The position numbers and the translations under genes were made by a program. A stretch of 64,000 nucleotides of DNA, from positions 124,001-188,000 of the forward strand of contig NZ_JAHVAO010000003.1 of the NCBI RefSeq assembly GCF_019264345.1, given 5' to 3'. This document shows, in pieces, positions 1 through 64,000 of the stretch. This DNA is from Marinobacter arenosus. GTDB lineage: Bacteria; Pseudomonadota; Gammaproteobacteria; Pseudomonadales; Oleiphilaceae. Position 1 is the stretch's first letter, and every line of letters starts with the position of its first letter. The notes beneath the pieces were generated by a model. The model had not been told where the DNA came from, searched no databases, and was given only the letters and a program-made list of their open reading frames with translations.

Positions 1-734
1 TCGTGCATCAGCGCGTAGGCCGGGTTCCGGAAGGTGTAATCCTTCATCGCCACGGAGGCCGCCCTCACCCGTTCCTCGTACCGGAACCGGAAGACCGCCG
101 GTTGCCGGGCGCTGCCGCCGGCGTTGCTGTTGTAGCCGACGGCCTCCAGCCTGGGGGCATCGCCGTGGTGATCGGCCAGGATCAGGGCGGGTTGCTCCGA
201 GCCGTCCACGCTGCCGTGCTGGTAACGGTAGTGCCAGCCCTCTTCCGCCGCCAGCCGTTCCACAAACGCCAGATCGGTCTCCCGGTGCTGGACGCAGTAC
301 TCCCGCTCCGCCGGGGGGCGCTTGAGGTCGAACACGGAATTCACCAGGCCCCGCTCCTCAAGCAGTGTGCGCACAATGGCATCAGGGCCCTGGGTCTGGA
401 AGATGCGGCTGTTCTGCATCAGCCCCAGGCGCCACGGGGGCGGCTGGATGATGACCTCGTAGCGGGTGCGGCGGTGGCCGGTCTCGCCGCGGGTGAATTC
501 ACTGATCACGCCGGTAAAGCGACGCAGTGGCTGGCTGTCCTGCCAGACCACCAGATCCACGCTCTGCTCGAGCAGATCCCGGGCGCACAGTGACGGATCG
601 GTGCTGGCCAGCTGCACGTGGCCATGAAACCGTTCGGAGAGGCCTTCGGTCAGCACAAAACCGACCACGGCGAATAAGTCTGGGGGGAGCTCACCAACAC
701 GGGCGGTGAACTGCAATCCGCTTGCCTGGGGCAT
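1..734 (-). CDS. vgrG: Type VI secretion tip protein VgrG (5' part, runs off the window)
   Basis: Reading the minus strand from the ATG at 734 gives 244 codons with no stop before the window edge, so only the N-terminal part is present. It resembles the gp27-like base of VgrG/TssI, the trimeric spike at the tip of the type VI secretion tube. Visible family signatures are QHRETDLAFVERLAAEEG near residues 140-160 and KDYTFRNPAYAL near the break. An AAGGA ribosome-binding site lies just upstream of the start. No other T6SS gene is visible here, so it could be an orphan vgrG with a downstream effector outside the window. Any C-terminal effector domain cannot be judged. Confidence 0.85.
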   Translation of the reverse strand, partial: MPQASGLQFTARVGELPPDLFAVVGFVLTEGLSERFHGHVQLASTDPSLCARDLLEQSVDLVVWQDSQPLRRFTGVISEFTRGETGHRRTRYEVIIQPPPWRLGLMQNSRIFQTQGPDAIVRTLLEERGLVNSVFDLKRPPAEREYCVQHRETDLAFVERLAAEEGWHYRYQHGSVDGSEQPALILADHHGDAPRLEAVGYNSNAGGSARQPAVFRFRYEERVRAASVAMKDYTFRNPAYALMH

Positions 735-766
735 GTCTTCAGTCCTTGAAGAAAATGTGACGTCCT

Positions 767-789
767 CGCTCCTCCTGAGCGCAGGAGCG
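767..789. repeat. Inverted repeat at the start of the vgrG transcript
   Basis: CGCTCCT (767-773) pairs perfectly with AGGAGCG (783-789) across a 9-base loop. It lies immediately downstream of the vgrG -10 box, so it would be either a hairpin at the 5' end of the mRNA or an operator. There is no T-run after it, so it is not a terminator. Confidence 0.45.
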
Positions 790-818
790 ATTATAACCAC
801 CGTAAAAATGAATGTAAC
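790..818 (-). promoter_or_regulatory. Sigma70-type promoter for vgrG
   Basis: On the minus strand there is a perfect -10 TATAAT (790-795), a 17-base spacer and a -35 of GTTACA (813-818, four of six matching TTGACA). Transcription would start near 783, about 50 bases before the vgrG ATG. Confidence 0.6.
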
Positions 819-913
819 CCCATGGACTTAAGTGACATCCCGGGATGAGAGGTTGACCACAGGACGTTTCTGCTGCACCCTAATCTGGTTTCATTATGCA
901 ACCGGAGATGACT

Positions 914-1939
914 GTGAGCGAACACAAGAACCGAGCCGTCGTGCTCAAACAGCGTCCTCAAGGCGAAATCCAGGACGGTGATCTGGTGTTGGAACAACGC
1001 CCTGTGAGAGCCCCCGGCGACGGCGAAGTCGTTGCGCAGGTCCTTTGGCTCTCACTGGACCCTTACATGCGCCCTCGCATGAACGACGCAAAGGGCTACA
1101 TGGACCCCATCGGGATTGACGAGCCCATCGTTGGTGAGAGTGTCGCCCGAATCGTCGAATCGCGCTCGGACAAACTCAAGGAAGGTGACCTAGTGACCTG
1201 TTATTCAGGCTGGCAGGAATACGTGACCTTCCCTGCTGACGCGCCGATGGTCTACAAGATTGACCAGAAGGATAATGTTCCCCTGCAGACCTACCTTGGT
1301 GTTGCGGGCATGCCCGGACGCACCGGGTACTGTGGCCTGATGTACGTGGGCAAGCCTCAAAAGGGTGAAACCGTGGTTGTCTCTGCGGCGTCCGGCCCGG
1401 TGGGTACCGTCGTCGGGCAAACCGCCAAAAGCGAAGGCTGCCGCGTCGTCGGCGTAGCCGGCGGTCCCGAGAAATGCGACTTCGTTGTGAACGAACTGGG
1501 GTTCGATGCCTGTGTCGACTACAAGGCCGGCAACCTCGACGCGGACCTCAAGGCCGCCTGCCCGAACGGCATCGATATCTACTTCGAAAACGTGGGGGGC
1601 GCCGTCACGCGCGCGGTCGCGCCGCTGTTGAACGATGGCGCCAGGGTCCCCATCTGCGGGTATGTCTCAGCCTACAACGCGACCGACATGGCCAGCGTGG
1701 AAACCCCCTTTGACGTGCTCAAAGCGTTGGATCCGGTTCCGGAACACCGCTTTTTCCTCGTGACGGAATGGCAGGACAAACACCAGGAGATCACCAACAT
1801 CCTGGCTTCCCGGATTGCCTCCGGTGAACTCAAGTACCGGGAGACCGTCGCAGAGGGACTGGAAAACGCCGTTGATGCGTTCAAAGGCATGCTCAAGGGC
1901 AGGAATTTCGGCAAGCAATTAATCCATATCGCCGACTGA
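914..1939 (+). CDS. NADP-dependent oxidoreductase, CurA/leukotriene-B4 12-hydroxydehydrogenase type
   Basis: This is a zinc-independent medium-chain reductase of the group containing E. coli CurA and mammalian prostaglandin reductases, which reduce alpha,beta-unsaturated ketones or aldehydes with NADPH. The N-terminus has the family style (NRAVVLKQRPQGE). The cofactor domain shows VVSAASGPVGTVVGQ, and WLSLDPYMRPRM is characteristic. I prefer the GTG at 914, because GGAG sits six bases before it and the family usually starts here. An in-frame ATG at 896 would add six residues. The gene converges with a second MDR-family reductase on the opposite strand. The physiological substrate is not known. 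Confidence 0.85.
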   Translation: MSEHKNRAVVLKQRPQGEIQDGDLVLEQRPVRAPGDGEVVAQVLWLSLDPYMRPRMNDAKGYMDPIGIDEPIVGESVARIVESRSDKLKEGDLVTCYSGWQEYVTFPADAPMVYKIDQKDNVPLQTYLGVAGMPGRTGYCGLMYVGKPQKGETVVVSAASGPVGTVVGQTAKSEGCRVVGVAGGPEKCDFVVNELGFDACVDYKAGNLDADLKAACPNGIDIYFENVGGAVTRAVAPLLNDGARVPICGYVSAYNATDMASVETPFDVLKALDPVPEHRFFLVTEWQDKHQEITNILASRIASGELKYRETVAEGLENAVDAFKGMLKGRNFGKQLIHIAD

Positions 1940-1967
1940 CGGCCCCCAGCACAAGGAACCAGGAGGG

Positions 1968-2936
1968 TTACTCTGCAACTTGCAGCAAAACCTTCCCGGT
2001 ATTCCTGTTTTCTGCGACATGGGCCATGGCTTCGTCGACTTTGGTGATCGGCCACTCGCTATCAATCAGCGGCTCAATCTGACCGGCGCCAAGCAACGGC
2101 CAGACGTGACGATGCAGCGCCTGCATCACACGGCCCTTGTCTTCCACCGTCCGTGACCTGAGCGTCGAGCCGATCAGGCGATGACGCTTCACCAGCATGA
2201 CACCAAGATCCACTTCGGCAGAACGCCCGCCCAGAAGGCCGATCAGCACAATGCGCCCATCAACGTTCAGGACTTTCTGGTCTTCGGCAATGTAGCTGCC
2301 GCCGACGGGATCAAGCACCATATCGACGCCGCCCCAGGCCTTCACCGCATCGACGAACGAACCATCCTTGCGATTCCACACCCCACTGGCACCCAGTTGC
2401 TGACAGATCTCCAGTTTATGGGCATCTCCAGCGGTCGCAAAGACCGGATTGCCAAAGGCGGTCGCCAACTGAATGACCGCGGTGCCCAAGCCGCTGGCCG
2501 CAGCGTGCAACAGGACCCTTTCCCCCGGCTTCAGGTCAGCTTCCTGGTAAAGGTTCAGCCAGGCGGTGGCGAAGACTTCCGGAATCGCGGCAGCTTTGCG
2601 CAGGGAATACCCCTTCGGGACTGGCAACACTTGTACCGCCGGAACGGCGACCGAGGTGGCGTACCCCCCGCCGGTGAGCAGTGCACATACCTCCTGCCCC
2701 ACCTCAAAGTCCGTCACCGACTCGCCCAGCGCCGCAATCCGGCCGCTGACTTCCAGCCCCAGAATGTCCGAGGCGCCCGGTGGCGGCGGATACACGCCAG
2801 CGCGCTGCATCAGGTCGGCACGGTTGATGGCTGTCCAGACAACGTCGATTTCAACATGGTCCGCCGGCAGCTCATTGTTCTTTTCACACTCTTCCCAGCT
2901 CAGGGTGCCACCGGTTACGTTGATTGCTTTCATCAT
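1968..2936 (-). CDS. NAD(P)H-quinone oxidoreductase, PIG3-type zinc-free MDR
   Basis: The 322-residue protein matches the PIG3 quinone oxidoreductase subgroup: AINRADLMQRAGVYPPPPGA near residue 55, GLEVSGRIAALGE, GGGYATSVAVP, and the nucleotide-binding HAAASGLGTAVIQLA around residue 145. No zinc-ligand set of alcohol dehydrogenases is present. The family reduces quinones by one-electron transfer with NADPH and is linked to oxidative stress, but the substrate here is unknown. It begins with ATGATG, so the start could be one codon later. It lies 30 bases downstream of the DUF3524 glycosyltransferase on the same strand and may be the last gene of that transcript. Confidence 0.85.
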   Translation of the reverse strand: MMKAINVTGGTLSWEECEKNNELPADHVEIDVVWTAINRADLMQRAGVYPPPPGASDILGLEVSGRIAALGESVTDFEVGQEVCALLTGGGYATSVAVPAVQVLPVPKGYSLRKAAAIPEVFATAWLNLYQEADLKPGERVLLHAAASGLGTAVIQLATAFGNPVFATAGDAHKLEICQQLGASGVWNRKDGSFVDAVKAWGGVDMVLDPVGGSYIAEDQKVLNVDGRIVLIGLLGGRSAEVDLGVMLVKRHRLIGSTLRSRTVEDKGRVMQALHRHVWPLLGAGQIEPLIDSEWPITKVDEAMAHVAENRNTGKVLLQVAE

Positions 2937-2966
2937 GTCTGATATCTCGGCATTTAAACGATAGGT

Positions 2967-4088
2967 TCAGGATAACCGATGTCTTTCCAGGGTTGTAATG
3001 AGCATATTTTCATAGGCACTGGCCAGACTCCCGAGGCTCCAGCGCACTGGTGAATAGGGCTCTGCGCCCTGGTTCAGCATTGCCAGCAGACACTCTGCGG
3101 CACCGTTCGCCTCCTCCAAGGCGTTGTCGATTACACTCGGGTAAAGCTGAATCTGGGGTACATATTCGGGGTATGCGAGGCGGTCGGGAGCCAGGGCAAC
3201 GCACCCCGATGCCATCGCCTCCAACATCGAGAGTCCCTGGAAGTCGTGTATTGCCGTGGAGACCACAACATCAGCGGTGGCCAGGAGCTTGTCGTACTCG
3301 TCCCGGTCGGCCAGGAACCCCCAATAGACGATTCGCTCGCCGTGGCGTTCAAGGATGTCGTCGAACTCAACAGGCTGTTGCCGGAACTGCTCCCCCACCA
3401 CGCTTACCCGGAAATCCTGCCCGCGATCCACCAACGCATCGAGCAGCAAGAGAAGCCGCTCAGGCCCCTTGTCATACTCCCAGCGGTGATTCCACAACAG
3501 GTGCGGGCAACGCCCGTCCAATGGTTTGGCGCGATGAACAAACAACCGGTCCTCGATCGGTACCGGCAGCACCCGGGATTTGTCCGCCAGTTTTTCCAGA
3601 GAGCCCTCGGGAACACCATCGGGCAGCCTCTGGTAAAGGCGGTCTACCCCGTCCAGGAAACTCCGCCGGTTCCATGCACTGTTGAACAGCACTGCCGTTG
3701 CCGCTGTGGCGCTGAACAGATTCACCATCTGCGGATCGACACTCGCATGCTGCCCCTCGGACTCCGGGTAGGCAAACTGGTTCTCATGCATGTAAAGCAG
3801 TGCCGGCGTATTGGCCAGATGAGGGTGAAACCCCTTTATGGACGCCAGGTCCACCATGGAGGTGGCCAATAGCAGATCCCAGCGTTGCTGCAACAGGGGT
3901 TCGTTCAACCAGGTGAGCGCGTTACCGCGAATCCGCCAGCGGAAGAAGCGTGGCGGCAGGGCCAGGGTGTGCCATTCGAACTTACCCTGGCTGGCGACGA
4001 GCTGCTCCCGCCAGCGACGGTGGCTGCCGGCGTCGTAGGCGGAGAGCAGGAGTATCCGCGGTTTGCGTGCTTCAGTCTTATCAGGCAT
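2967..4088 (-). CDS. DUF3524 glycosyltransferase, tRNA-queuosine alpha-mannosyltransferase type
   Basis: The first 170 residues form the DUF3524 domain (ILLLSAYDAGSHRRW, WHTLALPPRFFRWRIRGNA, YMHENQFAYP). The second half is a GT4-like Rossmann domain with HRWEYDKGPERLL, where the donor is contacted, and EAMASGCVALAPDRLAYPE. This architecture is that of animal GTDC1/QTMAN, which adds mannose to queuosine in tRNA-Asp, and of bacterial homologues annotated by similarity. Length (373 residues) fits the family. The gene starts 14 bases after the sugar phosphorylase gene, so it is probably cotranscribed with the glucosylglycerate genes, which is an unexpected partner for a tRNA-modification enzyme. 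A sugar acceptor other than queuosine remains possible. Confidence 0.8.
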   Translation of the reverse strand: MPDKTEARKPRILLLSAYDAGSHRRWREQLVASQGKFEWHTLALPPRFFRWRIRGNALTWLNEPLLQQRWDLLLATSMVDLASIKGFHPHLANTPALLYMHENQFAYPESEGQHASVDPQMVNLFSATAATAVLFNSAWNRRSFLDGVDRLYQRLPDGVPEGSLEKLADKSRVLPVPIEDRLFVHRAKPLDGRCPHLLWNHRWEYDKGPERLLLLLDALVDRGQDFRVSVVGEQFRQQPVEFDDILERHGERIVYWGFLADRDEYDKLLATADVVVSTAIHDFQGLSMLEAMASGCVALAPDRLAYPEYVPQIQLYPSVIDNALEEANGAAECLLAMLNQGAEPYSPVRWSLGSLASAYENMLITTLERHRLS

Positions 4089-4102
4089 GAAGGCATTTTG
4101 CC

Positions 4103-5833
4103 TTACTCCCGATTGGACAACCAGACGCTTTGATAGGGTTTCAGCGTAATGCTGCCGGAAAGATCATCAATGGTCATGCCCGAGATCAGGTCCAGCCAGT
4201 GATCGGTCCCAATCAGGTTGATGTCGCTCAGTGCAATCTGCTGCACCTCGTCGCTGATGTTGTGAATACAGAAAATCGACTGGTCCCGGCGCATACTCTG
4301 GCGCCAGAAACCGAATACCTGCAGGCCAAGGTGCAGGGTGAACTGGGTGGCATTGGGATGGAATGCCGGCTGTTTCCTGCGAATGGCGATCAGTCGCTTC
4401 AGCTCATGGTAGGCCTTGCTGTGATGGCTCAACGGATTCTCCAGTTCCTGTTCAAGCTCATCCAGTTGCCATTGGCTGCGGTTGATGGATCGCAGCCGGC
4501 CGGTATTTTCCACGCGCTCCAGGTCGTTTTCGGTGGCCAGAAGGCTGTGGATGTAGAACGCCGGAATCCCCTCAAGTGCCAGCATAACCGTATGGGCACA
4601 GAGGAATCGCTGTAATTGCCAGTGGTCCGCGCCAGTCTCGGCCGTCCCCTTCAAGGCATCGTACAGCGCAATATTGACCTCGTAGGGCTGATCCCTGCCA
4701 TCCGGAGTTCGCCGGTAAGAGACCTTGCCACCGAACGAATCCAGGGTGTTGATCAGGCGCTGCTTCTCCTCCTCCGTCAACAGGCCGTCGGTGGGTCGCA
4801 TGCCGATGCCATCGTGGGACGCAATAAAGTTCAGATAAGTGGTGCCCATCTGCGCCGGCGGCATGCTCATCAGCCAGGTTTTCAGGTGCTTGCAGTCCCC
4901 GGTTACCAAGGTGTTGATCAGCAACGGCGGCAACGAGAAATTGTAGATGACGTGCGCCTCATTGGCGTTGCCAAAGTACGTCAGATTTTCGCGGTTCGGG
5001 ACGTTGGTTTCAGTGATCACCACCGCCTCGGGGCTGTGGTGCTCAATCAGCAATCGCATGATCTTGATGAGTTCGTGGGTTTCCTGCAGATGAATGCAGG
5101 GTGTTCCGGGCTCCTTCCATAGGAACGCCACGGCATCCAGGCGGAACAGGATGACGCCACGCTCCAGGTAGTGGCGGATAATCCCGGCAAACTCGATCAA
5201 CACCTTGGGGTTCGCGAAGTTCAGATCCACCTGGTCCTCGCTGAACGTGCACCAGACATAGCGCTCACCGTCATCCGTCTGCACCGGATTCAACAGCGGA
5301 GAGGTGCGGGGACGAACCACGGCACTCAGGTCATCCTTCGGATTGCCCTCGAAAAAATAGTCCTTGCCCGGATCAACCCGCTTGCGGAAGTTTTCGAACC
5401 AGCGACTCCGGACGGACATGTGATTGACCACCAGGTCCGCCATCAGTTTGTAGTCTTTGGAAATGGCTTCGATGTCTTCCCAATCGCCGTGGGATTCATT
5501 CACGGCCAGATAGTCCATCACCGAAAACCCGTCGTCCGAGCTGTACGGGAAAAATGGCAGAATGTGCACCGCTGAAATCGTGTCCGCCAGGCAATCGTTC
5601 AGGAACTGGCGCAAGGTCACCAGGGGTTTCTGGTCCGCCTTCTGCACCGTGTCCGCGTAGGTGATCAGAACGATATCCGATTCATCCCAGTTATTCTGGT
5701 GTGCCGGGGGCGGCGCCTGATTCGGCGCCAGCCCCATGGTTTGCATTAACTGTTCGGCCAGAAAATCACAATCCAGCGCCGGATAGACCACTTCCAGCAT
5801 CGAAACCAGCTTTGCCTTGAGCGGCTGGTTCAT
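4103..5833 (-). CDS. GH13_18 sugar phosphorylase, probable glucosylglycerate phosphorylase
   Basis: This 576-residue protein resembles sucrose phosphorylase. Conserved GH13 pieces are DLVVNH (133-138), RLDAVAF with nucleophile Asp233, VVITETN with acid/base Glu275, and FIASHDG with Asp341. The family reversibly phosphorolyses alpha-glucosides to glucose-1-phosphate. Known specificities in this subfamily include sucrose, sucrose-6-phosphate, glucosylglycerate and glucosylglycerol, the last described, as I recall, from a Marinobacter. The start codon overlaps the stop of the GpgS-like gene by four bases, and glycerate kinase is in the same block. I therefore infer glucosylglycerate as substrate, yielding glucose-1-phosphate and glycerate. 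Glucosylglycerol is the main alternative. Confidence 0.8.
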   Translation of the reverse strand: MNQPLKAKLVSMLEVVYPALDCDFLAEQLMQTMGLAPNQAPPPAHQNNWDESDIVLITYADTVQKADQKPLVTLRQFLNDCLADTISAVHILPFFPYSSDDGFSVMDYLAVNESHGDWEDIEAISKDYKLMADLVVNHMSVRSRWFENFRKRVDPGKDYFFEGNPKDDLSAVVRPRTSPLLNPVQTDDGERYVWCTFSEDQVDLNFANPKVLIEFAGIIRHYLERGVILFRLDAVAFLWKEPGTPCIHLQETHELIKIMRLLIEHHSPEAVVITETNVPNRENLTYFGNANEAHVIYNFSLPPLLINTLVTGDCKHLKTWLMSMPPAQMGTTYLNFIASHDGIGMRPTDGLLTEEEKQRLINTLDSFGGKVSYRRTPDGRDQPYEVNIALYDALKGTAETGADHWQLQRFLCAHTVMLALEGIPAFYIHSLLATENDLERVENTGRLRSINRSQWQLDELEQELENPLSHHSKAYHELKRLIAIRRKQPAFHPNATQFTLHLGLQVFGFWRQSMRRDQSIFCIHNISDEVQQIALSDINLIGTDHWLDLISGMTIDDLSGSITLKPYQSVWLSNRE

Positions 5834-7053
5834 GGGCGGAACTCCTCGTTGTCCAGCTCCACGGCTTCAAACAACTGCTCCTTGATGTCCGGAATGGCAC
5901 TGGTAACCCGGTTCCAGCTGGGAATAAAGGGTGTGTCCATGGGGTTATCGAGGAAGTAAGCGCCTGCTCGCATCACATTCTGGGCGAACAGTTCCACGGC
6001 CTTCTCTTCCTTGTGGCGATCAAAGGTGAGGCCATTGATGATGGCGTCGTTCTGGTAAGTTTCCACGAAATCCAGGGCAATCCGGAAATACGAAGCCTTG
6101 ATGGTCCGGAACTTCTCGCTGGAGAAAATCTCACCGTTGGTGGCCAGTTTCCGGAACAGGGCCTTGGAAATATCCATGCTCATCTTGGACAGGCCGCGGC
6201 TGGCATCTTCCGGAGAGAGTTCCTGATGCTTGTGGTCGTAGACATCCGCAATGTCGACCTGGCACAACCGATTGGTGGCGTAGTTCCGCTTCATCTCGGA
6301 CAGCACCCCGATCTCAAGCCCCCAGTCGCTGGGAATTCTCAGGTCGTTGATCACGTCGGTCCGGAAGGAAAACTCACCGGCAAGGGGATAGCGGTAGCTG
6401 TCGAGGTAGTCCAGGAAATCGCTTGGGCCGCACACCTTCTTGAGGGCACGAATAAGGGGGGTCACCAGCAGGCGACTGACCCGGCCATTCATTTTGGCGT
6501 CGGCCACGCGGGCGTAGTAGCCCTTGCAGAACATGTAGTTAAAGCCCGGATTGGCAACGGGGTAGATCAGTCGGGCCACCAGATCCCGGGAATAGGTCAG
6601 GATGTCGCAATCGTGAAGCGCGACCGATTTGCTGACACCGGAGGCCAACACATAACCAAAGCAATACCAGACATTACGGCCCTTGCCCATTTCCGTGGGC
6701 GCCAGGTTCTGTTCGCGCAATTTGAGATCAATGCCGCGCATGCGCGGGCCATCGTTCCAGAGCACTTTGAAGTTTTGCGGCAGACCGGAAAAGTACTCCA
6801 GCGCGTGGCGATACTGCGCTTCGTTGGCGCGATCGAGACCGATGACGATCTGATCCAGGTACGGCACTTTGGTGAGTTCGTGCACGATGTTCTTCAGTGC
6901 CGGCCCTTCCAACTCGGAATAGAGCGACGGCAGGACCAGGGACATGGGTCGGGCCTTGCGGAACTCCATCAATTCCGCTTCAAGGTCCTCCACTGGCCGG
7001 CGAACCAGGTTGTGCAGGGTCGTGATAATGCCATTCTGGTAAAAGTCGCCCAT
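5830..7053 (-). CDS. gpgS: Glucosyl-3-phosphoglycerate synthase (GT81 family)
   Basis: The 407-residue protein looks like a retaining GT-A glycosyltransferase of the GpgS group. It has an N-terminal nucleotide-sugar region (LVLPSLYSELEGPALKNIV, about residue 39), the metal-binding DCD motif at 148-150 within VALHDCDILTYSRD, and a mid-protein AGEFSFRTDV acceptor-side segment. GpgS joins glucose from a nucleotide donor to 3-phosphoglycerate, giving glucosyl-3-phosphoglycerate, the precursor of glucosylglycerate. The phosphatase gene lies directly upstream (18-base gap) and the phosphorylase overlaps downstream, which supports the assignment. Donor preference (UDP- or GDP-glucose) cannot be read from sequence, and mannosyl transfer cannot be fully excluded. 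Confidence 0.85.
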   Translation of the reverse strand: MGDFYQNGIITTLHNLVRRPVEDLEAELMEFRKARPMSLVLPSLYSELEGPALKNIVHELTKVPYLDQIVIGLDRANEAQYRHALEYFSGLPQNFKVLWNDGPRMRGIDLKLREQNLAPTEMGKGRNVWYCFGYVLASGVSKSVALHDCDILTYSRDLVARLIYPVANPGFNYMFCKGYYARVADAKMNGRVSRLLVTPLIRALKKVCGPSDFLDYLDSYRYPLAGEFSFRTDVINDLRIPSDWGLEIGVLSEMKRNYATNRLCQVDIADVYDHKHQELSPEDASRGLSKMSMDISKALFRKLATNGEIFSSEKFRTIKASYFRIALDFVETYQNDAIINGLTFDRHKEEKAVELFAQNVMRAGAYFLDNPMDTPFIPSWNRVTSAIPDIKEQLFEAVELDNEEFRP

Positions 7054-7070
7054 GGCGGCTCTCCTTTTTA

Positions 7071-7874
7071 TTAGTACCCGTACTCAAAAAGGAGGTTGAG
7101 TACGCACTCATTCCAGCCCTCCGGGCCGGGTTTGATGGAGCGCATGGCGTGCTTGGCCGAAGGCAACTGCACCTCGTCGCTGTGAATACCGCGAATGACA
7201 ACCGGGATATCCGCCGACTCCAGCATCTGCTGATCGTTGGGGCTGTCTCCGAGGGCAATGGCAATCACCGGTTGATCGCCATACTGCTCACGGTATTTCT
7301 CCAGCAAAAAGCGGGCCCCATCCGCTTTATCGAAGACCCCCATGGCGTGATAAAAGCGCCCGCCCTGCACCAGACGCAAGTTTTCGGCCCTCAACGCGGT
7401 CTGAAACTCCGCCAGCTCATCCTCGGAACCTTCCCACAGGAGCGGTTCAGTACCGAGACGGTCTTTGGCCATCTGGGCAGATTCGTCATCCAGGCCAGTC
7501 AGGTCAGCCAACTCCTTCGCCGACATGTCCTCGAAGCCCCGAAACCGGGCACCCGCCTGCCTTTGAGCCGCCAGCACTTCCAAAACCTCGGATCTGGATG
7601 CCCCAAAATTCACCACCTGCTCGCCCGGATTGCCAAATGTTTGGGCCGGAATCACTACCGCTGCACCGTTTTCGACGATGAAGGGTGCGCTGTTCCCCAG
7701 TTCCTGTCGCAACCGCCTGATTTCAGGCGCGGTCTTGCTGGAGTTAAGAACGAGTGGAATGCCGGCGAGTTCGAGTTTTTCCAACGCCGGGCGGGCCGCC
7801 TCCCATCGATAGTTATCGTGATTCAGCAGTGTGCCATCCAGATCCGAGATGATAAGAAGCCTTGGCTTGGTCAT
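7071..7874 (-). CDS. HAD-IIB phosphatase, probable glucosyl-3-phosphoglycerate phosphatase
   Basis: The 267-residue HAD hydrolase has the nucleophile motif DLDGTLL (Asp11, Asp13), the Ser/Thr motif LVLNSSKTAPEIRRL, the PFIVENGAAVVIP segment typical of mannosyl-3-phosphoglycerate phosphatases (MPGP/YedP), and the C-terminal metal-binding ALGDSPNDQQML. It would remove phosphate from glucosyl-3-phosphoglycerate made by the adjacent GpgS, releasing the osmolyte glucosylglycerate. It sits 12 bases after the glycerate kinase gene and 18 bases before gpgS. The family acts on both mannosyl and glucosyl substrates, so the glucosyl assignment rests on the neighbouring synthase. Confidence 0.85.
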   Translation of the reverse strand: MTKPRLLIISDLDGTLLNHDNYRWEAARPALEKLELAGIPLVLNSSKTAPEIRRLRQELGNSAPFIVENGAAVVIPAQTFGNPGEQVVNFGASRSEVLEVLAAQRQAGARFRGFEDMSAKELADLTGLDDESAQMAKDRLGTEPLLWEGSEDELAEFQTALRAENLRLVQGGRFYHAMGVFDKADGARFLLEKYREQYGDQPVIAIALGDSPNDQQMLESADIPVVIRGIHSDEVQLPSAKHAMRSIKPGPEGWNECVLNLLFEYGY

Positions 7875-7886
7875 GGGAATTCTCCG

Positions 7887-8825
7887 TCAGGTTAATCGGA
7901 ACCTCGGCAAACCAAGGGAATGGTCCTTAGCCACCTCAATCAACACGTCCGCCCGTTCAGGCATTTCCTGAAGACAGGAACGGGTAACGCGCTCATAGTG
8001 CATAATGAATCGACGAACCTCTTCATCACTCATGATGCACAGGCCCTGTGCGACACTTCTGGCAACGCTCTGTTTTGGTGCGCTCTGAATTCTTTCCGCG
8101 AGTTTGTGTTCCTGCAGCGTGCGCCACTCCTGAACGCTTTCCATCGACGGCGCTTTCAGCATCACCAGGCTGTCGATCTCTTCAAACAGCTGGCGATAAC
8201 GTCCTTCAAGGCAATCATTGACGTAGTGGCGCCAAACGCCCCGGGCATCTTCATCCGCTTCCAGCCTGTTGATGGGCCGATCCAGGGCGTCCTCGGGCTC
8301 GGGACGTGCGCCGAGACACCACCCCTCAAGCAGGATGACACTCGCCCGTCCCCGAAAAACCGGCCAGTCCTCGCGAGGAACCCGGTCGTCAATCGACTTG
8401 TCAAATGCCGGGATTGGAGTCTGATCGTTGGCCCCGGCGGAGCGAAGTTGTTCTATGACCTGGCGACCCAGCTCTACATCGTGCGTCCCCGGTACACCGC
8501 GAGTGATAAAAAGGGGATGTACAGTGTCTGCAAGTTCGCGACGCTCAGCTCTGGTAAGGTAGATGTCATCCAGCGATAAATTGGCGGTTGGGCAGAAGCG
8601 ATGTTTACAGAGTATTTCTCTCAGGAACAGGGTCAGGGTGGACTTGCCGGTGCCCTGGGCACCATGAATGCCCACCACGATTGCATCTTCCGTGCGGCGC
8701 CGGAGGGCAACGATGTGGTCGACGAGGGGAAGAATGGTCTGTTCCACTGTTCTGGCGTAAGAGTTTGGAAGCGCTTCCTGTTTAATCAGGGCATCAACAG
8801 TTTTTTTCAGCTCACGTTCAGACAC
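7887..8825 (-). CDS. Glycerate kinase, GLYK / P-loop type
   Basis: The 312-residue protein has a Walker A motif GAQGTGKST at 54-62 and NLSLDDIYLTRAERRELA, where Asp residues bind metal and substrate in the plant-type D-glycerate 3-kinase family. HPLFITRGVPGTHD and ILLEGWCLGARPEPE are further hallmarks. The reaction is D-glycerate + ATP to 3-phosphoglycerate. It is the first gene of the minus-strand glucosylglycerate block. Here it would phosphorylate glycerate set free by the phosphorylase, or supply 3-phosphoglycerate for GpgS. Its start is 74 bases from the divergent selO gene, so the two share a control region. Confidence 0.85.
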   Translation of the reverse strand: MSERELKKTVDALIKQEALPNSYARTVEQTILPLVDHIVALRRRTEDAIVVGIHGAQGTGKSTLTLFLREILCKHRFCPTANLSLDDIYLTRAERRELADTVHPLFITRGVPGTHDVELGRQVIEQLRSAGANDQTPIPAFDKSIDDRVPREDWPVFRGRASVILLEGWCLGARPEPEDALDRPINRLEADEDARGVWRHYVNDCLEGRYRQLFEEIDSLVMLKAPSMESVQEWRTLQEHKLAERIQSAPKQSVARSVAQGLCIMSDEEVRRFIMHYERVTRSCLQEMPERADVLIEVAKDHSLGLPRFRLT

Positions 8826-8828
8826 GTT

Positions 8829-8858
8829 TTGATTCCCAACCTTAATGAATCCAATAAT
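8829..8858 (+). promoter_or_regulatory. Possible selO promoter
   Basis: TTGATT (8829-8834) and AATAAT (8853-8858) are separated by 18 bases, about 40 bases before the selO ATG. The match to sigma70 is fair only. Its -35 lies just upstream of the divergent glycerate kinase start. Confidence 0.3.
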
Positions 8859-8899
8859 GAGAGCAGCAGAATTCGTACCAATGGGAGTATAGGCATTTT

Positions 8900-10354
8900 A
8901 TGAACAACAACGGTTTTCGCGTTGAACACCGCTACCTGGAACTCCCGGACAGTTTCTACACACGGGTCCACCCTAGCCCGCTGCAATCGCCCCGGATGGT
9001 GTGTTTCAACACAACGCTCGCCGACGACATGGGGTTCCACACGGACAACCCCGACGATTGGACACCGGTAGGTGCCGGCGCAAAACTCCTCGAGGGCATG
9101 GACCCGGTCGCCATGAAATACACCGGGCACCAGTTCGGCATGTATAACCCGGATCTGGGTGATGGCCGTGGCCTGCTACTCTGGGAAACCGTTGGCCCGG
9201 ACGGCCGGCGCTGGGACTGGCACCTCAAAGGGGCCGGCACCACGCCCTACTCACGTTTCGGCGACGGCCGGGCCGTGCTGCGCTCCACCATTCGGGAGTA
9301 CCTGTGCAGCGAGGCCATGGCCGGGCTAGGGATCCCGACCACCCGAGCGTTGTTCATGATCAGTGCGAAGGATCCGGTCCGTCGGGAAACCATTGAAACC
9401 GCCGCGGCACTGGTCCGGGTTGCCCAAAGCCATATCCGCTTCGGGCACTTCGAATTTGCGGCCCACCATGAGGGCCCGGAAACCGTGAAGACCCTGATCG
9501 AGCATGTGATTGCTCTGCACTTCCCGCACCTGATTAAGCTGCCACAGGAGGAGCGGCACCGGCGCTGGTTCGAAGAGGTGGTAGAGCGGACCGCGCTACT
9601 GATTGCTGACTGGCAGGCCGTGGGCTTCTGCCACGGGGTGATGAACAGCGACAACATGTCCATCATCGGCGACACCTTTGACTACGGTCCCTACGCCTTT
9701 CTCGACGATTTCGACGCGGGCCACATCTGCAACCACACCGACCAGGGCGGCCGCTATGCGTACAACCGGCAGCCACAGGTTGGCTTCACCAACTGCCAGT
9801 ACCTGGCCAATGCACTGTTACCCGTGATGGAGGAAGACGACGTGCGCCGGGGGCTGCGCCGTTACGAGATCACCTACAACGCCCGCTTCCTGCAGAACAT
9901 GCGCAACAAGCTGGGTTTACTGGCTGAACAGGAATCGGATCTGGGGCTGATTATGGACACCTTCAGCATGCTGCATGAGCACCGGGTGGATTACACAAGG
10001 TTCTTCCGCGCACTCTCCAACCTTCACTCCCGGGGCAATGCCCCCATCCGCGACCTGTTCGTGGACCGCAGTGTGGCGGATGAGTGGCTGCGGCGTTATG
10101 AGGAGCGACTGGACAATGAGACCCGCCCCAATGACGAGCGTGAAAGCGCGATGCGTTCCGTAAACCCCAAGTACGTTTTGCGCAACTACCTGGCACAGCA
10201 GGTTATTCAGGAGGCCCAGAGCGGGGACTACGAACCGATGAAGGCGTTGCTGAAGGTTCTTGAACGCCCCTTCGACGAACAGCCTGAAAACGAGCACTAC
10301 GCCGCTTTGCCCCCAGACTGGGGCAAACATCTGAATATCAGTTGTTCATCCTGA
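8900..10354 (+). CDS. selO: Protein adenylyltransferase SelO (YdiU family)
   Basis: This 484-residue pseudokinase-like enzyme transfers AMP from ATP to Ser, Thr or Tyr of target proteins and is linked to redox stress. Typical segments are YTGHQFGMYNPDLGDGRG, LKGAGTTPYSRFGDGRAVLR with the inverted ATP-binding site, and CHGVMNSDNMSIIGDTFDYG. The last three residues are Cys-Ser-Ser, with Cys where eukaryotic SelO carries selenocysteine. The gene is monocistronic, followed by a clear bidirectional terminator. It is divergent from the osmolyte block. Confidence 0.93.
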   Translation: MNNNGFRVEHRYLELPDSFYTRVHPSPLQSPRMVCFNTTLADDMGFHTDNPDDWTPVGAGAKLLEGMDPVAMKYTGHQFGMYNPDLGDGRGLLLWETVGPDGRRWDWHLKGAGTTPYSRFGDGRAVLRSTIREYLCSEAMAGLGIPTTRALFMISAKDPVRRETIETAAALVRVAQSHIRFGHFEFAAHHEGPETVKTLIEHVIALHFPHLIKLPQEERHRRWFEEVVERTALLIADWQAVGFCHGVMNSDNMSIIGDTFDYGPYAFLDDFDAGHICNHTDQGGRYAYNRQPQVGFTNCQYLANALLPVMEEDDVRRGLRRYEITYNARFLQNMRNKLGLLAEQESDLGLIMDTFSMLHEHRVDYTRFFRALSNLHSRGNAPIRDLFVDRSVADEWLRRYEERLDNETRPNDERESAMRSVNPKYVLRNYLAQQVIQEAQSGDYEPMKALLKVLERPFDEQPENEHYAALPPDWGKHLNISCSS

Positions 10355-10366
10355 CCGAGCGGGCAT

Positions 10367-10401
10367 AAAAAAAGGGTGAAGCTCAGGCTTCACCCTTTTT
10401 T
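10367..10401. terminator. Bidirectional terminator between selO and fumarase
   Basis: The stem GGGTGAAGC (10374-10382) and GCTTCACCC (10387-10395) has a four-base loop and is flanked by an A-run on the left and a T-run on the right. It can end both the plus-strand selO and the minus-strand fumarase transcripts. Confidence 0.85.
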
Positions 10402-10415
10402 ACCTGGCTTAAGAA

Positions 10416-11930
10416 TTACACCGCCTTGGCAGCGATGATCTTCTCATGCCATTCAGCCGGACCAGTCTGGTGCACGGAAGAGCCGCGGGAATCCACCGCC
10501 ACGGTAACTGGCATGTCCTCTACTTCAAATTCGTAGATGGCTTCCATTCCCAGTTCCGGGAACGCAACCACTTCGGCGTTCTTGATGGCTTTGGATACCA
10601 GGTAGGCGGACCCACCCACGGCCATCAGATAAACCGCGCCGAATTCGCGAATCGCATCGATCGCGACCTGACCGCGTTCGGCCTTGCCGATCATGCCCGT
10701 CAGACCGGTCTTTTCCAGCATGGTATGGGTGAACTTGTCCATGCGAGTCGCGGTGGTAGGACCGGCGGGGCCGACCACTTCCTCGCGCACCGGATCAACC
10801 GGACCCACGTAATAAATGAAGCGACCTTTCAGATCGACCGGCAGTTCCTCGCCCTTCTCGATCATGTCGACCATCTTCTTGTGGGCCGCGTCACGACCCG
10901 TCAGCATCTTGCCGGACAGCAGGATAGTTTCGCCGGGCTGCCAGTCCTTCACATCTTCCGGAGTGACCGTGTCCAGGTTTACCCGACGCACGTTTTCACC
11001 CACTTCCCAGGTAATTTCCGGCCAGTCTTCCAGGCTCGGCGGCGTCTGCAGGGCCGGCCCGGTGCCATCCAGGGTGAAATGGGCGTGGCGGGTCGCGGCG
11101 CAGTTCGGGATGATCGCAACCGGCTTGTTGGCCGCGTGGGTCGGGTAATCTTTGACCTTCACGTCCAGAACGGTGGTCAAGCCGCCCAGGCCCTGGGCAC
11201 CGATCCCCAGATCATTCACCTTGTCGAACAGCTCCAGGCGCAGTTCCTCGGCCCGGTTCGACGCACCGCGCTCTTTCAGATCGTGGATGTCGATCGGATC
11301 CAACAGGGATTCCTTGGCCATTTCCATCGCCTTTTCGGCGGTACCGCCGATGCCGATGCCCAGCATGCCCGGCGGACACCAGCCCGCCCCCATCTGCGGA
11401 ACCATCTTCAGAACCCAGTCCACTACCGAATCGGACGGGTTCAGCATGGCGAACTTGGACTTGGCTTCCGAACCGCCGCCCTTGGCCGCCACATGCACCT
11501 CAACGGTGTCACCCGGAACCATCTTGTAGTGGATGATGGCCGGGGTGTTGTCACCGGTGTTCTTCCGCTTGCCATCCGGATCGTCCAGGATCGAGGCGCG
11601 CAGCACGTTATCCGGGTGGGTATAGGCGCGGCGAACGCCTTCGTTGATCACGTCATCCAGTGGCATTTCGCAATCCCACTGGACATTCATGCCGATGTTG
11701 ACGAATACCGTCACGATGCCGGTGTCCTGACACAGGGGCCGGTGCCCTTCGGCGCACATGCGCGAGTTGATCAGGATCTGGGCCATGGCGTCCTTGGCCG
11801 CCTGAGACTCTTCCTTCTGGTAAGCCTCATACACACCCTGAATGAAATCCTTCGGGTGGTAATAGGAAATGAACTGCAGCGCGTCCGCTACGCTTTCAAT
11901 CAGGTCGTCCTGGCGGATTACGGTGGTCAT
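10416..11930 (-). CDS. Fumarate hydratase, class I (iron-sulfur)
   Basis: The 504-residue protein contains both class I fumarase parts. The N-terminal alpha domain has RPLCQDTG with Cys67, GAGWCPPGMLGIGIGG, and IPNCAATRHAHF; these three Cys are the expected ligands of the oxygen-sensitive [4Fe-4S] cluster. The C-terminal beta domain has GPTTATRMD and VAVDSRGSSVHQTGP. It interconverts fumarate and L-malate in the TCA cycle. It is a single-gene unit ending at the shared terminator with selO. Some family members also act on mesaconate or tartrate, but the location gives no hint of that. Confidence 0.93.
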   Translation of the reverse strand: MTTVIRQDDLIESVADALQFISYYHPKDFIQGVYEAYQKEESQAAKDAMAQILINSRMCAEGHRPLCQDTGIVTVFVNIGMNVQWDCEMPLDDVINEGVRRAYTHPDNVLRASILDDPDGKRKNTGDNTPAIIHYKMVPGDTVEVHVAAKGGGSEAKSKFAMLNPSDSVVDWVLKMVPQMGAGWCPPGMLGIGIGGTAEKAMEMAKESLLDPIDIHDLKERGASNRAEELRLELFDKVNDLGIGAQGLGGLTTVLDVKVKDYPTHAANKPVAIIPNCAATRHAHFTLDGTGPALQTPPSLEDWPEITWEVGENVRRVNLDTVTPEDVKDWQPGETILLSGKMLTGRDAAHKKMVDMIEKGEELPVDLKGRFIYYVGPVDPVREEVVGPAGPTTATRMDKFTHTMLEKTGLTGMIGKAERGQVAIDAIREFGAVYLMAVGGSAYLVSKAIKNAEVVAFPELGMEAIYEFEVEDMPVTVAVDSRGSSVHQTGPAEWHEKIIAAKAV

Positions 11931-12112
11931 AGGCGCCTCATCAGCTTGATATCGTTATTTCGTGTCATCGAAAAATGGGGAACAGAGTTTACCAGAAAAT
12001 CCCGTGAGCGAGGGATTCGACAGACGGCCTAGCCGGTTTGAAAGATTGTAATTGCCGGCCGAAAAAAAGCTATCATGCTAATTAAATCACAACACTGATC
12101 TCTGGAGGCGCC

Positions 12113-12886
12113 GTGACAGACCTCGTACTCACCAAAAAATCCGATCACATTCTCACCGCTCGCATCAACCGCCTCGATCGAAAGAATGCGCTCACCCATG
12201 CAATGTACACCGCACTTGGGGACGCCCTGGCAGCGGCGGAAAACGACGCAGACATTCGCTGCGTCCTGTTCACGGGTAACGAGGAATGCTTTACCGCCGG
12301 CAACGACCTGGGTGAATTCGCTACCGGCTTGCCTGGCGCGTTCGAGGAAACGCCGGTCGGTCGGTTTCTGCTCTTGCTGGCAACGGCCTCAAAACCCGTG
12401 GTCGCCGCCGTTAACGGCCCGGCAGTCGGTATCGGAACCACCATGCTGCTGCATTGCGATCTTGTGTTCGCCGGCACCAACACCCGATTCCAGATGCCTT
12501 TTGCAAATCTCGGGCTGTGCCCGGAAGGCGGCTCGAGCCTGCTATTGCCCTCCTGGATTGGCAGGGCACGGGCCGCGGAACTGCTCATGCTGGGCGGAGC
12601 CTTTACCGCAGACGAGGCAAGCCGCCTGGGCCTGATCAACCGGGTGTGTGAGCCCGCTGAGACCGAAGCCCGCGCTCTCGAGGTCTGCGCGCAACTGGCC
12701 AAACAGGCGCCGGCGGCGATTCGCGCCACCAAAGAGCTGCTGAATCGCCCAACCCTGAACCAGCTGAAGGAAACCATGGCCGCTGAAGGACAACGCTTTG
12801 CCGAGCGGCTCAAATCGCCCGAAGCGTCCGAGGCCTTCCGGGCCTTCGTGGAAAAGCGGCAACCGGATTTTTCCTCCTTCGAATGA
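12113..12886 (+). CDS. Enoyl-CoA hydratase/isomerase family protein
   Basis: This is a 257-residue crotonase-fold protein. FTAGNDLGEFA forms one half of the oxyanion hole, and KPVVAAVNGPAVGIGTTML carries the second oxyanion glycine segment. PEGGSSLLLP lies where hydratases carry a catalytic glutamate. It likely hydrates or isomerises enoyl-CoA in fatty-acid or amino-acid breakdown. The exact substrate is not determinable. The start is a GTG preceded by GGAGG with seven bases spacing. It stands alone, with about 350 non-coding bases after it. Confidence 0.9.
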   Translation: MTDLVLTKKSDHILTARINRLDRKNALTHAMYTALGDALAAAENDADIRCVLFTGNEECFTAGNDLGEFATGLPGAFEETPVGRFLLLLATASKPVVAAVNGPAVGIGTTMLLHCDLVFAGTNTRFQMPFANLGLCPEGGSSLLLPSWIGRARAAELLMLGGAFTADEASRLGLINRVCEPAETEARALEVCAQLAKQAPAAIRATKELLNRPTLNQLKETMAAEGQRFAERLKSPEASEAFRAFVEKRQPDFSSFE

Positions 12887-13238
12887 ACCACATGCCCGCC
12901 GGATTTCCTTCCGTCGGGCATCGCCCACACTCCTTAAAAATCCTCACAAAACAGACAACGCCCCGGCTCGACAAACCGTTCACTGCCAACTATTTTGCAC
13001 AGAGACCAATCTCCAACCGTGCGGGGAGGTTTCAAACAGTCAGAATCACACTTTCGGCTGATCAACACTTGCCATACTGTCGCTATAGTCAAAGCTACAG
13101 AAATTGGCTCAAAGCGCTGGCTACAATTTCAGACAACAGTTTCAAGCAGAACAGGCCACTGACAACGGGCTTACCGGATCAGACCGGCCCCGTCAGCTGC
13201 CGACAATAACGACACAACAACAGGAAAAGGTTCCACCC
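12887..13238. other. Gene-free stretch before the lipase gene
   Basis: About 350 bases without a convincing gene. The lipase frame stays open from 13104, but that extension lacks a signal sequence and the real lipoprotein start is at 13239. It presumably holds the lipase promoter, though no strong -35/-10 pair was identified and no stable terminator hairpin was seen. Confidence 0.5.
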
Positions 13239-16034
13239 ATGTTCAAGAAAACTCTAATAAGTGTTGCCGTGGCGTCTTCCCTTGGACTTTCAGGCTGCTT
13301 CGATAGCGGCGACTCTGGGGCGAATGCTAATCCGGATTACAGGATCAATAACCCGGCGATTGACGGTAAAACCTGGCCCATTTTTAACCCGGTCACCAGC
13401 CAATTGCCGATTCCGAATGACCTGATTTTCGATTCTGAACAGGGCGATGGAACCTTCGGAGTAAGCGACACTTCACCACCTGTGACCACCGCACTTAACG
13501 AGCTAAGTGGTGCGTCGACCGTGGCTCCGGCCGTTATCCAGTTTAATGGCCAGATCGATGCCAACACCGTTGTTTACGGCCAAACTGTTTTTCTCATCGA
13601 ACTAGAGTACGCCAGTGGGGATCCAGTTCAGGGCCTGGGTAATCAGGAACCGCCTACGGTTGCTGGCCTAGCAACAGCCCGTGCCGACGTGGAGAGCCTC
13701 AGCGGAACGTCCGCAATTCGTATCCTACCGCTTGAGCCTCTTAAACCAAGGAAGCGTTACGTTGCTGTCGTCACAAAAGGCGTTACAGATATTAACGGCG
13801 ATGCAATTATTTCATCACCAAGCTATGCGAACCTGACTGATGAAGAGCAACCATTGGGCAGCTCAACGCTCGCCCCGGTTAGAGCGCTTATAAACAATCT
13901 TTGGGAAGCTACTGCTGCTGGCTTCTTCCAGGCCGCAGGTGCCCCGCTTACCGCTGATGACATTGCAATCAGTTATAGTTTCACCACGTCGAATGACGAG
14001 AAGGTTTTGCAGTATATTGCAGAACCAGCTGCATGGTTCTCTGATCAAATTGAAACCTTCGTGAAAGTATCTGCAGCTTCACAAGCAGTCGAAGCCGGCG
14101 CATCATCGTACGCTGATGTTAAGACTGCGGTGGATACAGCGTTCAACGCGTTTCCGACTTCTCTTCCAGCTAATCCTGATTCCCCACTAAATGCCCTTTT
14201 CGCACCCGGTGGCGCTTGCGAAGTTGGTGGAGCTAACGTGAGCAGTTTGGGTGAACCCGCAGTTAATTGTGTCGGTGTTGCACTGGCTTCCAATTTCGCG
14301 ACAGAACTGCCTACTCCGCTCCCCGGTGTGAATCGAAATGTTTTCGACGGCAGCGGATTCACCGATACCATTTCAATCGATAACGGGACCATCTCTCCCG
14401 TGGGCTTGGTTTCTGCCGTGGCCGGTTCCATCCCCGGATCAGAGAATGTACTTGCTGTGCAGGGAACAGTTTCACTTCCCTACTATTTAGGCAACACCGG
14501 TCCTGGCATTGCCGGATCCAGTGCAGTCAACTGGACTGCGGATAATGAATTAGCGGCCTCCTTGAATGAAACCTTCTCGGCTTTGGGCGTATCGCTTCCG
14601 CAAGCCGATCCGTCGGTTTCAACCGCCGTTAACTATATCTTCCCATTCCCCAAGGAGTTGAGTACCCAAGAAGTGCCGCTCCTCGCTCTGTACCCGAACA
14701 GTGGCGCAATCAATGGCGTTGTTCTGTACCAGCACGGAATCACAACCGACCGTAGTGCTGCTCTGACATTTGGCACTGGGTTGGCTGCCGAAGGCTTCGT
14801 GGTTATTGCCATTGACCAGCCCTTGCATGGCGTAACTCCGTTTGCAGCAGAGGACCAGTCACCATTGGCAATCGCTCTCCTGACGGGAGGCGGACTATCT
14901 GCTGAACAGGCTGAGGCGCTGGCACCACTGGTTGTGGCTGGCAATGTTTCTGATTTGGCCGACGCTCTGGCGGGCGGGACTGCTACCCCAGGAACAACCG
15001 CAACAGCTCAATCCTTGGTAAATACTGTTGCGAACGCAGGCAGCACAATCCCGGGACTCGCACCCGCGGACAACGAGCGGCATTTCGGCCTCTACTCCGA
15101 TGCTTCCGGCGCTCCCGCAGCTATGGTTTTTGATCCTGCGAGCCCGGCCGGCACTGACGGTTCAGGCAGCTTTTATATAAATCTTCAGAACTTCTTGGCC
15201 GCTCGGGATAACAACCGCCAGAGTGCAGTCGATCAAATGAACCTCAGGGCTACGCTGTTTGGCAATCCAACTGCTGGCAAAGCTGGTGTAACACTTGAAC
15301 GTCCAGCTGCTGCAGGTGGTGACGATACTCCTATCAACGTCACTGCAGCCGATACAGTTTATTTTGCAGGTCATTCATTGGGGACCATTACCGGCATGCC
15401 ATTTGTGGCATCGGTTAATGAGAACCAGATTGGCTCTACGATTTTCACTGCGGCTGATGGAAGCTCGGACATTCCTTCCACATTCAACGATGTAGCCTCA
15501 GCCAGTATGCTTACTCCCGGTGGCGGAATTGTTCGCTTGCTGGAGAACTCGCCGACTTTTGCTCCCAGAATTTTGCTCGGCCTCCAGCAGGCGGCCGGTT
15601 TGACGCAGGGCGACGCAAATCTTGAGACCTACTTCAACGTTCTTCAGGCTACAATTGACTCTGCTGATCCGATTAACTTCGTCGATACTCTCGGCGTTTC
15701 AACTCCTGTACTGCTTTCCGAGGTGGCAGGCGACACAGTGATTCCCAATGCAGCAGATGAGCAGCAATGGGGCATCCCAGCTCTATCTGGTACGTTCAGC
15801 CCTGAACAGACTGAACTTCCAGTGTCGGTAACAGTGAACAGCTTCAACGCACCGTTGGCTGGCACCAAACCACTAACACTGGGACTGGATATGCTCACCA
15901 CATACAACGAAGGCAACCACGGCACGCCTACCTCTGCAGACAACATTGCTGTCTTTGGCGGCATGCTTTGTGAAACCTACGTGACGTTTGGAGTCGCCTT
16001 GGCCGACCTTCCGGCTCTGTGCTCCGCTCCTTAA
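13239..16034 (+). CDS. VolA/Pla-1-type surface lipase lipoprotein
   Basis: The 931-residue protein begins with a lipoprotein signal (lipobox LSGC, Cys20) and is preceded by AGGAAAAGG, so I start it at 13239 rather than at the earlier in-frame ATG. Residues around 30-300 resemble the bacterial virulence-factor lipase N-terminal domain, with Ig-like strands. YQHGITTDRSAAL is an oxyanion region, and YFAGHSLG contains the lipase nucleophile Ser713 in GHSLG. Homologues such as Vibrio VolA and Aeromonas Pla-1 are surface lysophospholipases or lipases that release fatty acids for uptake. A terminator follows directly, so it is transcribed alone. The many beta-oxidation genes in this window fit such a role. 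Confidence 0.85.
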   Translation: MFKKTLISVAVASSLGLSGCFDSGDSGANANPDYRINNPAIDGKTWPIFNPVTSQLPIPNDLIFDSEQGDGTFGVSDTSPPVTTALNELSGASTVAPAVIQFNGQIDANTVVYGQTVFLIELEYASGDPVQGLGNQEPPTVAGLATARADVESLSGTSAIRILPLEPLKPRKRYVAVVTKGVTDINGDAIISSPSYANLTDEEQPLGSSTLAPVRALINNLWEATAAGFFQAAGAPLTADDIAISYSFTTSNDEKVLQYIAEPAAWFSDQIETFVKVSAASQAVEAGASSYADVKTAVDTAFNAFPTSLPANPDSPLNALFAPGGACEVGGANVSSLGEPAVNCVGVALASNFATELPTPLPGVNRNVFDGSGFTDTISIDNGTISPVGLVSAVAGSIPGSENVLAVQGTVSLPYYLGNTGPGIAGSSAVNWTADNELAASLNETFSALGVSLPQADPSVSTAVNYIFPFPKELSTQEVPLLALYPNSGAINGVVLYQHGITTDRSAALTFGTGLAAEGFVVIAIDQPLHGVTPFAAEDQSPLAIALLTGGGLSAEQAEALAPLVVAGNVSDLADALAGGTATPGTTATAQSLVNTVANAGSTIPGLAPADNERHFGLYSDASGAPAAMVFDPASPAGTDGSGSFYINLQNFLAARDNNRQSAVDQMNLRATLFGNPTAGKAGVTLERPAAAGGDDTPINVTAADTVYFAGHSLGTITGMPFVASVNENQIGSTIFTAADGSSDIPSTFNDVASASMLTPGGGIVRLLENSPTFAPRILLGLQQAAGLTQGDANLETYFNVLQATIDSADPINFVDTLGVSTPVLLSEVAGDTVIPNAADEQQWGIPALSGTFSPEQTELPVSVTVNSFNAPLAGTKPLTLGLDMLTTYNEGNHGTPTSADNIAVFGGMLCETYVTFGVALADLPALCSAP

Positions 16035-16046
16035 TCAGTTAGTACG

Positions 16047-16073
16047 AAAAGGCCCCCAACCGGGGGCCTTTTT
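16047..16073 (+). terminator. Terminator of the lipase gene
   Basis: AAAAGGCCCCC and GGGGGCCTTTTT form a strong stem with a short loop and a T-run 13 bases after the lipase stop. The A-run on the left side also makes it usable for the opposite strand. Confidence 0.85.
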
Positions 16074-16098
16074 CGTTGTTCGATAATAGCTTACTCAA

Positions 16099-17160
16099 CT
16101 AAACTCGGAATTTTATAGGCATTGCGACCTGCCTTTGCCTCTCACCATCCCCCCGATCAACCTCAACCACCATCCCCCTCGCTTTTAGCTGGGGATGCTC
16201 GGCTGCCTCCGAAATAGTCAGTACAGGCTCCACGCACGCATCTTGGTCCGCGAAAATGTCCTGCCACTCCGCCAGCGTCTTCTCCAGAATCTTTTCCTTG
16301 AGTGCCGCTTTCAGGGCCTGCTGATGTTCCGGATTCTGGCTCAGGGCAAAACTCTTCATTTCACTCAGGCCCAGCGTCTCGCAGAGGCGTGCAGAGAATT
16401 GTGGCTCAAGGCTACCGATGGAAAGCCAGCGGTTGTCCTGGGTCCGGTAGTAATCGTAGAAAGAGCCGCCATTCAGAAGCGCAGTTTCCGGCGCCTGCTC
16501 CTGACCACCAGCCAGGCAAGCGGCACCGGACATGGCATTCAGAGCAAAGGCCGCGTCGGTCATGCTGACATCGACAAACTGCCCTTCCCCGGTCTGCTGC
16601 CGCTCGATCACGGCGGCCAGAATGCCCATGACCGCGTGGTGTGAGCCTCCGGCGACGTCGGCCACCTGGATGCCGAGAGGTGGCGGTCCGCTGTCCGCGC
16701 GCCCACAGTGGCTGCTGACTCCGGCTAAGGAGAGGTAGTTGATGTCATGTCCCGCGCGGTTCCGGTAGGGTCCGGTCTGGCCGTATCCGGTGATGGCGCA
16801 GTAAATGAGTTGGGGATTGATCGCCTTGAGCGTTTCATACCCGATACCCAGGCGGTCCATAACACCCGGCCGAAACTGCTCGACCACGATGTCGTAGTCC
16901 CGAACCAACGCCTTCACTTTCTCAACGGCGTCAGCCTGCTTGAGATTCAATGGCAGCGTTTTCTTGCCCCGAGTGAGGTACGAGAAGGCGGTGCTGATTT
17001 TCCCGTCAAACGGCGGCATCACCTTGGTAAGGTCCACCCTATCCGGGGCCTCTATTCGCAGCACCTCCGCGCCCATGTCGGCCAGCATCATGGTCGCATA
17101 GGGGCCAGGCAACAGGGTGCTGAAGTCCAGGACTTTCAGTGAGCTCAAGGGGCCTGCCAT
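16099..17160 (-). CDS. CaiB/BaiF family, alpha-methylacyl-CoA racemase type
   Basis: The 353-residue protein belongs to the family III CoA-transferase fold, but its residues match the racemase branch. AGHDINYLSLAG carries His138, QVADVAGGS carries Asp168 and SIGSLEPQF carries Glu252, positions equivalent to the catalytic His, Asp and Glu of mycobacterial MCR. It would epimerise (2R)- and (2S)-methylacyl-CoA, allowing beta-oxidation of branched chains such as pristanate. A true CoA-transferase would use a single Asp nucleophile, so that reading is less likely. An AraC-type regulator is divergent from it, 185 bases away. Confidence 0.85.
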   Translation of the reverse strand: MAGPLSSLKVLDFSTLLPGPYATMMLADMGAEVLRIEAPDRVDLTKVMPPFDGKISTAFSYLTRGKKTLPLNLKQADAVEKVKALVRDYDIVVEQFRPGVMDRLGIGYETLKAINPQLIYCAITGYGQTGPYRNRAGHDINYLSLAGVSSHCGRADSGPPPLGIQVADVAGGSHHAVMGILAAVIERQQTGEGQFVDVSMTDAAFALNAMSGAACLAGGQEQAPETALLNGGSFYDYYRTQDNRWLSIGSLEPQFSARLCETLGLSEMKSFALSQNPEHQQALKAALKEKILEKTLAEWQDIFADQDACVEPVLTISEAAEHPQLKARGMVVEVDRGDGERQRQVAMPIKFRV

Positions 17161-17192
17161 GCTGTTCTCCTTACGTGGTCGGTTTCTTTTTG

Positions 17193-17245
17193 TCAGAGTA
17201 TTCAGAGTTTCTCATGCTGCACGGTTTTGCCAACCGGGCCAACCG
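17193..17245. repeat. Two short tandem repeats between racemase and AraC genes
   Basis: TCAGAGT occurs at 17193 and 17202, and CCAACCG at 17230 and 17239, each pair with a 9-base period. They lie in the divergent control region and may be regulator-binding half-sites, but chance is possible. Confidence 0.3.
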
Positions 17246-17345
17246 CCGGTTCCGTCATTCCAATTGACCAATTCTTCCAGCTTACTGAGCGTCCCTTGGT
17301 TGCATTGTTCTTCGGGGGTTTTATGATGGGTTTCGTTTACATGGA

Positions 17346-18377
17346 ATGGCGAATGAAATGTCCAACCTGACGGTTTCAAAGCACTTTGTTCAGGCCGCGC
17401 TGGCGGGGGCCGAACATCTTGGCTTCGATACTCAAGACATGTTGCGGGAAGCCGACATATCCCCGGACCTGCTGCGCATCGAGATGGCTCGGGTGAGCAG
17501 CGATCAGTTCAGCCATCTGATGCAGGTATTGTGGCACCGGCTTGACGATGAGTTTATGGGGATGGGGCCACGGCGCGCCCGCAGCGGTACCTTCGCCACC
17601 ATGTGCGCCCTGGTTATCGACTGCCCCACTCTCGAGGCGGTTTACCGACAGGCCTTCCAGTTCTCCAGGCTGTTTGAACCCATGGTGTCCATGGAACTGG
17701 TTACAGAAGGCCAGTCCGCCCAGCTGGTCACCCGGATCGAAGGCCGCATTCACGACCCCGCCTACTTTTTGAGAGAAAGCCTCTTAGTGATCTGGCATCG
17801 GCTTGGGAGCTGGCTCATTGGGCAGCCTGTGGAGCTCGACAAGGCAGAATTCGACTACCCCCGCCCGCCGCATGGAGACGAGTACCGCCATATCTTCCAT
17901 TGCCCTCTGGCGTTCGAATCCGATCGCACGGCGCTGACCTTTGACAAGCGCTTCCTCTCTGCCCCGGTCATCCGGGACAGGTCCGAGATGCGTCAGTTTC
18001 TGAAGACCTCGCCGGCGGACCTGCTGTCGAGGCCGGATGAGAGCAACACCTTCACGGGTCGGATTCGCACGCTTATCGGGCGCGACTTTTCAAAACCGTT
18101 GCCAGACTTCGAATGGATCGCCGCAGAATTGCACACCAGCCCTCAGACCCTTCGGCGTCGCCTGAAACAGGAAAACACCTCGTTTCAGGAAATCAAGGAT
18201 CTGCTCCGGCGTGACATGGCCATCTACTATCTCGGGCGGCAGGAATTACCGATCAACGACATTGCTGGCAAGGTCGGATTCACCGAGCCCTCAACCTTCC
18301 ATCGGGCTTTTAAAAAGTGGACCGGGGTGACGCCTGGCGCATACCGGGAAGGCGAGCGCGGCAATCTACAGGAGTGA
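17346..18377 (+). CDS. AraC-family regulator with arabinose-binding-like N-domain
   Basis: The 343-residue protein has an N-terminal ligand domain of the type found in OruR/ArgR-like regulators (about 20-210) and a C-terminal pair of helix-turn-helix motifs (about 240-335), with FEWIAAELHTSPQTLRRRL and IAGKVGFTEPSTFHRAFKKW. It is divergent from the AMACR-type gene and probably controls it in response to a CoA-related or lipid metabolite. The ligand is unknown. The start is uncertain: ATGs at 17346 and 17358 are both possible, and neither has a strong ribosome-binding site. Confidence 0.88.
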   Translation: MANEMSNLTVSKHFVQAALAGAEHLGFDTQDMLREADISPDLLRIEMARVSSDQFSHLMQVLWHRLDDEFMGMGPRRARSGTFATMCALVIDCPTLEAVYRQAFQFSRLFEPMVSMELVTEGQSAQLVTRIEGRIHDPAYFLRESLLVIWHRLGSWLIGQPVELDKAEFDYPRPPHGDEYRHIFHCPLAFESDRTALTFDKRFLSAPVIRDRSEMRQFLKTSPADLLSRPDESNTFTGRIRTLIGRDFSKPLPDFEWIAAELHTSPQTLRRRLKQENTSFQEIKDLLRRDMAIYYLGRQELPINDIAGKVGFTEPSTFHRAFKKWTGVTPGAYREGERGNLQE

Positions 18378-18383
18378 TGTCCT

Positions 18384-19241
18384 TCAGGACCCCGATGGGT
18401 CCTGAAGGTTGCGAATAAGCCGCCCCATGGTTTGCGCAATCTCCTGAGTCCGCTGGCGATTCATCGCCAGTTGCAGCAGGCGCGAACCGTCCCGCGGATC
18501 GTAAACCCAACAGGTTGTGGCGGCCACCTCGCAGGCCCATTCGACCTGAGGGTTGATCCCGTAAACCGACAGGCTCTGATTCTTCCTCACAACGCGACCG
18601 TTGGCATCGCGGCGGATCTCCTGGACGTTGATAGAGCTGTCGTCCGCGTTTATCCGGTATTCAATATCGGCCGGCTTATCCACCTGCACAATAGTCTGGT
18701 CCTCGCGCCAGCCGGCAACTTCCAGCAAGCTGTTGAGGTGCAGCGTCAGCGCCTCACGATCGGTGTTCACAAGGTACAGTTTCCGAAGAGACGACAACTG
18801 CTGATCCCCAGCGGGTTCGATCACGGCAATTTTACCGCCCTCACCGTTCGCTGACTGAGCCGACTGGGCCTTCTCGCTCCGGGCCTTTTCCACTTCGGTG
18901 ATCAGCTTGAGCGCTTCCTGATAATGACTCCCTTCAGCGCCGGCGGATGTCACGTATTCCTCCAGCGCGGACTGGGCCTCATTAAGATGTTTGGCCTGAT
19001 ACATCACCCGACCGCGGTAGTAGAAATAATCCGCCGGCTTGCTGCCTTCAAGCCGCTGGAGCCGATTCAGGTATTCACCGGCCTCGCTCCAGCTTTCCGC
19101 GGCCACGGCTTCCTCTGTCGCCAGCATCAGACGACGCATCTCATGCTCCGGGGCCAATGCCAATGCCTGCCCCGCCAGCAATGTCGACGCCAGAACCAGC
19201 CCACGAGCCAGTTGACGACCTTTTTCATACGATACTGCCAT
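18384..19241 (-). CDS. Exported protein with TPR-like N-terminal half, function unknown
   Basis: The 285-residue protein begins with a signal-peptide-like segment (GLVLASTLLAGQALA). Then comes a helical region with two TPR-like repeats (about 35-110: AGEYLNRLQRLEG, YYRGRVMYQAKHLNEAQSALEEY), a Ser/Ala/Gly-rich linker and a C-terminal alpha/beta part with two Cys near residue 240. The frame continues upstream, but AGGAG nine bases before 19241 and the signal peptide fix the start there, four bases after the rmuC stop. It is therefore translationally coupled to rmuC. I do not recognise a named family. Confidence 0.7.
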   Translation of the reverse strand: MAVSYEKGRQLARGLVLASTLLAGQALALAPEHEMRRLMLATEEAVAAESWSEAGEYLNRLQRLEGSKPADYFYYRGRVMYQAKHLNEAQSALEEYVTSAGAEGSHYQEALKLITEVEKARSEKAQSAQSANGEGGKIAVIEPAGDQQLSSLRKLYLVNTDREALTLHLNSLLEVAGWREDQTIVQVDKPADIEYRINADDSSINVQEIRRDANGRVVRKNQSLSVYGINPQVEWACEVAATTCWVYDPRDGSRLLQLAMNRQRTQEIAQTMGRLIRNLQDPSGS

Positions 19242-19245
19242 GACC

Positions 19246-20880
19246 CTACTCCTGCTGATTATCTGCGCCAATCGCCGGCTCTTCCGTCTCTGATTCGTCA
19301 AATTCGTCCTCGATGTCCGGATCGTCTCCGGCATCCACTTCCGCCTGGTCCATAATGCCCCTGGGAAGCTCTTTTTTAACCCTGACCCCAAGCTCAACAA
19401 ATCGGTTGGCCTGTGAGATCAGGTTACCCCGCCCTCGGGTAAGTGTATTCATTGCCGAATCGTACGTGCCCTGAGCCGTATGTAATTGGCCCCCGAGACG
19501 CTCCATCGCCTCCACAAAAACCCGCAGTTTGTCGTAGACGGCACTGGCCCGTTCAGCAATACGACGGGCATTCTGGCTCTGGCGCTCATATCGCCAGATG
19601 TTCTCGATGGTCCTGAGCGTTGCCAGCAATGTGGTTGGTGTGACCACGATAATCTTTCGCTCAAACGCTTCCGCGAAAAGGTTCTCGTCTTGCTGAAAAG
19701 CCGCCACGAACGCCGGTTCAATGGGCATGAACAGCAACACGAAATCCGGCGAATGCAATCCGCTAAGTTGACTGTAGTCCTTTTCACTCAGGGTGCGAAT
19801 GTGATTCCGCACGGCCTCGACATGTTCCTTGAGCGCGTTTTCGCGGGCCGATTCGTCTTCTTCCGTCACCCACTGCTGATACGCCAGCAGTGACACCTTG
19901 GAGTCAATGATCAGGTTCCGACTGTCGGGCAGGTAAACAACCACATCGGGACGAAGGAGCTGGTTGTCAGCGTCGCGGTAGCTGCCCTGGGTCTCGTATT
20001 CCACGCCCTTGCGAAGGCCTGACTTTTCCAGCACCCGCTCCAGGATCAATTCACCCCAGTTGCCCTGAATCTTCTTGTCGCCTTTCAGCGCCCGCGTCAG
20101 GTTCGAAGCCTCCTCCGTGATCTGGCGGTTCAGCTCCTGGAGCGACTTGATCTCACTCCTCAATGCCTGCCGATCTCGAGTTTCGGTGGTGTAGACATCT
20201 TCCACCCGCTTGCGGAAATCCTGGAGTTGATCGCGGAACGGGTTCAACAAGGTATCCAGGCTGGTGCGCGTCTGCTGGCTGAAACGCTCGCTTTTCTGCT
20301 CGAAGATCTTGTTGGCGAGGTTCTCGAATTCCTGTTTCAGAGCATCCCGGTTCCGCTCCAGCAACTCGAGCTTTTCGGTGGTAGCGCGCCGCTCCTTGTC
20401 CAGGGTAACTTCCTGCTCACGCAGCACGACCTGGGCCGCGTGCAGTTCTCTGGATAGCTCCTCTGTTCGTCGCTGCTGACGCGCCCCCTCACTTTCCAAC
20501 TGGCCAATTCGCGTCCTGCGCCCCTCCAGATCAGACTCAAGGCCCGCGATACGGCTCTCCAGCCCCGTGGCGCGCTGTCGCCAGTGCTCCAGGTCCTGCT
20601 CATGTTTGGCCAGCCGGACTGCCCGCTCCTCCAGAGCGTTTTCCAGATGCTCCGCCTGCTGTCGATCCATGGCGTTTTCATGTTGAGCCTCACGGAGCAA
20701 TCGCTCGGCGCCATCACGGGCCGCTTCCAGAGCATCGAGTTCGGCTGCCAGCCTGCGCCTTTCTGACGTCATGTGCAGCAGCAACCCCGCCAGCACACAG
20801 ACTGCGATCACCAGAACGCCCATCCAGCCGGCCATGAGATCCGGCCGGGAAACCATCAAATCGGTGACAGCCTCTGGCAC
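19246..20880 (-). CDS. rmuC: DNA recombination protein RmuC homologue
   Basis: An N-terminal membrane helix (about 12-30, WMGVLVIAVCVLAGLLL) is followed by a long coiled coil (about 35-240) and the RmuC nuclease-like domain (about 250-480), with GNWGELILERVLEKSGL, LRPDVVVYLPDSRNLIIDSK and FVLLFMPIEPAF. RmuC limits DNA inversions and rearrangements in E. coli and has a PD-(D/E)xK-type fold, consistent with the visible D...DSK pattern. A GTG at 20880 lies eight bases after AGGAG and is preferred over the GTG three codons upstream. It is the first gene of a two-gene unit with the TPR-like protein. Confidence 0.9.
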   Translation of the reverse strand: MPEAVTDLMVSRPDLMAGWMGVLVIAVCVLAGLLLHMTSERRRLAAELDALEAARDGAERLLREAQHENAMDRQQAEHLENALEERAVRLAKHEQDLEHWRQRATGLESRIAGLESDLEGRRTRIGQLESEGARQQRRTEELSRELHAAQVVLREQEVTLDKERRATTEKLELLERNRDALKQEFENLANKIFEQKSERFSQQTRTSLDTLLNPFRDQLQDFRKRVEDVYTTETRDRQALRSEIKSLQELNRQITEEASNLTRALKGDKKIQGNWGELILERVLEKSGLRKGVEYETQGSYRDADNQLLRPDVVVYLPDSRNLIIDSKVSLLAYQQWVTEEDESARENALKEHVEAVRNHIRTLSEKDYSQLSGLHSPDFVLLFMPIEPAFVAAFQQDENLFAEAFERKIIVVTPTTLLATLRTIENIWRYERQSQNARRIAERASAVYDKLRVFVEAMERLGGQLHTAQGTYDSAMNTLTRGRGNLISQANRFVELGVRVKKELPRGIMDQAEVDAGDDPDIEDEFDESETEEPAIGADNQQE

Positions 20881-21166
20881 TGCACACACTCCTGTATCTG
20901 CTTGTGTCTGAAAACGAAGGAGGAATTTTGCCTCAGGCTGACAGTCTACCTTATCAATGGAACCTTTTTCGCACCGAGCCGTGGCAGGCTTTGTGGATCA
21001 CATTCCAGATCTCGACTGCGTAGCAAATCCACAAACCGGCTGCATCTGTTTGTGGACGCGTCACGTAATATCGTCTAAAAGGGTAAAAGGTTCCTGTGGC
21101 TTTCTGGCATTACGCTTTTTTAACGGCTCAGAAAGTCCACTCAGGATCGCAAATGGATTAAAGATC

Positions 21167-21559
21167 ATGCTGAAAGAACTGTGGCGAAAACTGGGAACAG
21201 ACTTTATGCAACCGGGCTGCTCGGCTAACGACGCCGACGCGGCACTGTTCGGTTCCTGTGGCTCGGGTTCGACATCCAGGCAATTTCGCATCCTTCCGCA
21301 CATAACCCACACCGGGGAGTTCCACCTCGAACGGCTCACCAGCCTGCTAAAAGCCCGCTACAGCAAGAACTTCGAGCCATCGGGCAGCAAACCCGGCAGT
21401 GACGAAGCCATCCGTGACCTGATCAGTTACGCGGCGAGGATCCAGGACCAGGACATCCAGCGTGAGCTCCTGCTGTTTTACCTCAACTGCTCGCCAGTCA
21501 TCCAGGAATTTTTGCGCTCCGAAACGTCTCTCGGTGACGGGAACTTTCCATTCCGGTAA
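21167..21559 (+). CDS. Hypothetical protein, 130 residues
   Basis: I do not recognise this small protein. From the ATG at 21167 it is polar and soluble, with a Gly/Ser/Cys-rich stretch near residues 15-36 and a helical C-terminal half (DEAIRDLISYAARIQDQDI, ELLLFYLNCSPVIQEFL). The frame is open from 20957, but that extension has poor composition. It lies between rmuC (opposite strand) and the retropepsin operon, with its own intergenic spaces. It could be a real small gene or a chance ORF; the regular amphipathic C-terminus favours real. Confidence 0.45.
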   Translation: MLKELWRKLGTDFMQPGCSANDADAALFGSCGSGSTSRQFRILPHITHTGEFHLERLTSLLKARYSKNFEPSGSKPGSDEAIRDLISYAARIQDQDIQRELLLFYLNCSPVIQEFLRSETSLGDGNFPFR

Positions 21560-21737
21560 TCACTTACGCGGCAAACGTGAGACGCACTCGAAAAAATTGC
21601 CCTCTTAACCAACTGTAAAGCAACTACACAGTTCGGTTGTTGTATACTTCTGCGCCTACTAATCTTCAGAAACATCAGACTGTCCGTCATCACAGCATCG
21701 GAAAGGGCGTGATCGGCAGTTGGCACAGAGGTTTTCA

Positions 21738-22535
21738 ATGGGTTCAAAACAGATGCGGGCTGATATTCGTCGCTCCCTAGGTCTGCTTGCTTCCGGCTTC
21801 GTTATGTTGCTTGCCGGATGCTCGTCGGATCGTTACCTCATGGTGCCCAAACAAAACCTGACCGAGCTCAACACCTCGGTACAGACTCAGCGAGCCACGC
21901 TCGTGACGATGGAAGGCAACGCCAATGCCCGGCAAGAGCAGTTATTGGGGGCTGAGCGTGAATCCACCCAGTCGATACTGGAAGCGATCAAGACCCAGGT
22001 TGAAAAACCCAGCTGTCCCCCAGTTCAGCCACAGAACATTTGTCCGAGTGCGGACCCAACGAGCGGCATGGCCGCACGGCTCAAGGGAAAGCTGATTGTC
22101 GGCGAAGTGGAAAGAATTTATCTGGCCGATCCGGAGCAGGTCTATACCGCGCGGATAGACAGTGGTGCCGAGACGTCTTCCATCGATGCCCGTAACATTA
22201 CCCGCTTCGAGCGTGACGGCAACAACTGGGTACGCTTCGACGTTCCCGTGTCGGGCAGTGATGAGCTCATCACCCTGGAGAAGGAGGTTTCCCGGCGCGT
22301 GAAAGTGATTCAGGCCAGCGCGGAAGATCCCGAACGGCGCGTGGTCGTGGAGCTTCAGTTCGCAATCGGCGATCACCAGCAAGTTGCCGAGTTCACGCTG
22401 ACCGACAGGGACGACCTGTCTTACGAAGTTCTGATCGGGCGAAATGTTCTGCGTGACGTCATGCTGATTGATGTCGGCCAGGAATTTGCCACCAAACTTC
22501 CCGAATCAATCCTCCATAAGAGGAACGACTCGTGA
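21738..22535 (+). CDS. Retropepsin-like lipoprotein (PF05618 'zinc protease' family)
   Basis: The 265-residue protein carries a lipoprotein signal (lipobox LAGC, Cys28), a helical linker (35-90) and a C-terminal domain from about 115. That domain contains RIDSGAETSSID with Asp141, the aspartic-protease signature, and LIGRNVLRDVMLIDV, the second conserved block of single-domain retropepsins. The PF05618 family was named as an ATP-dependent zinc protease, but its signature is aspartic. AGAGG six bases before 21738 supports this start over an upstream TTG. The next gene begins in its stop codon, so the two are coupled. Its target is likely a periplasmic peptide or the neighbouring pathway's product. 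Confidence 0.85.
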   Translation: MGSKQMRADIRRSLGLLASGFVMLLAGCSSDRYLMVPKQNLTELNTSVQTQRATLVTMEGNANARQEQLLGAERESTQSILEAIKTQVEKPSCPPVQPQNICPSADPTSGMAARLKGKLIVGEVERIYLADPEQVYTARIDSGAETSSIDARNITRFERDGNNWVRFDVPVSGSDELITLEKEVSRRVKVIQASAEDPERRVVVELQFAIGDHQQVAEFTLTDRDDLSYEVLIGRNVLRDVMLIDVGQEFATKLPESILHKRNDS

Positions 22536-24049
22536 CTCCCCGCTCCCGCCTGCCCTTCTATATTGCCGTTTTTCTGCTCATCGCAGCCGGAATTTCCCTC
22601 GCGATCTGGCGCCACATTGAGCTTGGCATTCCCTGGTTTGCCGGCGAACAACGTCCTGTATGGATGATTGAGGCGAGAGTTGATTTCGATGCCGAGAACG
22701 GCCCCGTGCTTGCCAGCCTTAATGTGCCGGAGAACCCGCCCGGCTTCCGGATACTCTCGGAACAGGCCGCTTCACCCGGATACGGATTCTCGATCATCGA
22801 GAAAAACGGAAGTCGCCGGGCCGAATGGACCAAGCGGGACGTCTCGGGACGCCAGACCCTGTATTTCAAGACGCAGTTCATCCCCGATGAGTCTGCCATC
22901 AACCGGCCCCCGAATCCGGAACCCAAGGCCCGCAGGACCTTCTGGGAGGAGCCCCAGGCGACGGCAGTGCGCGAAGTTCTGGCCCAGGCAAAGGAGCGGT
23001 CAAGCACCCCCGAGAGCATGACCCGGGAACTGATCCGGCTCATGCAACCCGATGCCCGGACCCAGAACACAACCCTTCTGGTGGCCGAGGAGAATTACCT
23101 GGATTTGCTGGTCGACATGCTGAACCACTCAGGGATTCCGGCGCGGACGGCCGACGGGCTCAAACTGGAAGATGCCCGCCGCAGGCAATCCCTGATGCCC
23201 TTCCTGCAGATCTTCAACGGCGAGCAGTGGCTGACATTCGATCCGAATACGGCAGATCAGGGGGTTCCTGAGAGCCTGCTACTGTGGCGACAAGGCTCGG
23301 CATCCTTGCTTGACGTGGTTGGTGGAGACAACTCGGAAGTCAGCTTCTCGATGCTTCGTCAAACGGTGCCCGCCTTGCAGCTTGCAACCATGGAGTTTGA
23401 TTCCAACGGCCTTGGCTTCCTGAGCTTCTACGAACTGCCCATTGAGGAACAGAGCATGTTCCGCATGCTACTGCTCCTCCCGCTGGGCGCGCTGATGGTG
23501 GCCTTCATGCGGATTGTCATCGGCATTCGCACGTCGGGGACGTTTATGCCGGTCCTGATTGCCGTGGCGTTTGTCCAGACGACTCTGGTGCCAGGCCTGA
23601 TCGCCTTTTTGTCCGTTGTCTCGATCGGTCTGATGATGCGGGGCTACCTATCCAGCCTGAATCTCTTGCTGGTTTCCAGAATCTCGGCCCTGATCATATT
23701 GGTCATATTCATTACCGCAGGCCTCAGTATCATTGGCTACCAGATGGGCTTCAACACGGGCATGACGGTGACCTTCTTCCCCATGGTGATCATTGCCTGG
23801 ACCATTGAACGGATGTCCATTCTGTGGGAGGAAGAAGGTGCCCACGAAGTCCTGATTCAGGGTGCCGGCAGCATGTTCGTCGCCATCTCCGCCTACCTGC
23901 TGATGAGCGCCCCTCTGGCGGGCCACCTGACTTTCAACTTTCCCGAGCTGCATCTTGTGATCCTCGGCCTGATCCTGCTGATGGGCCAGTACACCGGCTA
24001 CAAACTGAGCGAGCTCAAGCGGTTCACCCCCATGAAGGTCTACGACTGA
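22532..24049 (+). CDS. Inactive transglutaminase fused to seven transmembrane helices
   Basis: The 505-residue protein has an N-terminal membrane anchor (about 8-25), a periplasmic transglutaminase-like domain (about 35-290, with LLVDMLNHSGIPARTADG where the catalytic Cys and His of active enzymes are not evident) and a C-terminal block of about seven helices starting near residue 308. It matches the 7TM-transglutaminase architecture conserved beside retropepsin-like and ATP-grasp genes. A GTG start overlaps the stop of the retropepsin gene by four bases. It probably binds a peptide in the periplasm and transmits or transports across the membrane; the mechanism is not established. Confidence 0.85.
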   Translation: MTPRSRLPFYIAVFLLIAAGISLAIWRHIELGIPWFAGEQRPVWMIEARVDFDAENGPVLASLNVPENPPGFRILSEQAASPGYGFSIIEKNGSRRAEWTKRDVSGRQTLYFKTQFIPDESAINRPPNPEPKARRTFWEEPQATAVREVLAQAKERSSTPESMTRELIRLMQPDARTQNTTLLVAEENYLDLLVDMLNHSGIPARTADGLKLEDARRRQSLMPFLQIFNGEQWLTFDPNTADQGVPESLLLWRQGSASLLDVVGGDNSEVSFSMLRQTVPALQLATMEFDSNGLGFLSFYELPIEEQSMFRMLLLLPLGALMVAFMRIVIGIRTSGTFMPVLIAVAFVQTTLVPGLIAFLSVVSIGLMMRGYLSSLNLLLVSRISALIILVIFITAGLSIIGYQMGFNTGMTVTFFPMVIIAWTIERMSILWEEEGAHEVLIQGAGSMFVAISAYLLMSAPLAGHLTFNFPELHLVILGLILLMGQYTGYKLSELKRFTPMKVYD

Positions 24050-24050
24050 T

Positions 24051-24998
24051 ATGGACTGGATTTCACCGCGGAAACTCAATCGCCTGGGCATGCTCAACAT
24101 GAACCGGCGCAATGTGGATTATATTGCCCGGTACAACGAGCGCTCTTCCTACCCGCTGGTCGACAACAAGCTCAAAACGAAACTTGCCGTGGCCGAGTAT
24201 GGGGTCAGGACGCCTCGCCTGCTCCAGGTGGTTCGCCAGCAACATGAGATTTCCGGCTTCCGGCAGATGGCGGAAGATCTGGGCGGCTTTGCCATCAAAC
24301 CGGCGAAGGGGTCTGGCGGCAAGGGGATCACCGTCATTACTGGCCGCGATAACGACGAGTACGTCAAAGCGTCCGGCACCCGCATCACGGCGGCTTCGCT
24401 GGAGCGCCACCTCACGAACATCCTCGCTGGCCTGTACTCTCTGGCTGGCACCCCGGATGTTGCCATTGTCGAGAGCTTGGTGGAGTCGGTTCCCACCCTG
24501 GCCCGCTATTCATTCCAGGGCGTACCAGACATTCGCATCGTGGTATTTCGGGGCTATCCGGTGATGGCTATGCTCAGACTGGCCACAAAGGCCTCTGACG
24601 GTAAGGCCAACCTTCACCAGGGCGCGGTAGGTGTGGGCCTCGATATCGGCACGGGAAGAAGCCTGAATGCGGTTCAGTTCAATAAACCCATTACACTGCA
24701 CCCGGACACCGGCCTGGCCCTCGAAAACATCGAAATCGAAGCCTGGGGGGAAATGCTGGAAATGGCGTCCCGCTGCTACGAATCAACCGGCCTTGGTTAC
24801 ATGGGCGTGGATCTGGTCGTCGATGCCCATGAGGGGCCGCTGCTACTGGAACTGAACGCCCGGCCCGGTCTCGCGATCCAGATGGCTAACGGGCGCGGAC
24901 TGCTGCCGCGCCTGCGGACCATTGAACGCCTGAAGCGCCCGCATTTCACACCGCAAGAGCGCGCCAGTTACGCCATGGAGGTCTTCGCCGCACTTTAA
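24051..24998 (+). CDS. ATP-grasp alpha-L-glutamate ligase-like protein (RimK-related)
   Basis: This 315-residue ATP-grasp enzyme shows the P-loop-like GGFAIKPAKGSGGKGITVI (about 82-100), a central substrate segment and the metal-binding ELNARPGLAIQMAN near 270. It belongs to the RimK-related group that adds amino acids, often glutamate, to a peptide or protein C-terminus. It starts one base after the stop of the 7TM gene and a strong terminator follows. The three genes therefore form one unit: cytoplasmic ligase, membrane protein and periplasmic protease-like lipoprotein. Confidence 0.88.
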   Translation: MDWISPRKLNRLGMLNMNRRNVDYIARYNERSSYPLVDNKLKTKLAVAEYGVRTPRLLQVVRQQHEISGFRQMAEDLGGFAIKPAKGSGGKGITVITGRDNDEYVKASGTRITAASLERHLTNILAGLYSLAGTPDVAIVESLVESVPTLARYSFQGVPDIRIVVFRGYPVMAMLRLATKASDGKANLHQGAVGVGLDIGTGRSLNAVQFNKPITLHPDTGLALENIEIEAWGEMLEMASRCYESTGLGYMGVDLVVDAHEGPLLLELNARPGLAIQMANGRGLLPRLRTIERLKRPHFTPQERASYAMEVFAAL

Positions 24999-25012
24999 GC
25001 GAGGAACTGGCC

Positions 25013-25045
25013 AAAAAAAACCGGGGCAGAAGCCCCGGTTTTTTT
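25013..25045. terminator. Bidirectional terminator after the ATP-grasp gene
   Basis: A-run, CCGGGGC, loop AGAA, GCCCCGG and a seven-base T-run. It ends the retropepsin operon on the plus strand and the BCCT transporter gene on the minus strand. Confidence 0.88.
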
Positions 25046-25064
25046 CATGCCTGCAATGACCTCA

Positions 25065-26654
25065 TCACAGCTCGCCTCTGGCGATCAGAAGCATGCGTTC
25101 GTGAGCCAGGCCTTTCAACAGACCCCACGTCATTATCAGCAGTATTGCAGTGAACGGCAGACCGGCGCTGATTGCCGCAGCCTGAATCGCGCCGAGGGCA
25201 TCTTCACCGCCACCAAAAATCAGCGCAGCAGCGATCGCGCCTTCCATAACCACCCAGAAAACCCGTTGAGCGGTCGGCGCGTCAGTCTTGCCACCAGCCG
25301 TGATGCTATCGATCACCAGTGAGCCGGAATCCGAGGAGGTCACGAAGAAGACCAGAACCAGGATGATACCAACGAAGGAAATAATGCCGGTCAGTGGCAA
25401 ATTCGCGAACATCTGGAACATCGCCAGAGACACGTCGGTCAGACCGTTTTCGGCCAAGGCACCGATGCCATCCTTAATCTGCTCAAGCGCGGTACCACCG
25501 AAAGCACTCATCCACACGACGGTGATAACTGTCGGCACGATCAACACCGCAGTAATAAACTCTCGAACGGTACGCCCCCGGGATACGCGGGCAATGAACA
25601 TGCCGACGAACGGTGACCAGGAAATCCACCACGCCCAGTAGAATACAGTCCAACCTTGGAACCAGGCCTCGTCTTCACGGCCAAACGGGTTACTCAGGGG
25701 AACCACGTTGGCAACGTAGCTTGAGGTGGTCACCCAAAGGGTTTCCAGCACCGTCATGGTTGGCCCTGCGAAAATAATAAAGAACAGCAGTAGACCAGCC
25801 AGCCCCATATTGATGTTACTGAGTACTTTAACCCCGCCATCGAGGCCACGAAGCACTGAGATCAAGGCAAGCGCCGTGACACCGACGATGATGGCCATCT
25901 GAACGTTGATGCCGCTGGAAACGTCAAACAGGTAGCTCAAACCGGACGCTGCCTGTTGCGCGCCAAAACCAAGGGATGTCGCCAGACCGAAGATGGTTGC
26001 GACCACGGCCAGAATATCAATGATGTGTCCCGGCCAGCCCCAGACCTTGTCACGCAGCAGCGGGAAGAAAGCCGAACGAATGGTAAGCGGCATGTTCTTG
26101 TTGAACGAGAAGAACGCCAGGGACAGGGCAACGATAGAGTACACCGCCCAGGGATGCAGGCCCCAGTGGTACATGGTCGCCCCCATGGCAAGATTAGCTG
26201 CCTCAGGGGTGTTGGCCTCTACATTGAACGGCGTTTCATACCAGCCCGTGTAGTACGCGGTGGGCTCTGCCACCGCCCAGAACATCAGGCCAATACCCAT
26301 GCCCGCTGCGAACAGCATCGCAAACCAGGACATCGTGGAGAATTCTGGCTTCGCGTCCGTTCCGCCCAGCCGGATCTTGCCCACCGGCATGAAAATCAGG
26401 GCCAGGCACACCACCACGAAGATGTTGGCGCTGAGCAGGAAGAACCAGTCAAATGTCGCGATGATATCCCATTTCGCCCCATCCAGAAGCTCTTTGGCGC
26501 CTGTCGGAAAAATCAGGGTTCCTACCACGAAAAGCACGACCAGTATCGCCGTAATCGGGAACACCGGTGCGTGGAGATCCAGGCCAAAAGGATTGATATT
26601 ATCCTGGCCTGCGACGTAATCCGTCTGATATTCGTCTTTAACTACCTCGCCCAC
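25065..26654 (-). CDS. BCCT family betaine/choline/carnitine transporter
   Basis: This 529-residue protein has about twelve membrane helices and family signatures: MGIGLMFWAVAEPT near residue 115, MYHWGLHPWAVYS near 160, and FYWAWWISWSPFVGMFIARV near 330 carrying the tryptophan-rich substrate box. Sodium- or proton-coupled uptake of a quaternary ammonium compatible solute is expected; which one is unclear. The C-terminus is short, without the long cytoplasmic osmosensing tail of BetP, so it may not be osmotically gated. The start is a GTG eight bases after AGGAGG. Confidence 0.92.
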   Translation of the reverse strand: MGEVVKDEYQTDYVAGQDNINPFGLDLHAPVFPITAILVVLFVVGTLIFPTGAKELLDGAKWDIIATFDWFFLLSANIFVVVCLALIFMPVGKIRLGGTDAKPEFSTMSWFAMLFAAGMGIGLMFWAVAEPTAYYTGWYETPFNVEANTPEAANLAMGATMYHWGLHPWAVYSIVALSLAFFSFNKNMPLTIRSAFFPLLRDKVWGWPGHIIDILAVVATIFGLATSLGFGAQQAASGLSYLFDVSSGINVQMAIIVGVTALALISVLRGLDGGVKVLSNINMGLAGLLLFFIIFAGPTMTVLETLWVTTSSYVANVVPLSNPFGREDEAWFQGWTVFYWAWWISWSPFVGMFIARVSRGRTVREFITAVLIVPTVITVVWMSAFGGTALEQIKDGIGALAENGLTDVSLAMFQMFANLPLTGIISFVGIILVLVFFVTSSDSGSLVIDSITAGGKTDAPTAQRVFWVVMEGAIAAALIFGGGEDALGAIQAAAISAGLPFTAILLIMTWGLLKGLAHERMLLIARGEL

Positions 26655-26912
26655 GTTGGGAGCCTCCTGAATTGGAAAGTCTTATTTGGGAATCGGTATT
26701 CAAACGTTACAAGCGCGTCATACTAATATTTTGAGTTCAAAACATCAAAACCTCCAGACACAGTTTCCCAGTTCACCACATCTCAGCATAGACCATGTTC
26801 CGGGGCGCAATGATCCAACACCCGGCAATCGGCTATCGATTCGGCGGCGTATCGATATACTCTGGTACAAATACGCACTATTCCCGACATATTGGCCCCA
26901 CTTGAGGTATCC

Positions 26913-28556
26913 ATGGAGAAAACCACGACTTTTCCGGTTCGTTACACCGTCTATGCATTGAGCATTGCCGGTTTTCTTGTATCCGGCGTCGCAAGTTTCT
27001 ACGCCGAAGGCGCCATTCTCTTCGCCATCGCCTTCGGCACCCTGGCAGCGCTTGGCACCTATGACCTGCTTCAGAGGAGGCACACGGTCAGTCGCAACTA
27101 CCCTATTCTTGCGAATTTCCGGTACCTGCTTGAGTCCATCGGCCCCGAGATACGTCAGTACTTTATTCAGTCCGACACTGAGGAACGCCCGTTTTCCCGG
27201 GAACAGAGAACCATCGTTTACCAGCGCGCCAAGAACGTGCTGGATAAACGGCCCTTTGGCTCTCAGTTAGGTATGTACGAAGAGGGTTTCGAATGGATGA
27301 ACCACTCCCTGAAACCCACGAAAATCCGTGACAGTGATTTCAGGATTCTGATCGGCAAGCATTGCGAAAAGCCCTATAGCGCCAGCGTTTTCAACATATC
27401 GGCCATGAGTTTTGGTTCGCTCTCGGCAAACGCCATTCTGAGCCTGAATACCGGCGCAAAGCTTGGCGGCTTTTACCACGATACGGGCGAGGGCTCGATT
27501 TCCCGGTACCATCGTCAACCCGGGGGCGATCTGGTCTGGGAAATCGGTTCCGGCTATTTTGGCTGCCGCCACAAAGACGGCTCTTTCAACCCGGAGATGT
27601 TTCAAAAAAACGCGACCATTGACCAGGTCAAAATGATAGAGATCAAACTGTCTCAGGGGGCAAAGCCGGGGCACGGTGGTATCTTGCCCGGGGCCAAGGT
27701 CACCCCTGAAATCGCCGAAGCCCGTGGTGTGTCGGTTGGCGAAGACTGCGTTTCACCGGCCAGCCATTCGGCCTTCTCCACCCCCCTTGAGCTCCTCGCG
27801 TTCATTGATCAGCTCCGGGAACTCTCAGGCGGCAAGCCGGTGGGGCTTAAGCTGGCCATCGGGCACCCCTGGGAATGGTTTGCCATTGTGAAGGCCATGC
27901 TGAAAACCGGCCAGAAACCCGATTTCATCGTGGTAGACGGCGGCGAAGGCGGCACCGGAGCCGCGCCCCTGGAATTCATCAACCGGCTTGGCATGCCCAT
28001 GACCGAGGCACTTTTGCTCGTTCACAACACCCTGGTAGGCACCCACCTCAGGGATGACATTGCCATTGGTGCAGCGGGTAAGATTACGTCGGCATTCAAC
28101 ATCGCCCGTACGCTCTCCCTGGGGGCCGACTGGTGCAATTCCGCCCGGGGGTACATGTTTTCCCTCGGCTGCATTCAGGCCCTGAACTGCCATACCGGAC
28201 GATGCCCAAGCGGGGTCGCCACCCAGGACCCCCGACGCGGCAGTAAGCTGGACGTGGAACTGAAAAGCCAGCGGGTCTACAACTTCCACAAGAACACCCT
28301 GGATGCGCTCCAAAACCTGCTCGAAGCCTCCGGCCTTCGGCACCCTTCCGAACTCGGGCCCGAGCACATCGTGCGCCGGGTGTCCAAGACCGAAGTCCAC
28401 TCCTACCTGGACCTGTTTCCCTACCTTGAACCGGGCGCGCTTCTCGAAGGCGAAACGGGCCACACTGTGTTCGACAAATACTGGCCACATGCCACCTCGG
28501 AGACCTTTGATCCACCGGATTTCATTCTCAAGCTGAGAGAAACCAAGCTTCGCTGA
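26913..28556 (+). CDS. FMN-binding glutamate synthase family protein
   Basis: The 547-residue protein has two N-terminal membrane helices (about 12-52), then the glutamate synthase central/FMN domain: AKPGHGGILPGAKVTPEIA, GGEGGTGAAPLEFI and the iron-sulfur segment GCIQALNCHTGRCPSGVA with clustered Cys near 420-435. It lacks the glutaminase domain, so it is not a complete GOGAT. It may be a membrane-attached oxidoreductase that uses FMN and a [3Fe-4S] cluster. The natural substrate is unknown. GAGG five bases before 26913 supports this start. Confidence 0.88.
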   Translation: MEKTTTFPVRYTVYALSIAGFLVSGVASFYAEGAILFAIAFGTLAALGTYDLLQRRHTVSRNYPILANFRYLLESIGPEIRQYFIQSDTEERPFSREQRTIVYQRAKNVLDKRPFGSQLGMYEEGFEWMNHSLKPTKIRDSDFRILIGKHCEKPYSASVFNISAMSFGSLSANAILSLNTGAKLGGFYHDTGEGSISRYHRQPGGDLVWEIGSGYFGCRHKDGSFNPEMFQKNATIDQVKMIEIKLSQGAKPGHGGILPGAKVTPEIAEARGVSVGEDCVSPASHSAFSTPLELLAFIDQLRELSGGKPVGLKLAIGHPWEWFAIVKAMLKTGQKPDFIVVDGGEGGTGAAPLEFINRLGMPMTEALLLVHNTLVGTHLRDDIAIGAAGKITSAFNIARTLSLGADWCNSARGYMFSLGCIQALNCHTGRCPSGVATQDPRRGSKLDVELKSQRVYNFHKNTLDALQNLLEASGLRHPSELGPEHIVRRVSKTEVHSYLDLFPYLEPGALLEGETGHTVFDKYWPHATSETFDPPDFILKLRETKLR

Positions 28557-28670
28557 AAATCCCGGCTGAAATCGCCAAAGCCTGTTTATTTTTCCAATGG
28601 GCTGGTGTAGACTTCGCTCCCGCTAAGCCACTGAGATAGCTCTCAAGTTTCTCAGGGGCCTACAGCGAAT

Positions 28671-28747
28671 CGGGGCGTAGCGCAGCTTGGTAGCGCACCT
28701 GCATGGGGTGCAGGGGGTCGTAGGTTCAAATCCTACCGTCCCGACCA
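28671..28747 (+). tRNA. tRNA-Pro (anticodon GGG)
   Basis: A 77-base cloverleaf with acceptor stem CGGGGCG pairing CGTCCCG, T-loop GGTTCAAATCC, encoded CCA and anticodon stem-loop CCTGC-ATGGGGT-GCAGG, giving anticodon GGG. A terminator follows 14 bases later. Confidence 0.95.
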
Positions 28748-28760
28748 GATTCAGGAGAAA

Positions 28761-28787
28761 GGCAGGGGCTTTGGCCCCTGCCTTTTT
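28761..28787 (+). terminator. Terminator after tRNA-Pro
   Basis: GGCAGGGGC and GCCCCTGCC form a nine-base stem with a short loop, followed by six T residues. Confidence 0.88.
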
Positions 28788-28861
28788 TGTTTCCGCTTTA
28801 GACAGCATCGACAGACACGCACTCTGCGAATCCGTTCGTCACCGCCGAATCGCAGGCATAA

Positions 28862-28899
28862 AAAAAGCCGAGGAGGCTTCCACCCCTTCGGCTTTTTTT
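28862..28899 (-). terminator. Terminator of the thrS-merR block
   Basis: AAAAGCCGAGG and CCTTCGGCTTTT flank a loop, with A-runs and T-runs on both sides. It lies 15 bases past the merR stop on the minus strand and can also act as a back-up for tRNA-Pro transcription. Confidence 0.75.
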
Positions 28900-28913
28900 A
28901 ATTGGCGTTCCGG

Positions 28914-29279
28914 TTATTTCACCGGCGCATTCAGCACGTCCAGCACTTCTTCCAGTTCCGATATCATCTGACGGATAAGCTGCTTGTACTGAGAGGTATC
29001 GTCCTTCACCTCGTGGCTGCTGAGCTTTTGCTTCGCGCCACCTATGGTATAGCCCTGATCGTACAACAGGCTGCGTATCTGACGAATGGTGATAACGTCA
29101 GCGCGCTGGTAGTACCGGCGGTTTCCGCGGCGCTTTACCGGCGATAGCTGCGGGAATTCCTGCTCCCAATAGCGCAGTACGTGTGCCTTGACCGCGCAAA
29201 GGTCCGCTACTTCACCAATGGTGAAATAACGCTTCCCGGGAATCGCGGGAAGTTCGTTATTATGACTGGGTTCCAGCAT
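28914..29279 (-). CDS. MerR-family transcriptional regulator
   Basis: The 121-residue protein has an N-terminal winged helix-turn-helix ([20 protein letters not shown], about 18-37, and [19 protein letters not shown]) and a C-terminal coiled coil. There are no Cys metal ligands of the CueR/ZntR kind. A MerR-like gene directly after ihfA is a common arrangement in Pseudomonas and relatives; its target is unknown. The start codon lies inside the ihfA coding end (20-base overlap), so it is cotranslated with ihfA. Confidence 0.9.
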
Positions 29280-29562
29280 ACGCTTCTACTTTCTGCTTTA
29301 GTTTTTGTCCCGGGCGAAACGTAACAACACGCCGTGCACTGATTGGAATTTCCTCACCCGTTTTCGGGTTCCGTCCCGGTCGCTGTTTCTTGTCTCGCAG
29401 ATCAAAGTTACCGAAGCCCGATAACTTCACCTGTTCGTTGTGACTCAGAGCGCCTCTGATCTCGTCGAAAAAAGCTTCCACCATTTCCTTGGCTTCGCGT
29501 TTGTTCAGGCCCAATTCCTCATACAACCGCTCTGCCATTTCCGCTTTCGTCAAAGCCGCCAT
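29260..29562 (-). CDS. ihfA: Integration host factor subunit alpha
   Basis: The 100-residue DNABII protein shows the family body [40 protein letters not shown] and the beta-arm tip [11 protein letters not shown] with the intercalating proline. It pairs with IhfB to bend DNA at specific sites for recombination, replication and transcription. It follows pheT by three bases, the conserved pheST-ihfA order. Confidence 0.97.
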
Positions 29563-29565
29563 GTC

Positions 29566-31938
29566 TCAACTCCTCAGTGTTGCCCCCAGCTCTTCTTTCA
29601 ACGCATCGATCACGCCATTGAAGAGCGAATGAACCTCGTCCTCGGTCAACGTGCGCTCCGGGTGCTGCCAGAAAAGGCTGAGTGCCAGGCTCCGGTTGCC
29701 CTCGCCCAGGCTCTCACCCTCGTACACATCGAACGCACGCAACGCTGTCAGTCGTTCACCGGCATGCTTTCTGGCCACACGCTCGACGTCGGCAAACGCC
29801 ACATCGCTCCCGATAATAATAGCCAAATCACGACGAACTTCCGGGAATTTTGAAATTTCTTTGAAATTAGGCACATAACCAGTAACGATCGAATCCAAGA
29901 ATAGCTCAAACATCAGGATCGTGCCATTAAGTTCAAGATTTTTCTGAACTTGTGGGTGCAACGTGCCCAACCAGCCGACATGTTCACCATCCCGGAGCAA
30001 CTCTGCGGTCTGGCCCGGATGCAGCGCCGGATGCTGACTGCCGACAAACTGGATCTCAATTCCAAGCAGCCTGAACAGACTCTCAAGATCTCCTTTTACA
30101 TCAAAGAAATCGGCAGTTCTGCGACCGTTTACCCAGTTTTCAGGATACTGGGAACCCACCACGACACCGGCCAGCATCGGTTGCTGGTTGATCCGCTCGC
30201 CTTCCTGCTCGAAACGCAAACCGGTTTCGAACAGGCGAATACGCGGTTGTTGCCGGTTCTGGTTGTAGGCAACGGTCTTGAGAAGGCCACTCCAGAGACT
30301 GGTACGCATGACCGAAAGGTCTGAAGAGATCGGGTTGGCAAGGGCAATCCCCTCACGCTCCGGATCAATCAACTGCTGAACCTTCGGGTCCACGAAACTG
30401 TACGTGACGGCCTCCTGATAGCCGTTATCGACGAAGAACTTCCGGATCGCCGATACCGGACGCGTTGCCTCATCCTGCTGACGCAGGCCCAGAGAGCCAA
30501 TGGGTTCGGTCACAGGCAGGTTGTTGTACCCAAAGATGCGGCCAACTTCCTCGATCAGATCTTCCTCGATGGAAATGTCGGGGCGGAAGCTAGGCACACT
30601 GATCCGCCATCCCGCCTTCAGGAGTTTGTCGATATGCAGACCGAGACGGCTCAGGATTTCCTCAACCGTTGTCCGATCGATCTCCAGGCCCAGAACGTCA
30701 TAGAGGCGGTCAGACCGCAAATCCACGACGCGGTCCTTGGGCAGATGCTCGTCACTCGCCACTTCGACGATTTCACCGGGTTCACCGCCCACGATTTCCA
30801 TAAGCAGCTCAGTCGCGCGTTCCATGGCGTCACGGGCCAGCTTGTAATCCACGCCCCGCTCGAAACGATGGGAAGCATCGGTGTGCAAACCGTAGTGACG
30901 GGCTTTACCCGCCAGGGCGATGGGATCGAAGTAAGCCGACTCGAGAATCAGGTCGTTGGTTTTTTCACTGACCCCGGAATGTTCGCCACCCATGACGCCG
31001 GCAATGGCGATCGGCTTCTCATGGTCGGCAATCACCAGGGTCTCGTCAGTCAGCTCAACGTCCTGACCGTCGAGCAATACCAGCTTTTCCCCAGCCTTGG
31101 CCATCCGTACCACGATGCCGCCCTGAATTTCGTCGCGGTCAAACGCATGCATCGGCTGCCCCAGCTCCAGCATCACGTAGTTGGTGACGTCCACGGCAGC
31201 GTCAATGGAACGAATACCGGAACGACGCAGCTTCTCCTGCATCCACAAGGGGGACTCGGCCTTGAGATTTACGTTGCGCAGGACACGGCCCAGGTAACGC
31301 GGGCAACCGGCAGCCGCCTCAACCCGAATGTCGGCCACTTCCGAATGCACGGCCTCAATCGGCGTAATCTCAGGTCCCTCAACCAGCATGCTGTTCAGCA
31401 CGCCAACCTCGCGGGCAATTCCCTTGATCGACAGGCAATCCGCGCGATTGGGTGTCAGGTCCACATCAATCGTCACGTCATTGAGCTTGAGGTACTCGGC
31501 AACATCCTGCCCAACCGGCGCATCCGCTGGCAGCTCCATCAAACCATCATGATTCTCTGAAAGTCCCAGTTCGGATTCGGAACACAGCATGCCTTCAGAA
31601 GGCTGACCACGCAGTTTGGCTTTCTTTATCTTGAAATCGCCGGGCAGCACGGCACCAACAACGGCGAACGGAACCTTGAGCCCGTCCCGAACGTTAGGCG
31701 CACCACACACCACCTGAACGGTCTGGTTGCCATCGCTCACCTGGCACACCCGCAGCTTGTCCGCGTCCGGATGCGGCTCAACCGATTGCACCTCACCGAC
31801 AATAACGCCGCTGAACTGACCTGCAACCGGTTCGAAACCATCCACTTCCAGACCGGCCATGGTGATCTGGTCCATCAATTCCTGGGTTCCGATCGCCGGA
31901 TTCACCCACTCGCGCAGCCACTGTTCACTGAATTTCAT
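29566..31938 (-). CDS. pheT: Phenylalanine--tRNA ligase beta subunit
   Basis: The 790-residue protein has the expected modules: an N-terminal EMAP/tRNA-binding domain (about 40-150, VGEVQSVEPHPDADKLRVCQ), B3/B4 editing domain (RVDL-type and RYLGRVLRNV region, 210-400), B5 domains and a C-terminal ferredoxin-fold anticodon-binding domain (about 700-790, FPEVRRDLAIIIG). With PheS it forms the heterotetramer charging tRNA-Phe. It is 63 bases downstream of pheS. Confidence 0.97.
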   Translation of the reverse strand: MKFSEQWLREWVNPAIGTQELMDQITMAGLEVDGFEPVAGQFSGVIVGEVQSVEPHPDADKLRVCQVSDGNQTVQVVCGAPNVRDGLKVPFAVVGAVLPGDFKIKKAKLRGQPSEGMLCSESELGLSENHDGLMELPADAPVGQDVAEYLKLNDVTIDVDLTPNRADCLSIKGIAREVGVLNSMLVEGPEITPIEAVHSEVADIRVEAAAGCPRYLGRVLRNVNLKAESPLWMQEKLRRSGIRSIDAAVDVTNYVMLELGQPMHAFDRDEIQGGIVVRMAKAGEKLVLLDGQDVELTDETLVIADHEKPIAIAGVMGGEHSGVSEKTNDLILESAYFDPIALAGKARHYGLHTDASHRFERGVDYKLARDAMERATELLMEIVGGEPGEIVEVASDEHLPKDRVVDLRSDRLYDVLGLEIDRTTVEEILSRLGLHIDKLLKAGWRISVPSFRPDISIEEDLIEEVGRIFGYNNLPVTEPIGSLGLRQQDEATRPVSAIRKFFVDNGYQEAVTYSFVDPKVQQLIDPEREGIALANPISSDLSVMRTSLWSGLLKTVAYNQNRQQPRIRLFETGLRFEQEGERINQQPMLAGVVVGSQYPENWVNGRRTADFFDVKGDLESLFRLLGIEIQFVGSQHPALHPGQTAELLRDGEHVGWLGTLHPQVQKNLELNGTILMFELFLDSIVTGYVPNFKEISKFPEVRRDLAIIIGSDVAFADVERVARKHAGERLTALRAFDVYEGESLGEGNRSLALSLFWQHPERTLTEDEVHSLFNGVIDALKEELGATLRS

Positions 31939-32001
31939 GGTTTATGCCTTGTTGTCCTGATGCGGTTTCGCCTGTTGATTTGAATGCCGTAGAACGCCGG
32001 A

Positions 32002-33030
<1,029 letters not shown>

Positions 33031-33045
33031 CTAATACGAATTCTT

Positions 33046-33082
33046 AAAACAAAAATAGGGGAAGAGCGTGCCCTTCCCCTAT
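33046..33082 (-). terminator. Terminator-like hairpin between rplT and pheS
   Basis: On the minus strand ATAGGGGAAG (33082-33073) pairs with CTTCCCCTAT (33064-33055), an eight-base loop and a T-rich tail. The position matches the pheM attenuator of E. coli, but no phenylalanine-rich leader peptide is visible upstream. It could be a simple partial terminator. Confidence 0.7.
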
Positions 33083-33149
33083 CAGAAGGCGCCTTCATGA
33101 TGACATGAGACGCCCGGATCGATCAGCAATCGATGAAGAGCTTAAGCGA

Positions 33150-33503
33150 TCACAGGGACGCTTTGGCTTTCTCGACCACAGCGGCAAACGCCTGCTGCTC
33201 GTTCATGGCCAGATCGGCCAGAACCTTACGATCGATCTCAACGTTAGCCTTCTTCAGACCAGCGATCAGACGGCTGTACGACAGACCGTTAGCGCGGGCA
33301 CCAGCGTTGATACGAGCAATCCACAGAGCGCGGAAAGCGCGCTTGCGGTTACGACGGTCACGGTAAGCGTACTGACCGGCCTTGATAACCGCTTGCTTGG
33401 CTACACGGAATACACGGCTACGAGCGCCGTAGTAACCTTTGGCCTGATTGAGAATCTTTTTGTGACGACGGCGTGCGACGACACCACGTTTTACACGAGC
33501 CAT
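33150..33503 (-). CDS. rplT: 50S ribosomal protein L20
   Basis: The 117-residue basic protein begins [20 protein letters not shown] and contains [20 protein letters not shown], both diagnostic of L20. It is essential for early 50S assembly. In other bacteria it represses its own operon by binding the mRNA near rpmI. It sits 51 bases after rpmI in the standard infC-rpmI-rplT order. Confidence 0.98.
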
Positions 33504-33554
33504 ATCCTAATCCTTCTACCTTGATAAACCTTTACAGGAATAATTAGCGTGCTA

Positions 33555-33746
33555 TCAGCACGCCGTCATACGCTTGATGGATGCCACATCAGACTTGGCA
33601 ATCAGCTTGGTACCACGAAGCTGACGCTTACGCTTGGGGCTCTTCTTGGTCAAGATATGACTGGTGAAGGACTGCTTGTGCTTGAAGCCAGTGGCGGTTT
33701 TCTTGAACCGTTTCGTGGCTCCGCTTTTGGTTTTCATCTTAGGCAT
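33555..33746 (-). CDS. rpmI: 50S ribosomal protein L35
   Basis: Starting at 33746 the protein is 63 residues ([20 protein letters not shown], then [19 protein letters not shown]), the normal L35 length and sequence. The frame continues 22 codons upstream, but that stretch is non-family and GGAG lies before 33746. Confidence 0.97.
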
Positions 33747-33802
33747 TTTTAAAACTCCGCATTCTATTTTTAAGAACAACAAATGTGCCCCTGAACGACA
33801 AA

Positions 33803-33823
33803 TCCCCCGCATGCGCGGGGGAT
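33803..33823 (-). promoter_or_regulatory. Hairpin in the infC-rpmI gap
   Basis: GATCCCCCGC and GCGGGGGATT (minus strand) form a near-perfect stem with a tight loop, 57 bases before the rpmI start and 16 after the infC stop. This is where L20-dependent control of rpmI-rplT occurs in other bacteria. No clear T-run follows, so it is more likely a control or stability element than a terminator. Confidence 0.4.
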
Positions 33824-33839
33824 CATCACCCGATCAGGT

Positions 33840-34379
33840 TCACTTCTTTTTTCGGGGCGCCACAATCATGGTCATCTGACGGCCTTCCATTTTCGGCCGC
33901 ATCTCCACCGTTGCCAGCTCCTCAATATCCGTCTCGATGCGGGCCATGAGTTTCATACCAATTTCCTGGTGTGCCATCTCACGCCCACGGAAGCGAATAG
34001 TGATTTTGCCGCGGTCCCCGTTTTCAAGGAAACGTACCAGGTTGCGTAGTTTGACCTGATAATCCCCTTCTTCAGTTCCTGGTCGGAACTTAAGCTCTTT
34101 GACCTGCGTCTGCTTCTGCTTTTTCTTGGCAGCCGCCTTGGCCTTCTTCTCGTCGAAGATTTTCTTGCCGTAGTCCATTATCTTACAGACGATCGGATCG
34201 GAATCCGTAACCTGGACCAGGTCAAGCGATGCCTCTTCTGCTTGTTTCAAGGCATCCTCAATTGGTACTACACCGACCTGATTGCCTTCTGCATCAATCA
34301 GTCGGACTTCGGTTGCGTCAATATTCTCATTGATCGGCGCCTTTGGTGTACGCCCACCCCGATTCGCTCGCTGTTTAAT
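33840..34379 (-). CDS. infC: Translation initiation factor IF-3 with ATT start
   Basis: Only the part from an internal ATG at 34250 would be found by standard start codons. Family sequence continues upstream through [18 protein letters not shown] to an ATT at 34379-34377, eight bases after GGAG, giving 179 residues, the usual IF-3 length. The C-terminal domain has [16 protein letters not shown] and [22 protein letters not shown] initiation of infC is the classic autoregulated start, because IF-3 itself discriminates against it. It begins three bases after the thrS stop, so the GGAG lies within the end of thrS. Confidence 0.95.
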
Positions 34380-34381
34380 AA

Positions 34382-36307
34382 TTAGATCTCCGTCTTTGTT
34401 TTGCCCTTGCGCTCAACATCTTTCTGTAAAAGCTGTTCAAACGCTTCAAGCGATAGTGTTCCCAAATCTTCACCTTTGCGGGTTCTCACCGCAACAGCGT
34501 TGTTCTCGATTTCTTTGTCACCGACAACGACAAGATAGGGAACCTTGTTAAGAGTATGCTCGCGGATTTTAAAGCCGATCTTCTCGTTTCTCAAGTCAGC
34601 ATTAACCCTATAGCCCAAAGAATCCAACTTTTTCGCCAGATTCTGACAATATTCGCGCTGATTGTCGGTGATATTGAGTATGGCAACCTGAGTCGGCGCC
34701 AACCAGGTCGGGAATGCGCCCTCATACTCTTCTATCAGAATACCAATGAAACGCTCAAACGAGCCAAGCACCGCACGGTGCAGCATCACCGGCGTTTTCC
34801 GCTCGGAATTATCGGCAACGTACTGCGCGCCCAGACGACCCGGCATGGAGAAATCCACCTGAATGGTGCCACACTGCCAGACCCGGCCGATACAGTCCTT
34901 CAGCGAGAATTCGATTTTCGGACCGTAGAACGCGCCTTCACCGGGCAACAGTTCCCAGTCAACGCCCTCGCGGTTCAGGGCTTCTTCCAGTGCGGCCTCG
35001 GATTTGTCCCACACTTCGTCGGAACCGACGCGCTTCTCCGGACGCGTGGACAGTTTGTAGAGGATCTGGTCGAAGCCGAAATCCTTGTACACCTCGTGCA
35101 GAAGGTCGATAAACCGGGAGACCTCCTCCTGAATCGCGTCTTCCTCACAGAAAATATGCGCATCGTCCTGGGTAAAGCCGCGCACGCGCATCAGGCCGTG
35201 CAGCGCCCCGGACGCTTCATTCCGGTGACACGACCCAAACTCGGCCAGCCGCAGGGGAAGGTCCTTGTAACTCTTCAGGCCCTGATTGAAGACCTGAATG
35301 TGACACGGGCAGTTCATCGGCTTGATGGCGTAGTCGTGCTTTTCCGATTCGGTCGTGAACATGTCATCGTGGAACTTGTCCCAATGGCCAGACCTCTCCC
35401 ACAGCGCGCGGGAAACCACTTGCGGCGTCTTGATCTCTTTGTAGCCGTGGTTGTGCAGCATGTCGCGCATATACTGTTCAATTTCCTGGTACAGCGACCA
35501 GCCATCCGGATGCCAGAACACCATGCCCGGTGCTTCTTCCTGCATGTGGAACAGATTCAGCTTCTTGCCGATCTTGCGGTGGTCCCGCTTCTCGGCTTCC
35601 TCCAGGCGGTGCAGATAGGCCTTGAGGTCTTTCTTGTTGCCCCAGGCGGTGCCGTAGACACGCTGGAGTTGCTCGTTGCTGGTGTCGCCGCGCCAGTAGG
35701 CGCCGGCCACCTTGGTCAGCTTGAACGCCTTGAGCTTACCGGTGCTGGGCACATGCGGGCCGCGGCACAGGTCGATGAAATCGCCCTGACGGTAGAATGA
35801 CAGGTCTTCGTTGCCCGGAATGTCCTCGATGATCCGGACCTTGTATTCCTCACCCATGTCGTCAAACAGCTTCACCGCCTCGTCGCGGGACAGCACGGAA
35901 CGGGAAACGGGAATATCCTGCTTGGACAGCTCTTCCATCCGGTTTTCGATGCGCGCCAGGTCTTCGTTGGTAAACGGGCGGTCGAACTTGAAGTCGTAGT
36001 AGAAGCCGTTGTCGATGACCGGGCCAATGGTGACCTGTGCCGACGGGAACAGTTCTTTTACCGCCATGGCCAGAAGGTGGGCCGTTGAGTGGCGGATAAT
36101 ATCGACACCGTCGTCATCGCGATCTGTGATGATCGCCAGATCGGCATCGTCTTCAATGCGGTAGCTGGTGTCTACCAGCTTGCCATTCACGCGGCCAGCC
36201 AGTGCGGCCTTCGCCAGACCAGCGCCGATGTCGGCGGCGACGTCATGAACGGATACGGGTTCTGCAAAACTGCGATGGCTGCCATCCGGCAAAGTTACGA
36301 CGGGCAT
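34382..36307 (-). CDS. thrS: Threonine--tRNA ligase
   Basis: The 641-residue class II synthetase has, in order, a TGS domain (1-60), the editing domain (about 65-225, with [16 protein letters not shown] carrying the zinc-like HxxxH), the catalytic core with [16 protein letters not shown] (Cys/His zinc site for threonine) and [20 protein letters not shown], and a C-terminal anticodon-binding domain (from about 540). It is the first gene of the thrS-infC-rpmI-rplT-pheST-ihfA block. In E. coli ThrRS represses its own mRNA, but I could not confirm an equivalent operator here. Confidence 0.98.
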
Positions 36308-36412
36308 GAAAACACTCCAGTTGGTTACTCAGCGGTGATCTATACCAGAGATCACATGATGACGGCGTTCCACGATACAAACCGCGGGCCGATTCGACCG
36401 GGAGTCTAACAG

Positions 36413-36443
36413 AAAAAAACCCGGCAGGTTAATGCCGGGTTTT
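36413..36443 (-). terminator. Terminator of the TRAP transporter genes
   Basis: On the minus strand CCCGGCA and TGCCGGG form a stem with a short loop followed by a seven-base T-run, 25 bases after the TRAP permease stop. Confidence 0.8.
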
Positions 36444-36467
36444 CACGGAGCCATCGGGGCCAAAAGG

Positions 36468-39068
36468 TCAGGCAGTCTGAGGTTCTCCGCCCTCTCGTGC
36501 GCGTCGTCGAAGCTGGCCGAAGGCGAGTATTGCCAGCAGGATCAGGGCCGGAATGAACATCAGCTCTTTCGGAGGACGTTCTTTCTGCACCTGCACCGCA
36601 TCAATGCTCCAACCGAAGCTGATACCCGCCTGCTCCGCAATGCTGCCAAAGCTTACAAAATCCACGACCATCTGCTCACCCTGCGGCGACACCTCAAGCC
36701 CCGCAGCGGCCAGTCGCTGGGCCGGTGTTTCCGCCTCGGGCAGCGGCAGCCTCAGGTATTTCGACACTTCTTCACCATCAATCGACATACCAGAGGCCTG
36801 AATGATAATGGGTTCACCGGCAGGCACCTCATCCACGTATTCAAGCACTTCGGCCCCGGGCCGGTTCTCCGTCGGCGGATAGACCATGTCCCACCAGAAA
36901 CCCGGGCGGAACAGCGTGAAGGTGATGAGCAGCAACAACACCGTTTCCCACCAGCGGGTCTTGGTAAACCAGAACCCCTGGGTTGCTGCCGAGAAAACCA
37001 GCATGGCGGTCACCGCACTGAAAATCGTCACCAGCAGGTCCACCCAGCCCGTCAGTCCGATCAGCAATAACTGGGTATTGAAGATGAACATGAACGGCAG
37101 AATGGCGGTGCGGATGTCGTAGGTGAAACCCTGGACACCCGTTCGTATCGGATCGGCTCCGGATATGGCCGCGGCGGCATACGCCGCCAGCCCGACGGGC
37201 GGCGTGTCGTCCGCCAGGATCCCGAAATAGAACACAAACAGGTGGACCGCGATCAGCGGAACCAACAGGCCGTTGGCCGCACCCAAGGTGACAATGACTG
37301 GCGCCATCAGGGTCGATACAACGATGTAGTTCGCGGTGGTCGGCAGCCCCATCCCAAGGATCAGACTTATGATGGCGGTAAAGATCAGCATCAGCAGCAG
37401 ATTACCGCCGGAGATAAACTCCACGAACTGGGTCATCACCAGGCCGATGCCGGTCAATGTCACGGTTCCAACGACAATGCCGGCGGTAGCGGTCGCCACA
37501 CCAATGCCCACCATGTTTCGGGCACCCGTCACCAGCGAGTGGGCCAGGTCAATGCCGCCCTGTTTGAGCTGATGACCATAGTGTCCCTGCTTGTGGAAGA
37601 ACGCCTTCAACGGGCCCTGGGTGATGACAATGAAAATCATGAACACCGTGGCCCAGAACGCGGACAGTTGGGGCGAGAAGCGTTCGACCGTCAGGCACCA
37701 GACCAGGACCACGACCGGCAACAGAAAGTAGAGGCCAGTCTTGACCGTGGGCCCGACTGGCGGCAACTCGTCCATGGCTTTATCCGGATCGTCTTCCTCA
37801 AGCGCAGGAAAACGGGTCGCGTAGCCAACCAGCCCAACGTAAATCAAGACCAGTAGCGGCGTGAGAACCCACACGGCTGCAGCGCCCAGCCAGTCCTTCA
37901 TCCAGCCGATGCCGTAATAAACCACCAGTGTCAGGATGCTGAGCCCCAGCAGGATTACCACCCAGTTGAGCATGCGCTGAGCGAGCGTGGGACGGTCCAG
38001 ACGCTCGATCCCCTTCATATTCAGCTTGCAGGCTTCAAGATGAACGATGTAGATGAGCGCCACATAGGAAATCATCGCAGGCAGAATCGCGTGCTTGATG
38101 ACCTCCAGGTAGGAGATACCCACATACTCCACCATCAAAAAGGCTGCCGCCCCCATGATCGGCGGCGTCAGTTGACCGTTGGTCGAGGCAGCAACCTCAA
38201 CGGCGCCGGCCTTGGTGGCCGGAAAGCCCACCCGCTTCATCAGCGGAATGGTAAACGTTCCGGTGGTAACGACATTGGCAATGGAAGAACCGGAAATGAC
38301 GCCACTCAGGCCACTGGACACAACGGCAGCTTTTGCAGGGCCGCCGCGCATGTGGCCAAGCAACGCATAGGCAACCTGAATGAAATAGTTCCCCGCACCG
38401 GCCCGTTCAAGCAGCGCGCCGAAGAGAACAAACAGGAATACGAAGCTGGTTGAAACACCCAGCGCGACACCAAACACCCCTTCGGTACCAAGCCACTGGT
38501 GCGACGCCAGCTTACTCAGGCTCGCGCCCTTGTGAGAAATAACGTCCGGCATGTAGGGACCGGCAAGGGAATAGACGATGAAGACCCCGGCGACGATGGT
38601 CAGCGGCAGGCCAAGCGAGCGCCGGGTGGCCTCAAGAAGCAGAACCAGCCCGCCCAGAGCGACAACCATGTCCTGGGTATTCGGAGCACCCGGCCGCGTT
38701 GCGAGCTGATCGTAGAAAATATAGAGATAAGACGCAGCGAAGGCCGCTGCCAGTGCAAGGACCCAGTCATAAACCGGGACATGGTTGGCATGCTTTCCGC
38801 GGATCATCGGGAACGCGGCGAACGCGAGAAACGCGGCAAAGGCCAGGTGAATCGATCGCGACTCCGTGGAATTAAAGACGCCGATCTCGAAAATGTACGG
38901 TAGCGGTGACGCTATCCATAGCTGAAAAAGAGACCAGAGCAGAGGGATGACAAACAGAATGACAGCGGCTGCGCCAGTCGTTGCTCTCCCACCGGATTCG
39001 GTCTGAAGAAACTCTTCGACTTTCTGTCGGTCGATGTCATTCCCGGCTCTCGGGTCGCTATTGCTCAT
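36468..39068 (-). CDS. TRAP transporter fused permease (4TM/12TM type, DUF3394 tail)
   Basis: This 866-residue integral membrane protein fuses the small DctQ-like and large DctM-like subunits. Visible blocks are LLERAGAGNYFIQVAYAL, SGLSGVISGSSIANVVTTG and ASTNGQLTPPIMGAAAFL (about 275-315), and GMGLPTTANYIVVSTLMAP (about 570). After the last helices a soluble DUF3394-like C-terminal region (about 710-840) precedes a final helix. It is a sodium-driven carboxylate-type importer used with a TAXI binding protein, which is encoded 85 bases upstream. The substrate is unknown; glutamate or other organic acids are typical. Confidence 0.93.
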   Translation of the reverse strand: MSNSDPRAGNDIDRQKVEEFLQTESGGRATTGAAAVILFVIPLLWSLFQLWIASPLPYIFEIGVFNSTESRSIHLAFAAFLAFAAFPMIRGKHANHVPVYDWVLALAAAFAASYLYIFYDQLATRPGAPNTQDMVVALGGLVLLLEATRRSLGLPLTIVAGVFIVYSLAGPYMPDVISHKGASLSKLASHQWLGTEGVFGVALGVSTSFVFLFVLFGALLERAGAGNYFIQVAYALLGHMRGGPAKAAVVSSGLSGVISGSSIANVVTTGTFTIPLMKRVGFPATKAGAVEVAASTNGQLTPPIMGAAAFLMVEYVGISYLEVIKHAILPAMISYVALIYIVHLEACKLNMKGIERLDRPTLAQRMLNWVVILLGLSILTLVVYYGIGWMKDWLGAAAVWVLTPLLVLIYVGLVGYATRFPALEEDDPDKAMDELPPVGPTVKTGLYFLLPVVVLVWCLTVERFSPQLSAFWATVFMIFIVITQGPLKAFFHKQGHYGHQLKQGGIDLAHSLVTGARNMVGIGVATATAGIVVGTVTLTGIGLVMTQFVEFISGGNLLLMLIFTAIISLILGMGLPTTANYIVVSTLMAPVIVTLGAANGLLVPLIAVHLFVFYFGILADDTPPVGLAAYAAAAISGADPIRTGVQGFTYDIRTAILPFMFIFNTQLLLIGLTGWVDLLVTIFSAVTAMLVFSAATQGFWFTKTRWWETVLLLLITFTLFRPGFWWDMVYPPTENRPGAEVLEYVDEVPAGEPIIIQASGMSIDGEEVSKYLRLPLPEAETPAQRLAAAGLEVSPQGEQMVVDFVSFGSIAEQAGISFGWSIDAVQVQKERPPKELMFIPALILLAILAFGQLRRRAREGGEPQTA

Positions 39069-39153
39069 AGCTGAATCCTGTCGGAGGAAAACGGGAGGGT
39101 CAGTCGTAGCCGCCGGCAGGAAGCGCCGGCGGCCAAAGTGAAGCAGCGACTGA

Positions 39154-40137
39154 TCAGTCGATCAGGCCGGCTTCCTTGTAGTACTTCGCCGCACCTGGGT
39201 GCAGGGGCGCACTCAGAGCGTCGGTTACCATTTCCTCTTTCTTCAGGTTGGAAAAGGCCGGGTGCAGACGCTTGAAGCTGTCGAAGTTCTCGAACACCGC
39301 CTTGACGACCTCGTAAACCACCTCGTCCGGAACGTCGGTGGATGACACGAAGGTTGCAGCCACACCAAAGGTGGTTACATCCTCGTCGCTACCACGGTAC
39401 ATGCCGCCCGGAATGGTGGCTTCGCGGTAATACGGGTTTTCGGAAATGAGCTTGGCGGTCGCGTCGTTTTCGACGTTGACCAGGACGCTGTCACAGGAGG
39501 TCGTTGCCTCTTTGATGGAACCGGACGGATGGCCAACGGTGTAGAAGAACGCATCGATGTTGCCATCGCAGAGCGCCTGGGACTGCTCCGCCGCCTTGAG
39601 CTCGGCCGCGAGGGAGAATTTGTCCAGGGTCCAGCCCATTTCCTCCATCAGCACTTCGGCCGTGGCACGCTGACCGGAACCTGGGTTACCCACGGAAACC
39701 CGCTTGCCTTCGAGATCTTCAAAGGTAGTGATTCCGGAACCCTTGCTGGCAACCACGGTGAACGGCTCCGGGTGCAGGGAGAAGACCGCACGCAGGTCCT
39801 TGTTGGCGCCATCGTCCTTGAACTGGCTGGTGCCATTGTAGGCGTGGTACTGCCAGTCGGATTGGGCAACGGCAAGATCGAGCTCACCCTGGCGAATCGC
39901 GTTCAGGTTGTATACCGAACCACCGGTGCTCTCAACCGAACAACGGATACCGTGCTCTTTACGGTCCATGTTCACCAGACGGCAGATTGCACCACCCGCC
40001 GGGTAATAAACGCCGGTCACACCACCAGTGCCAATCGTCACAAAACGCTGCTCTTGCGCGGAAACCGAAGTTGAGGCCACACCGAAGCTGACGGCGGCTG
40101 CAGCAGCGAGCGCTGATACCTTATGTTTCAGGGTCAT
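39154..40137 (-). CDS. TAXI family TRAP transporter solute-binding protein
   Basis: From the ATG at 40137 (AAGGA before it) the 327-residue protein has a signal peptide ending near SVSAQE and the TAXI N-terminal block [20 protein letters not shown]. Other conserved pieces are [12 protein letters not shown] and [20 protein letters not shown]. It is a periplasmic receptor delivering ligand to the fused permease downstream. An in-frame ATG 15 codons earlier is rejected because it spoils the signal peptide. Its ligand cannot be read from sequence. Confidence 0.93.
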
Positions 40138-40276
40138 GTGAGTTCTTCCTTCTTCTGATAGTTGTAATAAAAAGCCCGTCATTTCCTGAGGACAAGCTTG
40201 GGTTCGTCTTAGAACATAGACCAGTTCAGACTATAAATAAAGTACGCGTTTCCCGGCTAACCTTTTGACCAGACAA

Positions 40277-40304
40277 CAAAAAAGCCCGCAGAGCGGGCTT
40301 TTTT
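40277..40304 (-). terminator. Terminator after the RND permease gene
   Basis: AAAAAAGCCCGC and GCGGGCTTTTTT form a stem with a tight loop and T-runs on both strands, 18 bases past the RND stop. It ends the DUF1329-Ycf48-RND unit. Confidence 0.85.
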
Positions 40305-40321
40305 GCGGGTCCTTGCCGGGA

Positions 40322-42706
40322 CTACTTCGCGGCGCGGGCCTTGGCCAGCATGCGGTCCGGACGCAGCAGGAAGCGCGCCAGAGCCGGTAGCAGCCAGATG
40401 GCTCCCACCATGTTCCAGAGGAACATGAAGAACAAGAGGAAGCCCATGTCGGCCTGGAACTTGATCGGAGAGAAGATCCAGGTCACCACGCCCAGACCAA
40501 GCGTTACGCCGGTAAACATAACCGCCTTACCGGTCGAACGCAGGGTCTCGAAGTACGCATCCTGAAGCGTCTTACCTTCCAGCAAGAACTTCTCAAGCTT
40601 GCTGTAGATGTAGATACCGTAGTCCACACCGATACCGACACCCAGCGCAATTACCGGCAAGGTCGCCACCTTGATACCGATACCGGAGACCGCCATGATC
40701 GCCTCACACAGGATCGACGTCAGACCCAGCGGGATAACGATACACAGCACGGCGCGAATGGACCGGAACGTGAGCAGACACAGCAGGCTCACCACACCGT
40801 AGACCATCATCAGCATCAGGTCCTTGGCGTTGGAGATAACTTCGTTGGTGGCGGCTTCGACACCCGCATTACCCGCTGCCAGAAGGAACGTGTGGTTTTC
40901 GTTGCTGTTGTTGGACGCAAATTCCTCGACCCGCTCAACCGCCGTCTGCAGGGTCTCGGCTTTGTGATCCTCCAGGAACACCAGTACCGGTGTCAGGCTG
41001 CAATCCGTGTTGATGAGACCGGACGGTGCATTCCGGATGGATGCGTTGATGATGGTCTGGTTGCGGGAAATCTCGAACCACTTCCAGTTACCCTCGTTCA
41101 GCGCCTTGGTCACAATCTTGGAGACATCCGCCAGGGACGCAGTGGACTGAACGCCCGGTGTGTTCTGCAATTCCCACTGGAGACTATCCATGGCACGCAG
41201 CACGTCGTACTGGGTGCACTGCTCGACCGGGGTCTTCACCATGACCACGAGCACGTCGGCACTGGTGGAATAGTTATCGATGATGAAGGCATTATCCTGG
41301 TTGTAGCGCGAATCCGCGCGCAGTTCCGGCGCACCGCGATCGAGGTCGCCCACCTTCAGGTCCTGTTTGTAATAGAGACCAAGCCCCAGGCCAATGACCG
41401 CGATCAGCAGCGAAATCGGCGCCACACCCGGATGGGAGAAGTACGACAATACGCGCCACTTGCGATCCTGCTTTTCTCCGTGATTCTGAACATGACGAAC
41501 ACCGCCCTTGGAAATCCCCACGTAGGACATGATCAGCACGTGCAGAACCAGGTTGGTGACGATGACGAAGGCGACACCAATACCAGCAGCCACCGCCAGA
41601 TCGCGGATAACATCGATCTCGATGAAGAACAGGGTCAGGAAGCCGAAAGCATCGGAGATCAATGCCAACATGCCGGGGATGTAGAGGGCACGGAACGCCA
41701 GACGCGCCGCCGTAATTGCATCAAAGCCTTTGGCCGATTCCACCGCCATGGCGTTCACAATCTGAACCCCGTGACTGATACCGATCGCGAACACCAGGAA
41801 AGGCACCAGGACCGAATAGGGATCCAGACCATAGCCAAGCAGGCGCAACGCACCCAACTGCCAGAATACGGCGATAATCGAGGTGAAAACCGGAACCAGC
41901 GTGCCCGCGATGCACCGGGAATACCAGAACAGCAGCAGAGTCGTCAGCAAAATGGTGATACCAGCGAACCAGGCGATTGAGCCGATCCCCTCGATCAGGT
42001 CGCCCACTTTCTTGGCGAAGCCCACGATGTGGATGTCGATATTGGGATTCTGGGCTTCGTACTTCTGACGGATCTTCTCTTCGAGTTGACGGGAGAACTC
42101 GCCGTAATCGAGCGGCTGACCGGTCTCAGGGTTCTTCTCGTAAAGTGGCGCGTAGACGATCGTGGATTTGAAATTGTCCGCGATCAGACGCCCGACTTCG
42201 TTCGAACGCAGCGCATTCTGACGAAGCTGCTCCAGGCTTGTGTCAGAGCCATCGTAGTTGTCGGGAATAACAGTACCGCCCTGGAAGCCCTGTTCGGTCA
42301 CTTCAACCCAGCGGACGTTGGAGGTCCACATGGACTTGAGTCCGGAACGGTCCACGCCGTCCAGGTAAAAAACCTCGTCGGTAATCTGCTTCAGCGTCTC
42401 CATATACTCGGCGCTGAAGATGTCACCCTCCTTGACTTCAACCGCGATGCGGACAAAGTTACCGAGATTCTGGAGATCGTCCCGGTGATCCAGCATGTTG
42501 ATGATGTATGGATGCTGGAGCGGAATCATCCGCTCAAAGCTGGCGTCAGGCTGAATTTTCGCCGCGTTGTACCCCAGGAACAGGGTAACGAATAAAAAGC
42601 CAATCAGGATGGCCGCGCGGTTATTGAAAATCACGCGTTCCAGAAACGGCTCCGCCTTTGGCGTCGTCAGGTAATGTTCGCCCTTGTCATGCTTAGGGTT
42701 GGACAT
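40322..42706 (-). CDS. MMPL/RND family transporter permease
   Basis: The 794-residue protein has one N-terminal helix (about 30-48), a large periplasmic loop, six helices (about 235-450), a second loop and six final helices (about 635-785). This is the twin pattern of RND/MMPL lipid exporters, with sterol-sensing-like segments such as LVFAIGISHGVQIVNAMA and VIALGVGIGVDYGIYIYS. No membrane-fusion or outer-membrane partner is adjacent. It is last in a unit with a Ycf48-like and a DUF1329 protein, a grouping thought to act in envelope lipid or hydrophobic substrate handling. Substrate unknown. Confidence 0.88.
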   Translation of the reverse strand: MSNPKHDKGEHYLTTPKAEPFLERVIFNNRAAILIGFLFVTLFLGYNAAKIQPDASFERMIPLQHPYIINMLDHRDDLQNLGNFVRIAVEVKEGDIFSAEYMETLKQITDEVFYLDGVDRSGLKSMWTSNVRWVEVTEQGFQGGTVIPDNYDGSDTSLEQLRQNALRSNEVGRLIADNFKSTIVYAPLYEKNPETGQPLDYGEFSRQLEEKIRQKYEAQNPNIDIHIVGFAKKVGDLIEGIGSIAWFAGITILLTTLLLFWYSRCIAGTLVPVFTSIIAVFWQLGALRLLGYGLDPYSVLVPFLVFAIGISHGVQIVNAMAVESAKGFDAITAARLAFRALYIPGMLALISDAFGFLTLFFIEIDVIRDLAVAAGIGVAFVIVTNLVLHVLIMSYVGISKGGVRHVQNHGEKQDRKWRVLSYFSHPGVAPISLLIAVIGLGLGLYYKQDLKVGDLDRGAPELRADSRYNQDNAFIIDNYSTSADVLVVMVKTPVEQCTQYDVLRAMDSLQWELQNTPGVQSTASLADVSKIVTKALNEGNWKWFEISRNQTIINASIRNAPSGLINTDCSLTPVLVFLEDHKAETLQTAVERVEEFASNNSNENHTFLLAAGNAGVEAATNEVISNAKDLMLMMVYGVVSLLCLLTFRSIRAVLCIVIPLGLTSILCEAIMAVSGIGIKVATLPVIALGVGIGVDYGIYIYSKLEKFLLEGKTLQDAYFETLRSTGKAVMFTGVTLGLGVVTWIFSPIKFQADMGFLLFFMFLWNMVGAIWLLPALARFLLRPDRMLAKARAAK

Positions 42707-42752
42707 TCAAAAGCCCCTCTATTTTCTGTTCGGTTGTTGCCACATCAGGGCG

Positions 42753-43898
42753 TTATTGAAGGTTTTTGCCTTTGGCATCGGTCACTTTCACGCCACCTTC
42801 ACCAACCAGCAGCAGGTTGGTACCCGAAACCGGCACTACACTCATGACGCCCTGGCGGTCGTCACGCAGGTACTCACGGAAGGTATCACCACCGTTACCG
42901 CTGGTGAGAACGGCACCACTGTTGCCGACCAGCACAATTCGGGAATCCTCGGCAAAGCCGTCATTCAGTGTTGCGGTGGAACCGGTACTGACCATGGACC
43001 AGGACTTGCCAAGGTCCGTCGAGAACATCAGCGTCCCGCGAAGACCAAACGCCAGGATTTCGTTCACCCGACCGGTACCGATCACGCCAAACAGCGAGCC
43101 GGGATACGGGCCTTCACGCTGCTCCCAGGTCTGCCCCTCATCTACCGAGACGTGGATCTGACCCGCTTCGCCCACGATCACCATCGCGCCGCCACCGATT
43201 GACGAGATGGCGTTCAGGTGGAAGTTCTGGGGATTTTGAAGCTTTGGCGACCAGTCCTGCCACGTCTCGCCACCATCGTCGGTGTGGAAGAGCATGCCGT
43301 AGGCACCGATCACAAACCCTGAGTTCTTATCGGCAAACCACACATCCAGGAACGGGTTGACCGGACCAATGTCGAGGTCCGCCTGCATGTTCTCAAGCGC
43401 AAAGTAGAGGTCGTCCAGCGCCCACTCCAGATCGGATTTTTCATCCTCTGGCGCAGCTTCAACCCGCTCTTCCATGGCCGCGATGGCCTCCTCCTGGCTT
43501 TCAATTGCCAATTCAGCTGCCCGTGTTCCGGTCAACTGGAGGTTCCAGGTTTCGCCGGCATCATCCGAATGAAGCACCACACCGCTGTGACCAACCGCCC
43601 ACCCGTGTGTCTCACTACCGAAATCGACGCCAGTGAGGGTGACAGAGACCGGAACCTCTGCCTGGGTCCAGCTGTCGCCCTCATCATCTGAGTAAATGAT
43701 GTGCCCACGCTCGCCAATCGCCACGATACGATCGCCGGCACGTTCCACGTCATTCAGCAGACTTACGGGAGCCAGCTCAGTTGGTCGCGCTGGTGTTTCG
43801 ATAACGTCCGCCAGCGCAAATGCGACCGGGGACGCACAGGCCATGGAAAGCCCAAGGCACGCTGCACCCAGGGTTTTACACATAAAGCTTGTAGCCAT
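42753..43898 (-). CDS. Ycf48/Hcf136-like beta-propeller protein (exported)
   Basis: The 381-residue protein starts with a signal peptide (cleavage near residues 28-30) and then has BNR/Ycf48-type repeats with the Asp-box-like pattern SDDEGDSWTQ, SDDAGETWNL, TDDGGETWQDW, SVDEGQTWEQ and STDLGKSWSMV. They would form a seven-bladed propeller; a helical insertion (about 130-165) interrupts it. Ycf48 helps photosystem II assembly in plants, but this lineage is not photosynthetic, so the role is different. It is 46 bases upstream of the RND gene and likely works with it in the periplasm. Confidence 0.88.
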   Translation of the reverse strand: MATSFMCKTLGAACLGLSMACASPVAFALADVIETPARPTELAPVSLLNDVERAGDRIVAIGERGHIIYSDDEGDSWTQAEVPVSVTLTGVDFGSETHGWAVGHSGVVLHSDDAGETWNLQLTGTRAAELAIESQEEAIAAMEERVEAAPEDEKSDLEWALDDLYFALENMQADLDIGPVNPFLDVWFADKNSGFVIGAYGMLFHTDDGGETWQDWSPKLQNPQNFHLNAISSIGGGAMVIVGEAGQIHVSVDEGQTWEQREGPYPGSLFGVIGTGRVNEILAFGLRGTLMFSTDLGKSWSMVSTGSTATLNDGFAEDSRIVLVGNSGAVLTSGNGGDTFREYLRDDRQGVMSVVPVSGTNLLLVGEGGVKVTDAKGKNLQ

Positions 43899-43964
43899 TC
43901 GGATTGCCTATAGGTTGTTTTTACGTGTGTCTCTGACCGGGTCATCCCGGCTCTAACTGCAAAG

Positions 43965-43992
43965 ATACCGGCAACCTTTCGGATGCCGGTAT
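43965..43992 (-). promoter_or_regulatory. Intercistronic hairpin between DUF1329 and Ycf48-like genes
   Basis: ATACCGGCA and TGCCGGTAT form a perfect nine-base stem with a ten-base loop. The following bases on the minus strand have only three T residues, so it is at most a weak terminator, or a stem protecting the mRNA. Confidence 0.4.
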
Positions 43993-44042
43993 ATCTAGCG
44001 CCTACTCCTTAGGGGCGCGGGAAACTCCTGATGATCTGAACC

Positions 44043-45431
44043 TTAGCGGACGCTCCGGCGGCGCAGGGAAGCCGGAGAGAAATACCGCTTGTTCGGGACG
44101 TCATCGGTGAAGACCCGGGTGTTCGGTTCTTCCGTGTCCAGTCCCTGAACGTGATAGCGTCGGGCCTGGAGATCGTGGAATGCCTCAAGGGTAGTCCATA
44201 CACCCGGCAATTCGTAATAGTTCTTGAGTACACCCATGCTGACACGCCACAACTCGCCGCGACCGTCGTACTGGTCCAGCAGGGCGGTATTCCAGCTGTC
44301 CTCGTCAACGTAGAAGCGACGCTTGGCGTAGATGTGTCGCTCTCCGTCCTTCAGGGTGGCCGTCACAACGTGAACCCTGTGCAGCTCCCAACGCATCAGA
44401 TCAGGGTTGAGATGCGCCATGCCGAGAATTTCGGAGTACGGAAGCCCCTTCTGAGCAATCTCGTAGTTGTTGTACGGGATGTAAATTTCCCGTTTACCCT
44501 CGTAGGTCCAGTTGTAGCGGTCCATGGCACCGTTGAAGATATCGGTGTCATCCGCGGTACGAAGGTTATCGGCTGCCGCGATCGGGGAATCGTAACCCAG
44601 GTTCGGTGCCCGGCGAACCCGACGCTGCCCAGCGTTGTAGCCCCAGCCGTTACGCGGGTTGATGATCTGGTTCATAGTCTCGTGTACAAGAATCGCACCA
44701 CCGGCCAGGCGGGGCGGAGACTGGGTAAACGAGAGGTAGTAGAAGATCACGTTTTCGAGGGTATTTTCGCCGCCCTCAGGATTGTAGAAGTTGAAGAAAG
44801 CTTCCTGCTGGGACGTCACCAACGTGTAATCGCCGTTCTGCTGAACCGCCACTTCACTGGCACGTCGGGTCAGTGAGACACCACGCCAGCGGGTCAGATG
44901 GTTCCAGATGACCTGCCACGCTTTTTGCTCATCATTGCCGCTCAGAATCGGGAACGGATAGCCACCGAAGGCGCCATCAATACCGGCGCTTTCACCAACG
45001 ATTTCGGCACTGGTGGCATTCTCACGGGTATTGGCTTCAACCCAGTCCGGCACGGAATGGGTCCTGCGGGTCTTGTAGACCGGAATCCGGAACGTGGTCG
45101 GATAGGTTTCCAGCATCGCCTTCAGACCATCCGTGAGGTGCTCGGAATACTGGTCAGCATTGCTGGCATTGATGGTGAACAGCACCTCATCGTCCGGGAA
45201 CGGATTGGGGTGGTGCTGGCCGCTCCCCTCGTAGCTTGCCGGTGGCTTGGTGATGCCGCCATCCCAGGCGGGAATGGTTCCAGCCTCGTTCCCCGCCTTG
45301 GGAGAACCGAAAGGCGTCAGATCTTTGCCGAGGCGCGCAGCCTCACTTGAGGAAACCGCGGCGTACGTTGGCGCTGCGGCGACAGAGAGGGCCATAAGGC
45401 CGCCGAGAATAGCGTTCTTATTGTATCTCAT
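44043..45431 (-). CDS. DUF1329 domain protein (exported)
   Basis: The 462-residue protein has a clear signal peptide (GGLMALSVAAAPTYA) and the DUF1329 body: LGKDLTPFGSPKAGNEAGTI, IINPRNGWGYNAGQRRVRRA and DEDSWNTALLDQYDGRGELW. DUF1329 proteins resemble lipoprotein carrier folds (LolB/LolA type) and are usually encoded with a DUF1302 outer-membrane protein and an RND/MMPL permease, suggesting transport of a hydrophobic compound. Here the RND and Ycf48-like partners are present but no DUF1302 gene is adjacent. Confidence 0.88.
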   Translation of the reverse strand: MRYNKNAILGGLMALSVAAAPTYAAVSSSEAARLGKDLTPFGSPKAGNEAGTIPAWDGGITKPPASYEGSGQHHPNPFPDDEVLFTINASNADQYSEHLTDGLKAMLETYPTTFRIPVYKTRRTHSVPDWVEANTRENATSAEIVGESAGIDGAFGGYPFPILSGNDEQKAWQVIWNHLTRWRGVSLTRRASEVAVQQNGDYTLVTSQQEAFFNFYNPEGGENTLENVIFYYLSFTQSPPRLAGGAILVHETMNQIINPRNGWGYNAGQRRVRRAPNLGYDSPIAAADNLRTADDTDIFNGAMDRYNWTYEGKREIYIPYNNYEIAQKGLPYSEILGMAHLNPDLMRWELHRVHVVTATLKDGERHIYAKRRFYVDEDSWNTALLDQYDGRGELWRVSMGVLKNYYELPGVWTTLEAFHDLQARRYHVQGLDTEEPNTRVFTDDVPNKRYFSPASLRRRSVR

Positions 45432-45612
45432 TATGTAACCTTAATCCGTCTGGAAGCCTCTTGAGGGCTTTTTATTATCGTCTGCCGGGAGACGCGCAGA
45501 CTTTCACACAGATTAGCCGATCGGCCATTATTGTCTATCGACCGAAAGTGCGATTTTGTATCCGGCTGTGACCACAACTTACAATCCCAGCCGGACGCTC
45601 GCAGCCTCCCCG

Positions 45613-48255
45613 TTAACCGGCCAGGCTCTTGTGGACGACCTCGTAAACGTCACGGGACAGGCCCGACTTATCACGAATACGCTCCAGCGCGGATTTCATC
45701 TGTCCGCTGTAGGCCGGGGCAAATTTCTTCCACCGTGTCAGAGGGGTTACGAGACGCGCGGCAATCTGGGGGTTGCTGTCATCCAGACGACAGACCTGGT
45801 CGGCCAGGAAGTCGTACCCCGAACCATCAGGGTGATGGAAGGCGGCCAGGTTCTGGCCGGCAAAGGCACCCACCACGGAACGAATCTTGTTCGGATTTTT
45901 CCAGTCGAAGGCCCGGTGCTCCAGCAAAGCCCGGATCTGAGGCAACTGCCCGGCACGATCGCTTGAAGCCTGCACCGAGAACCACTGCTCGACCACCTGC
46001 GGATCATCCTGGAAGCGCTCGTAAAACGCCTCCAACACCTGCTCGCGGTCCTCCTCGTAGTCGGAGTTGACCAGCGCCCGAAGCGCACCCATCCGGTCGG
46101 TCATATTGTCGGCATTGCGGAATTGCCGCAGCGCCAGTTCGCGACCCTCTTCATCGTTAATCTGGAGCAGCCAGGCCAATGCCGTGTTACGCAGACTCCT
46201 GCGGGCAATCTGTTCTGGCGTGACCTGGTAGTCGCCTTCTTCGATATTGCGTCGATAGCAGGCGACCAACTCATCACGAAGGGCAATGGCCAGGTGCTTG
46301 AGCACCCGCTCTCGAGCTTCGTGAATAGCCGGCGCATCGGCGCTGTCCGTCAGCTCGATCAGGTACGCCGCCGACGGCAGCTGCATCATCTTCGCTACCA
46401 GCGCCTGATCAAGGGAGGAATCGGAGATCAGGTGACGGTAAGCGGTCACCAACCGGGCATCAATGGCCGCATCCCTGGGCGCGCCGATCAGTGACTGAAT
46501 AACATCCACCGCCAGGCGTTGTCCCGCGTCCCAGCGATTGAATCCATCGGGATCGTGGCTCATCAGAAACAGCATCTGCTCACGGGTCCACGGATAATGC
46601 ACACGGACCGGGGCCGAGAACTGACGCAACAGTGACGGGACCGGGCGCTCCTCCAGGCCATGGAATTCAAACACATGGGTGTCATCAGTCAGTTCCAGCA
46701 CACGGTCCACAGGGGCATCCTGGGAATCCGGCTCCAGCCGGAGTGGGAGCGACTCGCCCCGGCTCCCCAGCAGGCCGAGGGCAAACGGGATATGCTGTGG
46801 TTTCTTACCCGTCTGTCCCGGTGTGTCCGGAATGCTCTGCCGGATCGTCAGCCGGTAGATCCCCTGATCGGCATCGAAATCGTCCGAGACATTGAGTACC
46901 GGGGTTCCAGCCTGTTCATACCAGAGCTGGAACTGGGAGAGGTCACGACCGGACGCATCCTCCATCGCCTTGACGAAATCCTCGGTGGTCACAGCCTGGC
47001 CATCGTGGCGCTCGAAATACAGGTCACTGCCGTTGCGGAACATGTCCGGCCCCAGGAGGGTGTGGATCATTCGCACCACTTCCGCACCCTTTTCGTAGAC
47101 CGTCAGGGTGTAGAAGTTGGAAATTTCCATGTAGGACGCTGGGCGAATCGGGTGTGCCATCGGGCCACCGTCTTCGGCAAACTGGGCGGTGCGCAGCAAG
47201 GTGACGTCTTCGATACGCTTAACCGTCGGGGAACCTACATCCGCCGAGAACTGGGAATCACGGAACACCGTGAAGCCTTCCTTGAGACTCAACTGGAACC
47301 AGTCCCGACAGGTGACCCGGTTACCGGACCAGTTATGGAAATACTCGTGGGCCACGATGGCCTCGATGCGCTGGAACGCCATATCCGTCGCCGTGTCCTG
47401 GCTGGCCAGCACGCACGACGAATTGAAGATGTTCAGCCCCTTGTTTTCCATGGCCCCCATGTTGAAATCATCGACGGCCACGATCATGAAAATGTCGAGA
47501 TCGTATTCACGCCCGTAGGTCTCTTCGTCCCAGCGCATGGAACGCTTGAGGGAATCCATGGCGTGATCGCACTTTTCCGCGTTGCGCGGCTCAACGTACA
47601 TGCGCAGATCGATGTCGCGCCCCGAACCGGTCGTGAAGGTATCGCGTTTTTCCACCAGGTCCCCGGCGACCAGGGCAAACAGGTAACAGGGTTTGGGGAA
47701 CGGGTCTTCCCAGGTGACAAAGTGACGCCCATCGGCCAGGTCACCCCGCTCCACATCGTTGCCGTTCGACAAGAGGACCGGGTACGCCGCCTTGTCGGCC
47801 TCAACCCGGGTGCGGAACCGGGACATCACATCCGGACGATCCGGGAAGAAAGTAATGCAACGAAATCCTTCCGCCTCACACTGGGTGCAGAACATGCCGG
47901 AGGACTTGTACAAACCCTCGAGCCGGGTGTTGTTCTGAGGTTCAATCCAGGTCACCACTGACAACTGGAACTGCTCGGGCACCGATTCAACAATCAACTT
48001 GTCTCCACGATCCTCAAATTCGCCCTCACCAAGCGCCTTGCCATCCAGGGCCACGGATTCGAGAACGAGACTGTCGCCGTCAAGTTCGAGGGGAACCGAA
48101 CCTGCATCCGACTCCGGGTTGCGACGGACAGCCAGGGTGCTGTGGACTCGGGCGCCGTCTTCGAACAGTTCAAAACGCAGGTCGACGGTATCAACCAGGT
48201 AAGCCGGCACTCGGTATTCACTCAGGTAAATGGTCTGGGGCTGGTTGGTACGCAT
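45613..48255 (-). CDS. pepN: Aminopeptidase N
   Basis: The 880-residue M1 metallopeptidase shows GAMEN at 267-271 (substrate N-terminus recognition), zinc ligands in HEYFH at 303-307 with Glu326, and the E. coli PepN-type extended C-terminal domain. It removes N-terminal residues from peptides in the cytoplasm; no signal peptide is seen. Located alone between DUF1329 and DUF2797 genes with short gaps on both sides. Confidence 0.96.
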   Translation of the reverse strand: MRTNQPQTIYLSEYRVPAYLVDTVDLRFELFEDGARVHSTLAVRRNPESDAGSVPLELDGDSLVLESVALDGKALGEGEFEDRGDKLIVESVPEQFQLSVVTWIEPQNNTRLEGLYKSSGMFCTQCEAEGFRCITFFPDRPDVMSRFRTRVEADKAAYPVLLSNGNDVERGDLADGRHFVTWEDPFPKPCYLFALVAGDLVEKRDTFTTGSGRDIDLRMYVEPRNAEKCDHAMDSLKRSMRWDEETYGREYDLDIFMIVAVDDFNMGAMENKGLNIFNSSCVLASQDTATDMAFQRIEAIVAHEYFHNWSGNRVTCRDWFQLSLKEGFTVFRDSQFSADVGSPTVKRIEDVTLLRTAQFAEDGGPMAHPIRPASYMEISNFYTLTVYEKGAEVVRMIHTLLGPDMFRNGSDLYFERHDGQAVTTEDFVKAMEDASGRDLSQFQLWYEQAGTPVLNVSDDFDADQGIYRLTIRQSIPDTPGQTGKKPQHIPFALGLLGSRGESLPLRLEPDSQDAPVDRVLELTDDTHVFEFHGLEERPVPSLLRQFSAPVRVHYPWTREQMLFLMSHDPDGFNRWDAGQRLAVDVIQSLIGAPRDAAIDARLVTAYRHLISDSSLDQALVAKMMQLPSAAYLIELTDSADAPAIHEARERVLKHLAIALRDELVACYRRNIEEGDYQVTPEQIARRSLRNTALAWLLQINDEEGRELALRQFRNADNMTDRMGALRALVNSDYEEDREQVLEAFYERFQDDPQVVEQWFSVQASSDRAGQLPQIRALLEHRAFDWKNPNKIRSVVGAFAGQNLAAFHHPDGSGYDFLADQVCRLDDSNPQIAARLVTPLTRWKKFAPAYSGQMKSALERIRDKSGLSRDVYEVVHKSLAG

Positions 48256-48335
48256 GGTCTATCTCCAGATTACTCAGCCGCTGCCAACCGGCAAACCGGC
48301 AGGCAGGTGTTGTCAGTCACGCGGGAATGGGCCGT

Positions 48336-49175
48336 TCAGTCGCCCATCACCCGAAAACGCACTTCGTACCCGGTGAACTTCCGGATATTGATGACCCCGG
48401 TATCCAGAATGAGGTACTGGCCCTTGATGCCCTCCAGCACACCCTCCACTTCCGGGGTCTTGTCCAGATTGTGAGTCTTTATTTTTTCCGGCCAGACATC
48501 AACCGGGTAGCTCAGTCCGAGGCCGTCCTCATCGACTTCCTGGATCGCGTTCTGGCCATGAGTCTCCCGCAATGCCGCCAGATCGCCTGCAATCAGGCCC
48601 AGCATGCGCTGGCGCTCGTCGGCAAGGTTCAGCTCAGGGACGTCCCCTTTCAGCATGGCGCGCCAATTGGTCCGGTCCGCCACGTGACTCTTGCAGGCCA
48701 CCTCCACCAACCCCGCGATGTAGCGGGTTGCGACACGAACCATGGGAATCGCCTCTACCGCACCCTGGTCAATCCAGCGGGTGGGAACCTGAGAGCCCCG
48801 GGTGATTCCGACTTTCAAGCCGGACGAATTGGCCAGGTACACCACGTGCTCGACCATGCAATGGGTTTCGCCCCACTCCGGCTCACGGCAGGTGCCCAGG
48901 TGATAATGGCACTTTTCCGGGCTCATGATGCAAGTGTCGCAGGCCGCCAGCTTCCGGAAACAGGGGTAACAGTACCCCTGATTGAAGCTTTTCTTGGTGG
49001 TGCGGTCACAGTGGATGCAGCGAATGACACCGTCAAAGTCGAGGCGAACCCGCTTGCCGAGGAATTCGTTCAGTGGGATGCGGCTGTCGCCTACCGCAAT
49101 GGAATAGGAAACTGGCGCCACCGCTTCGGCCGGCATTTTGCGCAGCCGACCCGTCACGTCAATCAGATCACTCAA
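48336..49175 (-). CDS. DUF2797 protein with zinc ribbons and GIY-YIG-like core
   Basis: The 279-residue protein contains two clusters of Cys (C53, C56, C69, C72, then C79, C82, C89, C96) that look like zinc-binding knuckles. These are followed by EHVVYLANSSGLKVGITR (109-126), TRWIDQGA and a conserved Glu in GLVEVACKSHV (Glu158). That layout resembles a GIY-YIG nuclease core, with VVY...KVG as the GIY...YIG strands. The biochemical role of DUF2797 is not known. The start overlaps the stop of the DUF1315 gene by four bases. Confidence 0.85.
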   Translation of the reverse strand: MSDLIDVTGRLRKMPAEAVAPVSYSIAVGDSRIPLNEFLGKRVRLDFDGVIRCIHCDRTTKKSFNQGYCYPCFRKLAACDTCIMSPEKCHYHLGTCREPEWGETHCMVEHVVYLANSSGLKVGITRGSQVPTRWIDQGAVEAIPMVRVATRYIAGLVEVACKSHVADRTNWRAMLKGDVPELNLADERQRMLGLIAGDLAALRETHGQNAIQEVDEDGLGLSYPVDVWPEKIKTHNLDKTPEVEGVLEGIKGQYLILDTGVINIRKFTGYEVRFRVMGD

Positions 49176-49465
49176 GACTTGACCTCGACAAACTGGTCCG
49201 GATCAATGTCAGTCTTGCCGGCATTCGCCCTTTGCACCGAAGGATCACAGGCGGTGCCTGCCTTGGCGCCCCGATCAATGTAGCCTGTGCGCTCCTCTTC
49301 CGGGACCTGGTGCAGGTTCTCGTAGTAGATGACCGCTTGCAGGCTGATCTCCCGCTGCTCCGGTGTGAGCTTTCTGCCGTCTGGCCACTTTCCCAGCTCG
49401 ATCGACTGGCGGAGGCTCCGGTAGACATTGGGATCCAATCGCTCAATCAGTTCATCGTAAGTCAT
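49172..49465 (-). CDS. DUF1315 (YeaC-like) small protein
   Basis: The 97-residue protein from 49465 (GGGAG seven bases upstream) matches DUF1315: MTYDELIERLDPNVYRSLRQ, LGKWPDGRKLTPEQREISLQ and YYENLHQVPEEERTGYIDRG. The function is unknown. It is translationally coupled to DUF2797. Its 5' region faces the candidate Fur-regulated small RNA, whose Fur box could also affect this gene. Confidence 0.85.
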   Translation of the reverse strand: MTYDELIERLDPNVYRSLRQSIELGKWPDGRKLTPEQREISLQAVIYYENLHQVPEEERTGYIDRGAKAGTACDPSVQRANAGKTDIDPDQFVEVKS

Positions 49466-49508
49466 TCGGTTCTCCCGAAACGCGTTCAAAAAAATGTGCC
49501 TCAACCGT

Positions 49509-49538
49509 TTGACAGATGCAAACGATAACAATTATCAT
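49509..49538 (+). promoter_or_regulatory. Promoter with overlapping Fur box
   Basis: TTGACA (49509-49514) is a perfect -35 and TATCAT (49533-49538) a good -10, spacing 18 bases. Bases 49523-49537 read CGATAACAATTATCA, matching 12 of the 14 specified positions of the Fur 7-1-7 consensus TGATAAT-N-ATTATCA. The box covers the -10, so iron-loaded Fur would block RNA polymerase. It is palindromic, so the divergent DUF1315 gene could also be affected. Confidence 0.65.
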
Positions 49539-49544
49539 TCCCTC

Positions 49545-49631
49545 GCCAAATGACGACGGTCGTATCATTTGGTCTCTCTCATCAGGAGCTTCTAGCTCTT
49601 TTCATGCCCCGCCCCTTGGCGGGGCTTTTTT
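49545..49631 (+). ncRNA. Candidate Fur-repressed small RNA (RyhB/PrrF-like role)
   Basis: Starting seven bases after the -10, about 87 bases lead to a strong terminator. The first part folds as CCAAATGA (49546-49553) against TCATTTGG (49565-49572). Then an open pyrimidine-rich tract (TCTCTCTC, 49573-49580) and a weak hairpin GAGCT/AGCTC are exposed. Last comes the terminator stem with a U-tail, typical of Hfq-binding RNAs. No plausible protein is encoded: the only small frame reads through the terminator. The role is inferred from the Fur box; there is no recognised sequence match to RyhB or PrrF. Confidence 0.55.
49606..49631 (+). terminator. One-way terminator of the candidate small RNA
   Basis: GCCCCGCC and GGCGGGGC with loop CCTT, then six T residues. 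On the opposite strand the stem is followed by ATGAAAAG, so it works only in the plus direction, although no plus-strand protein gene precedes it. Confidence 0.85.
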
Positions 49632-49639
49632 ATGGGCCG

Positions 49640-50494
49640 TCACTGTTTTCTTACGGGCAATAGCAGCGCAAGGGCCACTCCACTGACAAACCCGCCCAGA
49701 TGGGCTTCATTGGCCATACGCCCCAACCCCAACAGTTCCATAAAGGGCGTGAACCCAATCACCATCCAAACCACGGCGAACGTCACCAGCGCAGGCGGGA
49801 AATGAAATCTCGGAACCTTGCGCTGACTCAGCCAGCAGTACCCGAGAATGCCATAAACCACGCCGGACAGCCCGCCAAACAAGGGTCCGGAAACCAGGTA
49901 CTGAAGTCCATTCGAGAAAATACTGGTGCCGAGGAACAACACAATCAAGCGCCCTCGCCCATCGAACCATTCAATCTGGCTGCCAAGAAACCACAGCATG
50001 ACCGCATTGAAGATAATATGGGTCCAACTGAAATGCAGGAAATCGGGGGTCAACAACCGCCAGACCTGGCCGCTGGCCAGGGTGTTGGCAAGCGCATCAA
50101 CGCGGCCCGCCATGGTGCTCCAGTCAAAACTCCTTGGGTCGATGACCATGAGCGCGGCGGCGAGCTCATTACGCCCCATCGCCGTTACCCAGACCATGAT
50201 CACGGCAAAGACAATCAGCCCCAGTACAACGGGCGCATGCCGGGGCGACGGCTGCCAGCGACCACGCACGAAGACGGAGGAATGCTGCTGGCGCTCCACA
50301 GCGTCTCGCAGCTCAGGCTCAGCAAGAAATCGCTCCAGGGCCGCAAGGACGGGTTCCGCGTGCTCAGGATTCTCCAGCCACAGAACCTGGTGATCGTTTT
50401 CTTCCGTGATCCGGTGCGCCACACCCTGTCCAGCCAGCCATCGACTGAAGCCGGCGAGATTCACCGTGGTATCCAACTGCTTCACGCGGTACAC
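49640..50494 (-). CDS. Rhomboid-family intramembrane serine protease
   Basis: The 284-residue protein has a soluble N-terminal domain (1-85, like the GlpG cytoplasmic domain) and six or seven helices. The catalytic pair is visible: Ser210 in GGLSGVVYG and His265 in EAHLGGFVSG; HFSWTHIIFNAVML (154-167) supplies the conserved His/Asn oxyanion residues. It cleaves substrates inside the membrane; targets unknown. GTG start with a GCGAGG site. It follows the metallophosphoesterase by about 40 bases. Confidence 0.92.
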   Translation of the reverse strand: MYRVKQLDTTVNLAGFSRWLAGQGVAHRITEENDHQVLWLENPEHAEPVLAALERFLAEPELRDAVERQQHSSVFVRGRWQPSPRHAPVVLGLIVFAVIMVWVTAMGRNELAAALMVIDPRSFDWSTMAGRVDALANTLASGQVWRLLTPDFLHFSWTHIIFNAVMLWFLGSQIEWFDGRGRLIVLFLGTSIFSNGLQYLVSGPLFGGLSGVVYGILGYCWLSQRKVPRFHFPPALVTFAVVWMVIGFTPFMELLGLGRMANEAHLGGFVSGVALALLLPVRKQ

Positions 50495-50533
50495 AAAAAA
50501 CCTCGCCTGTCGGAGTAATCGGGTTCCGTTATC

Positions 50534-51553
50534 TCAACGGGCAATGCTGTCTTCGGTGCCGGAATAGCCCGGCTGTTCTGGGCGGTCAACGTCCACCCAT
50601 ACAAATTTGTCTGGGGAAAGCACCGACTCACCGTCCATTCGGTAGGCTACTAACCGGCCGTATTTCACCGCGCTGTAGTCGATGCAGGCCACGTTGGCCT
50701 TAAGTGGGGCCGGCTCCCCTTCCATCCAGTAATGCCCCACAAATACCGGTGGCGCATCCACCGGATAACTGATCAGCTGCTTGCGCTCGTTTTCGGTCAA
50801 CACCATGCGGGCCACCTCCGGCGGCAGGGGGTCCGGCTGGAACACCACGTCGGCATAAGTGTGCGGGTCATCGGCCCAGAACTTGGTCCGGAAAAACTCC
50901 CGGACATAGCCGTCCCGCCCCGTGATCTTGGTCCCCTCCGGCAGGCGCAAATCCGTTCCTCGAAGCAAGGTATCCATGACCTGCCCGGCAAACGACTCAA
51001 TGGCCGCCGATGCATGCAGGAAATCCTCGTCAATGCAGGCGCCGCCCTGGATCTGTTTGAACTTTTCAATCAGCTCCCCATCCCAGCAGGCATGAACGAC
51101 CCGGAAGCCGTCCTCCTCAATAAACAGGGGGATGCTGTAGAACCAGTCCAGAAACTCGTTCCATTCATGGGGGTAGGCGTCAAACTGCTCGAGGGTTTCG
51201 CGAATCAGTCGATCATGCCGGGCATTGTGCTCACGCAGCCACTTTTTGCCGCTGCCAGAACGGGCACGGGTGCAGTAGCCCAGCGCATTGTACTCGTGAT
51301 TACCCATCACAATCCGGGCTGAGCCATGCTCCACCATGTCGCGCACCAGGTGCAGGGCTTCACGGATTCTGGGGCCACGGTCGATAATATCGCCAATGAA
51401 AATCGCCTGGCGCCGGTCGTGCTGATACACACCGTTCACCTTCCGGTAGCCCATCTGCTCCAGCAACCGGATCAGGGTATTGGCGCAACCGTGGATGTCG
51501 CCGATGATGTCAAAGCCGCGGCTTGCGTTGTGTCTGTTTACAGCCATGATCAA
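50534..51553 (-). CDS. Metallophosphoesterase (PrpE/ApaH-like)
   Basis: This 339-residue calcineurin-type phosphoesterase has DIIGDIHG (Asp19, His21), GDIIDRGP (Asp55, Asp58) and GNHEYNAL (Asn85, His86), with later His in VVHACWD and FVGHYW completing the two-metal site. Relatives hydrolyse diadenosine tetraphosphate or phosphoprotein, but the substrate here is uncertain. The ATG overlaps the nadK stop by four bases, so it is coupled to nadK; an ATG two codons later is also possible. Confidence 0.87.
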   Translation of the reverse strand: MIMAVNRHNASRGFDIIGDIHGCANTLIRLLEQMGYRKVNGVYQHDRRQAIFIGDIIDRGPRIREALHLVRDMVEHGSARIVMGNHEYNALGYCTRARSGSGKKWLREHNARHDRLIRETLEQFDAYPHEWNEFLDWFYSIPLFIEEDGFRVVHACWDGELIEKFKQIQGGACIDEDFLHASAAIESFAGQVMDTLLRGTDLRLPEGTKITGRDGYVREFFRTKFWADDPHTYADVVFQPDPLPPEVARMVLTENERKQLISYPVDAPPVFVGHYWMEGEPAPLKANVACIDYSAVKYGRLVAYRMDGESVLSPDKFVWVDVDRPEQPGYSGTEDSIAR

Positions 51554-52434
51554 CTCGCTGAAATTTCACTTGCCCAGCCAAGCTTGTCACGGCAGGTGGC
51601 ATAGAAGTTGTGATCGGTGGGGTGAATCAATCGGATCTTGAACGGTTTTTTGGTAATGCGGATGATGTCACCCGGCGCACAGGCAATGTTCATCTGCCCA
51701 TCGAACGAAATCTGCGGGTAGGTTTCGTTGGTTTCGCCAATCACCAGTTTAATCTCGCTCTTGCCATCCACGACGATGGGGCGGCTACTGAGTGTGTGGG
51801 GAAACATGGGCACCAGGACGACTGCATCCAGCTTCGGATGCATGATTGGGCCGCCCGCAGAAAGCGAGTAGGCCGTAGAACCGGTCGGCGTCGCGACGAT
51901 GAGACCGTCGGAGCGCTGGCTGTAGACAAAGTGACCATCGATAAACAGATCGAAGCCGATCATCCGGGTCGACTTGCCCGGGTGCAGCACCACGTCATTC
52001 AGGGCGGTCCCGAACCCCAGCGGCTGTCCATTGCGCTCAACATTGCCGTCCAGCAGAAAGCGCGTTTCTTCCACGTACTCGCCTTCCAGAACCTTGCCCA
52101 GACGCTCTTCAAGGTCGGAAGGGGAAATGTCCGTCAGGAAGCCCAGACGGCCCCGGTTCACACCCAACAGAGGAATCTTGGATTTCGCCAACTCCCGCGC
52201 CGCGCCCAGCAGGCTACCGTCACCACCGACCACAATCACCAGGTCGCAGATTTCACCCAGCAGCTTTTTGCTGGCGACCTGCAGGCCATGGCCCGGCAGC
52301 ATACCGGCGGTGTCTTCCTCGAGAATGACGTGGTAGTTGTTGGTAATCAGGTATTGTTTGAGCTGGCGCAGTGATTCAACCACCTTCACGCTGCCCAACC
52401 GGCCGATAACGCCAATATTCCTGAACTGATCCAT
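51550..52434 (-). CDS. nadK: NAD kinase
   Basis: From ATG 52434 (the family start DQFRNIGVIGRLGS) the 294-residue protein has the GGDGS motif at 70-74 (VVGGDGSLLGAAREL), LGFLTDI and the TPTGSTAYSLSAGGP block near residue 175. It phosphorylates NAD to NADP with ATP. The upstream in-frame extension is not family-like. It is followed directly by the metallophosphoesterase. Confidence 0.96.
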   Translation of the reverse strand: MDQFRNIGVIGRLGSVKVVESLRQLKQYLITNNYHVILEEDTAGMLPGHGLQVASKKLLGEICDLVIVVGGDGSLLGAARELAKSKIPLLGVNRGRLGFLTDISPSDLEERLGKVLEGEYVEETRFLLDGNVERNGQPLGFGTALNDVVLHPGKSTRMIGFDLFIDGHFVYSQRSDGLIVATPTGSTAYSLSAGGPIMHPKLDAVVLVPMFPHTLSSRPIVVDGKSEIKLVIGETNETYPQISFDGQMNIACAPGDIIRITKKPFKIRLIHPTDHNFYATCRDKLGWASEISAS

Positions 52435-52547
52435 GAGCCTTCCTGTGGAGTCGGGATGCGGTGGGGCCGGCCAGATCCGCCAGCCCCGTGACAATCTGGC
52501 TCACAGTTTAACGAAAGTCACGCCGATACTGAAAAAAGATCGAAACG

Positions 52548-53801
52548 TCAGGATTGATGCTGTTCACAGCGATCGTCAATGCCGGAACGGAACTCGCCTG
52601 GCTGGCTGACCCGCATGATGGGCTCGCCGCAGGCCTTGCCATCCTTGCCCTCGTGCTGGCACACAGGGTTTTCATAGTGCTCAAGCCACTCGCGATACGC
52701 GGGCTCATTCATGCCGCAGCGCTCCGCCGCGTAGGCCACCGGGTTGGTGAAGTAGGTGTCGATATCGTCGTACGGCAATGTGATATGCCCAACACCCGGG
52801 TGGTAGGCCACCAGGAACACCGCCTGCTTCTTGAGCTGGTCCATGATGGAGTTTTCCGCTGGCTCCTGGTGCTGAAGGTCATGGTTCTCCTGCTCCAGGG
52901 CTACGATCCGCTCGTCCCGAAGTTCCAGCTCCCGCTGCTTCCGGTCTAGCTGTTCCCGGAGCAAGACCAGTTCCGCATCGGTGTTGGCGTCGTCACGCTT
53001 CTTCTCCTCACCACCGGAGGCAATCTGCTCCTGCATGGTGAGATACTGCTCGTTCCGCTCCGACAGTCGTTTCTTCAACTGTTCGTTGCTCAGGCGCTGC
53101 CGTTCGTATTTCTGCTCCATCGAGGACATTTCGCTGCGCAAGGTCTGCAGCTCCACGCGGTGCTCACGCTGGATCTCGGACAGGGAATCCCGATGGACAC
53201 TTTGAAGGGTTTTGATGCGGAGCCGCTGCTCCCGGATAAGCTGGGCCAGACGGGCCCGATCAGCAGCGTTGGCAGCGTCTTCCTGTGGCTGCGGCGTTGC
53301 GGGAGCCGCATTCAGCACCGGAATGTCTTCTTCCTGAGCCGGTGCAGGCTCAATTTTCCGGAATTTTAGGGAGTTGGTATCAACCGCCTTGCGAATCGCC
53401 TGGAAATGGTTATTGCCCGGAGTCATATCCGGATCCCAAAGCTCCTCTGCATAGCGGGGCTCCGGGCACTGACTGCGGCACACCAGCCGAATGGGGCCAC
53501 CCCCCATGTCCGGCCCCTTGGCACCGCGCTTGGCCAGCTCTTCAATGGGTACGTTCCAGTTGCTGTCGGCCCGACCCTCTTCATCAAACCAGATTCGGAA
53601 AAACACGAGGGACTGCACGAGGAGATCGCCACTGAGCTCAACCAGGACCGCTTTGACGTCGGTCTCTGCGAGGTCTGACAAGCCTACGTATCCGTCCAGA
53701 AAAGCCCCAAACTCGCTGGCCCGCATCTGGCGCGCCACATGGCCTCCATCCACGAAAAACACCGCCGCATAACCATCAGTCGCCTGGTCGGCAGATACCA
53801 T
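52548..53801 (-). CDS. Coiled-coil protein of unknown function
   Basis: The 417-residue protein has a globular N-terminal domain (about 1-150: YAAVFFVDGGHVARQMR, LVELSGDLLVQSLVFFRIWF), a long charged coiled coil (about 185-325, rich in Glu, Arg and Gln) and a C-terminal domain (330-417). That last part contains AYHPGVGHITLPYDDIDTYF and five conserved-looking Cys/His (VCQHEGKDGKACG, DRCEQH) that could bind zinc. Similar proteins in Pseudomonas-like genomes are often named chromosome-partitioning protein, but no ParA Walker motif is seen, so I do not adopt that name. Confidence 0.75.
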   Translation of the reverse strand: MVSADQATDGYAAVFFVDGGHVARQMRASEFGAFLDGYVGLSDLAETDVKAVLVELSGDLLVQSLVFFRIWFDEEGRADSNWNVPIEELAKRGAKGPDMGGGPIRLVCRSQCPEPRYAEELWDPDMTPGNNHFQAIRKAVDTNSLKFRKIEPAPAQEEDIPVLNAAPATPQPQEDAANAADRARLAQLIREQRLRIKTLQSVHRDSLSEIQREHRVELQTLRSEMSSMEQKYERQRLSNEQLKKRLSERNEQYLTMQEQIASGGEEKKRDDANTDAELVLLREQLDRKQRELELRDERIVALEQENHDLQHQEPAENSIMDQLKKQAVFLVAYHPGVGHITLPYDDIDTYFTNPVAYAAERCGMNEPAYREWLEHYENPVCQHEGKDGKACGEPIMRVSQPGEFRSGIDDRCEQHQS

Positions 53802-53887
53802 GTGTGACTCTCCTAGCTCCTAAAGATTCGACACCAACACGATGAAATCCCGCAGAATGTTCCATCCAGTTTCGATGTCGGCAAACA

Positions 53888-53912
53888 CCACCCTCCCGGC
53901 TCGGGAGGGTGG
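53888..53912 (-). terminator. Hairpin after fadH, possible terminator
   Basis: CCACCCTCCCG and CGGGAGGGTGG pair over 11 bases with a three-base loop, between fadH and the coiled-coil gene. Only a weak T-tract follows, so termination may be partial. Confidence 0.5.
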
Positions 53913-53993
53913 ATACGCAAACTGACAGACTCCGGCTTACAAGTCTAGCCAGTCAAACTTCGGTGCACAGAGAAAAACTGCAACGTTTTGTGA

Positions 53994-56129
<2,136 letters not shown>

Positions 56130-56164
56130 TTACCCGGCTCACTTGCCATCAACAATATCCCCTC

Positions 56165-56192
56165 ATAACATTCTATTATCTTCAGATAACAT
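56165..56192. repeat. Direct repeats ATAACAT, AraC-type operator candidate
   Basis: ATAACAT occurs at 56165-56171 and 56186-56192, exactly 21 bases apart (two helical turns), in the gap between fadH and the AraC gene. TTATC/GATAA is also an inverted repeat here. AraC proteins usually bind two direct half-sites about 21 bases apart. Confidence 0.4.
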
Positions 56193-56210
56193 GTCGGACA
56201 AACACTGGTC

Positions 56211-57263
56211 ATGAGCGAACAGCCATCCCCTACCCCGAGCTCGCGCAATGCCCTGGGCAACATCAGCGTCCTTCACGCCTCGGTCCTTCTGAGGGCGGCG
56301 GCTGCGGAAGGCGCTGACATCGACCTGCTGACCAAGAACTTCCGGCTCGGGAGAGAAACCCTGGATTCCGCTGCCGCACGAATCAGTATTCCGCGCTTCA
56401 TGCGGCTGGGTCACGCAGCCATCGCTCAAACAGGAAATCGAGCCCTGGGTCTTCGGATAGGCGCACTGACGCGACCGGTTGATGCTGGAATTGCAGGACT
56501 GGCCGGGCAGTCAGCCCAAACCGCAGGCGAGGCCCTCAGCACACTTATCCGGTATTCATTACTCACCAGCCAGAACAGTCGCGGCACCCCCTCCATAAGC
56601 GCCGAGAACAGACAGGCGCGGTTCTACTCGATACGCCCCTACAACGACTTCAACTTTTTTGTCGTGGATTCGGTGCTTGCCGCCTGGACCCAGTTTGTTC
56701 GCAACGTCACGGGGCAGTATGAAGTGCTGGATCAGGTCACCATCGAATACCCATCCATTGGCCAGGATGAGCTTTTCGAGAGCTGGTTTCGGTGCCCGGT
56801 TCACTTTGGCGCCGCCGAGAACGGCATCACCCTGAAGGCAGACACCTGGGGCCACCCAACGCTCCAGGCGCAGGCCGCCATGCATGAGAAACTGGTGGAA
56901 TTTTGCGAGCGGGAGTTACAGCAGATTCGGAAGGGCTGGACCACGGGCGACCGGGTCAAGCACCTGCTCACGCCACTGTTCAGGGGCGAGAGTCCCAGCC
57001 TTGAAACCATTGCCGGCAAGCTCGGCGTGGCGCCATGGACGCTCCAACGGCTGTTAGCCGCAGAAGGAACGGGCTTTCGGGAACTGGTGGATGAGACACG
57101 GAAACAACTGGCGAGGGACTACATACGCGAGACCGAGACGGCGCTTTCTGAGATCGCCTGGCTTCTGGGCTTCGCCAATCCGGCCGCTTTTCACAAGGCT
57201 TACCGGCGGTGGTTTGACATCAGCCCCGGCGAGCACCGGAACCGGCTGAAGACAGAACGCTAG
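56211..57263 (+). CDS. AraC-family regulator (probable fadH regulator)
   Basis: The 350-residue protein has an arabinose-binding-like N-terminal domain (about 25-210, with LGLRIGALTRPVDAGIAGL) and a C-terminal HTH region (about 250-345, with LETIAGKLGVAPWTLQRLL and SEIAWLLGFANPAAFHKAYRRW). Its divergent position beside fadH suggests it controls dienoyl-CoA reductase in response to a fatty-acid-derived signal; that is inferred from position only. Confidence 0.9.
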   Translation: MSEQPSPTPSSRNALGNISVLHASVLLRAAAAEGADIDLLTKNFRLGRETLDSAAARISIPRFMRLGHAAIAQTGNRALGLRIGALTRPVDAGIAGLAGQSAQTAGEALSTLIRYSLLTSQNSRGTPSISAENRQARFYSIRPYNDFNFFVVDSVLAAWTQFVRNVTGQYEVLDQVTIEYPSIGQDELFESWFRCPVHFGAAENGITLKADTWGHPTLQAQAAMHEKLVEFCERELQQIRKGWTTGDRVKHLLTPLFRGESPSLETIAGKLGVAPWTLQRLLAAEGTGFRELVDETRKQLARDYIRETETALSEIAWLLGFANPAAFHKAYRRWFDISPGEHRNRLKTER

Positions 57264-57346
57264 ATTTCGGTCGCGTCGTCACACCCGTCGTCATCGTCAA
57301 ACTCTTCGAACTGGCTTTCAATCAATTCTTCTTCGTAATCCGACAT
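57260..57346 (-). CDS. Tiny acidic ORF, 28 residues
   Basis: ATG at 57346 to TAG at 57260 encodes a 28-residue peptide with seven Asp and seven Glu, no Lys or Arg, and a run of four Asp. It lies between the AraC gene and tRNA-Asp on the opposite strand, and its stop overlaps the AraC stop. The upstream AGG is nine bases away, a weak site. It may be a real small protein or chance. Confidence 0.4.
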   Translation of the reverse strand: MSDYEEELIESQFEEFDDDDGCDDATEI

Positions 57347-57442
57347 GGATCTAGCCTGCGTGCATACATTCAGGAGCAGGTTAACGCCAGATCGTGACAG
57401 GGGGATGACAGAAAACGGGAGACTAAAAAAAGAGGGAGAAAA

Positions 57443-57519
57443 TGGCGGAGCGGACGGGACTCGAACCCGCGACCCCCGGCGTGACAGGCCGGTATTCTAA
57501 CCAGCTGAACTACCGCTCC
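57443..57519 (-). tRNA. tRNA-Asp (anticodon GTC)
   Basis: Minus-strand cloverleaf starting GGAGCGGTAGTTCAGCTGG, anticodon stem-loop CCGGCC-TGTCACG-CCGG with anticodon GTC, T-loop GGTTCGAGTCC and encoded CCA. A T-rich tract follows on the minus strand and could terminate it. Confidence 0.95.
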
Positions 57520-57656
57520 GCGATGGTCATCACGTCATGCCCGAACTGGGCGGTGCAATCAGGGGTTTGACTGCTCGGTGACAACGAGGGCGCATTATAA
57601 AGAGGCGCCCGGTTATGTCAACGCTTTTCCCGAAAAAAATCAAAAAAGCGTCGTTG

Positions 57657-58688
57657 CTAGAGCGCATCGACCATGGTGTCCTTGCCCTGCGCGGTTTTCC
57701 GGTACTCGATCGGCGTCATGTTCGACCATCGTTTGAAGGCCCGATAGAAGGTACTGGGCTCGGAAAATCCGGTCAGGTAAACGATCTCGTCAATCGATTC
57801 GTCGGTCGTGGCCAGTAACTGACGGGCCAGGCGGTAGCGGAAATCCGCCAACACCTGGTTGAAGCTGGTTTCTGCCTCCGTTAACCGGGTGCGCAGGGTC
57901 CTGGGTTTGATACCCAGGCGCTCGGCAACGGCGTCCAGGGTGACCTCGCCACTGTCGAGCAGCTCTGCCACGATTCTTTCCACCTGCCCCACAATGTCTT
58001 TTTTCTCAAGCCGGGCCACTTGCTCACTGGCAAACCGTTCATGCAGATCAAGCAACTCCGGCTCCGCATGGGGTGAGGCGTGGGTGAGCAACGATGCCGG
58101 AAAATACAGACGATTTTCCTCGGCACCGAACACGACATCGCAGCCAAGCACCTCGGCTACGTGGGCCTGACCAGTGTCTCTCTGGTGCTCAAACTCAATG
58201 CGCGAGGGGTAGAAGGAATCATCGGTGATAGAGCGGAAGAAAGTGATCACGCCCTGCACAAAACATTCATTGAAGTGCCTCAGGCGACTGACCTCATCGG
58301 AGGCCGCATCCAGAACCATGCAGGCATCGTCGCCTTCGATAAAGAAATCCGTGTTGGCAGCATCGCTCAGCAGCCGCTGGTAATTCTGGGCACGCCGAAG
58401 GCCTTCACCGAATGTCGGGCTGCTGAGGAAAAGATACTCAAGAACCTGCCCCTTGTAGGCGGGCAAAAGCGGCCCCAGGTGCAGACCAATGTCCGGGTCT
58501 CCTGACACGTCTTCAACCGCCTGCCAGAAGTACAACTGAGCGCTGTGGGGGGTGCGCAACTGTTCGGTGTAAACGTAATTCTCGTCAACGCCCAGGCGAC
58601 TGAAAATAGCATCGGTATCAATGCCCTTTTTTTTCATCGCCTCATAGATCAGGCGCAACATTACTCCCGCGTCACGAAGTTCCTGCAT
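57657..58688 (-). CDS. AraC-family regulator divergent from MaoC gene
   Basis: The 343-residue protein has an arabinose-binding-like N-terminal domain (about 10-210, with IGLHLGPLLPAYKGQVLEYL) and a C-terminal double HTH (about 240-335: LDAVAERLGIKPRTLRTRL, EIVYLTGFSEPSTFYRAFKRW). It is divergent from the MaoC-type hydratase gene 258 bases away and probably controls it. Ligand unknown. Confidence 0.9.
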   Translation of the reverse strand: MQELRDAGVMLRLIYEAMKKKGIDTDAIFSRLGVDENYVYTEQLRTPHSAQLYFWQAVEDVSGDPDIGLHLGPLLPAYKGQVLEYLFLSSPTFGEGLRRAQNYQRLLSDAANTDFFIEGDDACMVLDAASDEVSRLRHFNECFVQGVITFFRSITDDSFYPSRIEFEHQRDTGQAHVAEVLGCDVVFGAEENRLYFPASLLTHASPHAEPELLDLHERFASEQVARLEKKDIVGQVERIVAELLDSGEVTLDAVAERLGIKPRTLRTRLTEAETSFNQVLADFRYRLARQLLATTDESIDEIVYLTGFSEPSTFYRAFKRWSNMTPIEYRKTAQGKDTMVDAL

Positions 58689-58822
58689 AAGATTCCGCTT
58701 TTTTTATTGGTTTAATACCACTTTGACCCGACGGACAATCACCGGGGCAAGCCAAGTCAATGCCTGATCCAGCCGGATTTGCCAGAGTTAAGGCCTTTGA
58801 TCTGAAGGTCTAGGACTAACGT

Positions 58823-58842
58823 CTGATATTAGAGCATATCAG
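58823..58842. repeat. Inverted repeat, possible operator
   Basis: CTGATAT (58823-58829) and ATATCAG (58836-58842) are perfect inverted arms with a six-base gap, in the control region between the AraC regulator and the MaoC gene. Confidence 0.4.
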
Positions 58843-58946
58843 GCCACAGACGCACAGTTGTACCAGAATGTAAAAATAACCGGTACTTACGTGTCGGAAT
58901 CATGACTATATTAACGAGCGAATTCCTGCGCGGGGAGACAACCTGT

Positions 58947-59822
58947 ATGCCAGATACTCTTATTTACCACAACACACCGCCGGGGCTGCTGCCCCTCTAC
59001 GCCCGGGCACTCTTACCCAAACCGGTCAAAGCGGGGAATGAGGTCACCATCCCAGAGCTGTCAGCACGGCTGCTGGGCGCCAGCACCGCCAGCGACGAGC
59101 TGGCACGGTATGAAGCGATTTGCGGCTTCTGCAAAACGACTCGGATTCCGGTCACCTGGCCGCACGTCATGGCCTTTCCGCTCCACCTCAAGCTATTGAC
59201 CGACAAAACCTTCCCGCTGCCATTGCTGGGACTGGTGCACCTGCGCAATACCATCACCCAGCACCGCCAAATCGGCGTGGGCGAAACCCTCGACCTGACC
59301 GTCCGGCTCGGAAAACAGGAACGCACAAATCGGGGCATCGAATTTGACCTGATCACCGAGGCCTATGCGGCGGGCAAGCTGGTCTGGGAGGAATCCAGTA
59401 TCACTCTGTATCGGCAAGCGGCGACTGAGTCCGGGGCCGGTAAAAAGTCCGCCCCGCCACCGCTGGAACGGTATCCGAACACCCTCAGCATCAAGGCCCC
59501 GGAATCCATCGGCCGCCAGTATGCTGGCGTCTCCGGTGACAGCAACCCGATCCACATGCACGCACTCAGCGCCAAGGCGTTCGGATTCCCGAAGGCGATC
59601 GCTCACGGTATGTGGAGTAAAGCCCATGCGCTCGCTTTGCTGGAGCAACAGGAGGGGTGGAAGCCGGGCGCCATCCGGGTGAGCTGCCAGTTCAAGAAGC
59701 CGTTGTTCCTGCCCGGAACGGCGCAGCTGAACTGGCAGACCGGCGCAACCGGCTGGGACTATCAGTTACTGAATGCAAAAGGCGATGCGCCGCACCTGAG
59801 CGGTCGCATCGAGTGGCTGTGA
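58947..59822 (+). CDS. MaoC-like dehydratase/hydratase (hot-dog fold)
   Basis: The 291-residue protein has two hot-dog halves. The second contains the hydratase-2 motif SGDSNPIHMHALSAKAFG near residue 193, with the catalytic Asp and His, then FPKAIAHGMWSKAHAL. The first half has a degenerate counterpart. It may hydrate trans-2-enoyl-CoA to (R)-3-hydroxyacyl-CoA or act on a related thioester. The start at 58947 has GGGGAG ten bases upstream; an ATG 15 codons earlier is possible. Confidence 0.83.
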   Translation: MPDTLIYHNTPPGLLPLYARALLPKPVKAGNEVTIPELSARLLGASTASDELARYEAICGFCKTTRIPVTWPHVMAFPLHLKLLTDKTFPLPLLGLVHLRNTITQHRQIGVGETLDLTVRLGKQERTNRGIEFDLITEAYAAGKLVWEESSITLYRQAATESGAGKKSAPPPLERYPNTLSIKAPESIGRQYAGVSGDSNPIHMHALSAKAFGFPKAIAHGMWSKAHALALLEQQEGWKPGAIRVSCQFKKPLFLPGTAQLNWQTGATGWDYQLLNAKGDAPHLSGRIEWL

Positions 59823-59848
59823 CGGCCAAGGGGATCGGAGCCTGGCGC

Positions 59849-61438
59849 TCAGGCTTCCCGGGCGTTTGAGGCAGATTCCGGGGCGCAGGGCGCCCCATCC
59901 GCGCTCGCCACTGGCAAGGTAAAGTAGAAGCAGGCGCCCCCGTCCTCGGGACGCTCAAAGCCGATATCTCCACCTTGTGCCTGGATCAGGGAGCGGCAGG
60001 TAGCCAGACCAATGCCCATGCCCTCATCCTTGGTGGTGTAGAACGGAAGAAACAGCTTGTCCTCGGCGTCGACTGGCAGGCCAATGCCGTGGTCCCGGAC
60101 CCGAACCCGAACGCAGCTTGAACCGACCAGCTCTGCAGTCACCTCCACCGGCGTTGACGCATCAGCACTGCGGGTTGCCTCCAGTGCGTTTCGGATCAGA
60201 TTCAGCGCAACCTGTTGCACCTGAATGGGATCGGCCGCCACATCCGGCAGGGAATCCGGTACCGACAACTCAATCCCGCCTTCGTTGTTGCGCATGTCCA
60301 CTTCAGCGAACTGCCGGGTATCCTCCAGCAGGGCCGGTACCGAAATGACTTCCTTCCCGGTGGCCGGCTTCTTCATGAATCGACGAATACGACGGATAAT
60401 CTCGCTTGCGCGGTGTGACTGGGCCTCGATCTTGTCCAGGGTTTCGCCCAGCAGACCGAGATCCGGGTTCTCCTTGCTCATCATGCGCTTGGAAACCCGG
60501 GCATAATTAGTAATGGCGGTGAGCGGCTGGTTGACCTCATGGGCGAATCCGGCGGCCATCTCCCCCATGGTGGTCAGTCGTGATGCGTGTGCGAGCTGAT
60601 CCCGCTGCTCCTGCACCAGTTCCCGGGCCTCTTCCAGGGCAGCCTCATTTTCGAGTTCGGCCGTGATGTCCCGGAATACAACCACGGCGCCGTGAAGTTC
60701 GTCGTTGTCGAGCTTCGGCGTGGACCGGTACTCGGCGGGAAACCCACTGCCGTCCATTCGCACCATACGGATATTGCGCTGACTCTCGGCCATACCCTGA
60801 CAACAGGTGGTCTGCACCGGCAACTTGTCGGGACATTCACCGCAGGTCGCAAAATGCGCCTCGAAAAAGTTTCGACCAATCAGCTCTTCGACCGGGCAGC
60901 GCATGATCTCGGCCGCTGCCGGATTGGCAAACTCGATCACGCCATTCTCATCAAGGCCGTATATGCCTTCACTGATGGAGTTCAGAATCCGGGTCTGGTC
61001 GCCCTGCAGTTCACGGTTGCGCGCCTGCAGCTCACGCTCCAGGCGGATGACCCGAGCGTGGGTTTTTACCCGCGCAATCACCTCAAGGGACTGGAAAGGC
61101 TTGGAGATGTAATCGGCGCCACCGAGGGAAAACCCCTTCACCTTGGCCTGCAAGTCATCCAGGGCAGACAGGAACACCACGGCACAGTCTGCCGTCTCAG
61201 GATCGGCCTTAAGGCGTTCGCACACCTCGTAGCCATCCATTTCAGGCATCATGATGTCCAGCAGGATAACTTCGGGCTGATGGCGGTGGGCAAGGTCCAG
61301 GGCCTTTTCACCTTCGTTGGCAATCAACAGGCGATAGCCCTTGTCTTTCAGGGTCTCATAGAGGACTTTGAGGTTCTGCGGATTATCGTCCACAAGCAGA
61401 ACCGTCACCTCCGAGTTCTCACTGACAACTTCAGTCAT
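59849..61438 (-). CDS. Hybrid sensor: receiver-PAS-histidine kinase with Cys-rich PAS
   Basis: In order, the 529-residue protein has an N-terminal receiver (acceptor Asp61 in ILLDIMMPEMDG, Lys113), a PAS domain (about 148-258), a HisKA domain with His300 in FAHEVNQPLTAI and an HATPase with RDHGIGLP and GMGIGLA. The H-box is the FixL/HPK4 type. The PAS insert HFATCGECPDKLPVQTTCC has Cys199, Cys202, Cys212 and Cys213, a possible metal or redox sensor. No membrane helix is visible, so it senses a cytoplasmic cue. The FixJ-like regulator is encoded just upstream. Confidence 0.9.
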   Translation of the reverse strand: MTEVVSENSEVTVLLVDDNPQNLKVLYETLKDKGYRLLIANEGEKALDLAHRHQPEVILLDIMMPEMDGYEVCERLKADPETADCAVVFLSALDDLQAKVKGFSLGGADYISKPFQSLEVIARVKTHARVIRLERELQARNRELQGDQTRILNSISEGIYGLDENGVIEFANPAAAEIMRCPVEELIGRNFFEAHFATCGECPDKLPVQTTCCQGMAESQRNIRMVRMDGSGFPAEYRSTPKLDNDELHGAVVVFRDITAELENEAALEEARELVQEQRDQLAHASRLTTMGEMAAGFAHEVNQPLTAITNYARVSKRMMSKENPDLGLLGETLDKIEAQSHRASEIIRRIRRFMKKPATGKEVISVPALLEDTRQFAEVDMRNNEGGIELSVPDSLPDVAADPIQVQQVALNLIRNALEATRSADASTPVEVTAELVGSSCVRVRVRDHGIGLPVDAEDKLFLPFYTTKDEGMGIGLATCRSLIQAQGGDIGFERPEDGGACFYFTLPVASADGAPCAPESASNAREA

Positions 61439-61483
61439 ATAAACGGGGCCGATTGGAAACGTCTCCGTATAATGCCGGCAGGA

Positions 61484-62110
61484 TCACCGGGCGTCGATAA
61501 GGTCCTTTACGGACAGAACCATACGGACGAGGTGCGCCAGGGAGTGGGTTCCCATCTTGTGCATGACCCTGGAACGGTGAATTTCCACCGTCCGCTGACT
61601 GATTTCCAACTCGATCGCAATGACCTTGTTGGCCTGTCCCGCAATCATCCGATCCATGATTTCGTGCTCGCGGGGAGTAAGGCTTTTAACGCGGCGGATG
61701 ATCTCCTGTTTCTCATCGAGGGTCTTGCGTTGCTCAAGATCCTGCTCGAGCGCTGCCTCGATTTTTTCCAACAGGGCTTCCTCACGGTAGGGCTTCTGAA
61801 TGAAGTCCACCGCCCCTTCCTTCATGGCGTCTACGGCCATAGGAACGTCACCGTGTCCGGTCACGAAGATGATGGGCAGGATGGAATGCTTTTCGTTCAG
61901 TTTCTTCTGAAGTTCCATACCGTCCATACCCGGCATGCGGATATCCAGCACGATGCAGCCAGCCATTTTTTCGGAATAGTCCTTGAGAAAGCCGGTGGCA
62001 TTCTCGTAGGTTTTCACTGGCTTTCCGTCCGACTTCAGCAGCAGCTCCAGTGAATCACGAACCGCTTCATCGTCTTCTACTACGTATACGGTCTGCTGGA
62101 TATCTGTCAT
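61484..62110 (-). CDS. FixJ/NarL-type response regulator
   Basis: The 208-residue protein has a receiver domain with acceptor Asp56 (GCIVLDIRMPGMDGMEL), Lys106 in FIQKPYREE, and a LuxR-type HTH (about 140-200, with LTPREHEIMDRMIAGQANKV and ISQRTVEIHRSRVMHKM). It most likely receives phosphate from the adjacent hybrid kinase, 45 bases downstream. The start at 62110 has AGGAG 11 bases upstream; the longer frame is not family-like. Target genes unknown. Confidence 0.9.
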   Translation of the reverse strand: MTDIQQTVYVVEDDEAVRDSLELLLKSDGKPVKTYENATGFLKDYSEKMAGCIVLDIRMPGMDGMELQKKLNEKHSILPIIFVTGHGDVPMAVDAMKEGAVDFIQKPYREEALLEKIEAALEQDLEQRKTLDEKQEIIRRVKSLTPREHEIMDRMIAGQANKVIAIELEISQRTVEIHRSRVMHKMGTHSLAHLVRMVLSVKDLIDAR

Positions 62111-62150
62111 GTGTGTGTTCTCTCCTGTCCACTTTCTTATTTGAGTCCGG

Positions 62151-64000
62151 TCAGTGAATTGACGGATCCTTATGGTCGTCCCGAGCATGTTCCTGACGCT
62201 CGTGTTCACGCATTTTCTCAAGCCGTTGCTGGATAATGCCAAAAACGCTCTGCTTCGGGTACCTGCCCTTGTCATCTGCCTTGCCGGCAGGCTTACCGAG
62301 CAGCAGGGTGACGGCCTCCTCCAGCCGGCTCACGGCGTAGACCGCAAACTTACCCTCCCGGGCGGCTTTGACTAATTCACTGTCCAGCATCAGATTCTGA
62401 ACATTGGTGCTGGGAACGATCACACCCTGGGAGCCAGTGAGACCGCCTTTCAACTGGCAAGTTGCAAAGAAGCCTTCGACCTTCTCGTTCACCCCGCCAA
62501 TGGGCTGAACCTCACCAAACTGGTTGACCGATCCGGTGATGGCAAGATCCTGCCTGACCGGAATCCCGGCCAGGGACGAAATCAGCGCACAGAGCTCCGC
62601 CAGGGAGGCGCTGTCGCCATCCACTTCTCCATAGTTCTGTTCGAAGGTCAGGCTGGCAGACAAATGCATCGGATCCGTGATGGCGAAGTGGGAAGCCAGC
62701 CAGGAGCTCAGGATCATGACGCCCTTGGAGTGAATATTCCCCCCAAGCTTCACGTCCCGCTCGATATCCATCACCGCACCATCTCCATAGTAGCAGGTTG
62801 CGGTCACACGGTTGGAAAGTCCAAACTCAAAACCGCCCGTGGACAGCACCGAGAGCGCATTCACCTGCCCGATACAGGTGCCGCTGGTGCTCACCAACGT
62901 CGTGCCATCGCGGATGGAATCGTAGAACTGATCCCGGATCCGGCTGCTGCGGTACTTGGCACTCTCGAGCGCCCGTTCCACGTGCACGTCCTGAATCAGT
63001 TTCGCGTTGGCCTGACGGGCCCAGAAATCGGATTCGCGCAGCAGGTTGGCGATGTCCGCCGCGTGCAGGGACAAACGGTCCTGATGCTCCGCCATACGGG
63101 CACTGTGCTCAATCACCCGAGCCACTGCCTTGTTGGAGCAATGCAGCAGTTTCTTCTCGCTCACCAGGCTGGCAATGAATTTGGCGTAGAGCAGCTGGCT
63201 GTCGTCGGAGCGGTACATCTCGTTCTCAAAATCCGCCGTCACGCGGAACAGCTCCGCGAACTCCGAATCGTATTCCTGCAACAGCATCCAGGTCTCCCGG
63301 TCCCCGAACAGCACAATCTTGACGTCCAGAGGTACCGCTTCCGGCTCAATGGAGATCGTTCCGGACAGCGTCAGTTCGCGCTCCAGGGAGTTGATCTGAA
63401 TCGACCTGGAGCGCAGGGCACGTTTCAGGCCGTCCCAGACGAACGGCTGCTCCAGGACCTTGATGGCGTCCATCAACAGATACCCACCGTTGGCCCGGTG
63501 CAGGCTGCCCGGCCGGATCAGGGAGAAATCGGTAAACACCGTGCCCTTGTAGGTCACGTTCTCTACGTAACCGAACAGGTTGTGATAGGTCGGGTTGTCT
63601 TCGACCACTACCGGCACTTCGTTGGTTTTCTGGTGCACCAACAGGTTAACCAGGTAGCGCCGGGGCATTTTCTTGTCGAGAGACGCGTAGGCAATGGCCG
63701 CCTGCTCGTCGTCGTCATCCAGGAAGATATCCAGGTTCTCGGCCAGATCGTTCCGGACAGCTTCAAAGAAGGACACCACATCCGGCAGGTCACGGTATTT
63801 TTCCTCGAGCTCGTCGATCTGATGGCCCGAGATGCCTTCCAGGGTTTCCTTGTTCAGTGCCTGCTGCTTGTCGGCGTACTCTTGCTCCCAGTCGGCCAAT
63901 TTGCGCAGGGCCTGCCTCAGCTTTTTTTCCAGCTTGTTGATCGAGTCTTCGAACTTGTCGCGCTGCTCGTCGGTCAACGCCTGGAACGATTCCGCCGTGT
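62151..64000 (-). CDS. Lon-family ATP-dependent protease (5' end beyond the window)
   Basis: About 616 codons are visible, and the frame stays open through the right edge (TAESFQALTDEQ... before the first in-window start), so the N-terminus is missing. The C-terminal Lon protease domain has the catalytic Ser in EVDGDSASLAELCALI and the Lys in PIGGVNEKVEGFF, with HSKGVMILSSWL upstream. The middle matches the AAA_32-type ATPase of the LonB-like bacterial group (E. coli YcbZ-like), not classical Lon. It would degrade proteins in the cytoplasm; natural substrates unknown. Confidence 0.88.
   Translation of the reverse strand, partial: TAESFQALTDEQRDKFEDSINKLEKKLRQALRKLADWEQEYADKQQALNKETLEGISGHQIDELEEKYRDLPDVVSFFEAVRNDLAENLDIFLDDDDEQAAIAYASLDKKMPRRYLVNLLVHQKTNEVPVVVEDNPTYHNLFGYVENVTYKGTVFTDFSLIRPGSLHRANGGYLLMDAIKVLEQPFVWDGLKRALRSRSIQINSLERELTLSGTISIEPEAVPLDVKIVLFGDRETWMLLQEYDSEFAELFRVTADFENEMYRSDDSQLLYAKFIASLVSEKKLLHCSNKAVARVIEHSARMAEHQDRLSLHAADIANLLRESDFWARQANAKLIQDVHVERALESAKYRSSRIRDQFYDSIRDGTTLVSTSGTCIGQVNALSVLSTGGFEFGLSNRVTATCYYGDGAVMDIERDVKLGGNIHSKGVMILSSWLASHFAITDPMHLSASLTFEQNYGEVDGDSASLAELCALISSLAGIPVRQDLAITGSVNQFGEVQPIGGVNEKVEGFFATCQLKGGLTGSQGVIVPSTNVQNLMLDSELVKAAREGKFAVYAVSRLEEAVTLLLGKPAGKADDKGRYPKQSVFGIIQQRLEKMREHERQEHARDDHKDPSIH

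Follow-up and report, generated by a model that had tools for sequence, protein, structure and literature searches.

A conserved small RNA of Marinobacter that is very probably switched on at low iron and stops the making of iron-containing proteins

The RNA gene described here lies at positions 49509-49631 (+) of the window, by which we mean the whole 64-kb stretch of Marinobacter arenosus DNA that was analysed, in the gap between two minus-strand genes encoding a DUF1315 protein and a rhomboid protein (Table 1). The initial annotation had noted at this place a perfect -35, an 18-base spacer and a TATCAT -10 overlapped by a Fur box matching 12 of 14 positions, and all of these elements are seen at 49509-49538 (+). 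The promoter carries 11 of the 12 consensus bases, and a simple consensus scan of 48600-50600 returned two promoter-like sites, among which it is the sole one on the plus strand. A search of the window for TTGACA-N18-TATCAT with at most one mismatch gives this single site, where 0.19 are expected; 17 of 100 shuffles also contained one. The Fur box, scored against the 7-1-7 consensus, is the sole site in the 64 kb with two mismatches or fewer (expected 0.03; 3 of 100 shuffles had one).

The hairpin, the open pyrimidine tract and the one-way terminator with six T residues that had been reported on the plus strand are confirmed, and folding brings out a second hairpin that the initial annotation lacked. 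The RNA from 49544 to 49631 folds at -36.7 kcal/mol (z -5.5), a value equalled by none of 200 shuffled sequences. The open part of the conserved seed is nearly fully unpaired, and its neighbour GGAGC is locked inside the second hairpin. The conserved tract extends into CAUCAGGAGC, which weighs more in the predicted pairing than TCTCTCTC alone.

Table 1. Features of the small RNA locus, with positions in the window.
Feature	Position	Strand	Basis or remark
DUF1315 gene	start 49466	minus	PF07023
Rhomboid gene	end 49640	minus	PF01694
Sigma-70-type promoter TTGACA-N18-TATCAT of the RNA gene	49509..49538	+	consensus scan; retained in the aligned copies, four of them with a changed -35
-35 TTGACA	49509-49514	+	perfect consensus
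-10 TATCAT	49533-49538	+	spacer of 18 to the -35
Predicted Fur box 7-1-7, CGATAACAATTATCA	49523..49537	+	12/14 match; overlaps spacer and -10
Small RNA gene	49544..49631	+	about 87 nt; start predicted near 49545 from the -10
5' hairpin, 9+3 bp (GCCAAAUGA / UCAUUUGGU plus inner stem)	49545..49573	+	fold; 96.0% of cells paired
Open CU-rich stretch CUCUCUCAUC	49574-49583	+	ten unpaired bases in the fold
Conserved seed GGUCUCUCUCAUCAGGAGC	49571..49589	+	open at 49574-49583; complementary to fdxA, acnB, sodB and petA leaders
Second hairpin, 7 bp (AGGAGCU / AGCUCUU)	49584..49600	+	fold; 88.2% of cells paired
Intrinsic terminator, 8-bp all-GC stem, loop of 4	49606-49625, then T6 49626-49631	+	T run on plus strand only

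When 49466-49640 was used as a BLAST query, the locus turned up in all but one of 37 genomes of the genus (36, M. arenosus included), the one miss being a genome that is 62% complete. Among 21 other genomes of the order the same search gave a single match, which runs over 28 bases near the terminator. Promoter, Fur box and terminator, on whose conservation in relatives the initial annotation had made its proposal depend, are retained in an alignment of 37 RNA copies from 36 genomes: the Fur box matches 11-13 of 14 positions in all 37 copies, the terminator is present throughout, and TTGACA stands at equal spacing except in four rows (L027, L027b, L031 and L036), where the -35 is altered or shifted. 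The seed varies little across these copies. The block GGTCTCTCTCATCAGGAGC is near-constant, with a C-to-T change in L033, two bases lost in L036, changes among the last four bases in L019, L029, L032, L034 and L035, and a different first base in L032 and L035.

The covariance search of Marinobacter genomes that had been proposed was carried out with R1, a model of the RNA and its relatives from which the promoter was excluded. With stricter filters and a limit of E 1e-6, R1 detects the RNA in 120 of 124 genus genomes; if the 110 good ones alone are counted, 108 have it. The four genomes that gave no match at this limit, a point against our reading, are G033 (62% complete), G275 (76%) and G239 and G268 (both listed as 100%), the last two of which have either lost the RNA or carry divergent copies. 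One genome of the 124, G020, has two R1 matches; here the RNA is duplicated in tandem, with starts separated by 233 bases and a separate Fur box for each copy (L027 and L027b in the alignment). A pattern scan of named genomes gave at least 80 loci, and among the matches listed (80 loci) 75 bear the name Marinobacter, the remainder belonging to Tamilnaduibacter salinus and to MAGs labelled Oleiphilaceae (two), Gammaproteobacteria and Halomonas. Both DUF1315 and rhomboid flank the RNA in 112 of 116 loci, a number made up of 36 and 80 loci from two genome sets that have some species in common; in the remaining four a single one of these neighbours is seen, and the RNA lies less than 150 nt from where the fetched stretch stops. 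The same two neighbours flank the RNA in G222, which represents the other genus of the window's family.

The predicted structure also leaves its trace in the alignment. The three hairpins, drawn from the same aligned sequences on which they were tested, have 94.9% of cells paired, compared with 38-54% when the structure is slid, and 35 cells with two-sided changes, compared with 11.7 (sd 4.2) in shuffles. Such changes occur in five of the six counted pairs of the second hairpin and in three of the eight pairs of the terminator stem, and are missing from the 5' hairpin because it is nearly invariant. That sequence changes track base pairing counts against a small protein gene opened by the conserved ATG inside the 5' stem. 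This ATG (49550, within CCAAATGA) is retained in most copies, but its frame reads through the terminator, as do the open reading frames listed on the plus strand (e.g. 49516-49686 and 49550-49663), and one-base indels between species shift it. The reading frame is therefore not that of a protein, in agreement with the initial annotation, and we consider a coding function extremely improbable. The Fur box, being palindromic and also upstream of DUF1315, could in principle serve that divergent gene, with the hairpins forming an unrelated terminator region. This is very unlikely: the scan for simple consensus sites found no minus-strand promoter-like site near the box, the terminator lacks a T run when read on the minus strand, and the spacing from the box to the plus-strand -35 and -10 is retained in the aligned genomes, together with the hairpin, the seed and the terminator, whereas the DUF1315 leader varies. 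Because of its genus-wide conservation we count the RNA as real; to judge from the sequence, it is almost certainly a small RNA gene of the whole genus, and there is little doubt that Fur represses it.

Pairing of the seed was evaluated on leaders of candidate genes drawn from 13-19 genus genomes, with gene starts chosen by script or by the conserved N-terminus (the GTG start of acnB is our own choice). Windows of 22 nt were scored, and the controls were 44 leaders of window genes and 150 permuted seeds, the latter applied to 8 genomes per gene. The best predicted target is fdxA, identified by the NCBIfam FdxA equivalog. Of 19 fdxA leaders, 11 have GCTCC(T/C)GATGAGA some 39-45 bases ahead of the ATG, and seven of these offer 13 consecutive bases complementary to the seed. 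GATGAGA, which stands clear of the Shine-Dalgarno (SD) sequence, is kept in 18 of the 19 leaders, which otherwise vary. The duplex in M. arenosus reaches -27.9 kcal/mol, as good a value being given by none of the 44 window leaders and none of the 150 permuted seeds, and 89% of the 19 genomes exceed the best 5% of window leaders. Counting against this target, the full duplex requires the opening of hairpin 2. Next comes acnB, in which CTGATGAGGG precedes the GTG start and lies over the presumed SD in 12 of 13 genomes. Its duplex is weaker (-18.1 kcal/mol, a value matched by 2 of the 44 leaders and by 1 of the 150 permuted seeds), and 92% of the 13 genomes exceed the best 5% of window leaders. 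The conserved complementarity of both fdxA and acnB thus passes the two controls.

Two further targets are plausible. The leader of sodB, whose enzyme may hold Fe or Mn, carries AGAGAGAC or GAGAGAA(C)C immediately upstream of the SD in many genomes and passes the permuted-seed control (3 of 150 as good) but not the real-leader control, where 8 of the 44 leaders do equally well and the best 5% are exceeded in only 11% of 19 genomes. A general point against the pairing evidence is that a CU-rich seed readily finds partners in purine-rich SD regions. In a single case, G006, where the seed has a C-to-T change, the sodB leader holds GAGAGAAACC, an exact 10-base complement. The Rieske protein gene petA (NCBIfam TIGR01416) emerged from a gene-blind pattern search of 13 genus genomes with at most one mismatch, which gave 77 sites, compared with 7 for the reversed pattern. 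Thirteen of the 77 are the RNA itself, and among the 19 sites inspected from the other 64, petA is the sole gene that recurs in leader position; in these two genomes of the 13 it pairs with their own seeds at -26.5 and -28.7 kcal/mol.

A 16-nt antisense pattern, allowed up to three mismatches, found 24 sites in the M. arenosus genome, compared with 5 when reversed. They include the RNA itself and the fdxA leader, and many others lie inside open reading frames. Three stand at the starts of genes that, named by eye, are oxidoreductase-like (L075), Rho-like (L078) and glyceraldehyde- or erythrose-phosphate-dehydrogenase-like (L079). We know of no iron link for these genes, which counts against iron-sparing targeting. 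At L075 (G000:C1:883715), ACTGATGAGAGAGG stands just before the ATG and is a strong complement of the seed, seen in one genome. Within the window, the minus-strand gene at 53994-56063, which has Oxidored_FMN and Pyr_redox domains and FadH/OYE-type proteins as its best, below-cut-off NCBIfam matches, has a leader (ACTGTGATGATGAGGAGATCAA) that pairs at -19.8 kcal/mol, second of the 44. It is one of the two window leaders that equal acnB and is a possible further target.

Other iron-related candidates were rejected on the permuted-seed control: sdhC (113 of 150 as good), bfr (36 of 150), a second ferritin set that mixes different ferritin-like genes (58 of 150) and sdhD (147 of 150), the last despite being a listed PrrF target. 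A plain RNAduplex run over long leaders, against 284 leaders of which many are mutual orthologues and with guessed starts for the sdhC leaders of G004 and G011, did not set sodB or sdhC apart, as it permits huge loops. The initial annotation had predicted pairing at ribosome-binding sites and had pointed to sdh, sod, acn and bfr mRNAs. Pairing at or near such sites gains support for fdxA and acnB, less so for sodB, and for petA in two genomes, and sdhC, sdhD, bfr and the second ferritin set find none.

These features suggest the following course of events. When iron is plentiful, Fe-Fur bound to 49523-49537 would, from the position of the box, cover the -10 and keep the gene off. When iron is scarce, an RNA of about 87 nt would be transcribed from around 49545 to the terminator. 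Its seed, presumably with the help of Hfq, which is encoded in the genome, would pair with mRNAs that encode iron-using proteins, either at the ribosome-binding site or upstream of it: in the first place that of the ferredoxin FdxA, then that of the aconitase AcnB, and probably those of PetA (the Rieske protein) and SodB (the superoxide dismutase). Pairing would lower translation of the targets and so save iron. Taken as a whole, a trans-acting, Fur-repressed small RNA that spares iron by seed pairing is highly likely, and the iron-sparing part taken by itself is likely. The iron-sparing layout of RyhB/PrrF type proposed in the initial annotation thereby gains support from conservation and from the predicted pairing with iron-protein leaders. 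In the portions of PMC3377617 used here, iron limitation of Pseudomonas fluorescens Pf-5 changes FdxA by about -2 and AcnB by -0.9 to -1.6 log2 at the protein level with transcripts not lowered, which fits post-transcriptional control.

Fur-repressed iron-sparing small RNAs are a known functional kind, to which the Marinobacter RNA would be an addition. Among the papers listed in searches on Marinobacter, none describes an iron-sparing RNA for it in title or abstract; in the sections consulted, an expression study of Marinobacter (PMC8233155) has "small RNA" in its reference list alone, and PMC7857532 names Marinobacter in a reference alone. The enterobacterial RyhB, whose function is described in passages of PMC7377471, shares the proposed Fur-repressed, iron-sparing mode, but no sequence relation shows: the RyhB model (RF00057) scores 12.6 bits at the RNA against a gathering score of 55 (E 8.3). 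BrrF of Burkholderia, according to the same passages, is likewise made at low iron and has aconitase, SodB and further iron proteins as its targets; they describe it as having no sequence similarity to RyhB, PrrF or known Fur-regulated RNAs. They place no Fur box directly upstream of BrrF, thought to be co-expressed with hemP, whereas a promoter and a Fur box of its own precede the Marinobacter RNA.

The closest known RNAs are PrrF1 and PrrF2 of Pseudomonas (RF00444), which also have a Fur box over the promoter, the CUCAUCAGG core and a terminator, and share with it the pairing with acnB and sodB, which for the Marinobacter RNA is a predicted one. Their tandem arrangement is paralleled in G020. 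The Marinobacter RNA differs in being shorter, in lacking GCUAAUCACGG and in its DUF1315-rhomboid locus, and pairing with sdhC, sdhD and bfr is unsupported for it; PrrF targets listed in the part of a review drawn on here are antR, sodB, PA4880, acnB, m-acnB and sdhD (PMC6321483). At Rfam gathering scores the whole window yielded only two tRNAs. With the cut-off lifted, the best Rfam match was PrrF at 33.7 bits, where 90 are asked (E 0.00024). The unrelated, terminator-bearing anti-hemB reached nearly the same E-value in that search (0.00031), so terminators alone carry much of such scores. The initial statement that the RNA matches no known family therefore holds in that none reaches the Rfam cut-off, and is to be qualified by the sub-threshold likeness to PrrF. 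By Rfam's test the RNA is not a PrrF member.

We searched 194 genomes of the order with the PrrF model, which hit 32 of them, seven above the cut-off. The window's family is represented by eight genomes, of which six were hit, each solely at the RNA locus; M. arenosus itself and G154 are not listed among the family matches. The best of seven genus genomes reached 44.5 bits (E 4.8e-6 per genome). Sub-cut-off PrrF-like loci were found in eight other families (f2, f7, f16, f34, f36, f37, f38 and f45). CTCATCA is present in 21 of the 24 other-family loci inspected, the exceptions being L062 (f16), L064 and L066, and in 20 of those 21 it continues with GCTA(A/G)TCA. The core found elsewhere, UCUC(C/U)UCAUCA(A/G)GCUA(A/G)UCACGG, is represented in the Marinobacter RNA by its first half, the second half GCUA(A/G)UCACGG being absent.

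One reading is that the RNA is a genuine orthologue of PrrF that goes back to the same ancestor and was relocated and shortened in the Marinobacter family, and we give this reading about an even chance. It is favoured by the PrrF model, which lists the RNA locus as its only match in those six family genomes and finds no second PrrF there, and by the reverse search, in which R1 had hits in 40 other-family genomes and in 5 of them reached loci of PrrF or PrrF-like kind (7 loci, 26.7-34.5 bits). The seed also resembles PrrF cores. Against a weight matrix built from 21 cores of six families (L062 left out), 9 of 5000 shuffles reach the score of the seed over its first 17 bases and 58 of 5000 over 28 bases; a linker-only version of the test, with 2788 and 2626 of 5000, says nothing either way because its linker is cut inside the match. 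Apart from the low score, the anti-hemB match and the lack of a listed match in M. arenosus, several points tell against orthology. The Rfam model spans TTGAC and the Fur box, and part of the score is therefore not due to the RNA. R1 gives many equally weak hits: 18 of the 39 remaining ones were fetched (including one from a genus genome, where it is a second weak hit), and all look terminator-like with Fur-box matches never above 10/14, so that R1 says little at that score. The genomic place is different as well. Among 11 stretches from other families that contain PrrF or a PrrF-like locus, 6 have a gene for a cyclic-nucleotide-binding protein next to it (five identified by Pfam PF00027, L289 by sub-cut-off CRP-type matches alone), and none has DUF1315 or rhomboid there.

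This difference of locus, together with a 5' hairpin unlike that of PrrF and the missing half core, speaks for an independent analogue whose CU-rich, CAUCAGG-bearing seed arose separately and suits the same regions of iron-protein mRNAs; the passages of PMC7377471 on BrrF provide a precedent. The fact that the PrrF and R1 models each reach loci of the other RNA and the shuffle test of the seed argue against separate origin, which we regard as conceivable though somewhat doubtful. The RNA is probably a divergent relative of PrrF that would work like it and may descend from it. A more specific history, in which a PrrF descendant was relocated in the Marinobacter family, lost one half of the core used for pairing and acquired new targets, is rather unlikely. 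If true, the RNA would chiefly silence the iron-sulfur electron carriers FdxA and the Rieske protein, and aconitase, with the mRNAs of succinate dehydrogenase and ferritin dropped, and an iron-sparing regulon would have been rewired inside one order.

Marinobacter is a common marine genus that degrades oil and handles iron, and the sea is poor in iron. The RNA may offer a handle on iron rationing in marine bacteria of this type, and with the PrrF-like loci of other families it would form a natural series for following how an iron-sparing RNA changes its seed, place and targets. Several of the PrrF-like loci numbered L049-L068 and L288-L296 (f2, f7, f34, f36, f37 and f38) adjoin a cyclic-nucleotide-binding gene, and sub-cut-off PrrF-like loci stand in twos or threes in 6 of the 19 genomes that have them.
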